From the NCBI GenBank assembly GCA_903888625.1, contig CAISUD010000023.1, positions 1 through 35,228 of the forward strand: a stretch of DNA of 35,228 nt, read 5' to 3'. The translations under genes were made by a program, and so were the position numbers. This DNA is from an uncultured bacterium. GTDB lineage: Bacteria; Patescibacteriota; Minisyncoccia; Phycocordibacterales; UBA9973. The notes beneath the pieces were generated by a model, which was not told where the DNA came from, made no database searches, and saw only the letters and a list, made by a program, of their open reading frames with translations. Shown here one piece after another: positions 1 through 35,228 of the stretch; the stretch's first letter is position 1; the number at the start of each line of letters is the position of its first letter.

Positions 1-342
1 CCAAATACGAAATTGTGTAGCCCTGGCGGAATTTACTCTATACCCGACAGAAATAATAGCATCTAGGTTATAGTAATGCGTTTTATAAATTTTCCCATCA
101 CTAGCAGTTGTTTCCAAAATGGAAATAACTGAATCTTCTTGTAATTCACCGCTTTCAAAAATATTTTTAAGATGTTTATTTATAGCAGGGATACCGACAC
201 TAAAAAGCTCTGCTATCTTTGCTTGCGTAAGCCAAATATTTTCATTATGTAAAAATATCTCCACTTTCACTTTTCCATTTGGTGTAGTATAAAGTAAAAA
301 TTCAGTAAAATTATTTTGTTTAACGATTTTATTTTTTTTCAT
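1..342 (-). CDS. RhuM-family protein, N-terminal part (runs off window)
   Basis: This is an open frame of 114 codons with an ATG at 342 that leaves the window at base 1; the ORF track omits it because it has no stop here. The translation carries RhuM-family hallmarks: a winged-helix-like start with IWLTQAKIAELFSV, then HLKNIFESGEL, then SDGKIYKTHYYNLDAIISVG and RVNSARATQFRIW. The family is named from Salmonella pathogenicity island 3, and its biochemical role is not established. The start lies 7 nt past the ftsI stop on the same strand, so the gene is probably read through from the division operon. The family call is strong; the function is unknown. Confidence 0.85.
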   Translation of the reverse strand, partial: MKKNKIVKQNNFTEFLLYTTPNGKVKVEIFLHNENIWLTQAKIAELFSVGIPAINKHLKNIFESGELQEDSVISILETTASDGKIYKTHYYNLDAIISVGYRVNSARATQFRIW

Positions 343-349
343 AATAATT

Positions 350-2074
350 TCATCTATCTGGTGGAATTTGGTAATAATTTAATAAAAATTTGGCAATATC
401 AATAAATGGAGTTCCCCAAGTTTCTGATGCATAAGCCACTCCTTTTGGATTAACTGCAAAAAGAAAAATAACAAACTTTGGATTATAAGCTGGGAAAAAA
501 CCAATGAATGAATGCGTATGCCTATCTTTATAATAGCCTCCAGTTGCACTATCCGCAACTTGCGCAGTTCCAGTTTTTACCGCAATACTATAATGCTCTA
601 TCCCAGGAGAAAGTTTATCAAAAGATTTATCCATCACTGTCACCATCATTCCGGTAATTTCTTCGGAAGTTTTTTCTGAAATTTTTACACGTGATGTCGG
701 GTAAGTAATTTTTTTTTCCGTCCCATCATTATATTTTATTGAACTAACTAAATGCGGCACAACTAAATTTCCACCATTAGAAAGTGACGCGAGAGCCCTG
801 ATTGTCTCGAGTGGAGTAAGAGCAATACCCTGCCCGAAAGCCGCATTGGCATATTCAATATCTCGAGAATTTTTTAAATTATTGGTTAAGTTTGAAACCA
901 GTCCACTTGTTTCTTTCGGTAAATCAATTCCAGTTTTATTATTTATTCCATAACTCATCATGTAATCGTACATCTTTTGTTTACCTAAATGTTGATATAC
1001 GAAAACCATTCCTGTGTTCAAAGATTGCGTCAAAACATCTTGCATTGTAGTCCCCGGACCTCGGCCTTTTTTATCAAAATTAAAAATTTGTTTTTTATCT
1101 ATTGTCACTTCACCTTTATCATCATAAGTTGTTTGTGGAGTCACTACTCCCGCATCGAGAGCAGACGCCATCACTAGTGGCTTGATAACAGAACCAAATT
1201 CAAAAACATGCTCTATCAGTGGATTTGAAAAAGTTGAAACATCCGTAACTTTTGAAAAATTATTTAAATCAAAATCTGGTTTAACACTAAGTGCATAAAT
1301 AGAACCATCACTCGGATTCATTATTATTCCTCCAATCGTATCGGTATTATATTTCGTGGAAACTTCATTTAATTTTCCCTCCAAGAAACTTTGCACCGAT
1401 GGCTCGATCGTAGTCACAATATCTCCCCCCTTGCTATTGTCAGACGTAACTGTGTTTTTAATATTAGAAAAAACTTCAGCAAAAAAATTTACATAAGCGC
1501 TGTTTTGATCTTTTGTGAGAATGTCATTATATTGTCTTTCCAAACCATATCGTCCAGCCAGTTCATCTCCATTGTAACCAACAAAACCAATAGTATGGGA
1601 AGCTAAATTATTACCTGGGTAAAAACGCCATTTCTCTTTATAAATATAAACTCCGGAAATTTTCAGGGCAGTAATTGCATCTGCTTGTTCTTTAGAAAGG
1701 CGATGCACAATTTCTTGATAGGGATCAGTTTTTTTATTTACTTCATTAATAAAAGTATCATGGTCAAATGTTGAAATTGTAGACAATTTTTGATAAACAG
1801 CTTCTCCGTCAGATATTTCACTTGCCTTGATAGCAATTTTATATCCCGTAGATTGAGTGGCTCCAGAAACCAATTCAGCATCTTTCCGTTCAAAAAAAAT
1901 AGTTCCACGTTCAAAAATATTTGAAGCTGGAGTTGCATATTGATGATCTGCTTCCTCGGAATAATAATTCCGATGGACTATTTGTAAAAGAAAGAGTTTG
2001 GCAAATAAAATAAGAACAAAAACACAGATACAAATAGATAAAACTTTAGTTCTGGAAAAGAAACTATAACTCAT
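350..2074 (-). CDS. ftsI: FtsI/PBP2-type peptidoglycan D,D-transpeptidase
   Basis: This is a class B penicillin-binding protein that crosslinks septal peptidoglycan. One N-terminal membrane segment (about residues 9-31, rich in I/V/L/F) is followed by a PBP dimerisation region and a transpeptidase domain. The active-site motifs are all present: SVIK (SxxK) in EFGSVIKPLVMASALDAG, SLN in TQSLNTGMVF, and KTG in VKTGTAQVA. At 574 aa it is of normal size and has no PASTA repeats. It is the last division gene of the mraZ-rsmH-ftsL operon and overlaps the upstream FtsL-like gene by 11 nt, which suggests translational coupling. FtsI is preferred over an elongation PBP2 because of this context. Confidence 0.93.
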   Translation of the reverse strand: MSYSFFSRTKVLSICICVFVLILFAKLFLLQIVHRNYYSEEADHQYATPASNIFERGTIFFERKDAELVSGATQSTGYKIAIKASEISDGEAVYQKLSTISTFDHDTFINEVNKKTDPYQEIVHRLSKEQADAITALKISGVYIYKEKWRFYPGNNLASHTIGFVGYNGDELAGRYGLERQYNDILTKDQNSAYVNFFAEVFSNIKNTVTSDNSKGGDIVTTIEPSVQSFLEGKLNEVSTKYNTDTIGGIIMNPSDGSIYALSVKPDFDLNNFSKVTDVSTFSNPLIEHVFEFGSVIKPLVMASALDAGVVTPQTTYDDKGEVTIDKKQIFNFDKKGRGPGTTMQDVLTQSLNTGMVFVYQHLGKQKMYDYMMSYGINNKTGIDLPKETSGLVSNLTNNLKNSRDIEYANAAFGQGIALTPLETIRALASLSNGGNLVVPHLVSSIKYNDGTEKKITYPTSRVKISEKTSEEITGMMVTVMDKSFDKLSPGIEHYSIAVKTGTAQVADSATGGYYKDRHTHSFIGFFPAYNPKFVIFLFAVNPKGVAYASETWGTPFIDIAKFLLNYYQIPPDR

Positions 2075-2417
2075 TGGATATCATTTTTAAACTACCAATT
2101 GGTTCTCGAACAGCATAAGCCTTTTGCGTTTCCTTAAAGCCCATTCCTACTGCTAGATTAAGATCTATTTTATTGGAAGCGGTGAAATATTGAGATTCTA
2201 AATCGGCTACGTCATTGGTCAAAGTTCTGTTTTCCATTTCCAAGGCTTTGCGCTCAATAATATTGAAAACCATCGTGCCTAAAAATATTACATAGCAAAC
2301 TGAAAGAGTGCCTAGTGACCAAAGCAAAATATTTAACACCCGGCTTGAAAGATTATTGTTATTCACAATACTGACATTTCCTGCATAATTCTTTACTTTT
2401 ATTGCTATTGTTTTCAT
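2064..2417 (-). CDS. ftsL: FtsL-like bitopic division protein
   Basis: This 117-aa protein has a short cytoplasmic N-terminus, one membrane segment (about residues 29-52, ILLWSLGTLSVCYVIFLG), then a short heptad-like stretch (IERKALEMENRTLTNDVADLESQY) typical of the FtsL/DivIC coiled coil. Sequence conservation in this family is low, so the call rests on size, topology and position between rsmH and ftsI, the classical ftsL slot. It overlaps rsmH by 1 nt and ftsI by 11 nt. FtsL is expected to join FtsB/FtsQ-type partners and activate the FtsWI synthase at the septum. Confidence 0.75.
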   Translation of the reverse strand: MKTIAIKVKNYAGNVSIVNNNNLSSRVLNILLWSLGTLSVCYVIFLGTMVFNIIERKALEMENRTLTNDVADLESQYFTASNKIDLNLAVGMGFKETQKAYAVREPIGSLKMISNEL

Positions 2418-3331
2418 TATATTTTTTCGATGATTCTTAATTTGGCACTTCGCGACCGATTATTAATTTTTAATTCTTCACTACTTGCTTTGATTACTTT
2501 TTTATTTATTAAAATTGCTTCTTTATTTCGCTCTTTCTCTTTATAAAAATTTTTTACTATTCTATCTTCTAAACTATGGAAACTTATTACCGACATTCTG
2601 CCTCCACTTTTCAAAATTTTAAATCCATTTTCTAAACCTTCTTTTAATGCATTTAATTCATCATTGACCGCTATCCGTAAGGCTTGAAAAGTTTTAGTCG
2701 CTGGATGAATTTTGCCATTTTTATATTTACTTGGGACGGCCTCTTCTATCACTTTCACTAAATCCAGCGTTGTTTTTATCTCTTGTTTCTTTCTCTTTTC
2801 TACGATGGCTTTGGCAATCCCTCTCGAATATCTTTCTTCCCCATAACCATAAATGATGTCGGCTAAATTTTTCTCGCTCCAACCATTCACAATATCTTTT
2901 GCTGTCAAATCTTCTTCTGTAGGATTTTCTTTCATCGTCATCAACAACTCTTCATCTTTCATAAAAGAAAACCCTCTTCCTGAACTTTCTAATTGGTCAC
3001 TACTCAAACCAAGATCCAGAATTATTCCATCAACTTTTTCTTCATTACCCAACTCTCTGAAATTTTTATTTAAAAAGATAATTCTGTCTTTAAAATTTTT
3101 AAACTTATCTTCGGCTTTAGTAAATACACTTTTATCTTGATCGAGCGCAATTATTTCTACTTTTGAATATCTCTTTAAAATTTCCAAAGAATGTCCCCCA
3201 CCACCAAATGTGCCATCGATCACCAAGGCAACTTTGCCTTTAGATAAATTCAAACCCTCTATTGTTTCATTTAAAAGAACAGTCTGGTGTACACTTTTTG
3301 CTTGGCTTGCCATTTTATTTTTCATGGCCAA
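2417..3331 (-). CDS. rsmH: 16S rRNA (cytosine1402-N4)-methyltransferase RsmH
   Basis: RsmH (formerly MraW) uses S-adenosylmethionine to methylate N4 of C1402 in the 16S rRNA decoding centre. Visible motifs are the SAM-binding GTFGGGGHSLEIL near residue 40, LDLGLSSDQL followed by GRGFSF, the family block RIAVNDELNALKEGLE and ISFHSLEDRIVK near the C-terminus. At 304 aa it has the usual length. The annotated start overlaps the end of mraZ by 17 nt; internal Met codons (MKNK, MASQ) are alternative starts, and only VHQTVLLNET onward is conserved. It is the second gene of the division operon. Confidence 0.95.
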   Translation of the reverse strand: MAMKNKMASQAKSVHQTVLLNETIEGLNLSKGKVALVIDGTFGGGGHSLEILKRYSKVEIIALDQDKSVFTKAEDKFKNFKDRIIFLNKNFRELGNEEKVDGIILDLGLSSDQLESSGRGFSFMKDEELLMTMKENPTEEDLTAKDIVNGWSEKNLADIIYGYGEERYSRGIAKAIVEKRKKQEIKTTLDLVKVIEEAVPSKYKNGKIHPATKTFQALRIAVNDELNALKEGLENGFKILKSGGRMSVISFHSLEDRIVKNFYKEKERNKEAILINKKVIKASSEELKINNRSRSAKLRIIEKI

Positions 3332-3758
3332 GCTTCTCGGCTAATTCGCTCGCCTCTTTTTCGGCCGTTTCCTTATAATATTTCTGCCAATTTTCGCTAT
3401 TCCAAATTTCAACTCGATCTCCCATGCCAATGACAGCGACTTTGCCTTTTGGTTTGATAAGTTCTTTCAAAAAATCTGGAACTAAAATTCTGCCAATCGA
3501 ATCTACTTCTACATCGACAGCTCTACCGAACATATATCGATTGAAACTTCTTTTGTCGGCCTTCAAAAAAGATAAATCGGAATCTGAGTCAGATAATTTT
3601 TTAGAAACTTTTGCCCATTCACCCAACGTGAAAACGAATAAACAATTGTCGAGTCCGGGAGTGATGATAATTTTTTTGCCCATTTCCTTACGGAATTTAA
3701 ACGGCAAAGAAACTCTATTTTTTTCATCTATGGTATGTATGTATTCGCCGATTAACAT
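3315..3758 (-). CDS. mraZ: Transcriptional regulator MraZ
   Basis: MraZ is a ring-forming AbrB-fold DNA-binding protein that regulates the dcw (division and cell wall) cluster. The 147-aa product begins MLIGEYIHTIDEKNRVSLPFKF, the first AbrB-like repeat, and the second repeat is seen at DVEVDSIGRILVPDFLKE; the two DxxxR signatures (DEKNR, DSIGR) are intact. It is the first gene of the operon, and its 5' leader carries two TGGGA boxes with 10-nt periodicity, matching known MraZ targets. This points to autoregulation. Confidence 0.95.
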   Translation of the reverse strand: MLIGEYIHTIDEKNRVSLPFKFRKEMGKKIIITPGLDNCLFVFTLGEWAKVSKKLSDSDSDLSFLKADKRSFNRYMFGRAVDVEVDSIGRILVPDFLKELIKPKGKVAVIGMGDRVEIWNSENWQKYYKETAEKEASELAEKLGHEK

Positions 3759-3825
3759 ATATTTTAAAAATTATTTACTTATATTTACCCTTGTAAAAAT
3801 TACTTATTTTGAGTTATAAACATTT

Positions 3826-3842
3826 TTCCCACTTCTTCCCAC
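3826..3842 (-). promoter_or_regulatory. MraZ operator: two TGGGA boxes at 10-nt spacing
   Basis: On the minus strand the sequence reads GTGGGAAGAAGTGGGAAAA, two TGGGA boxes separated by 5 nt. The known MraZ target is TGGGN repeats separated by 5-nt spacers near mraZ promoters. The boxes lie 9-25 nt downstream of the predicted -10, at the start of the transcript. A third box is not visible. Confidence 0.75.
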
Positions 3843-3850
3843 TTGATATT

Positions 3851-3879
3851 ATTATAAACTATAAAGGTTATATAAGCAA
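3851..3879 (-). promoter_or_regulatory. Sigma70-type promoter of the mraZ operon
   Basis: The minus strand shows TTGCTT, a 17-nt spacer, then a perfect TATAAT (at 3856-3851). Predicted transcription start is near 3844, leaving a leader of about 85 nt before the mraZ ATG that contains the MraZ boxes. Confidence 0.6.
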
Positions 3880-3915
3880 AAACCCCACCTGTGGATAACT
3901 AATCCCCCATTTTCC

Positions 3916-3943
3916 TTGCAATTTAGTTGTTTTGTTGTATAGT
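3916..3943 (+). promoter_or_regulatory. Promoter of the small membrane-protein operon
   Basis: TTGCAA, a 16-nt spacer, then TATAGT. Transcription would start near 3950. The ATG at 3949 of the longest ORF is therefore unlikely to be used, and the downstream ATG at 3991 is favoured. The promoter is divergent from the mraZ promoter. Confidence 0.5.
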
Positions 3944-3990
3944 GTAGATTGATTATCTTATTTGAAAACAAAAAACTAACCACAAAAGCT

Positions 3991-4155
3991 ATGAAAACAA
4001 TAATGACTTCTCAAGATCTTTTTCTTAAATGGAGAAAAAGCTTTATGCCGAAATTATCGGTATTTAAAAGAATAAGAAACACAATTATCGACATATACAA
4101 ATTAAATATGAAGATAAGAATATCAATAAACCAAGGAGGTGAAAGATGGAAGTAA
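3991..4155 (+). CDS. Small basic hypothetical protein, possible leader ORF
   Basis: This is a 54-codon frame (MKTIMTSQDLFLKWRK...) that is strongly basic and has no recognised domain. It ends inside the next gene: its last codons contain the AGGAGGTG ribosome binding site and overlap the 4146 start by 10 nt. That arrangement is typical of translational coupling. There is no good ribosome binding site of its own. It may be a real small gene, a translated leader, or chance. The 3949 start in the ORF track coincides with the predicted transcription start and is not preferred. Confidence 0.35.
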   Translation: MKTIMTSQDLFLKWRKSFMPKLSVFKRIRNTIIDIYKLNMKIRISINQGGERWK

Positions 4156-4400
4156 TTGAAAACATAATAAGTGGACCAACATCGATAGTTGGTCTGATTC
4201 TTTTTTTATTCGGATTCTTCATGTTTATATTTTTTACTTCAAAAGAAGAAATCCTAATATTAGGATCTGAAATAAAAAATATTGTAATAACACTTATCGC
4301 AATGATAGGATTTATATTTTTATTTACTAGTCTTATCTTAAAATTATTAATGTTTCAAAAAATTGAAACAAGAAAAATATCAGAAGAAGATTTTAAGTAA
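4146..4400 (+). CDS. Small two-helix membrane protein, unknown
   Basis: This 84-aa protein is preceded by an excellent ribosome binding site (AAGGAGGTG, 5-6 nt from ATG), the strongest in the window. Two hydrophobic segments are evident, about residues 13-31 (SIVGLILFLFGFFMFIFF) and 46-68 (IVITLIAMIGFIFLF), followed by a charged cytoplasmic-type tail. I do not recognise the family. It sits alone between the division operon and lysS and ends shortly before a strong terminator. Its canonical SD contrasts with its SD-less neighbours, which may mean high expression or a different origin. Confidence 0.7.
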   Translation: MEVIENIISGPTSIVGLILFLFGFFMFIFFTSKEEILILGSEIKNIVITLIAMIGFIFLFTSLILKLLMFQKIETRKISEEDFK

Positions 4401-4408
4401 CTTAAAGC

Positions 4409-4430
4409 AGGAGGGACCATGAAAAAATAA
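4409..4430 (+). other. SD sequence in front of a three-codon ORF
   Basis: AGGAGG is followed after 4 nt by ATG AAA AAA TAA. Directly after it, a second ATG at 4431 opens an eight-codon frame ending in TGA within the terminator stem. This could be the remains of a deleted gene, a minimal ORF that stalls or recycles ribosomes, or chance. Confidence 0.4.
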
Positions 4431-4450
4431 ATGAAAAAAAATAAACCGAA

Positions 4451-4492
4451 AACCTGAGCCACATTAGTCATGTGGATGCTCAGGTTTTTTTA
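4451..4492. terminator. Bidirectional rho-independent terminator
   Basis: The stem AACCTGAGC...GCTCAGGTT has an inner CCACAT/ATGTGG helix and is followed by a T-run on the plus strand, with an A-run upstream that gives a T-rich tract on the minus strand. It separates the plus-strand small operon from the convergent lysS end. Confidence 0.85.
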
Positions 4493-4496
4493 TTTT

Positions 4497-5966
4497 CTAT
4501 TCCTCTTTTTTGGGTTTCATTAGTGGGAAAATTTGGCACTCACGCATTGGTTTGTCTATTAGAAACGCAAACACCCTTTCACTCATTCCAAAACCACAAG
4601 TCGGTGGCATGCCGTATTCTAGAGCTTCAACGAAATCATAATCATGCATTTGCGCTTCCAGATCCCCTTTCTCTCTTAGTTTTTGTTGGTCTTCAAATCT
4701 TTCTTCTTGATCAAGTGGGTCATTGAGCTCGCTATAACCATTGCCCAATTCTGACCCAGCGATGATTGGTTGAAAACGCTCTACTATCTGATTATTTTTT
4801 TCATTTCTTTTAGCTAACGGCGAGATAGCAACGGGAGCATTTATCAAAAATCCAGGCCCAGCAATTTGTCGACGACAGAATTTCCACAAATTATCAATAG
4901 CTCTCGTAATATTAAAACCAACTACGTCATAATTCACACCAAGTTCATCTAATTTGTTGCAAATTTCTTTTTCACTCGCCTCTCCAATATTTATCCCAGT
5001 GAATTTTTTAATCGTCTCAGTATAATCATATTTCTCCCATTTTTTCCCTAAATCAATTTCAAAATCATGAATTTTAAATTTTAATGTTCCAAAAGTCTCG
5101 AAAGCAATATATTTATACATTTCCTCTACCAACTCCATTCCTTTTTCATAATCTGCATAAGCCCAATAAAATTCCATTTGAGTATAATCTTGCAAATGTT
5201 CCGCATCCATTCCTTCATTACGAAATTGTCTACCAATTTCAAAAGTTTTAGGCATCCCACCTACCATCAATTGTTTTTGCCAAAGTTCTCCCATAGAGAT
5301 TCGCAAATACACATCGAGGTCAAGTGCATTATGATGAGTAAAAAATGGCTTAGCATCTGCTCCACCAGTGGTGATTTCAAGCACTGGAGTTTCGACTTCA
5401 AGAAATCCTTCTTTTTTCAAAAAGTTTCGGACAGCATCCCAAAATTTTGCTTTCTTTATAAAAATTTCTTTTGTTTCAGGATTCATCAAAATATCTAAAT
5501 AACGTTTTCGAAATCGCTCTTCGGCATCTTGAAGCCCATGCCACTTTTCTGGCAACGGTCGCAAACTTTTAGTTAAAATAGCCCAATCTGAAACTTCAAT
5601 AGTTTTCTCCCCCCTTTTAGTAATAAAAAATTTACCAGCAACTTCAATAAAATCACCGATATCTATAACCTCATTAAATAAATTAAATTTTTCTTCTGAC
5701 ATACTATCTTTTTTAAAAAGGGCTTGAAATTGTGCCGTGCCATCGTATAAAGTAATAAAAATAATTGCTCCTTGCCCACGAATAGACATAATTCTGCCTG
5801 CCAACCATTTAATTTCTGCAGATTTTTCTAATTTAGGAAACGAAGAAATTGCTTCCGCTAAAGAAAGTTCTCGACGAGATTTAGCAACATACGAATTAAC
5901 ACCTCTATTTTTTAGAAGTTCTAATTTTTTTAACCTAGCATCTCTAATTTCATCAATTGAAGACAT
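4497..5966 (-). CDS. lysS: Lysyl-tRNA synthetase, class II
   Basis: It attaches lysine to tRNA-Lys. An N-terminal OB-fold anticodon-binding domain (about residues 50-140, with GRIMSIRGQGAIIFITLYDG) precedes the class II catalytic core. Motif 2 is visible in EIGRQFRNEGMDAEHLQDYT and QMEFYWAYADY, and motif 3 in GMPPTCGFGMSERVFAFLID. This motif 3 wording is a form I associate with CPR LysS, where most bacteria have PPTGGLGIGIDR. At 489 aa it is full length. The start is 7 nt past the greA stop, so greA-lysS form one transcription unit, and its end faces the 4451 terminator. Confidence 0.93.
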   Translation of the reverse strand: MSSIDEIRDARLKKLELLKNRGVNSYVAKSRRELSLAEAISSFPKLEKSAEIKWLAGRIMSIRGQGAIIFITLYDGTAQFQALFKKDSMSEEKFNLFNEVIDIGDFIEVAGKFFITKRGEKTIEVSDWAILTKSLRPLPEKWHGLQDAEERFRKRYLDILMNPETKEIFIKKAKFWDAVRNFLKKEGFLEVETPVLEITTGGADAKPFFTHHNALDLDVYLRISMGELWQKQLMVGGMPKTFEIGRQFRNEGMDAEHLQDYTQMEFYWAYADYEKGMELVEEMYKYIAFETFGTLKFKIHDFEIDLGKKWEKYDYTETIKKFTGINIGEASEKEICNKLDELGVNYDVVGFNITRAIDNLWKFCRRQIAGPGFLINAPVAISPLAKRNEKNNQIVERFQPIIAGSELGNGYSELNDPLDQEERFEDQQKLREKGDLEAQMHDYDFVEALEYGMPPTCGFGMSERVFAFLIDKPMRECQIFPLMKPKKEE

Positions 5967-5973
5967 TTATTTT

Positions 5974-6441
5974 TTAAGACACATCTATGATTTTATAATT
6001 GACTGTTCCACTTGGTGTTTCGAAAGAAATTCTATCACCTTTCTTTTTACCATATAATGCTTCACCGATGGGTGATTTATTAGAAACTTTCCCCAAAACA
6101 GTGTCAGCTTCTTCCGCTCCAACAATTTGGTATGTCCTTTGCTCATTGGTATTTTCTTTTTGAACTACAACCTTCGAACCTATTTCAATTATATCGCCTC
6201 CACCACCAGAAACAACTTGTGCAGTTTGCAAAATGTGTTCAATTTTTTTAATTCTTTCTTCAAGTTTGCCTTGGTCTTCACGAGCTTGGTGATATTCGGC
6301 ATTTTCTGAAAGGTCACCTAGAGACTTGGCATATTCCAAAACATCCAAAATTTCTTTTCGTTTTGGTCCGATCAAATCCTTAAGTTCAGCCTCAAGGGCT
6401 TTTTTCTTTTCTTCAGTTATATAATCTCCTCCTGATTTCAT
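5974..6441 (-). CDS. greA: Transcription elongation factor GreA
   Basis: GreA rescues backtracked RNA polymerase by stimulating transcript cleavage. The N-terminal coiled coil is clear (EEKKKALEAELKDLIGPKRKEI, then AKSLGDLSENAEYHQAREDQGKLEERIKKIE), with the acidic tip DLSENAEY. The C-terminal FKBP-like domain includes IGSKVVV, ADTVLGKVSNKSPIGEALYGKKKGD. I chose ATG 6441 (MKSGGDY) over the TTG at 6447 because a TATACT -10 box lies only 5 nt upstream of that ATG. The resulting length is 155 aa, the family norm. It is the first gene of greA-lysS. Confidence 0.93.
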   Translation of the reverse strand: MKSGGDYITEEKKKALEAELKDLIGPKRKEILDVLEYAKSLGDLSENAEYHQAREDQGKLEERIKKIEHILQTAQVVSGGGGDIIEIGSKVVVQKENTNEQRTYQIVGAEEADTVLGKVSNKSPIGEALYGKKKGDRISFETPSGTVNYKIIDVS

Positions 6442-6446
6442 GTTCA

Positions 6447-6452
6447 AGTATA
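6447..6452 (-). promoter_or_regulatory. -10 box of greA (leaderless geometry)
   Basis: TATACT on the minus strand ends 5 nt before the greA ATG. No convincing -35 hexamer is present. If used, the mRNA would begin at or within 2 nt of the start codon. Confidence 0.45.
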
Positions 6453-6492
6453 TTAGCTTTTTTTTATTAAAAAGTAAAGTATAAATTAAAAG

Positions 6493-6520
6493 TTGCGATA
6501 TATTTTTTATATGCTAAGAT
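6493..6520 (+). promoter_or_regulatory. Promoter of rpsU-ybeY-ftsA
   Basis: TTGCGA, a 16-nt spacer, then TAAGAT, which ends 8 nt before the rpsU ATG. This predicts a leaderless or nearly leaderless transcript. It is divergent from greA. Confidence 0.5.
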
Positions 6521-6528
6521 ATGCCTAT

Positions 6529-6756
6529 ATGGCAAAAACAATTATTGAGGTGAAGAAAAATCCAAATGAAAACAATGCGAGTGTTTTGCGTCGTTTTTCT
6601 CGTCGGATTCAAGAATCTAGCATTATCCAAAAAGTTAAAAAAAACCGTTACAACGAAAGAAAAGAATCCAAACTAAAAATCAAAAAAAGTGCTTTAAAGC
6701 GCATGGCTAAAAGAAAAGTCAATGAAAAGCTCCGCAAACTAGGTAAAATAAGCTAA
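6529..6756 (+). CDS. rpsU: Small ribosomal subunit protein bS21-like
   Basis: This 75-aa very basic protein has the bS21 pattern: an N-terminal strand (IIEVKKNPNENNASVLRRFSRRIQES) where bS21 has VRENEPFDVALRRFKR, followed by two basic helices rich in K and R. The start is set at ATG 6529 (MAKTIIEV), because the longer frame from 6493 begins inside the predicted promoter. bS21 helps form the mRNA-binding platform near the anti-SD. Its stop lies 1 nt before the ybeY ATG, so the two genes are cotranscribed. Confidence 0.85.
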   Translation: MAKTIIEVKKNPNENNASVLRRFSRRIQESSIIQKVKKNRYNERKESKLKIKKSALKRMAKRKVNEKLRKLGKIS

Positions 6757-6757
6757 G

Positions 6758-7162
6758 ATGCAAGATACTTTCTCCCTAATAAACAAAACAAAAAGCAAAA
6801 TTCCAGTTTTGCCTTTTGAGCTTATTAAAAATGATATCTTGGGAAAAAGGTATTCACTTTCTCTGGCTTTCATTTCTCCTCTCCAAATGAAAAAATTAAA
6901 TAATCAATATCGAAAAATTGATAAGGCCACCAACATTTTATCTTTCCCTCTTTCCAAAACTTCTGGAGAAATTTTAATTTGTCCGACAACCGTAAAAAGT
7001 GAAATTAAGAAATTTGATAAAACATATCCTGCATTATTGCAATTTTTAGTTATCCACGGTTGCTTGCATTTGAAAGGAATGCAACATAGTGCTAAAATGG
7101 AAGTAGCAGAAAAAAAATATGATAAGAAATATTTCCATTGGCATAGATCTAGGATCCGCTAA
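6758..7162 (+). CDS. ybeY: Endoribonuclease YbeY, short form
   Basis: YbeY is a zinc-dependent RNase involved in 16S rRNA 3'-end maturation and ribosome quality control. The metal-binding signature H-x3-H-x5-H is present as HGCLHLKGMQH near residue 105, and NQYRKIDKATNILSFPL matches the family's conserved LN..YR..D.PTDVLSFP region. At 134 aa it is somewhat shorter than usual (about 150), mainly at both ends. Its last 44 nt overlap the start of ftsA in a different frame, so the C-terminus (KYFHWHRSRIR) is constrained by ftsA. Confidence 0.88.
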   Translation: MQDTFSLINKTKSKIPVLPFELIKNDILGKRYSLSLAFISPLQMKKLNNQYRKIDKATNILSFPLSKTSGEILICPTTVKSEIKKFDKTYPALLQFLVIHGCLHLKGMQHSAKMEVAEKKYDKKYFHWHRSRIR

Positions 7163-8279
7163 GACAAAAGTCGTAGTGGCAGAATTTACAAAAGGAGAAA
7201 AAAATCCAAAAGTTATTGGTGTGGGAGAAAGTGAAACAAAAGGTGTGCGATATGGTTATGTTATCAATCAAGCAGATGCTGTCACTTCATTAAAAATTGC
7301 AATTATAAATGCAGAAAAAAGTTCTGGTATAAAAATTCGCCGAGCTTTTGTTTCGGTAAACGGGGCGACTTTGCATTCTGAAATTAGTTCTGGTTTTTCT
7401 ATTATTTCAAAAGCGAATAGCGAAGTCACAAATTTAGATATCAAAAATGCTACCGAAGATTGTGAAAACAATTTAAATTTAAATAATAAAAAAGTTATCC
7501 AAAGTTTTCCAATTTCTTTCAAACTAGACGGCAAAGAAATCCTTGGACGAATCGAAGGTATGCGTGGAAATAAATTAGAAATAAAAGCTGTTTTTATCAC
7601 CTATTCAAGTCAACACCTAGAAGACCTACTGGGTGTCATCGCAGATGCTGGTGTTGAAACAATAAATGTTATCGCTGGACCGATTGCGGGAGCCAATTTA
7701 GCTATCTCTGCCAAACAAAAAGTAGTCGGTTGTGGGCTTGTAAATATTGGCTCAGAAACAGTTTCACTGGCTGTTTTTGAAAATGAAATTCCTATCTCGA
7801 TTCGTACTTTTTCTATTGGTTCTTCCAATATTACCAACGACATTGCCCTCGGTTTAAAAATCCCACTGGAAGAAGCGGAGGAATTGAAACTTGGCAATTT
7901 TTCTGAACAATATCCAAAGAAAAAATTAGACGAAATTGTTTCGGCTCGTTTGTCTGATATTTTCGAATCAATCGAAAATCATTTAAAAAAAATAAAACGA
8001 AATGAGCTACTACCTGCTGGAATTGTTTTTATTGGGGGTGGAGCAAATGTTATTGGCCTCGAAGAACTTTCAAAATCTTTTTTGAAACTTCCATCGAAAA
8101 TTGGTTCAACTGAAATTTTTGCCAATGCAAAAACTAAACTTCGCGACCCAGCTTATTTCACTGCTCTTGGACTTGTTGTCTCGGAAGATGAGAAAGTTTA
8201 TACCGACGGTTCCATTTCCAATATGTTCAAAAACGTTAAAGCTTCTCTAAAATCTATCACCAAACAACTCATGCCATAA
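7119..8279 (+). CDS. ftsA: Cell division protein FtsA
   Basis: This is an actin-fold ATPase that tethers FtsZ to the membrane. Phosphate-1 motif GIDLGSAKTKVVVAE is at the N-terminus, the SHS2/1C subdomain follows (residues about 85-160), then phosphate-2 GCGLVNIGSETVSLAVFENE and the adenosine motif FIGGGANVIGLEEL. A basic amphipathic C-terminal tail (MFKNVKASLKSITKQLMP) fits the membrane-targeting helix. At 386 aa it is slightly short. The gene starts 44 nt inside ybeY, and its stop codon abuts a palindromic repeat. ftsZ, normally the next gene, is displaced 1.6 kb downstream by the repeat/transposase island. Confidence 0.93.
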   Translation: MIRNISIGIDLGSAKTKVVVAEFTKGEKNPKVIGVGESETKGVRYGYVINQADAVTSLKIAIINAEKSSGIKIRRAFVSVNGATLHSEISSGFSIISKANSEVTNLDIKNATEDCENNLNLNNKKVIQSFPISFKLDGKEILGRIEGMRGNKLEIKAVFITYSSQHLEDLLGVIADAGVETINVIAGPIAGANLAISAKQKVVGCGLVNIGSETVSLAVFENEIPISIRTFSIGSSNITNDIALGLKIPLEEAEELKLGNFSEQYPKKKLDEIVSARLSDIFESIENHLKKIKRNELLPAGIVFIGGGANVIGLEELSKSFLKLPSKIGSTEIFANAKTKLRDPAYFTALGLVVSEDEKVYTDGSISNMFKNVKASLKSITKQLMP

Positions 8280-8301
8280 CTGAGAGGCCTTGCCTCTCAG
8301 T
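8279..8301. repeat. REP-like palindrome, copy 1
   Basis: This is a near-perfect palindrome, core TGAGAGGCCTTGCCTCTCA, with 9-11 bp arms and a CTT loop. It starts on the last base of the ftsA stop codon. The identity with copy 2 extends to 30 nt by including TAAATTTT downstream. Confidence 0.9.
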
Positions 8302-8312
8302 AAATTTTAATT

Positions 8313-9103
8313 ATGAACAAAAAAAATTATTTAATGGAACAGCTCAGTATTATGCAAAATATCGTCATGGCTACCCCTACGCTTTTATTGAACATATATT
8401 AAAATCGTTTAATCTTAATAAAAATTCAAGGGTTCTTGATTTGGGCACGGGAACAGGACAAATAGCAATACCTATTTCAAAATATGTTAAAGAGGTAACA
8501 GCAATTGACCCAGAAAAAGAAATGCTTAAAGAAGCAGCAAAACAAGCAAAGAAAGAAGAAATTGTGAATATAAAATGGATATTAAGTAAAGCCGAAGATA
8601 TTACTGAAAAATTAGGAAACTTTAATTTAACTACAATGGGAGCATCATTTCACTGGATGGAACAAGACAAGGTTCTTGAAAGAATTCTTAAAATTACACA
8701 AAAAAATGGGGGCGTTGTTATAGTGGCAAATCAATTATCAATTTTCACTGAGAAAAAAACAGAAGCGTATAAAAAAATTGTTCAGGAAGTTATTAAAAAT
8801 TATCTTGGTGAAAAAAGACGAGCTGGTAATTCATTTTTTCAGTCACCAAAGGATAAATTTGAAAATATCATAAAAAGATCAAAATTTCGTAAATTTCAAA
8901 AATTTAAATATAAGTACAAACAGAACTGGACAATAGATGAAATCATTGGATTTCTTTATTCAACATCTTTTGCTTCAAGAAGACTATTCGGAGACAAAAT
9001 TAATGAATTTGAAAAAGAATTAAGAAAAAAATTATTTGAATTAAATCCAGATGGTAAATTTACAGAAACAGTAATATGCGAAGCCTACCTTGCGTGGAAA
9101 TAA
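8313..9103 (+). CDS. Class I SAM-dependent methyltransferase, frameshifted N-terminus
   Basis: The long frame starting with TTG at 8441 (MGTGTGQIA) is only the downstream part. Homologous-looking sequence runs upstream in the same frame (LFNGTAQYYAKYRHGYPYAFIEHIL...NSRVLDLGTGTGQ), where motif I (LDLGTGTGQ) is complete. No usable start codon exists in that frame. The ATG at 8313 is out of frame by one base, and a run of eight A's follows it; nine A's would restore MNKKKLFNGT. Motif-like elements downstream include AIDPEKEML and a W-rich substrate region. The substrate is unknown. It may be a cargo gene of the island, since identical palindromes flank it. It is either a frameshift mutation, a phase-variable tract or a sequence error. 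Confidence 0.7.
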
Positions 9104-9104
9104 T

Positions 9105-9127
9105 ACTGAGAGGCCTTGCCTCTCAGT
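9105..9127. repeat. REP-like palindrome, copy 2
   Basis: It is identical to copy 1 and, with its 3' flank TAAATTTT, forms a 30-nt direct repeat around the methyltransferase. It sits 1 nt after the methyltransferase stop. Its TTGCCT serves as a candidate -35 hexamer for the transposase promoter. Confidence 0.9.
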
Positions 9128-9143
9128 AAATTTTTGATATAAT
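9116..9143 (+). promoter_or_regulatory. Transposase promoter with repeat-borne -35
   Basis: TTGCCT (inside the palindrome), a 16-nt spacer, then a perfect TATAAT, followed by 6 nt and the ATG at 9150. The transcript would be leaderless, and the repeat itself contributes the -35 element. Confidence 0.6.
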
Positions 9144-9149
9144 TTTAAT

Positions 9150-9800
9150 ATGTCTATAAGAAAAGAAAATTTAGTACAAGGCGAATATTATCATATTTAC
9201 AATAGAGGTGTAGATAAAAGAGATATATTTTCTAATGAAAAAGATTTGCAAAGATTTTTTAAAAGCATGATCGAGTTTAATGTTAAGGATCCAATTGGAA
9301 GCATATATCTAAACACTTTTCATAAAGATGAAGAACTGAGAGGCAAGGCCTCTCAGTTGGTAGATTTTGTTGCATTTTGTCTTAACCCAAATCATTATCA
9401 TTTTATCCTCACTCCCCTTGTAGAAAAAGGCATAGAAAAATTTATGCAACGACTTGGTACTGGATATAGTTTATATTTTAATCAAAAAGAAAAAAGAACG
9501 GGCTCTCTTTTCCAAGGAAAATTTAAAAGTAAGCACGTAAAATCAAATGAGTATTTACTTCAATTAAGTTCATATGTAAATTTAAATAATTGTGATGAAA
9601 ATGGAAAAATAAAAAATTTACTAAGTATGTCTAGTTGGAAAGAATACATAAATGAATCAAATTTTAATTTTTGTAATAAAGAAATAATTTTAGGACAATT
9701 TGAATCTAAAGAAAAATATAAAAAACTTGCTTTGAGTTTATGGAAAGAAACTTGCAAGAAAAAAGAAGAAATTGAAGATTTAGAATTTATTAAACACTGA
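9150..9800 (+). CDS. REP-associated Y1 (HUH) transposase, RayT-like
   Basis: This 216-aa protein belongs to the IS200/IS605-type single-strand transposase superfamily. It opens with EYYHIYNRGVDKRDIFSNEKD, typical of REP-associated transposases, and carries the HUH metal motif in LNPNHYHFIL (about residue 90). The probable catalytic tyrosine is in the helix MQRLGTGYSLYFNQ, and GSLFQGKFKSKHV is the conserved family block. An inverted copy of the palindrome lies inside the gene and encodes LRGKASQ before the HUH motif. The stop codon is supplied by another copy. It should nick and join single-stranded REP hairpins. The insert falls in a variable loop, so activity may be retained. Confidence 0.9.
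   Translation: MSIRKENLVQGEYYHIYNRGVDKRDIFSNEKDLQRFFKSMIEFNVKDPIGSIYLNTFHKDEELRGKASQLVDFVAFCLNPNHYHFILTPLVEKGIEKFMQRLGTGYSLYFNQKEKRTGSLFQGKFKSKHVKSNEYLLQLSSYVNLNNCDENGKIKNLLSMSSWKEYINESNFNFCNKEIILGQFESKEKYKKLALSLWKETCKKKEEIEDLEFIKH
9334..9358. repeat. REP-like palindrome, copy 3, inside the transposase gene
   Basis: The inverted-orientation copy (core TGAGAGGCAAGGCCTCTCA) lies in frame within the RayT-like gene and encodes E-L-R-G-K-A-S-Q-L. The same reading frame is used by the related insert in tsaD (ELRGKSS). Confidence 0.9.
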
Positions 9801-9819
9801 GAGGCCTTGCCTCTCAGTG
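9795..9819. repeat. REP-like palindrome, copy 4, supplies the transposase stop codon
   Basis: This copy has 11-bp arms (CACTGAGAGGC / GCCTCTCAGTG) around CTT. The transposase reads CAC TGA into it, so the repeat provides the last residue and stop. It also lies in the upstream region of ftsZ. Confidence 0.9.
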
Positions 9820-9898
9820 GGCTTTGCTTTTTTATATTTTCTGCTATTATAGAAGGCATATAACCTTTATTAATTTATCAATTTAACTATATAAATAT

Positions 9899-11149
9899 AT
9901 GCCAAAAGTAAACCCCGCTATAGAAACATTCGCTCGTATTAAAGTAATAGGTATTGGAGGTTCTGGAAAGAACGCTTTAAACCACATGATTAGCACCAAA
10001 GTCAAGGGTGTGGAATTTATCTGTATGAATACCGATACCCAAGATTTACATCACTCTCTCGCCGAGAAAAAAATTCATATCGGAAAAAATTTAACTAAAG
10101 GTCTAGGAGCTGGAATGAATCCAGAAGTTGGACGAAAGGCAGCCGAAGAAACTAAAGCTGAAATTCAAGATACGATCAAAGGTTCCGACATGATCTTTAT
10201 CGCTTGTGGAATGGGTGGAGGTACTGGCACTGGAGCTGCTCCGATCGTGGCTCGTTCGGCAAAAGAACAAGGCATCTTGACTGTCGCAGTTGTGACTAAA
10301 CCATTTTTCTTTGAAGGAAATCAAAGAATGAAAATTGCTGACAAAGGTTTAGAAGAATTAGCCAAAGAAGTAGATGCTATCATCATTATTCCAAACGATA
10401 AATTACTTCAAATTTCTGATAAAAATACAAACTTCAAAGATGCTTTTGCAACTTGTGACGATGTTCTTCGCCAAGCTGTCGAAGGGATTTCTGACCTTAT
10501 CACTACGCCTGGAATCATCAATGTGGACTTTGCCGATATCAAAGCTATCATGTCAGACGCTGGTTCTGCCCTTATGGGTATCGGTTCTGCTTCTGGTGAA
10601 AAACGAGCTGAAAAGGCAGCATTGATGGCTATCAATTCTCCTCTTCTTGAAGTTTCTATCAATGGTGCCAAAGGAGTTTTGTTTGCAATTTCTGGTGGCG
10701 ACGATATCACAATTCATGAAATTCAAGAGGCTGCCAAAATTATTACTGAATCAATTGATAAAGATGCTAAAGTTATTTTCGGAACTATTCGTGATGAAAA
10801 ATTAAAAAAAGGAGAATTGAAAGTTACCGTTATCGCCACTTCCTTCCCAGCTGATATGCCTCGCAAAACTCTTTTTAGTCTAAATGCTTCTACTGGTGGA
10901 AATCAAAAATTAGTAAAAGATGAAGAACCACAAATTGTTAAAAAAGAAATTCACAATAGTATCAAAAATCCAAACTTGAATCCAGCCATAAATGTAAATG
11001 TAAATAATATTGCTAATACTAATAATAAAGAAAATAACGATTTTCTAAAAAGAGACAAAAAACCAGAAATCGTTGAAGAAATAATAATAGACGACGACAC
11101 CGAAGACTGGAGCGCTATCCCTGCATTTCTACGAAGGAATAAAAAATAG
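9899..11149 (+). CDS. ftsZ: Cell division GTPase FtsZ
   Basis: This is a tubulin-like GTPase that forms the Z-ring. N-terminal KVIGIGGSGKNALNHM, the NTD motif in CMNTDTQDL and the signature GGGTGTGAAPIVA (about residue 105) are intact. The T7/synergy region NVDFADIKAIMSDAGSALMGIGSA is also conserved. A variable N-rich linker (NVNNIANTNNKENN) leads to a C-terminal peptide EDWSAIPAFLRRNKK, the expected FtsA-binding tail. At 416 aa it is normal. No SD is present and the leader is very AT-rich. It is normally cotranscribed with ftsA but is here separated from it by the palindrome/transposase island, so it likely has its own promoter. Confidence 0.96.
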   Translation: MPKVNPAIETFARIKVIGIGGSGKNALNHMISTKVKGVEFICMNTDTQDLHHSLAEKKIHIGKNLTKGLGAGMNPEVGRKAAEETKAEIQDTIKGSDMIFIACGMGGGTGTGAAPIVARSAKEQGILTVAVVTKPFFFEGNQRMKIADKGLEELAKEVDAIIIIPNDKLLQISDKNTNFKDAFATCDDVLRQAVEGISDLITTPGIINVDFADIKAIMSDAGSALMGIGSASGEKRAEKAALMAINSPLLEVSINGAKGVLFAISGGDDITIHEIQEAAKIITESIDKDAKVIFGTIRDEKLKKGELKVTVIATSFPADMPRKTLFSLNASTGGNQKLVKDEEPQIVKKEIHNSIKNPNLNPAINVNVNNIANTNNKENNDFLKRDKKPEIVEEIIIDDDTEDWSAIPAFLRRNKK

Positions 11150-11162
11150 AACCTCACCCCTG

Positions 11163-11190
11163 CCCCTCTCCTGGAAGGAGAGGGGTTTTT
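11163..11190 (+). terminator. Rho-independent terminator of ftsZ
   Basis: A perfect 9-bp stem CCCCTCTCC / GGAGAGGGG with a TGGAA loop is followed by TTTTT. It lies 14 nt after the ftsZ stop and immediately before the trxB promoter. Confidence 0.9.
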
Positions 11191-11209
11191 GGTTTTTACA
11201 TTTTTTTGT

Positions 11210-11215
11210 TATACT
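11210..11215 (+). promoter_or_regulatory. -10 box of trxB (leaderless geometry)
   Basis: TATACT ends exactly 6 nt before the trxB ATG at 11222. The -35 is weak (T-rich, overlapping the terminator tail). Confidence 0.5.
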
Positions 11216-11221
11216 AAAAGT

Positions 11222-12187
11222 ATGATATATGACCTGATAATAATTGGTGGTGGACCGGCGGGAACTGCGGCTGCAGTTTACGCCTCCAGGAAACGCTTGA
11301 ATACCCTACTTGTAGTGGCTGAATTCGGTGGGCAGTCGGTAGTATCCGAACAAATCTACAATTGGATCGGTTCTGTTTCTATTGCCGGATCAGAACTTGC
11401 CGAGAATTTCAAAAAACATGTTTTAGCTAATACAGGAGAAAATCAAACCCTAAAAATAAAAGAAGGTGCGAAAGTAGTTAGTGTTGCGGAAGCCTTGCTT
11501 TCGCAAGTTGGCGAAAGCAAGGCTTCCGCAAAGTATTTCAAAATAAAAACTGATACAGACGAAGAATTCGAAACAAAAACAATTTTAATAACCACCGGCA
11601 GTGTCCGCAAAAAATTAGAAGCTAATAATGCTGACAATTTTGAAAACAAAGGCCTCACCTATTGCGCCAGTTGCGATGGACCACTTTTTAATGAAGCTGA
11701 TGTCGCAGTTATCGGTGGAGGTAATGCTGCTTTTGAAAGTGCTGCTCAACTCCTCGCTTATTGTAATTCAGTGACAATCATAAATCGTAGTCCAAATTTT
11801 CGAGCCGATAAAATAACCGTAGAAAAAGTTTTGGCTAATCCAAAAATGAAATCCATCACTAATGCTGACATTTTAGAAATAAAAGGAGAAAAAATGGTTG
11901 AAGGAATTTTATTGAAAGATAAAGAAACTGAAAAAGAATCTATTTTAAATGTTTCTGGAATTTTTGTAGAAATCGGCCAAATTCCAAATACAAATTTTGT
12001 GAAAAATATCGTCCCGCTTGATAATCTTTGCCGAATAAAAATAGACCCTTGGACTGGTAAAACAGAAACGGCTGGCATCTGGGCAGCTGGTGATTGTACC
12101 AACATTTTATATCATCAAAACAACATAGCCGCTGGCGACGCCGTCCGTGCCCTAGAAGATATTTATCTTACACTAAATACAAAATAA
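11222..12187 (+). CDS. trxB: Thioredoxin reductase-like flavoprotein
   Basis: This FAD/NAD(P)H disulfide oxidoreductase has the FAD motif IIIGGGPAGTAAAVYASRK at the N-terminus, the redox centre YCASCDGPLF in the middle, a NAD(P)-binding VAVIGGGNAAFESAAQLL and the terminal FAD motif GIWAAGDCTN. I start at ATG 11222 (MIYDLIIIGGG), not the TTG at 11189, which lies in the terminator; this gives 321 aa. Between the first FAD region and the redox domain a perfect 48-nt inverted repeat adds about 16 residues (AEALLSQVGESKASAK) that normal TrxB lacks. Its likely electron acceptor could be the glutaredoxin-like protein at 32153 or a thioredoxin outside the window. Confidence 0.9.
   Translation: MIYDLIIIGGGPAGTAAAVYASRKRLNTLLVVAEFGGQSVVSEQIYNWIGSVSIAGSELAENFKKHVLANTGENQTLKIKEGAKVVSVAEALLSQVGESKASAKYFKIKTDTDEEFETKTILITTGSVRKKLEANNADNFENKGLTYCASCDGPLFNEADVAVIGGGNAAFESAAQLLAYCNSVTIINRSPNFRADKITVEKVLANPKMKSITNADILEIKGEKMVEGILLKDKETEKESILNVSGIFVEIGQIPNTNFVKNIVPLDNLCRIKIDPWTGKTETAGIWAAGDCTNILYHQNNIAAGDAVRALEDIYLTLNTK
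11484..11531. repeat. Perfect 21-bp inverted repeat inserted in trxB
   Basis: Arms TTGCGGAAGCCTTGCTTTCG(C) and their exact complement enclose a 6-nt loop (AAGTTG). The 48-nt insert keeps the frame and shares the CCTTGC/GCAAGG core with the REP-like family. The encoded peptide (ALLSQVGESKASA) is absent from typical TrxB. Confidence 0.85.
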
Positions 12188-12216
12188 AAATGCTAGGTCT
12201 TGCCTAGCATTTTTTT
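12188..12216 (+). terminator. trxB terminator with REP-like core
   Basis: AAATGCTAGG-TCTTG-CCTAGCATTT followed by T's directly after trxB. The loop region AGGTCTTGCCT is the same core as the palindrome family, so this may be a family member used as a terminator. Confidence 0.8.
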
Positions 12217-12231
12217 AATATTTTTATTTTT

Positions 12232-12711
12232 CTATTGTGCAGGAATTGGTGCAGTTGGATTTAGAGTTGTCGGTCTTATTTGGATAGACTGTGCATTTAC
12301 ACTACCATCTGGATTGGCTGTGCCGGTAATGCTAACTTGCTTACCTATTGATAAATCATTCGCTGTGCCATCGGTTGTTTTCATAATACTAGTTGTCCCA
12401 GTATAGAAAACAATTTTGGAACCTTGAGTAGTTGCACCTGTGGTAGGAGCTCCATTTTGCCCTCCCATAGCTTTTAGTTCTACAGTGATACTGTTTGCAT
12501 CCATAGCCACAATTTGGCCAGTAACAAATCCCCCACCGGCTCGCATTCCTTTTCCACCGGCCATACCACTTCTACTAAATTGACCAGGAACATTTTGATT
12601 ACTACTTGCAGTTTGTGCTTTATTTTTCCCATAAGAAGAACCGATAAAAAAGAAAACGAAAGCGACTACGACAAAACCAACTATTAAACTTATTTTTATT
12701 TTTTTATTCAT
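12232..12711 (-). CDS. Secreted/anchored DUF5666-like protein
   Basis: This 159-aa protein has a signal-anchor (ISLIVGFVVVAFVFFFIGSSYG), a Gly/Arg-rich low-complexity stretch (SGMAGGKGMRAGGGFVTG) and a small beta domain (GQIVAMDANSITVELKAM...GSKIVFYTGTTSI...IGKQVSITGTANPDGSVNAQSIQI). The G-x-I-x-x-x-x-x-x-I-x-V / G-x-V-x-I-x-G pattern matches DUF5666-type OB-like domains. It lies downstream of the MacAB-type exporter genes, separated from them by the IR-bounded leader at 12710-12812. It probably acts extracytoplasmically; the function is unknown. Confidence 0.7.
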   Translation of the reverse strand: MNKKIKISLIVGFVVVAFVFFFIGSSYGKNKAQTASSNQNVPGQFSRSGMAGGKGMRAGGGFVTGQIVAMDANSITVELKAMGGQNGAPTTGATTQGSKIVFYTGTTSIMKTTDGTANDLSIGKQVSITGTANPDGSVNAQSIQIRPTTLNPTAPIPAQ

Positions 12712-12812
12712 CCCGAACGAAATAAAAGTTTATTGTTTCGCTTTTATTTAAATTAATATTTATAAATTATTTTTCTCCCGTAAAAATATACGACATGAAT
12801 TTCGTACGGGAT
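12710..12812 (-). promoter_or_regulatory. IR-bounded leader 1: arms pair across ~100 nt and cover the start codon
   Basis: In minus-strand RNA, ATCCCGTACGAAAT at the 5' end (right at the macB-like stop codon) can pair with ATTTCGTTCGGGAT (13 of 14), whose final AT begins the ATG of the DUF5666 gene. A competing local hairpin exists: the same 5' arm's TCCCGTA pairs with a TACGGGA 22 nt downstream. An AAATAAAAG/CTTTTATTT hairpin next to the 3' arm competes too. Confidence 0.55.
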
Positions 12813-14035
12813 TACTCATACCGCAAAGCATCAATTGGATTTAATTTTGAGGCTCTTTGGGCTGGATAATAACCAAAAACAATTCCTATTACAGCTGACA
12901 CTCCAAAAGCAAGGGCAATTGAAGACACTGAAACTACTGCTTGCAATATTCCAAGTGAACTTATCGCCAGAGCAATTCCGACCCCGAGGAGAACTCCGAT
13001 AATTCCTCCGATAAAAGTTAGAGCAACTGCTTCAATTAAAAATTGTCGATTAATATCTTTTCGTTTAGCACCAATTGCTTTCCGAAGTCCGATTTCTCGA
13101 GTTCTCTCTGTGACAGTAGTCAACATCATATTCATAATTCCAATTCCTCCAACTAATAAAGAAATTCCAGCAACCGCGGCTAGTAGTCCAGTAAAGGTAC
13201 TAGTAACAGAAGAAGCTGTCGCAATAATATCTGCTTGATTTAAAGTATTAAAATCTGCTTTAGTTGGATCGGTAATATTATGACGAGAAAGTAGTAATGT
13301 AGTGACATCAGCCTGCACTTGCGAAGAAACACTTGAATCCTGAGCTGAAACATCTATCTCACTTAAATATCTATTTCCAGAAAGATACCGCCCGGCTGTA
13401 GTGTATGGAATATAAACTACATCATCAACATTTGAAAAACCAGAACCACCTTTAGAAACAGTTATCCCGATAACGGTATATTCACTACCAGAAATACGGA
13501 TTTTTTGACCAACTACATTTTCAGCACCTACACCAAATAAATCATCTCTAGTCGTCGGTCCTAGAATCGCAACTTTTGAACCACTAGAAACATCGTTAGC
13601 TGAAATAAATGAGCCTTCATCAATTGAAACATTTCGAACAGTTAAATATGATGGCTCAGTCCCAACGATATTGGTATTGGTATTGGTACCGGTTGCTGTC
13701 ACTTGCTTTCGAGAACTTACTTCTCGCACAACTGCTGACACTCCTGAAACTTGTGAAGCAATTGCATCTGCATCTGGCACAGTTAGTGTTAAAGCTACTC
13801 CACGACCTCCGCTTGGTCCTCCAAAAGATCGTTGGGCTCCCGGCATCACAATAATTAAATTTGAACCAATTGATTCTATGCTAGCTGAAATAGAATTTTG
13901 AGCTCCAGTCCCAATAGCCGTCAAAGCGATAACCGAACCAATTCCAATAATAATACCAAGCATTGTTAAACCTGAACGGATTTTATTACTAGAGAGGGCT
14001 AAAAATGTTTCTTTTAAAATATCTTTTATTTTCAT
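12812..14035 (-). CDS. MacB-type ABC transporter permease (FtsX/MacB_PCD)
   Basis: This 407-aa permease has the MacB topology: TM1 near residues 18-40 (KIRSGLTMLGIIIGIGSVIALTAIG), a large extracytoplasmic domain (about 45-270) and three C-terminal TMs (LLAAVAGISLLVGGIGIMNMML; LTFIGGIIGVLLGVGIALAI; VSSIALAFGVSAVIGIVFGYYPA). The typical TERTREIGLRKAIGAKRKDI motif sits after TM2. It overlaps the ATPase gene by 4 nt and acts with it and with the adaptor at 14743. The substrate is unknown; peptides or envelope molecules are plausible. Confidence 0.92.
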   Translation of the reverse strand: MKIKDILKETFLALSSNKIRSGLTMLGIIIGIGSVIALTAIGTGAQNSISASIESIGSNLIIVMPGAQRSFGGPSGGRGVALTLTVPDADAIASQVSGVSAVVREVSSRKQVTATGTNTNTNIVGTEPSYLTVRNVSIDEGSFISANDVSSGSKVAILGPTTRDDLFGVGAENVVGQKIRISGSEYTVIGITVSKGGSGFSNVDDVVYIPYTTAGRYLSGNRYLSEIDVSAQDSSVSSQVQADVTTLLLSRHNITDPTKADFNTLNQADIIATASSVTSTFTGLLAAVAGISLLVGGIGIMNMMLTTVTERTREIGLRKAIGAKRKDINRQFLIEAVALTFIGGIIGVLLGVGIALAISSLGILQAVVSVSSIALAFGVSAVIGIVFGYYPAQRASKLNPIDALRYE

Positions 14036-14724
14036 CGTTTTTTATGTGATTTACTGTCACTAGTAATAACTCCATCTCGAATAGTGATTATGCGATCTGC
14101 GTGTTCAGCAATTTCTTGTTCGTGAGTAATCAAGATAATGGTTCGACCTAATTCTTTGTTTAATTTTTGAAAAGTATTTAAAACAATTTCTCCAGTTTTC
14201 GAATCCAAATTTCCAGTCGGCTCATCCGCTAAAATAAGTGATGGATTGTTTACCAAAGCCCTGGCGATAGCTACTCGCTGAATTTGTCCTCCAGAAAGTT
14301 GATTAGAAAGATGAGAAAAATATATTCTATCAAGCCCACTGGCAAACAACGCTTCCTCGGCTCTAATAATTCTTTCTTTGTCAGGAACTCCATCATAAAC
14401 AAGTGGCAAGCTAACATTTCTAATCACAGTAGTTCGTGGTAATAAATTAAAAGATTGAAAAACGAAACCGATTTTATCTCGACGAATATCTGCCAACTGG
14501 TCGTCTGAGAGAGTTGAAACATCTTTATTATCTAAAAAATACGAACCAGAAGTTGGACTATCGAGTGCCCCCAAGATATGCATCAAGGTGGATTTACCAG
14601 AACCAGATGGTCCCATTATTGCAATAAATTCACCATCGGCCACACTAAAGCTAACCCCTTTAACTGCTTCGAAGGGTTCTCCCCCAGTATTGTATGTTTT
14701 TGTAATATTTTTTACTTCAATCAT
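14032..14724 (-). CDS. MacB/LolD-type ABC transporter ATPase
   Basis: This is the ATPase subunit of the exporter. Walker A GPSGSGKST (about residue 39), Q-loop VFQSFNLLPR, signature LSGGQIQRVAIARAL, Walker B LILADEPTGNLDS and switch His in ILITHEQEIAEHADR are all present. At 230 aa it has the usual length and ends in a basic tail. It overlaps the permease by 4 nt. Strong similarity to the MacB/LolD/FtsE clade, which couples ATP hydrolysis to mechanotransmission rather than classical transport. Confidence 0.95.
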   Translation of the reverse strand: MIEVKNITKTYNTGGEPFEAVKGVSFSVADGEFIAIMGPSGSGKSTLMHILGALDSPTSGSYFLDNKDVSTLSDDQLADIRRDKIGFVFQSFNLLPRTTVIRNVSLPLVYDGVPDKERIIRAEEALFASGLDRIYFSHLSNQLSGGQIQRVAIARALVNNPSLILADEPTGNLDSKTGEIVLNTFQKLNKELGRTIILITHEQEIAEHADRIITIRDGVITSDSKSHKKR

Positions 14725-14742
14725 TGTAATTATTTAGATTAA

Positions 14743-16329
14743 TTAATTTCCTAATCTTCCTGCTCCACCACCTCCTTTATTTGCATTACCAGCTACAGCA
14801 CTTAAAATATTTGGAGTAGTTTTGGCAGTAGTACCAGCAACACTTTTTACAATAATCACATCCCCTTCTTTTAAGCCAGAAGTTATCTCTGTAGAAGTAC
14901 CATCAGATAAACCAACTTGAACTGGAATTTGTTTTGGCAGAAGAGCAGTAGTGAAGGTTTGAGTAGCGGTCACCGGACCAGATACACTAGCATCAAAAAT
15001 CTGCACATAACTTGAACCATCACTAGCTGTTTTAACTGCACTGTTTGGTATTACAACTACATCTTGAGCAACATTAGTAATAATATCCGCAGTGACACTC
15101 ATTCCAGATTTTACTCTCGTATCTTGAGTAGCAAAACTTATTTTAACATTATAATTTACAACCCCTTGAGAAACAGAACCAACTGAATCAATTTCAGATA
15201 CAACTCCAGCAATAGTTAAATCTGGAATAGCATCAAAAGTTATCGTAGATTTTTCACCCAAATTTATTTTGGCAACATCCACTTCGTTCAAGACAACTAC
15301 CGCTAATTCCTGATTAGTAATAATAGTTCCCAATGTTGTCCCAGAACTTGCATTATCACCAACACTGACCGGCACACTAGCAATCGTTCCACTAAATGGA
15401 GCATTAATATAATATTTCGCTAAAGTATCTTTTGCATCTTGTAGTGCATTCTCGGCTTGTGTAACTGCCAATTGCTTCGTCTCAATATTTAATTCGGTAA
15501 CTGTACTACCGGAACTTGCTTCTTTTTGTGTCTGTAGGGCTGATTGATAATTATTGTAATTTGAAAGATAATTTGAAGCTTTTTTATTTGGAATATTTAT
15601 AACCCAATCAGTCGAACTATTAAAATTATTCCCGGCTGGCAAAGTTAGATATAAACCAGAATTTCCGATTGGTGAAGCTATGCTAGTGCTAGCAATAGAA
15701 CTGCCGTTCGTTAAACCAGAAACACTAAAACTCAAACCACCACTACTTGGATAAAAATGGATATTAATAGTTCCTTCTTTCCCCAAAACATAATTCCCAG
15801 TAATAATCGGAGAGGCTAAATTAGTCGCAGTACTAATATCATTTTGATTATTTGGGACAGCATCAGGAGAAGAATTTAATAAATTATTATAGGCATTATT
15901 TACAGCAGTTTGTTGATCAATATCAGTATTGCTATTTTGTGCTTGGCTAGTTTTCAAAGCAAGCTCTGCACTTTGTAAACTAGTCTCGGCATCTCGAACT
16001 CCCTTTTGTGCGTCGGTAGCATCGATTGAAAAAAGATTTTGCCCAGTATAAACCATATCCCCAGGCTTCACTTTTACAGAAGTAATAATTCCAGAAACAG
16101 TAGGCATAATATTTATTGAATTAGAGGTAGAAACTTGTCCACTACCACTAACTGTAGAAATGACAGTCCCTTTAGACACAAGTGCTAAAGTATATTTTGT
16201 ATCAGCCGAAGTGTTAGTGAGCTTCCCATGAAGCCAAAAACCAAAAATTATAATTACAATTAAAATTATCACGCTCATTGTTTTATGAGTACTGATATAT
16301 GATTTTATTTTCTTAAAAAGATTTTTCAT
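14743..16329 (-). CDS. MacA/HlyD-type membrane fusion protein
   Basis: This 528-aa periplasmic-adaptor-type protein has an N-terminal membrane anchor (about residues 19-34, MSVIILIVIIIFGFWLHG). The split lipoyl domain is visible as VSGIITSVKVKPGDMVYTGQ and, much later, YINAPFSGTIASVPVSVGD. The alpha-hairpin halves (SLQSAELALKTSQAQ; VTQAENALQDAKDTLAKYY) are separated by an extra beta-rich stretch of about 100 residues (roughly 175-265) that standard MacA lacks. Beta-barrel and membrane-proximal domains follow. The tail is Gly-rich. It is probably cotranscribed with the ATPase 18 nt downstream. In a monoderm-like cell it would link MacB to the envelope rather than to TolC. Confidence 0.9.
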   Translation of the reverse strand: MKNLFKKIKSYISTHKTMSVIILIVIIIFGFWLHGKLTNTSADTKYTLALVSKGTVISTVSGSGQVSTSNSINIMPTVSGIITSVKVKPGDMVYTGQNLFSIDATDAQKGVRDAETSLQSAELALKTSQAQNSNTDIDQQTAVNNAYNNLLNSSPDAVPNNQNDISTATNLASPIITGNYVLGKEGTINIHFYPSSGGLSFSVSGLTNGSSIASTSIASPIGNSGLYLTLPAGNNFNSSTDWVINIPNKKASNYLSNYNNYQSALQTQKEASSGSTVTELNIETKQLAVTQAENALQDAKDTLAKYYINAPFSGTIASVPVSVGDNASSGTTLGTIITNQELAVVVLNEVDVAKINLGEKSTITFDAIPDLTIAGVVSEIDSVGSVSQGVVNYNVKISFATQDTRVKSGMSVTADIITNVAQDVVVIPNSAVKTASDGSSYVQIFDASVSGPVTATQTFTTALLPKQIPVQVGLSDGTSTEITSGLKEGDVIIVKSVAGTTAKTTPNILSAVAGNANKGGGGAGRLGN

Positions 16330-16330
16330 T

Positions 16331-16819
16331 TTATTTTGTTTGTGGATTATTTAATAAAGAATCAGGCGACGGAATGACACGAATAAATTTTGCTTCAATC
16401 TGACCTTGCTCGTTTGGTGAACCAATCACAACGATAAAGTCATCGATTTTCAAATCTCCTGAAGTAATATTATTTCTAATCTTTTCTATTTTTGTATCAT
16501 TATTTACTACAATCACCCTCTCAGTATTATCTCGATCAGCCACAATTACATTTGGTAATTCTATTTTTATTATTTTACCTATTGCTCCATGTGCATTCGG
16601 AAAATTATCTTTTGGAAAAATTGGTGGCTCAAGAGTTATACCAAAATTACGGACATAATTATCTCCCCAAGCCCGCCCAAAAGAAGCCCTATGGAAACCC
16701 ACAGAAACACCAGCAGAAAAAGATATTAAAATAATAACAATTAACCCTATCCCATACAAAATTTTTACTAAAAATTTTGACTCAAAAACTTTTTTTAATT
16801 TTTCGTTTATTTTTTTCAT
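16331..16819 (-). CDS. Membrane-anchored DUF5666-like protein
   Basis: This 162-aa protein has one N-terminal membrane helix (LVKILYGIGLIVIILISFSAGVSVGF) and an extracytoplasmic domain with AIGKIIKIELPNVIVADRDNTERVIVVNNDTKIEK and LKIDDFIVVIGSPNEQGQIEAKFIRVI. The pattern G-x-I-x-x-I, V-x-x-x-T-x-I and G-x-x-x-x-x-G-x-I-x-A-x-x-I is that of DUF5666-type domains, as in the gene at 12232. It lies 1 nt before the membrane fusion protein and 2 nt after the 16822 gene, so these genes form an operon. The function is unknown; a role in sensing or assembling the exporter is an inference. Confidence 0.65.
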   Translation of the reverse strand: MKKINEKLKKVFESKFLVKILYGIGLIVIILISFSAGVSVGFHRASFGRAWGDNYVRNFGITLEPPIFPKDNFPNAHGAIGKIIKIELPNVIVADRDNTERVIVVNNDTKIEKIRNNITSGDLKIDDFIVVIGSPNEQGQIEAKFIRVIPSPDSLLNNPQTK

Positions 16820-16821
16820 TT

Positions 16822-17241
16822 TTATGCGTAGGATTGTCCTACATAATTATTATTGTTGATAATTTGTTTCAAAACATAGCGGAGCGAAATTAAGAAAATC
16901 AAAACTATTCCAAAAGAAAGAACAACATCAAAAATTGGCAAAGATTCTACTAAAGACAAAGCTAAATCTTTCCAATAAACAACTAAACTACTGCCATTAG
17001 AAAAAGCTAAAGAGAGATAATCAGAAAAACCTGATTGGGCAAACTCTGTAAATAAAGCTTTAAATACTGGAACAAAACTAAATAATGAAATTATCCCAAG
17101 GCTAGAAAAAGCATACAGCCGAAAACGAATAGCCTGCTTTTTACGCTTAAGAATTCTAGTCCAAATATCCAAAGATAGATTTTCCTTTGGTTCATAGCTT
17201 AACTTATTAAATGCAGTTTTTAGACTATTTTTTGTTTCCAT
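16822..17241 (-). CDS. Two-TM membrane protein, possible anti-sigma-like regulator
   Basis: This 139-aa protein has a soluble N-terminus of about 40 residues (KTAFNKLSYEPKENLSLDIWTRILKRKKQ) and two membrane helices (LYAFSSLGIISLFSFVPVF; FDVVLSFGIVLIFLISLRYVL) around a short external loop. The size and layout (short cytosolic helix with L..D.W.RI, then TM) resemble small anti-sigma factors found with ECF sigma genes. An ECF sigma gene lies 4.2 kb upstream on the same strand. This link is inference; no ZAS motif (HxxxCxxC) is present. Confidence 0.55.
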   Translation of the reverse strand: METKNSLKTAFNKLSYEPKENLSLDIWTRILKRKKQAIRFRLYAFSSLGIISLFSFVPVFKALFTEFAQSGFSDYLSLAFSNGSSLVVYWKDLALSLVESLPIFDVVLSFGIVLIFLISLRYVLKQIINNNNYVGQSYA

Positions 17242-17278
17242 ACTGCTATATACGAGCTAAAATAGCATTTGGGTGCAA

Positions 17279-17902
17279 TTAAGATAAAAACATTTGACGG
17301 TCTTTTTTGAAGAAAAATAGAGCAATATGAAAAATAGTATAAGTGATAAAGAAAGCAGAAAGCACATCTATTGAGTAATGATAATGTCCCAATAATACCA
17401 CCACTGCAAAAATTCCTGAAGCGATTAAAAACAAATAACGCAAATATTTATTTTGCCAAAAGATTAAAGCCATTAAAAATGGAATCCCAGTGTGACCAGA
17501 GAAAAATAAATCTCCACCAAAACTAAATTTTTGAATTAAATTTGAAGAAGAAACTATTGCACTTCCAGGGAAAGGACCAATATGAGTCAAGCTGACAAAC
17601 ACAGAACGAATCACAGTGAAAAGAGCAATGCTTTTAAAAGTAAAAGGAATTGTTTTTGGTTTAGTAAAACAAAGTACTACAATAAAAAACCAAAAGAAAA
17701 GAGCTCCGTAAATAAAAATACCATCTACATCAAAAACTCGAATATTGTTTAATACGATATCAGTCACAGGATTACTAGCGCTTTCGGTTGCATATGTTCC
17801 AGCGTAATAATTAATAATTAAACTAGCAATCAAAAACAAAACCGAAACGATCAAACTCACCATAAATCCCCTCTCTTTAAAATGTGAAAAATATTTTTTC
17901 AT
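17279..17902 (-). CDS. PAP2-family membrane phosphatase (sphingomyelin-synthase-like C-terminal type)
   Basis: This 207-aa protein has about six membrane segments. The phosphatase signature is visible as FFSGHTGIPFLMALIFW and GHYHYSIDVLSAFFITY, i.e. the SGHT and H-x5-D/HYSxD motifs of the PAP2/sphingomyelin-synthase-like clade, with His nucleophile and charge-relay Asp. The first PAP2 motif (KxxxxxxRP) is not evident, consistent with that clade. It probably removes phosphate from a lipid carrier or phospholipid. It is preceded by an IR-bounded leader whose arm covers its ATG. Confidence 0.75.
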   Translation of the reverse strand: MKKYFSHFKERGFMVSLIVSVLFLIASLIINYYAGTYATESASNPVTDIVLNNIRVFDVDGIFIYGALFFWFFIVVLCFTKPKTIPFTFKSIALFTVIRSVFVSLTHIGPFPGSAIVSSSNLIQKFSFGGDLFFSGHTGIPFLMALIFWQNKYLRYLFLIASGIFAVVVLLGHYHYSIDVLSAFFITYTIFHIALFFFKKDRQMFLS

Positions 17903-18018
17903 CCCGTACGAAATAGGACGCGTACACCTACGCTTTCTTGCCCCTTTTGTTATTAATAATGTTTTTTATTTTTTTCATAATTTTATTTATTTTCTGCGTC
18001 CGCGATTTCGTACGTGAT
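17901..18018 (-). promoter_or_regulatory. IR-bounded leader 2 upstream of the PAP2 gene
   Basis: The minus-strand 5' arm ATCACGTACGAAAT and 3' arm ATTTCGTACGGGAT pair 13 of 14, and a second inner helix GGACGC/GCGTCC extends the stem. The 3' arm ends in the ATG of the PAP2 gene. Inside the loop is a 16-residue ORF (MKKIKNIINNKRGKKA, 17978 to 17928) that could act as a leader peptide. Confidence 0.55.
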
Positions 18019-18120
18019 TCATATCCATATTTCAGCATACAACAACTAGCAAATTTTTGCAAAAAAAATCAGCCGACACAAATAAATTTGGCCAGCTGAT
18101 CAATATTCCCGCAAAAAAAA

Positions 18121-18672
18121 TCAATTTTTGAATTTGTATTTTGGTTTATACTCTGCAATCCAACGTCTTTGATCCATTCGATGTGTCCTAGTATCATAAA
18201 TTACGCAAAGCAACCAACCAATTAATTGAAAAATTCCTCCAAGACAATCCACAGCGTTACCATAAAACCAATAAATTGGTATAGATGTAATGATAAAATA
18301 AAAAAACAATGGCGCAATGATAATAGCATAGAAAAAATCCATAGTATATTTTAGTTTTTGCCTTAAGAAATAACGTACCACGAAGATACTTAAAGAAACT
18401 ACTACCCAATTAAATATTCCGCTTTCCATCCACTGGGTAGCGTTAAAATTATTTCTTTGAATAATTCTAGCAGCAACACAAACAAAAAGGGTTAGAAACA
18501 TACCCCCCACATCTGCAGACCTTGCGACGTTGTAAGGCCTACCCTCAAACAACCATCTGCCACCAAGTAATAAAAGGTAGCCTGCAACGAAGAATGCCAT
18601 GTAAGCGTACCATGGCAACAAAGTTAAGAACCAATGACCCCAACTGAGGTCGCAAAAAATTAAATTTTTCAT
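18121..18672 (-). CDS. Multi-spanning membrane protein, unknown
   Basis: This 183-aa protein has about five hydrophobic segments (FLTLLPWYAYMAFFVAGYLLLL; MFLTLFVCVAARII; WVVVSLSIFVVRYFL; FFYAIIIAPLFFYFIITSIPIYWF; LGGIFQLIGWLLCVIYD) and a basic cytosolic tail. No motif of a known family is apparent to me. It stands alone, with an IR-bounded intergenic region downstream and a 185-nt gap upstream. The start at 18672 has no SD. Confidence 0.65.
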   Translation of the reverse strand: MKNLIFCDLSWGHWFLTLLPWYAYMAFFVAGYLLLLGGRWLFEGRPYNVARSADVGGMFLTLFVCVAARIIQRNNFNATQWMESGIFNWVVVSLSIFVVRYFLRQKLKYTMDFFYAIIIAPLFFYFIITSIPIYWFYGNAVDCLGGIFQLIGWLLCVIYDTRTHRMDQRRWIAEYKPKYKFKN

Positions 18673-18811
18673 TTTTTTAAATTTTAGTTAAACATTTAAG
18701 ATTTTTAAAATCCCCTTTTGAAATAAAAGAAACTTTAAAAATCCTAAATATCTAACCTAAAATCATTTTTCAACGAACAAAATGCTATAAAAAGCAAGAT
18801 TTTAAAATATC

Positions 18812-18849
18812 ATTCTACTAAGACTGACGACCGTCTAATTTGGTAGAAT
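18812..18849 (-). terminator. Hairpin downstream of the hydrolase gene
   Basis: ATTCTAC...GTAGAAT with an inner AGAC/GTCT helix lies 9 nt after the end of the hydrolase gene at 18858. No T-run directly follows on the minus strand, so termination is uncertain. Confidence 0.35.
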
Positions 18850-18857
18850 TTTTATAA

Positions 18858-19661
18858 TTAAAAACTTCGAGCAAAATTTTCGATGGCTTCGGACACTTCT
18901 TTAAAATTATTTAGGACGATAATATGGTCAGTATTTTTAATAGTGACAATTTTTGAATTTGGAATCTTCTTTGCCATCATTTGAGCGTATTCGTTTGGAA
19001 AAATTTTGTCCTTCTCCCCGCTGACCAACAACACTGGTGTTTTTATTTCTCCAAGCAAATTTTCATAATCTAGTAAATATGATTGCTTTGTACACATCAG
19101 AAAAACTTGTAAACTGGTATTGCCAACATCCGCAATCGTTCGACGAAGATTAAAATCTCGAGTATTCAAATATTTCGAATAATCTAAATGCTTACGAGTT
19201 TTTTTAATAAAAATTGGAAAACGAAACTTAGTAGAAACATCCACAAAAAACTTTGCGACTTTTGCCGAAGACATTTTGAGTACATTAAAATGTGGACCGA
19301 GTAAAACCGAACCGCAAACGAATTCTCCATGTTTTTTTAGAAAATCAAGTACAATAAAAACACCATAAGAGTGGCCAATGATGATAAAATTATTTAATTT
19401 CAAGAAAGTAACTAAATCATATAAATCTTCTGTAAATTTGTCTATTTCATAATCACTATATTTTCGATAACGATGCGATTTGCCATGCCCCCGAATATCG
19501 TAAGTTAAAACATTATAATCCTCACTAAATTTATTTTCATAGTGTAACCAAGCAGAAGAACTACCTGAAAGCCCATGCACAAAAACGAGGGTTTTTCTAT
19601 TCGCCTTAAAATCATTGTGCCGATAATAAATATGATTTTCTTTATAATAAGATTCTTGCAT
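18858..19661 (-). CDS. Alpha/beta-hydrolase
   Basis: This 267-aa alpha/beta-fold hydrolase shows the oxyanion HG in FVHGLSGSSSAWLHYE, the nucleophile elbow GHSYG (about residue 97), the acid in VSGEKDKIFP and the catalytic His in NTDHIIVLNNF. The cap region (about 125-190) is helical. An esterase/lipase or peroxidase-like role is possible, and the substrate cannot be told. It lies 5 nt after the glycosyltransferase gene, so the two are coupled, which hints at lipid or glycolipid metabolism. Confidence 0.85.
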   Translation of the reverse strand: MQESYYKENHIYYRHNDFKANRKTLVFVHGLSGSSSAWLHYENKFSEDYNVLTYDIRGHGKSHRYRKYSDYEIDKFTEDLYDLVTFLKLNNFIIIGHSYGVFIVLDFLKKHGEFVCGSVLLGPHFNVLKMSSAKVAKFFVDVSTKFRFPIFIKKTRKHLDYSKYLNTRDFNLRRTIADVGNTSLQVFLMCTKQSYLLDYENLLGEIKTPVLLVSGEKDKIFPNEYAQMMAKKIPNSKIVTIKNTDHIIVLNNFKEVSEAIENFARSF

Positions 19662-19666
19662 AAAAC

Positions 19667-20848
19667 TTATAAAACTGAATAATAAATTGCTTCTAATTTT
19701 TCGACACTTTTTAGGATATCATAATCTTTACTTTTGGCTAAACTTGCATTGCCCATTTTTTCTCGTAAATCTTTATCGGAAACTAATTTCATAATTTGTT
19801 CAGCTAAATGTTTACCATTTTTTGTTTCAAATAAAAATCCATTGTCCTCGACAAAAAATCTGGAAGCACTATTTTTTGCATCAGAAATTATAATCGGCTT
19901 TCCACAAGCCATCGCTTCGAGTACCACCATCCCTTCGAGTTCGGCGAGCGATGGTAAAATAAAAATATCACTAGCGTTATAAGCCAAAATTTTATCTATT
20001 TCGCTGACTAAACCAAGGAAAGTAATGTGTTTTCTCACCGCAAATTTTTCAGCTAATTTTTCGAGTTTAGATTGCAAATGGCCTATCCCCACCAACATTA
20101 AATGAACATTAGGGTGCTTTTCTAAAATATGCGGAAGGGCTTCAATCAAAGTATCCACAGACTTTTCTGGGAACAATCGGCCAACAAATAATAATTTTAT
20201 TTTATCATCTGGGATGCTAAATCTCTGATGGAAATCTCCTATTCCCATAGGTTTGTATTCAACGATATTTATTCCATTACTAATCACGACACTCTTTTTG
20301 TTTTTCTTATTATATTTTTCAAGTAAACTAGAAGCCAACTTAGAAGGATAAATTAAGGTTTCAGTTTTACTGTATGTCCACACTAAATAAGAATTCCAAA
20401 TTTTAAACAAAGTCGGACGAATTATTTTTGGCATTTCCATAAACAAATTCTCTGGTTGAGAATGTGAATGAGCCACAATTTTAATTTTTAAAGCCTTGGC
20501 TGCTTTGATAGCCACTACCGAACCAGACATTGGTAAAATAAGATGCACAACATCTATTTTTTCATCCTTGAATAAATTTTTCAATTCTCTGACCGTTGGG
20601 AAAGCTAAGCTCCAACCACCAGATTTTGGAATCGGAAGACTACGAAAACGATAGGTTTTAATCCCTTCATAAATACCATGTTTTCTGTTGCCTTTAGTTT
20701 TAGCTCCAACAAAAATAACCTTATGTCCCCGAGCAGTTAATAATTTAGCAAACCTGACGGTTGAAAGGATAACTCCAGCCTTGCTCTCGCCTATCGGATC
20801 ACAAATCATAGCAATATTTAATTTTTTGTTTTTAGTATTTACTTGCAT
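19667..20848 (-). CDS. GT4-family glycosyltransferase
   Basis: This GT-B enzyme has 393 aa. The N-terminal domain has KLNIAMICDPIGESKAGV, a GHKVIFVGAKT loop and IDVVHLILPM. The C-terminal nucleotide-sugar domain has LLFVGRLFPEKSVDTLIEALP, HLMLVGIG and the E-x7-E motif in LAELEGMVVLEAMACGKPII. These features are typical of lipid mannosyl/glucosyltransferases related to PimB/SQD2. The acceptor is unknown; the neighbouring DedA and hydrolase genes suggest envelope glycolipids. It is 6 nt downstream of dedA. Confidence 0.9.
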   Translation of the reverse strand: MQVNTKNKKLNIAMICDPIGESKAGVILSTVRFAKLLTARGHKVIFVGAKTKGNRKHGIYEGIKTYRFRSLPIPKSGGWSLAFPTVRELKNLFKDEKIDVVHLILPMSGSVVAIKAAKALKIKIVAHSHSQPENLFMEMPKIIRPTLFKIWNSYLVWTYSKTETLIYPSKLASSLLEKYNKKNKKSVVISNGINIVEYKPMGIGDFHQRFSIPDDKIKLLFVGRLFPEKSVDTLIEALPHILEKHPNVHLMLVGIGHLQSKLEKLAEKFAVRKHITFLGLVSEIDKILAYNASDIFILPSLAELEGMVVLEAMACGKPIIISDAKNSASRFFVEDNGFLFETKNGKHLAEQIMKLVSDKDLREKMGNASLAKSKDYDILKSVEKLEAIYYSVL

Positions 20849-20854
20849 AATATA

Positions 20855-21433
20855 TTATTCTTTATCAAGCTTAAAACTGTTTTTCAATTTAGTAAAAATA
20901 AAATAACCCAGGAAGAGTAAAAATAAGATACTGACAATCTTCGCATAATTATTTAAATATTTCCCAATTTGTAAATAAGCATGACCAAAAAGAAAACCAA
21001 TCAAAAGAAGCACTGCTGATTGAGCCAAGGCAATATAAAAACAAGTTTTCAAATATTTTTTATAAGAAATTTTTAAAAATCCTGCAGTAATAAGACCACT
21101 GACTCCAACACCATGAATGAGTTTAGAGGCTACTAATGCCTTGTGGTGGTGGTTCGCAAAAAAATCTTTAGCATTTTCTAACTTCTCGGGAGTGACCCCA
21201 AAATGAGCAGAAAAACGTAAAAGTGATTTTCCACTCCATCTACCGATGCAATAAAAAATTGTGTCCCCGGCCAAATCACCGACAACACAAAGTGGGTAAA
21301 CAATAAAAATATTAAAGACGTGCGTGGAGACCAAAAAGCCACTAATCATGGTAATAAAAGGTCCTTCTACTACCACAATCGGAAAAAGTAGCAGATATTT
21401 ATAGGTAGTTAGTAACAACAATACGTGAGTCAT
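20855..21433 (-). CDS. DedA-family membrane protein
   Basis: This 192-aa SNARE-associated/DedA (VTT) protein has N-terminal FPIVVVEGPFITMISGFLVS, where the Glu in VVEGP and the re-entrant loop are family features. The G-D in GDLAGDTIFYCIGRWSGKSLL and the block SKLIHGVGVSGLITAGFLKISYKKYL, comparable to the R-x-x-P-G-x-R region, follow. In other bacteria DedA proteins recycle undecaprenyl phosphate or scramble lipids. The position in front of a glycosyltransferase fits lipid-linked sugar metabolism. Confidence 0.85.
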   Translation of the reverse strand: MTHVLLLLTTYKYLLLFPIVVVEGPFITMISGFLVSTHVFNIFIVYPLCVVGDLAGDTIFYCIGRWSGKSLLRFSAHFGVTPEKLENAKDFFANHHHKALVASKLIHGVGVSGLITAGFLKISYKKYLKTCFYIALAQSAVLLLIGFLFGHAYLQIGKYLNNYAKIVSILFLLFLGYFIFTKLKNSFKLDKE

Positions 21434-21463
21434 AAATGTCTATATCATAACAAATTATTTAAA

Positions 21464-22045
21464 TTAAATCATTTTTCTTAATTCCAAAATTGCTCGACGA
21501 TGATAACTTTTTACCGTATTTAAGGGTTTTTTTAGCATCTTACTTATTTCATCAAAAGTCATCTCTTCCATGTAGTGCAGTACCAAAACTGTTTTATATT
21601 CTACTCGAAGTTGATCTAATAATTTATTTAATAAATCAGAATTTTGTAATTTTTGCAAAGCCTCGTCGGGCAAGATAGCTTCATCGGGAATATTTTCAGC
21701 AAAATCAAAATTGTCATCTCCATCAATTCTATCGTGTGCTTGTGAATTTAAGTCAGCAAAATTTAAAACTTTTCTTTTTCGTAAAAAATCTATAGTACTA
21801 TTTTTGGCAATGGCAAAAAGCCAAGTTTTGAAATTCTGACCAATTTTATATTTTTTCAAATTCTTCCAAACTTTCACAAAAACTTCTTGCGTGATATCTT
21901 CTGCCTCCCCCGTCTTGCCGACCATTGACCGAATAAAGTTATAAACAGGTTTTGTATATCTATCAAGTAATATTCTAAAAAGCTCTTCATCCCGAGAGTT
22001 TAAATATTCGGCAATAATTTTTTCATCATCATCATTTACCAGCAT
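21464..22045 (-). CDS. ECF-type RNA polymerase sigma factor
   Basis: This 193-aa sigma70 family group 4 protein has sigma2 (about 20-85: LFRILLDRYTKPVYNFIRSMVG, AEDITQEVFVKVWKNL, FKTWLFAIAKNSTIDFLRKRK) and sigma4 (about 135-190: LLDQLRVEYKTVLVLHYMEEMTFDEISKMLKKPLNTVKSYHRRAILEL, with a clear helix-turn-helix). The 40-residue acidic linker between them lacks sigma3. It is the first gene of a minus-strand run of envelope genes ending in the MacAB-type exporter, which makes these genes candidate regulon members. Confidence 0.93.
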   Translation of the reverse strand: MLVNDDDEKIIAEYLNSRDEELFRILLDRYTKPVYNFIRSMVGKTGEAEDITQEVFVKVWKNLKKYKIGQNFKTWLFAIAKNSTIDFLRKRKVLNFADLNSQAHDRIDGDDNFDFAENIPDEAILPDEALQKLQNSDLLNKLLDQLRVEYKTVLVLHYMEEMTFDEISKMLKKPLNTVKSYHRRAILELRKMI

Positions 22046-22068
22046 ACATTTAATAATAGCATTTTTGC

Positions 22069-22154
22069 GGAGATGGTGAGATTTGAACTCACGATCGAGT
22101 TTCCCCGATGCCGGTTTTCGAAACCGGTGCCTTCAACCACTCAGCCACATCTCC
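22069..22154 (-). tRNA. tRNA-Ser (anticodon CGA)
   Basis: This is an 86-nt type II tRNA: acceptor GGAGATG/CATCTCC, D-arm GGCTGAGTGG, anticodon loop TTTCGAA with CGA, a long variable arm and T-arm GTTCAAAT. No CCA is encoded after the acceptor. It decodes UCG. Confidence 0.95.
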
Positions 22155-22543
22155 TTGCTTCACTCGTCGTTTTGTCCTCGTGCCCTCTCGGGCCCTTCCT
22201 TATGTTCTTGCTTTCTGCATAGAACATTTCTGCTAAAAGCAGAACCAGATGAAATATAAAGCAGTTTATATTTCATAGCCACATCTCCTTGCTCTTAATT
22301 TAACACTTTTTCTGTTTTTATCAAAACAAAATCTAATCCGTCCAAGCTAGTGAACCATTACGAAATACTTGAAAAAATTGACACTTTATGATAAAAATAT
22401 AAGTAGATAAACACATTTACATTATCTTTCCAAGGAAGATTTCGTAAACGGACACACTTACCATTGAGCTTTCTGCCCAACGTCTGTCACTCAGGTAAAA
22501 AATATATAAAATTAGCTTTTTAATAATTAAATAAAAAATAACA
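22155..22543. other. 389-nt intergenic region with hairpins and a tRNA-end duplication
   Basis: A 17-nt stretch covering the tRNA-Ser 5' end and flank (AGCCACATCTCCTTGCT) is repeated at 22277-22293, 134 nt away. Between the copies are several hairpins (TTCTGC/GCAGAA; GAAATATAAA/TTTATATTTC; GGGCCCGAGAGGGC on the minus strand). Further right, TTGACA at 22378 is a possible -35 without a well-spaced -10. No other gene is seen. Confidence 0.6.
22160..22276 (-). CDS. Possible 38-residue ORF after the duplicated tRNA end
   Basis: ATG at 22276 is preceded by AAGGAGAT, which is the duplicated tRNA-Ser acceptor sequence acting as an SD-like element. The product (MKYKLLYISSGSAFSR...) has no recognised domain and ends just before the tRNA. 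It may be chance or a fragment of a former gene. Confidence 0.25.
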   Translation of the reverse strand: MKYKLLYISSGSAFSRNVLCRKQEHKEGPERARGQNDE

Positions 22544-22888
22544 ATGAATTATCTTAGAAACCGCCCAAAATTGATTTTTATCGAAAAACACCCAATATTT
22601 AAAATTAAGGGTGAAAATGACTCTGAACCTTTTGAAATAAAAGTAACAAGTTTCATGCAGCTTACCAGGTGCCCTAATACTGCAATTGTTACTGGTACCG
22701 TTATTGATGGTATAATTGCTAAAGGAAATGTTATAACAATCGAATTTCCTGAGGGGAACCCAATTGACGAAGTAGCAGAAAATATCCAGATATGCAAACA
22801 AGATGTACTTGATGCAATAAAGGGTCAACAAATTGGTATTCAATTATCAAAAACGACGTACAAAGAATTACTAACTCTTAGTAACTAA
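22544..22888 (+). CDS. Small EF-Tu-domain-2-like beta-barrel protein
   Basis: This 114-aa single-domain protein resembles the second beta-barrel domain of translational GTPases (MTSFMQLT..CPNTAIVTGTVIDGIIAKGNVITIEFP, then a helix-like IQICKQDVLDAIKGQQIGIQLSKTTYKELL). The VTGTV.DG.I..G..V.I and GQQIGIQL spacing is the EF-Tu domain 2 pattern. No G domain is present. Comparable stand-alone translation-factor-like domains occur in archaea and CPR. It stands alone between tRNA genes and is followed by a hairpin. Two minus-strand ORFs over it are shadows. Confidence 0.65.
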   Translation: MNYLRNRPKLIFIEKHPIFKIKGENDSEPFEIKVTSFMQLTRCPNTAIVTGTVIDGIIAKGNVITIEFPEGNPIDEVAENIQICKQDVLDAIKGQQIGIQLSKTTYKELLTLSN

Positions 22889-22909
22889 CAACAGCATACA
22901 TCAAAACAT

Positions 22910-22937
22910 CACCCGAAAGTCACTGCACTTTCGGGTG
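22910..22937 (+). terminator. Hairpin after the EF-Tu-like gene
   Basis: A perfect 11-bp stem CACCCGAAAGT / ACTTTCGGGTG with a 6-nt loop lies 21 nt after the stop. The U-tract is weak (ACTTTCGTTT). Confidence 0.65.
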
Positions 22938-23035
22938 ACTTTCGTTTATGAGAAATTTGTTTGTAATTTAAAACACACGGGGGGTAATTTAGTTTTTGAT
23001 TGTTTTATTTTATCAAAAAAATAAGTAATTTCTAA

Positions 23036-23293
23036 TTATTTTGTATTTTGACCATAATAAAATCCAATTACCACACCCATCATACCGATTAAGCCTGATA
23101 CTAGATATTTTATAAGATCCGATTTTTCAGAAGTAATATTTCCCCAAAGTGTATACACTATTGATAATAATAATACAGCTGCAAACAAGACTAAAAGCCC
23201 TATAGCTAATTTGCCACGTACTTTCTCTTGTGCCTCGGGTACAGATCCAGAACCAGGAATATCTTTAGTGTTTTTATTAAAATTCGTGTCCAT
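23036..23293 (-). CDS. Small two-TM membrane protein, unknown
   Basis: This 85-aa protein has a hydrophilic N-terminus (MDTNFNKNTKDIPGSGSVPEAQEKVRG) and two membrane helices (LAIGLLVLFAAVLLLSIVYTLW; LIKYLVSGLIGMMGVVIGFYYG). Its start overlaps the last base of the upstream gene, so the two are translationally coupled. I do not recognise a family. The short charged loop between the helices resembles small holin-like or accessory proteins, but nothing decides this. Confidence 0.6.
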   Translation of the reverse strand: MDTNFNKNTKDIPGSGSVPEAQEKVRGKLAIGLLVLFAAVLLLSIVYTLWGNITSEKSDLIKYLVSGLIGMMGVVIGFYYGQNTK

Positions 23294-23646
23294 TATTTTT
23301 TATAAATTGAATATTCGAGCGACCTAACTTTTTTATCATTAAGGGAATTTATTCTAAATGATATATATGCCGTACTTTTATCTGCTAATTCTCCAAATTT
23401 AACAAAGTCTGTAGTACCATATGTTGTTTCGTTAATATTTATAAGAATAAATTTTATAGTTTTTGATTGCGAAGTATCAATTTTAATAATTGCTTTTCCA
23501 TTATCATTATTATTTTTTTCAAAAGAAAAAACAATTGAATAATCATTCAAGGTCATTACTATTGGTTCATTTTCAAGAACTTGAATAATACCTGAATCAA
23601 GTAGTTCATAGTCCCCATTTTTAATTTTTTTAATCACACCAATCAT
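23293..23646 (-). CDS. Hypothetical beta-rich protein (possibly DUF6864-like)
   Basis: This 117-aa protein, MIGVIKKIKNGDYELLDSGIIQVL..., reads as alternating strands (SIVFSFEKNNNDNGKAIIKID; TIKFILININETTYGTTDFVKFG; TAYISFRINS) and ends in a basic tail. It may resemble the DUF6864 family; I am not certain. It is the first of a two-gene unit with a very well-formed leaderless promoter directly upstream. No signal peptide is seen. Confidence 0.6.
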   Translation of the reverse strand: MIGVIKKIKNGDYELLDSGIIQVLENEPIVMTLNDYSIVFSFEKNNNDNGKAIIKIDTSQSKTIKFILININETTYGTTDFVKFGELADKSTAYISFRINSLNDKKVRSLEYSIYKK

Positions 23647-23652
23647 AAATTT

Positions 23653-23681
23653 ATTATATTAAATATAAAACAAATTGTAAA
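23653..23681 (-). promoter_or_regulatory. Leaderless promoter of the 23646-23036 unit
   Basis: The minus strand reads TTTACA, a 17-nt spacer, perfect TATAAT, 6 nt, then ATG (23646). This is the best-formed example of the window's leaderless geometry. Confidence 0.7.
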
Positions 23682-23832
23682 ATAAATAGCAAAACTCCTG
23701 AATTAGGGTTGAGGTTTTGAGAACCTACTTTTAGGAATAATACCCATTATATCATTTTCAACTATTAAAATCCTGAAGTATGTTGTATCTACAATGTATC
23801 ACTCCAATTTTTTGATGATAAGACTTGTCAGG

Positions 23833-23904
23833 TGACTCTACCGGGAATCGAACCCGGATTTAGTGCTTGAAAAGCACTCGTCCTAACCGTTAGACGATAG
23901 AGCC
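23833..23904 (-). tRNA. tRNA-Glu (anticodon TTC)
   Basis: It has a 7-bp acceptor GGCTCTA/TAGAGTC with one G-U, anticodon arm AGTGC-TTTTCAA-GCACT giving TTC, and T-arm CCGGGTTCGATTCCCGG. The discriminator is A and no CCA is encoded in full. Confidence 0.95.
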
Positions 23905-23944
23905 AATATGAATACTATAACACTTTTCATAAAAAAACAAAAGG

Positions 23945-23973
23945 TTGAACTTAATCTGTTAGTAGTATACACT
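23945..23973 (+). promoter_or_regulatory. Leaderless promoter of the 23980 gene
   Basis: TTGAAC, a 17-nt spacer, TACACT, 6 nt, then ATG at 23980. This geometry decides the start: the ATG at 23908 would lie upstream of the promoter. Confidence 0.55.
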
Positions 23974-23979
23974 ATATGT

Positions 23980-24675
23980 ATGGGTTCGAATATACATTTA
24001 AAAAATAAAGCTATCTCTCTTCGTAAGAGTGGAAAGAGTTACAACAACATAAGAAAAACTTTGGGTATTACGTCAAAAGGAACTCTTAGTCATTGGTTTA
24101 AAAATATAAAATTGTCTAAAAAATCTACAAAACTTTTAGATAAAAATAATAAACTCGCCCACAAAAGAGGTTTATTCACCGCTAATAAAAATAGGGAAAT
24201 TAAAATTGAAAGTGAAAATAAAAAAGCGTATATTGAAGGTCAAGATCATATACAATCAATATCTAAAAAGGAACTTCTTCTAATTGGTGCGGCTTTATAT
24301 TGGGGAGAAGGAACAAAATCAGAAAGAGGTTCAGTATCGCTTTGTTTTAGTAATTCTGACCCGTTTATGATATTAGTTTATATGAAATTTATTCGAGAAA
24401 TATTGAAAATTCCAGAAGAAAGAATTAGGGCTGGAATTCACATATATCCATCAATATCTGTTGATGAGGCAAGAAAATTCTGGTCAAAAACAACAAAATT
24501 ACCAGAAAATAGATTTTATATCATTACACAAGTTAGTCGAGCAAGTCAAAATAAAAGACCATTTAATATATTGCCATATGGTACTATCGCTATAAAAATC
24601 AATAATCGTCAACAATTTTACAAAGTTAAAGGAATGATAAAAGGAATAGTACAAAAATCACAAACAATATCGTAA
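23980..24675 (+). CDS. HTH plus LAGLIDADG-like hypothetical protein
   Basis: This 231-aa protein (from MGSNIHLKNKA) has an N-terminal resolvase-like helix-turn-helix (KAISLRKSGKSYNNIRKTLGITSKGTLSHWFKN), a basic linker and a C-terminal domain. That domain holds ALYWGEGTKSERGSVSLCFSNSDPFMILVYMKFIREIL...IPEERIRAGIHIYPSISVDEARKFWS, which resembles homing-endonuclease-type (LAGLIDADG-like) folds of the WGEG..K...SNSDP family. The role is unknown; such proteins may be regulators or decayed mobile endonucleases. It sits head-to-head with tRNA-Glu. The start 23980 replaces 23908 because of the promoter. Confidence 0.6.
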   Translation: MGSNIHLKNKAISLRKSGKSYNNIRKTLGITSKGTLSHWFKNIKLSKKSTKLLDKNNKLAHKRGLFTANKNREIKIESENKKAYIEGQDHIQSISKKELLLIGAALYWGEGTKSERGSVSLCFSNSDPFMILVYMKFIREILKIPEERIRAGIHIYPSISVDEARKFWSKTTKLPENRFYIITQVSRASQNKRPFNILPYGTIAIKINNRQQFYKVKGMIKGIVQKSQTIS

Positions 24676-24681
24676 CTGAAA

Positions 24682-24710
24682 TTGATAAAAAAGTAGAAAA
24701 ATATTATACT
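24682..24710 (+). promoter_or_regulatory. Promoter of the uridylyltransferase gene
   Basis: TTGATA, a 17-nt spacer, TATACT, then 8 nt to the ATG at 24719. The predicted transcription start falls within about 1-3 nt of the start codon. Confidence 0.7.
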
Positions 24711-24718
24711 AAATTGAC

Positions 24719-25462
24719 ATGCAAAACAACAAAATCAAAATTGTAATTTTAGCTGGAGGGATTGGTAAAAGAATGCAAAGTGATTTGCCAAAAGTTCTGG
24801 CTCCCCTTCGAGGCTCACACATGATCGGGCACGTGCTTGATTCAGTTGGAAAAATATCAAATGAAAAACCACTCGTCATTATCGGACACAAAGGCGATTT
24901 GATAAAAAAAGAATTGGGTGAAACTTGTTGCTATGCCTTGCAACCCGAAGCTCTTGGTACTGGGCATGCTGTCTCTTGCGCAAAGGAAGATTGCCTTGAT
25001 GCAGAAAATATTGTGGTGCTTTCTGGAGACCAACCTTTCATCACTGGAGAAACAATAAAAAATTTAATTGATAAACATTTAGAATCTAATGCGAAAATAA
25101 CTTTTACCACAACAATAGTAGGAGACTTTTTAGACTGGCGAAATGCTTTTATCGCTTTCGGAAGAATTCTAAGAAAAGATGGCAAAGTAAATGGCATCAG
25201 AGAATTTAGAGATGCAAATGAAGAAGAAAGAAAAATTACTGAAGTAAACGCAGGCTGTTATATTTTCAATGCCAAATGGCTTTGGGAAAATTTAGAAAAA
25301 GTTAAAAACCAAAACGCTCAAAACGAATATTATTTGACTGACTTACTTCATATCGCTGCAAAAAATAATGAAAAAATTGAAACCATAACTATCGAACCTC
25401 ACGAAGCTCTCGGTGCCAACACCAAAGAAGAACTTCAAATTCTCGAAAATTTTGAAAAATAA
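24719..25462 (+). CDS. GlmU-type UDP-sugar pyrophosphorylase (uridylyltransferase domain only)
   Basis: This nucleotidyltransferase has 247 aa. The N-terminal signature VILAGGIGKRMQSDLPKVLAPLRG corresponds to GlmU's LAAGKGTRM.S..PKVLH. ALGTGHAVSCAKEDC, LSGDQPFITGETI and VNAGCYIFNAKWLWENL (NTG-like) follow. It ends after about 245 residues, so the left-handed beta-helix acetyltransferase half of bifunctional GlmU is missing. It probably makes UDP-GlcNAc or a related sugar nucleotide for peptidoglycan, and the acetylation would need another enzyme or scavenging. Confidence 0.85.
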   Translation: MQNNKIKIVILAGGIGKRMQSDLPKVLAPLRGSHMIGHVLDSVGKISNEKPLVIIGHKGDLIKKELGETCCYALQPEALGTGHAVSCAKEDCLDAENIVVLSGDQPFITGETIKNLIDKHLESNAKITFTTTIVGDFLDWRNAFIAFGRILRKDGKVNGIREFRDANEEERKITEVNAGCYIFNAKWLWENLEKVKNQNAQNEYYLTDLLHIAAKNNEKIETITIEPHEALGANTKEELQILENFEK

Positions 25463-25468
25463 AAAATT

Positions 25469-25497
25469 TTGCTAAAAACCCTATTTAGCTATATAAT
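25469..25497 (+). promoter_or_regulatory. Promoter of the glutamate dehydrogenase gene
   Basis: TTGCTA, a 17-nt spacer, perfect TATAAT. The start would be near 25504, giving a short AT-rich leader of about 25 nt without SD. Confidence 0.7.
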
Positions 25498-25528
25498 AGG
25501 AATCTTATAAATAATAAAAACTAATCAT

Positions 25529-26743
25529 ATGCAAAACCCATTTCAAAATGCGATGTCGCAATTAGACAAGGCCGTAAAAATTAAAGACTTTAATGATCTT
25601 ATTACAAAATTAAGACAACCCGATCGAGATATTCGAATTTCCATTCCAATCAAAATGGATAATGGCACTTTAAAAGTCTTTGAAGGATATAGAGTCGAAT
25701 ATGATAATGCTCGTGGACCTTATAAAGGTGGAATTCGCTATCACCAAGATACAGAAATAAACGAAGTAAAAGCTCTCGCTTTTTGGATGGCCCTCAAATG
25801 TGCTATTGCCAACATCCCGATGGGTGGTGGTAAAGGTGGAATCACGGTCAGTCCAAAAGAATTATCCAGTGGAGAGTTGGAAAGACTTTCTCGTGGTTGG
25901 GTACAAAAACTTTCCGATATTTTAGGACCTAAAAAAGATGTCCCGGCTCCAGATGTAAACACTACTCCAGAAATTATGGCTTGGATGAGTGATGAATATG
26001 AAAAAATTAGTGGTGACAAAACTCGGGCAACTTTTACCGGCAAACCTATCGAAAAAGGTGGCTCTGAAGGACGTGGTCCAGCTACTGGCCTTGGGGGTTT
26101 TTATGTTTTTGATTCTCTACGAGCACAACTCGGTCTTCCTGAAAAATGCAACGTCGTCATTCAAGGTTTCGGAAATGTCGGATTAAATGCAGCTGAAATT
26201 TTTGCCAAAAATGGACATAAAATAATTGCAATTTCAGATTCTAAGGGTGGAGTTTATAACCAACTTGGTCTTGATTTAGAAAAATTAATTACGCACAAGA
26301 AAAGTACTGGCTCACTGGCTGATTTCGCAGATAGCAAGAACCTTACCAATGCAGAATTACTTGAAACAGCCTGTGATCTATTAATCCCAGCTGCTTTTGA
26401 AAATCAAATTACCGACCAAAATGCCGGGAATGTAAAAGCCAAAGTTATCATGGAACTTGCCAATGGTCCTGTCACCCCAGAAGCTGATGAAATTTTATTC
26501 CAAAAAAATATTCCGATTATTCCTGATGTTTTATCAAACTCGGGTGGAGTCACTGTCTCCTATTTTGAATGGGATCAAAATTTAAAAGGAGAACACTGGA
26601 CAGAAAAAGAAGTTTTTGAAAAACTTTTGGGAATGATGAATGATTCGGCCCAAAAAGTTTATGAAAGTAGTCAGAAATATTCCACCGACCTTCGCCGTGG
26701 CGCCTTCATCTTGGCGCTTGAAAGAATAAGTGAAAAGATGTAA
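25529..26743 (+). CDS. gdhA: Glu/Leu-type dehydrogenase (glutamate dehydrogenase)
   Basis: This NAD(P)-dependent amino acid dehydrogenase has 404 aa. The dimerisation/catalytic domain has RVEYDNARGPYKGGIRYH and the substrate-binding PMGGGKGGI with the catalytic Lys (about residue 100), APDVNTTPEIMAWMSDEY, GKPIEKGGSEGRGPATGLGG. The Rossmann domain follows with VVIQGFGNVGLNAAEIF and LIPAAFENQIT, ANGPVTPEAD, IPDVLSNSGGVTVSYFEW. It interconverts glutamate and 2-oxoglutarate plus ammonia. The GRGPATG form is typical of glutamate rather than leucine enzymes. It stands alone and is followed by a tRNA gene. Confidence 0.93.
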   Translation: MQNPFQNAMSQLDKAVKIKDFNDLITKLRQPDRDIRISIPIKMDNGTLKVFEGYRVEYDNARGPYKGGIRYHQDTEINEVKALAFWMALKCAIANIPMGGGKGGITVSPKELSSGELERLSRGWVQKLSDILGPKKDVPAPDVNTTPEIMAWMSDEYEKISGDKTRATFTGKPIEKGGSEGRGPATGLGGFYVFDSLRAQLGLPEKCNVVIQGFGNVGLNAAEIFAKNGHKIIAISDSKGGVYNQLGLDLEKLITHKKSTGSLADFADSKNLTNAELLETACDLLIPAAFENQITDQNAGNVKAKVIMELANGPVTPEADEILFQKNIPIIPDVLSNSGGVTVSYFEWDQNLKGEHWTEKEVFEKLLGMMNDSAQKVYESSQKYSTDLRRGAFILALERISEKM

Positions 26744-26748
26744 TATAT

Positions 26749-26774
26749 TTTGGGTAAATTAAATTTTACCCAAA
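26749..26774. terminator. Hairpin between gdhA and tRNA-Val
   Basis: TTTGGGTAAA / TTTACCCAAA, 10-bp arms with a 6-nt loop. It is followed by the tRNA and not by a T-run, so it may be a processing or 3'-end stabilising structure. Confidence 0.5.
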
Positions 26775-26777
26775 CTT

Positions 26778-26850
26778 GCGCGGTTAGCTCAGTTGGTAGA
26801 GCGACCCCTTGACGTGGGGTAGGTCACAGGTTCGAATCCTGTATCGCGCA
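26778..26850 (+). tRNA. tRNA-Val (anticodon GAC)
   Basis: Acceptor GCGCGGT/ATCGCGC with one wobble, D-arm GCTCAGTTGGTAGAGC, anticodon arm ACCCC-TTGACGT-GGGGT giving GAC, T-arm ACAGGTTCGAATCCTGT. No CCA is encoded. Confidence 0.95.
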
Positions 26851-26856
26851 CAGCGT

Positions 26857-26887
26857 AAAAAAAATCCAAACTGCTTTGGATTTTTTA
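26857..26887 (+). terminator. Terminator of tRNA-Val
   Basis: AAAAAATCCAAA-CTGC-TTTGGATTTTTT, a strong short hairpin with a T-run directly after the tRNA. Confidence 0.85.
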
Positions 26888-26937
26888 GCTGTGCGAGACA
26901 GAGTCATATTTTTTCAACAGAAAAAATAGACAAGTCC

Positions 26938-26983
26938 GGGTCGGGAAAATTTTCTAATGACGATTAGAAAATTATTCCTGACC
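26938..26983. repeat. Long hairpin upstream of tsaD
   Basis: GGTC-GGGAA-AATTTTCTAAT-GACG-ATTAGAAAATT-ATTCC-GACC pairs over about 20 bp with small bulges. It is upstream of the tsaD -10. No function can be assigned; it could be an untranslated structured element or another palindrome family. Confidence 0.55.
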
Positions 26984-27020
26984 ACAAAAACAATATCTAG
27001 CATTTTTTTCCTAAATAAGC

Positions 27021-27026
27021 TAGATT
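27021..27026 (+). promoter_or_regulatory. -10 box of tsaD (leaderless geometry)
   Basis: TAGATT followed by 6 nt and the ATG at 27033. The -35 is not convincing. Confidence 0.35.
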
Positions 27027-27032
27027 ATAGTT

Positions 27033-28238
27033 ATGAAAATCTTAAGCGTCGAAACATCTTGTGATGAAACTGGAATTAGTATTTTGGAAGTAACTGGCTC
27101 TAAAAATCCAACTTTTAAGGTTTTAGCCAACAGTTTAAATTCACAAATAAAAATTCACTCCCCGTACGGTGGAGTTTTCCCAGCACTCGCTAAAAGAGAG
27201 CATTTAAAAAACCTACCAATTCTTTTAGAAAGAACTCTTAAAAAAGCCAACCTCACCCTTTCCCCCACTCCTGCCAAGAAAAGGATCGATTTAATTGCTG
27301 TCACTTCTGGACCCGGTCTCGAACCTGCTCTTTGGACTGGAATTGTTTTTGCAAAAGAACTCGCTAAAAAATGGTCCGCCAGCCGGCGGATACCACTAGT
27401 ACCAGTCAACCATATGGAAGGACATATCCTTTCCGTTTTTGCTAAAGATAAAAAGGAATTTCAAATTGATAAATTAAATTTTCCAATCCTTTCTCTCCTT
27501 GTCTCTGGTGGGCATACTGAACTTGTCCTGATGAAAGATTTTAGAAAATATAAAATCATCGGTGAGACATTGGACGATGCCGCCGGTGAAGCTTATGATA
27601 AAGTGGCAAGAATGCTTCTGCTTCCCTATCCAGGTGGACCAGAGATCTCTCGCTTGGCAAACCAAGCTCGAAGGAGTTCTATTCCCCTCTTGAGGGGTGG
27701 CTCGCTTGCGAGACGGGGTGGAAAATTCATCCACCTCCCCCTAAAGGGTACTCCTCAAGAGGAGAATTTCAAACTTCCTCGTCCAATGTTATATACAAAA
27801 AACTTTGATTTTTCTTTTTCGGGATTAAAAACGGCTGTATTATATTTAATTCGTGATTTACAAAAAGAAAATCCAAATATACTTCAAAATGAAAAAATCA
27901 AAAGTGAAATTGCTTGTGAATTTGAAAATGCCGTGGTTGAAACCCTAGTTTATAAAACCAAAAAAGCTATTGAGAAATATAATGTTAAAACTTTAATTGT
28001 CGCTGGTGGAGTTTCAGCCAATAAACATCTTAAAAAAGAAATGCAAAAAATGACAAAAGAACTGAGAGGCAAGTCCTCTTTAAAGAGGCCTTGCCTCTCA
28101 GTTCTTTTCCCTTCAAAAAAACTCTCTGGCGACAATTCCATCATGATTGGAATAGCTGGATATTTCAAATATCTAAAAAATAATAAAAAAACAACTAGAG
28201 CGGGAAATATCAAAGCCGAAGGTGGATTAAGGCTATAA
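27033..28238 (+). CDS. tsaD: tRNA N6-adenosine threonylcarbamoyltransferase TsaD, enlarged by inserts
   Basis: TsaD transfers threonylcarbamoyl from TC-AMP to A37 of ANN-decoding tRNAs, working with TsaB/E. It has the ASKHA fold, with ILSVETSCDETGISIL, metal-binding VNHMEGHILSVF, LLVSGGHTELVLM and FSFSGLKTAV. Normal length is about 340 aa, but this protein has 401. The excess is explained by three palindromic inserts: WSASRR (27375-27390), SIPLLRGGSLARRGGKFIHLPLKGTPQE (27683-27767) and LRGKSSLKRPCLS (28059-28104). They fall between core elements, and GGVSANKHL...FPSKKLSGDNSIMIG continues normally after them, so the enzyme is probably functional. Confidence 0.93.
   Translation: MKILSVETSCDETGISILEVTGSKNPTFKVLANSLNSQIKIHSPYGGVFPALAKREHLKNLPILLERTLKKANLTLSPTPAKKRIDLIAVTSGPGLEPALWTGIVFAKELAKKWSASRRIPLVPVNHMEGHILSVFAKDKKEFQIDKLNFPILSLLVSGGHTELVLMKDFRKYKIIGETLDDAAGEAYDKVARMLLLPYPGGPEISRLANQARRSSIPLLRGGSLARRGGKFIHLPLKGTPQEENFKLPRPMLYTKNFDFSFSGLKTAVLYLIRDLQKENPNILQNEKIKSEIACEFENAVVETLVYKTKKAIEKYNVKTLIVAGGVSANKHLKKEMQKMTKELRGKSSLKRPCLSVLFPSKKLSGDNSIMIGIAGYFKYLKNNKKTTRAGNIKAEGGLRL
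27375..27390. repeat. Small palindrome insert in tsaD
   Basis: TCCGCC-AGCC-GGCGGA, 16 nt, encodes SASRR before the conserved IPLVPVNHMEGH. Much more GC-rich than the surrounding gene. Confidence 0.7.
27683..27767. repeat. 85-nt protein-coding palindromic element in tsaD
   Basis: The left arm TTCCCCTCTTGAGGGGTGG and the right arm (complement of TTCTCCTCTTGAGGAGT) match at both ends, with GGGGTGG/CCACCTCCCC inner pairing around an ATTCA loop. The element is in frame, GC-rich, and splits the normal sequence between PGGPEISRLANQ and FKLPRPML. Confidence 0.85.
28059..28104. repeat. Compound REP-like palindrome in tsaD
   Basis: A 46-nt inverted repeat (arms GAACTGAGAGGCAAGTCCTC... with a single mismatch in 23 bp) contains the island's CTGAGAGGCAAG sequence on each side of TTTAAA. 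It encodes ELRGKSSLKRPCLSV, using the same frame as the insert in the transposase. Confidence 0.9.
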
Positions 28239-28257
28239 AATATGATATATTGGGGAT

Positions 28258-30441
28258 ATGGATGACAAATTCTTAAAACCATACAACCCAAGAGAAACCG
28301 AAGACCGGATTTATAAACTTTGGGAAGATTCCGGTTTTTTTAATCCAGATGTTTGTGTAGAAAAAGGAATTACCGACAAAAATGCAGAGACTTTTTCTTT
28401 AATAATGCCCCCAACAAATGCAAATGGGTCTCTCCATGCTGGACATGGTTTAGTAATGACTATAGAAGATATAATCGTACGTTATAAAAGAATGCAAGGA
28501 TTTAGAACACTCTGGCTCCCGGGGCTTGATCATGCTGGATTTGAAACTCAAGTAGTTTATGAAAGAAAACTTGAAAAAGAAGGTCGCACAAGATTTGGAA
28601 TGGATAGAAATGTACTTTATAAAGAGATTCTAGATTTTACTTTGCAAAATTCATCAAATATTAAAAGTCAAATTAGAAAAACTGGTGCTTCTTGCGACTG
28701 GTCAAGAGAAAAATTTACTTTAGATGATGATATTGTAAAAACTGTATATCAAACTTTCAAAAAACTTTATGATGATGATTTAGTTTATAGAGGGAATAAA
28801 ATAGTATCTTGGTGTTCAAAACACCATACCTCTTTTTCCAATTTAGAAATTTTAGATGAAGAAAGAATAGAACCTTATTATTATTTAAAATATGGTCCTT
28901 TTATAATTTCTACTTCTAGACCAGAAACAAAATTTGGAGATAAATATGTGGTAATGCATCCTGATGATAAGAGGTATGCTGAATATACCCACGGGCAAAA
29001 AATAAACTTGGAATGGATAAATGGTCCGATAACAGCAACAATTATAAAAGATAAAGCAGTCGATATGGAATTTGGAACAGGAGTAATGACTATCACCCCT
29101 TGGCACGACCCAGTAGATTTTGAAATAGCTGAAAGACACAACCTTGAAAAAGAACAAATTATTGATGAATTCGGTAAATTACTGCCAGTGGCTGGAGAGT
29201 TTGCTGGTATGCATATCAAAAAAGCACGTCCTTTAATTATTGAAAAATTAAGACAAAAATGGTTAATTGAAAAAATCGATGAAAATTATAAACACGTAGT
29301 AAGAACTTGCTATAAATGTGGGACTATTATTGAACCACAAATAAAAAATCAATGGTTTATAAAAATGAAACCGCTGGCAGAAAGAGCTCTAAAAAAAATT
29401 GAAAACGAAGAAATAAAATATATACCAGAACATTATAAAAAAATTTCTATTCATTGGTTAGAAAATATTACTGATTGGAATATCTCTCGCCAAATTGTTT
29501 GGGGTATTCCTATTCCAGCTAAAATATGTACTGTCTGTGAACACGGCATGGTAGATATTGAAAATAAAATAACAAAATGTACTAAATGCAGTAATAATGT
29601 AAAAACAGATATTGATACTTTTGATACTTGGTTTTCTTCTGGGCAATGGCCTTTTGCAACGCTAGGTTATCCAAGCAAAGATGATTTTAAAAATTTCTAT
29701 CCAACTGATCTAATGGAAACAGCTGGTGAAATTATTTTCTTTTGGGTTTCTAGAATGATAATGCTAGGACTTTATATTACCGATAATATTCCTTTTAAAA
29801 AAGTTTACCTACACGGTTTAGTTTTAGATGCAAAAGGAAGAAAAATGAGTAAAAGTAAAGGAAATGTTATCGATCCAATCATTTTAACAGATAAATATGG
29901 TACTGATGCTTTTCGGATGGGAATAATTGTTGGGAATACCCCTGGAACATCTCTTTCATTGTCTGAGGATAAAATAAAAGCATATAAACATTTTGCAAAT
30001 AAACTTTGGAACATTACTCGTTTTGTTCTTTCAAACACAGAATCTTTACCTGCAGAAAACACTCAAGAAATAAAAATAATGGAAAATGATCAAAAAACTT
30101 TTGATGAACTAAATATTTTTATAAAGGATATAACTTCAGATATGGATAATTATAAATTTTATATGGCTGCAGAAAAATTATATCATTATGTTTGGCACAT
30201 ATTTGCCGATAAATTAATTGAAGAATCAAAGGATAAATTAAAAAGTGAAAATAAAGAAACAGTCTTATCTATTCAATATACTTTAAAACATGTTTTAGAA
30301 AAATGTCTTATAATGTTGCACCCATTTGTCCCATTTGTCACCGAAGAAATTTGGCAAACAATGAATCTAAAAAATAAAAAATTATTAATGATTCAAAAAT
30401 GGCCCTTCGACCTTGCTCAGGGCAAGCCCAATGACAACTAA
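28258..30441 (+). CDS. valS: Valyl-tRNA synthetase, short form
   Basis: This class I synthetase charges tRNA-Val. The start YNPRETEDRIYKLWEDSGFFNPD is ValS-like. The HIGH signature is HAGHG in PPTNANGSLHAGHG, the CP1 editing domain is present (STSRPETKFGDKYVVMHPDD), and a zinc knuckle pair (CYKCG; CTVCEHG...CTKCS) and KMSKS (GRKMSKSKGN) follow. At 727 aa it lacks the C-terminal coiled coil of the 950-aa E. coli enzyme. Its last residues (PFDLAQGKPNDN) come from a CCCTTCGACCTTGCTCAGGG palindromic element. It overlaps the next gene by 11 nt and starts 19 nt after tsaD. Confidence 0.94.
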   Translation: MDDKFLKPYNPRETEDRIYKLWEDSGFFNPDVCVEKGITDKNAETFSLIMPPTNANGSLHAGHGLVMTIEDIIVRYKRMQGFRTLWLPGLDHAGFETQVVYERKLEKEGRTRFGMDRNVLYKEILDFTLQNSSNIKSQIRKTGASCDWSREKFTLDDDIVKTVYQTFKKLYDDDLVYRGNKIVSWCSKHHTSFSNLEILDEERIEPYYYLKYGPFIISTSRPETKFGDKYVVMHPDDKRYAEYTHGQKINLEWINGPITATIIKDKAVDMEFGTGVMTITPWHDPVDFEIAERHNLEKEQIIDEFGKLLPVAGEFAGMHIKKARPLIIEKLRQKWLIEKIDENYKHVVRTCYKCGTIIEPQIKNQWFIKMKPLAERALKKIENEEIKYIPEHYKKISIHWLENITDWNISRQIVWGIPIPAKICTVCEHGMVDIENKITKCTKCSNNVKTDIDTFDTWFSSGQWPFATLGYPSKDDFKNFYPTDLMETAGEIIFFWVSRMIMLGLYITDNIPFKKVYLHGLVLDAKGRKMSKSKGNVIDPIILTDKYGTDAFRMGIIVGNTPGTSLSLSEDKIKAYKHFANKLWNITRFVLSNTESLPAENTQEIKIMENDQKTFDELNIFIKDITSDMDNYKFYMAAEKLYHYVWHIFADKLIEESKDKLKSENKETVLSIQYTLKHVLEKCLIMLHPFVPFVTEEIWQTMNLKNKKLLMIQKWPFDLAQGKPNDN
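30402..30423. repeat. CCTTCGAC...GCTCAGG element at the end of valS
   Basis: GCCCTTCGACCTTGCTCAGG(GC) has GCCCT/AGGGC arms and encodes PFDLAQGK, the C-terminal tail of ValS. A sister element lies in pyk at 33038. Confidence 0.7.
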
Positions 30442-31120
30442 TATTACAATTTGGGAAGTTGCCTTTGCTCTGGGACTCATCCCATCGCTCCTTTGGCTTT
30501 GGTTTTGGCTTCGAGAAGAAAAGGGTAAAAAAGAACCAAGTGGTCTATTGGCTATTTGTTTTATTCTCGGAATGATTTGCGTAATTTTTGTTTTACCAAT
30601 TGAAAAATTTATTCAATCAAATGTCAGCAATTATCAATACCAAATTATTGGTTGGGCTAGTGCAGAAGAACTTATTAAATATATTGCCGTAATACTTGTT
30701 CTTTACAAAACTTGCTATTTAAACAAACCAATAGATTGGCCAATATTTCTAATCACTGCAGCCCTTGGTTTTGCTGCATTAGAAAATACTCTTTTTTTAA
30801 TAAAACCATTATCACTAAATCAAGCCACAGTCGGACTTTTGACTGGAAACCTAAGGTTTCTTGGTTCTACCCTTCTGCACGCTGTCTCGAGTGGATTTGT
30901 AGGAATTATGGCAGGTCTTTCGTTCTACCTTAGTGGTTTTACTAAAAAATTCTACATTTTAATTGGTTTTATTTTAGCCATCGCCTTGCATAGTGTCTTT
31001 AATTTTTTTATAATGGAGAATAATGGGAGTAATTTTTTACAAGTCTTTGCTCTCCTTTGGGTCGCAACAATTATTAATTTATTACTTTTTGAAAAATTAA
31101 GAAGAATGAGTATTAACTAA
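30431..31120 (+). CDS. PrsW-family intramembrane protease
   Basis: This 229-aa polytopic protein has about seven TMs and the PrsW motifs: ASAEELIKY (EExxK), ALGFAALENTLFL (GF..xEN), FLGSTLLHAVSSGFVG (H) and ALHSVFNFF (H). PrsW in Bacillus cleaves an anti-sigma factor at site 1; the CPR substrate is unknown, though an ECF sigma gene exists at 21464. I start at ATG 30431 rather than the TTG at 30413, which lies within the valS-terminal repeat. It overlaps valS by 11 nt and its stop codon abuts a palindrome. Confidence 0.85.
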   Translation: MTTNITIWEVAFALGLIPSLLWLWFWLREEKGKKEPSGLLAICFILGMICVIFVLPIEKFIQSNVSNYQYQIIGWASAEELIKYIAVILVLYKTCYLNKPIDWPIFLITAALGFAALENTLFLIKPLSLNQATVGLLTGNLRFLGSTLLHAVSSGFVGIMAGLSFYLSGFTKKFYILIGFILAIALHSVFNFFIMENNGSNFLQVFALLWVATIINLLLFEKLRRMSIN

Positions 31121-31153
31121 GAGGCAAGACCTCTTTAAAGAGGTCTTGCCTCT
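31120..31153. repeat. Compound REP-like palindrome between prsW-like gene and hsp20
   Basis: A perfect 34-nt palindrome with 17-nt arms, AGAGGCAAGACCTCTTT and its complement. It begins on the last base of the stop codon of the protease gene. The same placement is seen after ftsA and, with the CDS end, after the transposase. Confidence 0.9.
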
Positions 31154-31163
31154 AAATAAAATT

Positions 31164-31637
31164 ATGCAAAATAAAAGAAAAAGTTTTTTTGAAAGATTGA
31201 CCGGTAGTGTTCGTGCTGACCGAGATGAAGAGGAAGAAGAGGTAAAAAAAATATCAGTAAAAAATTCTGATAAAAATATGAGCAGTTGGATTGAAGAAGA
31301 AGACGAAGAAGCCGAATTAACAGTCGATGTTTATCAAACTCCAAATGATATTATCATCCAAACAATGGTAGCTGGAGTCAGACCAGAAGATTTAGAACTA
31401 ACTATTTCAAGGGACTTAGTGACCATCAAAGGCAAACGCGAAGAATCCCGCACGATTGATGAAGAAAATTATTTTACTAAAGAATTATACTGGGGCACGT
31501 TTTCAAGAACCATTTCTCTACCAGCTGAAATTGATCCAGAAGAAGCCGAAGCCATAGAAAAACACGGACTCCTCACCATCAAACTTCCTAAAATCGATAG
31601 AGAAAAGAAAACAAACGTAAAAGTTAAATCGATATAG
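31164..31637 (+). CDS. Small heat shock protein Hsp20
   Basis: This 157-aa alpha-crystallin-domain chaperone has a charged N-terminal arm (ERLTGSVRADRDEEEEE) and the ACD (about residues 55-150): LTVDVYQTPNDIIIQTMVAGVRPEDLELTISRDLVTIKGKREE, ENYFTKELYWGTFSRTISLPAEID and HGLLTIKLPKI, which contains the A-x-x-x-x-G-L-L motif (EKHGLLTIKLPK). The ATG at 31164 is chosen over the TTG at 31146 inside the palindrome. It would hold unfolding proteins under stress. It ends before a strong terminator. Confidence 0.93.
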   Translation: MQNKRKSFFERLTGSVRADRDEEEEEVKKISVKNSDKNMSSWIEEEDEEAELTVDVYQTPNDIIIQTMVAGVRPEDLELTISRDLVTIKGKREESRTIDEENYFTKELYWGTFSRTISLPAEIDPEEAEAIEKHGLLTIKLPKIDREKKTNVKVKSI

Positions 31638-31644
31638 ATAAACT

Positions 31645-31675
31645 AAAAATACCCCATTGTGTGGGGTATTTTTCT
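31645..31675 (+). terminator. Terminator of hsp20
   Basis: AAAAATACCCCA-TTGTG-TGGGGTATTTTT followed by T's. It also stands at the 3' side of the convergent tRNA-Phe. Confidence 0.85.
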
Positions 31676-31679
31676 TTTG

Positions 31680-31751
31680 TGCCGAGGGGCAGAATCGCAC
31701 TGCCGACCAATCCCTCTTCAGGGGAGTGCTCTACTACTGAGCTACCTCGGC
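31680..31751 (-). tRNA. tRNA-Phe (anticodon GAA), unusual T-loop
   Basis: Acceptor GCCGAGG/CCTCGGC, D-arm GCTC/GAGC, anticodon loop CTGAAGA with GAA, T-arm GGCAG-TGCGATT-CTGCC. The T-loop reads TGC at positions 54-56 where TTC is nearly universal, so U55 (pseudouridine) is replaced by G. The anticodon stem has one C/T mismatch at 27-43. Confidence 0.85.
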
Positions 31752-31982
31752 TTATATATTTTTCAATTGGTCGATGTTGATACCGGAAAGTTTTTCTACT
31801 TGACCAAGAAACGGGTCTAGAAAATAAAAAGCACCGATTGTAATCCCAATTAAAACAAGCCAATATAATACTCGTAAAACAGTTGAGATTTTTTGGGAAC
31901 GCCTCATTTTGTGAAGCATCTCGTTATTCTCTTCTGCAACACTAAGCATTTTTTCTAATAACTTCTTTGACTCAGGATCCAT
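31752..31982 (-). CDS. Small single-TM membrane protein, unknown
   Basis: This 76-aa protein has an N-terminal amphipathic, partly coiled-coil segment (LLEKMLSVAEENNEMLHKMRRSQK), then one or two membrane passes (VLRVLYWLVLIGITIGAFYFL) and a short acidic tail. I do not recognise a family. It ends at the tRNA-Phe 5' base and probably shares its transcript. TATGCT and TATACT boxes lie just upstream of the ATG. Confidence 0.6.
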   Translation of the reverse strand: MDPESKKLLEKMLSVAEENNEMLHKMRRSQKISTVLRVLYWLVLIGITIGAFYFLDPFLGQVEKLSGINIDQLKNI

Positions 31983-32047
31983 ATTAGTATACTAGCATAA
32001 AATATTAAAAAAACAATTTCCAAAAAACTATTATTTGTGTTAAATTG

Positions 32048-32119
32048 TGCCCCCACTCCGAATCGAACGGGGATCTATTCCTTAGGACGGAACTGTTCTA
32101 TCCATTGAACTATGGGGGC
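32048..32119 (-). tRNA. tRNA-Arg (anticodon CCT)
   Basis: Acceptor GCCCCCA/TGGGGGC, anticodon arm GTTCC-GTCCTAA-GGAAT giving CCT, T-arm CCCCGTTCGATTCGGAG with one mismatch. No CCA is encoded. It decodes AGG. Confidence 0.93.
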
Positions 32120-32120
32120 A

Positions 32121-32151
32121 TTTACCACTGAGGCAAGACCTCAGAGGTAAA
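32121..32151. repeat. REP-like palindrome between tRNA-Arg and glutaredoxin
   Basis: TTTACC-ACTGAGGCAAGACCTCAGA-GGTAAA is an imperfect palindrome with the AGGCAAGACCT core. It lies 2 nt from the end of the glutaredoxin gene and could serve as its 3' hairpin. Confidence 0.75.
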
Positions 32152-32152
32152 T

Positions 32153-32389
32153 TTAAATTAGTCCCAATTTCCTAGCTACTTCAGTTTTATTAAATCCAAC
32201 AGCCCAATCGCCATCAATGACAATGACCGGTACTCCCATTTGGCTGGTCAAATTTACCATTTCTTTTCTTTTAGCTAAATCGCTAGCTACGTCGTATTCA
32301 GTATAAGCAATGTTGTTAGCCTTAAAGAAATCCATGGCCATATGACAATAGTGACAAGTTGGAGTTGAATATATTTCTACTTTTTTCAT
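32153..32389 (-). CDS. Glutaredoxin-like protein
   Basis: This 78-aa thioredoxin-fold protein, MKKVEIYSTPTCHYCHMAMDFF, has active site CHYC near the N-terminus, the TVP-like cis-Pro in MGVPVIVIDGDWAVGFN and the terminal GFNKTEVARKLGL. NrdH/glutaredoxin-3 type by size. It may accept electrons from glutathione-independent reductases such as the TrxB at 11222, which is inference. It is preceded by an IR-bounded leader whose arm covers the ATG. Confidence 0.9.
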   Translation of the reverse strand: MKKVEIYSTPTCHYCHMAMDFFKANNIAYTEYDVASDLAKRKEMVNLTSQMGVPVIVIDGDWAVGFNKTEVARKLGLI

Positions 32390-32491
32390 CCCATTAGAAA
32401 TTATTCCATTCGTACGTATAATTACTATACATAAAAACAGATAATTTGTTATTCTAGTAATTTTGTCCTATTAGTGAATTTCTAACGGGAC
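32388..32491 (-). promoter_or_regulatory. IR-bounded leader 3 upstream of the glutaredoxin gene
   Basis: Minus-strand arms GTCCCGTTAGAAAT and ATTTCTAATGGGAT pair over all 14 positions, allowing two G-U pairs. The core differs from leaders 1 and 2 (TTAG instead of TACG) on both arms. The 3' arm ends in the ATG. The 5' arm can alternatively pair locally with CTAATAGGAC. A TAAAAT box at 32503-32498 would start RNA right at the 5' arm. Confidence 0.6.
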
Positions 32492-32510
32492 AAGTAAATT
32501 TTAACATAAC

Positions 32511-32539
32511 TTGCCGAAAAACAAAAATAGAGATATATT
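32511..32539 (+). promoter_or_regulatory. Promoter of tRNA-Gly
   Basis: TTGCCG, a 17-nt spacer, TATATT, then 8 nt to the first base of the tRNA. Confidence 0.65.
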
Positions 32540-32547
32540 TTATATAT

Positions 32548-32618
32548 GCGGGATTGGTATAGTGGTAGCACGAGTCCTTCCCAAGGATTAAACGCGAGTT
32601 CGATTCTCGCATCCCGCA
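32548..32618 (+). tRNA. tRNA-Gly (anticodon CCC)
   Basis: Acceptor GCGGGAT/ATCCCGC, D-arm GGTATAGTGGTAGCAC, anticodon arm AGTCC-TTCCCAA-GGATT giving CCC, T-arm GCGAGTTCGATTCTCGC. No CCA is encoded. It decodes GGG. Confidence 0.95.
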
Positions 32619-32621
32619 CAA

Positions 32622-33446
32622 TTATAAAGCATTTATTACAAAATCTTTTGGTAAATGTTTTTCGGCTTCTTCTATCCCCCGCTCCATCATTATAACCGCT
32701 TCAAGTGGATATTTACCTCTGGCACTCTCTTCAGAAAGCATCACAGCATCAGCTCCATTTAAAATTGCATAAGCAATATCGGTAACTTCGGCACGAGTCG
32801 GCAAAGGATTTTCCATCATCGATAACATCATTTGAGTCGCCACGATTACTGGTTTGCCAGCAATTTTACATTTTGCAATTATATCTTTTTCGGCAAATGG
32901 AATTTGCTCTAACGGAATTTCATTTCCTAAATCTCCCCTGGCCACCATCACTGCATCTGAAACTTTAATAATTTCATCTAAATTCTCTAAAGCAACTTTC
33001 CTTTCAATTTTTGCAATAATTGGAATAATTTTTTTTACCTTGAGCGTAGTCGAAAGGCCAAATTGTTGCATTTTTTCTCGCAACTCTAAAATATCTCCAG
33101 CCTTCCCAACATAAGACATTGCCACGTAGTCTACATTTTGTAGAATTCCAAATTTTAAATCAGCTAAATCTTTTGCTGTAATAATTTCTACTGATCCCTC
33201 TTTGAATTCATGACCTGTTTTTTCTTGCACTCTAGGGCCAGATAAATCTTGAATAATTGGAATTCTTTTACCAAGCTCTTTTGCATCTTCTCGAATATTT
33301 TTTATATAGCCTGCATGTTCCTCATAAGTACCCCAAGAAAAATTCAAACGCACAACATCCATCTGATGTGTCATCATTTCCTTAATAATCCCCCGATCTT
33401 TAGTCGCCGGCCCAATGGTGGCAACAATTTGCGCTTTACTTAGCAT
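32622..33446 (-). CDS. pyk: Minimal pyruvate kinase (A domain only)
   Basis: Pyruvate kinase converts PEP and ADP to pyruvate and ATP. Barrel motifs are present: [36 protein letters not shown], the catalytic Lys in IIAKIE, the metal-binding block [13 protein letters not shown] and [46 protein letters not shown]. At 274 aa it lacks the roughly 100-residue B domain (only about 20 residues join GPRVQ to KDLADLKFG) and the whole C-terminal allosteric domain. SHG is SWG, and a CCTTTCGAC...CTCAAGG element adds residues before the catalytic Lys. It may be a reduced but active enzyme or an inactive relic. Confidence 0.88.
33038..33057. repeat. CCTTTCGAC...GCTCAAGG element in pyk
   Basis: CCTTGAGCGTAGTCGAAAGG (minus-strand reading CCTTTCGACTACGCTCAAGG) encodes GLSTTLKV just before the catalytic strand. 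It is a sister of the element at the valS end. Confidence 0.7.
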
Positions 33447-33452
33447 AAATAG

Positions 33453-33458
33453 ATTATA
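33453..33458 (-). promoter_or_regulatory. -10 box of pyk (leaderless geometry)
   Basis: Perfect TATAAT on the minus strand, exactly 6 nt before the ATG at 33446. The -35 region is weak. Confidence 0.5.
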
Positions 33459-33471
33459 ACATGTTTTTTAA

Positions 33472-34399
33472 TTACTTTTCTAACTCCTTTTTCAACAAAG
33501 GCGAAATTTGTTTTCGCATAATTAATTCATCTTTTATTGCAATATTTCCAATAAAATCGATCTGCAATATTTTTTTGACTAACTCCTTAGTATTTTCATC
33601 ATCTGTTATTATATATACTTTCTCTTTTTCCAAATCAATTGCACTTAAAAATATAAAATCTAAATTATTTTCTTTTTTAGTTTTATTTAAAATATCAAGT
33701 ATTTCATCTAATCTATTTTTTATTAACTCCTCTGCTCCAATCATTTCAATTTGAGCTATACTAAATTTTTTATTAGCAATGTCGTAAGTAGCTAAATCTC
33801 CTAGAATTGTTTTAGAAAGTTTTTCACCAGATAAATCAGACTTTGCTTCAAAAAGCTCTTTTGAAAAATTATCTGGTAGCTTTGCAATATTATTAAGGTA
33901 TTCCGCAACCTTTTTATCTCTATCGGTAGTGACTCCCCCTTTAAAATTTAAAGTATTTGAAATAATCGCACTCAAAAGCAATACAGCTGATTTGTATGAA
34001 ATTTCTATATTTTTTTCAATAAATTTTTCTGCAACTAAAGTGGCTGCCGAGCCGACAAGCTCTATCTGAACTTTTGCATTTGGAAATTTTTCTGCCTCGT
34101 GAATTGTCCTATGGTCTATAATTTCTATAACTTTTTCTATTTCAATATTTCCTTCAATTGCATTTAAATCACTAGTATCAATAAGAACAACCTCATTAAA
34201 ATCTTTTGAATTTTTAATTACTTCTGGATATATAAAATTAAAAACGACTCAAAACATATTTTACTTCATCATGCATTTCTCCCATTACTCCAACACTACT
34301 ATGCACTCCAGTTTTTTCTAAAAATTCAGAATAAGCAATAATACCAGCAACTCCGTCTATATCTGGATTCACATATGAAGTTATCAGTAATTTTTTCAT
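33472..34399 (-). pseudogene. DHH/DHHA2 family II pyrophosphatase-like gene with one frameshift
   Basis: The ORF at 33472-33981 is only the C-terminal part (DHHA2-like). Upstream on the same strand, an ATG at 34399 starts LITSYVNPDIDGVAGIIAYSEFL, a DHH motif I. It stops at ...VLSRF-TAA near 34242. In another frame the protein continues: NFIYPEVIKNSKDFNEVVLIDTSDLNAIEG, then EIIDHRTIHEAEKFP (motif III) and ELVGSAATLVAEKFIE, joining in frame to LLSAIISNTLNFKGG. Removing one T from the T5 run at 34241-34245 restores the whole gene (about 308 aa). All metal-binding motifs (DID, DTSD, DHR) are conserved apart from this, so the frameshift is recent or a sequence error. Confidence 0.82.
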
Positions 34400-34402
34400 A
34401 AA

Positions 34403-35026
34403 TTAATTCAATTTAACTTCTTCTCCATCGCCAACAAATTTACAAACTCCATCTTCGCAAAACATTCCTTGCCCATCTCTAAAAATTTTAACTGGAACTT
34501 GTAAATCCTTTATTTTCTCCTTATATTCATCTTTTTTATCATCCGTATAGTGAGCTTGAATCATATAGGGCATTAAATTTAATCCTTTTAGCATTTCTTC
34601 TGTTGGGTTTTCTGGAATACCAGAACTTGATCTTATGGTTGGTCCCATTATCGCAGCCCCAGCACTTGTACCAATAAATACCTTCCCTTGTGTAAGTAAT
34701 TCAACCAATAGATTATCAAAATTACTTTCTTTCATCGCATTTAATAAATAAAAAGTACTACCACCATCAATATGGATTGCATTTTTATCTTTAAAAAATT
34801 CTTTTAACTCTTCTATTGTTTTCCCTTCAATATCAATCTCTTCAAAATTATAACCATTTTCTCTTATTTTATTTTTAACATTTTCCATGAACAATTTCGT
34901 TTTTTCATCTCTTCCTTTTACTGCAGTATTAACATAACCAATTCTCATTTGGTCTTTTGAAATACCAGTTAAGTTATAACCATATTTTAGCAAAAAAATT
35001 AAATCTGAACCTAAAATTAATTTCAT
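34403..35026 (-). CDS. pepE: Peptidase S51 (dipeptidase E-like)
   Basis: This 207-aa serine peptidase of family S51 has nucleophile Ser in GKVFIGTSAGAAIMGP (about residue 122), the GGSTFYLLNAM strand-loop and the catalytic His region in MPYMIQAHYTDDKKDEY. KIFRDGQGMFCEDGVCKFVGDGEEVKL forms the C-terminal beta hairpin. E. coli PepE cleaves Asp-X dipeptides; other members are cyanophycinases. It lies 3 nt from the pyrophosphatase-like gene and 3 nt after eno, so the eno-pepE-ppase genes form one operon. Confidence 0.87.
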   Translation of the reverse strand: MKLILGSDLIFLLKYGYNLTGISKDQMRIGYVNTAVKGRDEKTKLFMENVKNKIRENGYNFEEIDIEGKTIEELKEFFKDKNAIHIDGGSTFYLLNAMKESNFDNLLVELLTQGKVFIGTSAGAAIMGPTIRSSSGIPENPTEEMLKGLNLMPYMIQAHYTDDKKDEYKEKIKDLQVPVKIFRDGQGMFCEDGVCKFVGDGEEVKLN

Positions 35027-35029
35027 AAA

Positions 35030-35228
35030 TTACATCTTGCTAATTTTAATCAACCGATCGTATTTTACTTTTCTTTCAGGCTTTGTTGGTGCTCCGGCTT
35101 TAAGACCAAAACAGCCAAAGGCATACGCAAGGTCAGCGATAAAATCATCATCTGTTTCCCCACTTCGGTGGCTAACTATTAATTCAATATTATTTTCACG
35201 GGCTGTTTTCATTGTCTCTAATGTTTCA
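35030..35228 (-). CDS. eno: Enolase, C-terminal part (runs off window)
   Basis: Enolase converts 2-phosphoglycerate to PEP. The frame is open to the window edge (ETLETMKTARENN...). Visible are the catalytic-loop region IVSHRSGETDDDFIADLAYAFGCFGLKAGAPTKPERKVKYDRLIKIS, matching the enolase signature SHRSGET and the K-x-GAP / ER-x-KY-x-x-L terminus. The ORF-track start at 35212 is internal. With pyk on the same strand this forms a lower-glycolysis cluster. Confidence 0.95.
   Translation of the reverse strand, partial: ETLETMKTARENNIELIVSHRSGETDDDFIADLAYAFGCFGLKAGAPTKPERKVKYDRLIKISKM

Follow-up and report, generated by a model that had tools for sequence, protein, structure and literature searches.

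Putatively leaderless extended -10 promoters and loss of the anti-Shine-Dalgarno sequence in Nomurabacteria-like Patescibacteria

Introduction

Leaderless genes in which a -10 box lies directly beside the open reading frame are known from Deinococcus-Thermus (PMC12340547) and from Actinobacteria (PMC3160421, PMC3898074). A 16S rRNA lacking the anti-Shine-Dalgarno (anti-SD) sequence was recorded by Amin et al. (2018) in 128 of about 20,600 taxa, among them Chryseobacterium and its relatives, Mycoplasma and Carsonella, and the main text of that survey does not mention Patescibacteria (PMC6107228). The mitochondria of mammals also lack an anti-SD (PMC10582724).

Leaderless promoters and anti-SD loss are each known elsewhere, and our literature search found neither leaderless initiation nor anti-SD loss described for CPR/Patescibacteria, where work on CPR ribosomes (Tsurumaki 2022) may mention them; neither "leaderless" nor "Shine-Dalgarno" appears in the text of a review of the Patescibacteria from 2024. 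The initial annotation of the DNA studied here had called leaderless initiation poorly documented for Patescibacteria, which agrees with the literature that we found.

Data and methods

The window is the whole 35,228-nt stretch of DNA that was analysed. Its genome is a draft of 903,631 bp in 64 contigs (97% complete, 33% GC), of which 422 kb (47%) was unmasked and analysed, with 397 called genes. Genes were called with a simple caller written for this analysis, which ignores upstream signals, and promoter boxes were scored by a matrix derived from other Patescibacteria, with a threshold passed by 1% of background positions. The valS loci, found via ValRS, number 48 with our own genome counted and include Nomura-, Zambryski-, Vogel-, Taylor- and Kaiserbacteria; the actinobacterial loci from this search were too few for a positive control.

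Results

Promoter boxes and start codons in the window

The focal gene, which carries the label DUF6864, is preceded on the minus strand by TTTACA-N17-TATAAT-N6-ATG exactly as first described, with AAATTT as the minus-strand spacer between the TATAAT and the ATG at 23646. No match to it was found in the 59 relatives searched, so that its promoter cannot be footprinted. The boxes of the window are the following.

23644-23646, minus strand: start codon of the focal DUF6864 gene (gene 23293-23646)
23653-23658, minus strand: TATAAT -10 box, 6 nt 5' of the focal ATG (matrix score 7.9 at spacer 6)
23676-23681, minus strand: TTTACA -35 box of the focal gene, 17 nt from the -10 box
23945-23950, plus strand: TTGAAC -35 box of the 23980 gene
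23968-23973, plus strand: TACACT -10 box, 6 nt 5' of ATG 23980
9135-9143, plus strand: extended -10 TGATATAAT, 6 nt 5' of the Y1-transposase (RayT) ATG 9150 (score 10.9)
11207-11215, plus strand: extended -10 TGTTATACT, 6 nt 5' of the trxB ATG 11222 (score 9.7)
33453-33461, minus strand: extended -10 TGTTATAAT, 6 nt 5' of the pyruvate kinase (pyk) ATG 33446 (score 9.9)
28243-28251, plus strand: extended -10 TGATATATT, 6 nt 5' of the valS ATG 28258 (spacing kept across the class)
31989-31997, minus strand: extended -10 TGCTAGTAT, 6 nt 5' of ATG 31982 of a 76-aa ORF (score 8.7)
22053-22061, minus strand: extended -10 TGCTATTAT, 7 nt 5' of the ECF-type sigma factor ATG 22045 (score 9.3)
6512-6520, plus strand: extended -10 TGCTAAGAT, 8 nt 5' of the rpsU (bS21) ATG 6529 (score 8.1)
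6450-6455, minus strand: TAATAT -10 box, 8 nt 5' of the greA ATG 6441 (from aligned relatives)
24705-24710, plus strand: TATACT -10 box, 8 nt 5' of the nucleotidyltransferase (uridylyltransferase) ATG 24719

The initial annotation had listed nine genes with a -10 box close to the ATG, and at the spacing that it gave, seven of them pass the threshold of the matrix, which was built from other genomes: RayT, trxB, the 23646 gene, the 23980 gene and pyk at 6 nt, rpsU and the uridylyltransferase at 8 nt. The box proposed for tsaD (TAGATT, 6 nt) scores under the threshold. For greA, the TATACT proposed at 5 nt is possible, but the TAATAT at 8 nt is the preferred reading because the promoters of relatives, aligned and read case by case, recurrently carry TTGACTTTT-N17-TAnnnT at 6 to 9 nt from the ATG. 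Three genes absent from the list also have a box, namely valS (6 nt), the 31982 ORF (6 nt) and the ECF-type sigma gene at 22045 (7 nt); the matrix scan found none at 5-9 nt in front of ftsZ, hsp20 and several other genes of the window.

The expectation that such geometry allows start codons to be corrected is supported: 10 genes of the type that stands first in a transcription unit have a better-placed alternative ATG, against about 1.7 expected. In these genes the alternative ATG has a site at 6-7 nt which the called start lacks, and control spacings yield 1-3 such genes. The start called at 23908 is likely to belong at 23980, which is favoured over the upstream ATG because the TACACT box sits 6 nt 5' of it; the ATG at 23908 adjoins a tRNA gene (23833-23904, minus strand).

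A separate observation concerns intergenic elements of about 50-105 bp with inverted 14-bp arms (ATCCCGTTAGAAAT ... ATTTCTAACGGGAT), of which the 422 kb hold 10 pairs. Copies lie at 12711-12811 and 32389-32490 of the window, at L006:7564-7640, L016:12958-13007 and L018:8185-8249, and at other places, and many of them have an arm that stops at a start codon (CGGGATG). In anatomy these elements resemble integron attC sites or REP-type elements; their core mismatches attC.

Spacing, gene context and conservation

Among the 397 genes, 66 have a TATAAT-like hexamer ending exactly 6 nt 5' of the start, against 5.56 expected from dinucleotide shuffling (Poisson p about 1e-46). The comparison of TANNNT-to-start distances with shuffled upstream sequence, which the initial annotation had proposed as a check, gave 95 observed against 18 expected at spacer 6. 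The genome-wide peak stands precisely at 6 nt and has a shoulder at 7; the first T of the box lies at -12, within the 10-12 bp or so before the start codon at which the TANNNT of TA-led genes (Zheng et al. 2011) is looked for. The logo of 89 sites reads TRTGnTATAAT-N6-ATG, with a weak TTG near -35, and this form fits a sigma-70 extended -10 promoter from which transcription would naturally begin at the A of the ATG.

The context of the genes points in the same direction, the spacer-6 box being present in 22 of the 76 divergent genes, 22 of 117 distant co-directional genes and 10 of 131 close, operon-type genes. The TRTGn, the TTG near -35 and this enrichment at divergent and distant genes are the marks of a promoter serving the first gene of a unit. 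Matrix sites at 5-9 nt precede 37 of the 76 divergent genes, or about 46% above background; the corresponding values for distant and operon-type genes are 26% and 13%, and in the same-genus genome G132 the three classes stand at 59%, 29% and 8%. These percentages are probably lower bounds, the threshold being strict, and many genes that come first in their unit have no detected box. Operon-internal genes make up about one third of all genes, and their starts concentrate a few nucleotides from the upstream stop.

Passed through the same pipeline, a Lactobacillus replicon of 32% GC (pMP118) has a spacer-6 box in 1 of 112 genes and a Shine-Dalgarno (SD) motif in 51 of 112 unit-first genes. G119, a class-level relative within Patescibacteria that keeps the anti-SD, has an SD in 43 of 102 and 6 matrix boxes against 5.1 expected, hence no excess. 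Paceibacteria-type loci show the 6-nt peak whether their GC content is 34, 41 or 49%.

The geometry is kept in orthologues. Of the -10 boxes in the 30 nt next to the valS start, the best falls 6-10 nt 5' of the ATG in 43 of the 48 loci. The pattern TGNTATAATN6ATG occurs 47 times in our genome, where its reversal occurs once, and summed over 58 genomes of other classes it occurs 285 times, against 25 reversed. Two genomes of family label f22, G109 and G157, stand out with 100 and 86 such sites, more than any other genome sampled in the phylum; the anti-SD is nevertheless retained in both (TTACCTCCTTTCTTGAG), and G109 uses SD.

Shine-Dalgarno motifs in the mRNAs

In our genome SD-like 4-mers are at or under background overall. 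A purine-rich SD 5-9 nt before the start is present in 4 of 190 unit-first and 5 of 134 operon-internal genes, which does not exceed its frequency at control positions, and the pairing energy to the canonical 16S tail is weaker just 5' of starts than farther upstream; in the SD-using controls it is much stronger just 5' of starts. More generally, five sampled genomes without anti-SD make little or no use of SD, and it is common in two that retain the anti-SD (G119 and G109). On the anti-SD-lost side, SD is at background in our genome, G132, G163 (placed there by its family) and G118. G231, which lacks the anti-SD, has a small excess of SD-like motifs at unit-first genes only, 7 against 1 of 112, and the pooled named Paceibacteria without anti-SD display a mild excess, likewise confined to unit-first genes, 19 against 7 of 180. 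The count of AGGAGGN5-8ATG per genome was discarded as a measure of SD use, being too noisy (2 of 11 sites in G231 stand at called starts).

Of the plausible starts in the window, just one was found to have a strong SD.

4134-4139, plus strand: AGGAGG, in front of an 84-aa membrane-protein-like ORF (4146-4400)

The SD ascribed to this gene at the outset is real, and only one other start with an SD of the AAGGAGG type was found among the called genes of the 422 kb. Although the genome has no anti-SD, the SD of this ORF is complete (AAGGAGGTGA); the ORF has no Pfam match and no relatives in viral contigs. Possibly the gene is foreign, or its SD motif has another role.

The 3' end of the 16S rRNA

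At its 3' end the 16S rRNA has GGATTAATTCAATTTG in place of GGATCACCTCCTTTCT, and the CCTCC of the anti-SD is gone. The assembly holds just the last 152 nt of the gene (L013, G000:C10); for that reason the Rfam search of the genome gave no match, and the piece was located by motif search. Aligned to the Rfam model, helix 45 (GUAGCGGAAGCUGC) is intact and is followed by the tail GAUUAAUUCAAUU where the model has GAUcACCUCCUUu. Our genome and its close relatives have no CCTCC-like core after the intact helix 45. The loss is read here from the 16S gene, and the mature tail may be trimmed or edited. One 16S end is present in our draft genome, and the two-contig G132 has one full 16S, without anti-SD. 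This change in 16S, which the initial annotation had not seen, lends the result most of its weight.

In every member of the order whose 16S end is readable, the genome's own 16S is without CCTCC. In the class, the 129 genomes with a readable end comprise 48 with an intact anti-SD, 15 with TCTCC, 7 with a partial form and 59 with no CCTCC-like core; the other classes nearly always retain the anti-SD. Among named genomes it is lost in 23 of the Paceibacteria type with a readable end, and it is kept in one of the Yanofskybacteria and in genomes of the Daviesbacteria and Levybacteria type. Since intact and lost states coexist within one family label (f7, f165), the loss has probably occurred more than once, a pattern to which mis-binning could contribute.

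Several observations stand beside these counts. G185 and G252 each have a second 16S end with an intact CCTCC (G185:C6:260-320, G252:C89:92-152), the other end in each being without it; the CCTCC-bearing ends are likely to be contaminating contigs. In another class, family label f71 (G106, G147, G092, G135, G166, G207) has a weakened anti-SD (GGAACATYTCC, GGAACACTTCC), possibly an independent early decay. The protein bS21 adjoins the anti-SD in other ribosomes; here it is divergent (rpsU, window 6511-6756), with 19.4 bits against a Pfam cut-off of 27. Era binds GAUCACCUCC, and no Era was found over the cut-off in our order; the absence of Era was rejected as the cause of anti-SD loss, as most of the anti-SD-keeping Patescibacteria tested are also without a clear Era.

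Discussion

A model for initiation

The model we propose for Nomurabacteria-like Patescibacteria, in which we have considerable confidence, combines extended -10 leaderless promoters, loss of the anti-SD and SD-independent starts of operon-internal genes. It is built on what the sequences display: a promoter-type motif, its fixed spacing, context dependence and conservation, and the absence of both SD and anti-SD. From these we infer that the main sigma factor would read the extended -10 (TRTGnTATAAT, with a weak -35), set so that the first transcribed base would be the A of the start codon. Most messages of unit-first genes would begin with AUG or 1-3 nt before it and would be translated by leaderless initiation, SD pairing being presumably unavailable in a lineage whose 16S lacks the anti-SD. 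The operon-internal genes would start without SD, most likely by termination and reinitiation on the same mRNA, which their position near the upstream stop would fit. The leaderless-type geometry is broader in the phylum than the loss of the anti-SD, which suggests, short of proof, that leaderless use came first. Plausibly, such use, seen across the phylum, relaxed selection on the anti-SD, and the loss followed in parts of the class.

As the main mode for unit-first genes, leaderless initiation is well supported, though indirectly, by the promoter logo, the gene context, conservation, the SD-using controls and the anti-SD loss. The stronger claim of the initial annotation, that it is the default, appears too broad, since a third of the genes are operon-internal, some 13% of these having a box, and about 26-46% of unit-first genes exceed the strict threshold. 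The latter figure also leaves room for mixed use, in which leaderless initiation would be one important mode and many unit-first genes would be leadered and start via protein S1 or unstructured leaders. An S1-domain protein is encoded, and genes such as ftsZ and hsp20 lack a box at 5-9 nt; but strict thresholds miss true sites, and G132 of the same genus reaches about 59% of divergent genes, so that we take mixed use seriously without favouring it.

The TATAAT-like element could, alternatively, be translational, an AT-rich ribosome-binding or Kozak-like signal on leadered messages without SD, as in Bacteroidetes. Flavobacterium indeed has leadered initiation without SD and an A-rich upstream region, for which leaderless messages are not the explanation (PMC6847099). 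However, the TGn extension, the TTG near -35 and the 17-nt spacing between -35 and -10 at the focal gene are promoter features, the element is enriched at divergent and not at operon-internal genes, and its distance to the A of the ATG fits a sigma-70 start, all of which makes a translational role improbable.

A new SD system, in which the altered 16S tail would pair with an altered mRNA motif, seems to us very improbable. The tail TTCAATTTGAA is itself conserved in several members of the order, but in our genome and in G132 upstream pairing with it is no stronger than in shuffles, no matching k-mer is prominent 5' of operon-internal starts, and in the survey of Amin et al. no altered anti-SD was matched perfectly by an altered SD (PMC6107228). 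Duplex energies and the k-mer scan having lent it no support, this pairing was rejected.

Finally, that the geometry is a composition artefact, through chance nearness of TATAAT-like hexamers and ATG in AT-rich DNA or a caller picking such starts, is scarcely credible even in a genome of 33% GC where TANNNT is frequent, and is ruled out by the AT-rich Lactobacillus control and by conservation: the signal is sharp to one nucleotide at spacer 6 (66 against 5.6 in shuffles), the same peak appears at 49% GC and none in the SD-using 32% GC replicon under the same caller, the caller is blind to upstream signal, and valS and greA keep the geometry in their orthologues.

Returning to the model of leaderless promoters with anti-SD loss, its extension to the scale of the class is one that we think rather probable: a large part of one class would have given up SD pairing on the side of the ribosome as well as of the mRNA, and merged promoter and translation start into TRTGnTATAAT-N6-ATG, mitochondrion-like yet with operons, the anti-SD having decayed in grades (CCTCC, TCTCC, partial, none) and probably repeatedly.

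The anti-SD is regarded as near-universal in bacterial 16S rRNA, and here it is often lost in an uncultured class, alongside putatively leaderless promoters. Gene finders that seek an SD will misplace starts in such genomes, and in an expression system for such bacteria the -10 box should sit 6 nt 5' of the ATG. Intact, weakened and lost forms offer a natural series: what maintains the anti-SD, how do operon-internal genes start, and does leaderless use permit the loss?

Comparison with known systems

The taxa of Amin et al. resemble this genome in having a 16S tail without CCTCC and mRNAs without SD; the survey does not tie their loss to leaderless promoters (PMC6107228), and here about half of the sampled class is concerned. 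Flavobacterium johnsoniae and other Bacteroidetes share the mRNAs without SD, but they usually keep the anti-SD and their leaders average 33 nt (PMC6847099), whereas the geometry described here predicts no leader. Deinococcus-Thermus and Actinobacteria are alike in the TANNNT a few bp 5' of the start codon, in the large share of genes concerned and in the re-annotation of starts that it makes possible. Unlike our genome, they keep SD-led genes beside the leaderless ones; here SD is absent, the anti-SD is lost and the -10 is extended (TRTGn), as read from the sequence. Mammalian mitochondria, whose mRNAs are leaderless, come close in combining the lack of an anti-SD with leaderless messages, the latter being predicted here. 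In contrast to them, the present genome is bacterial, with operons, promoters of the sigma-70 type and many operon-internal starts.
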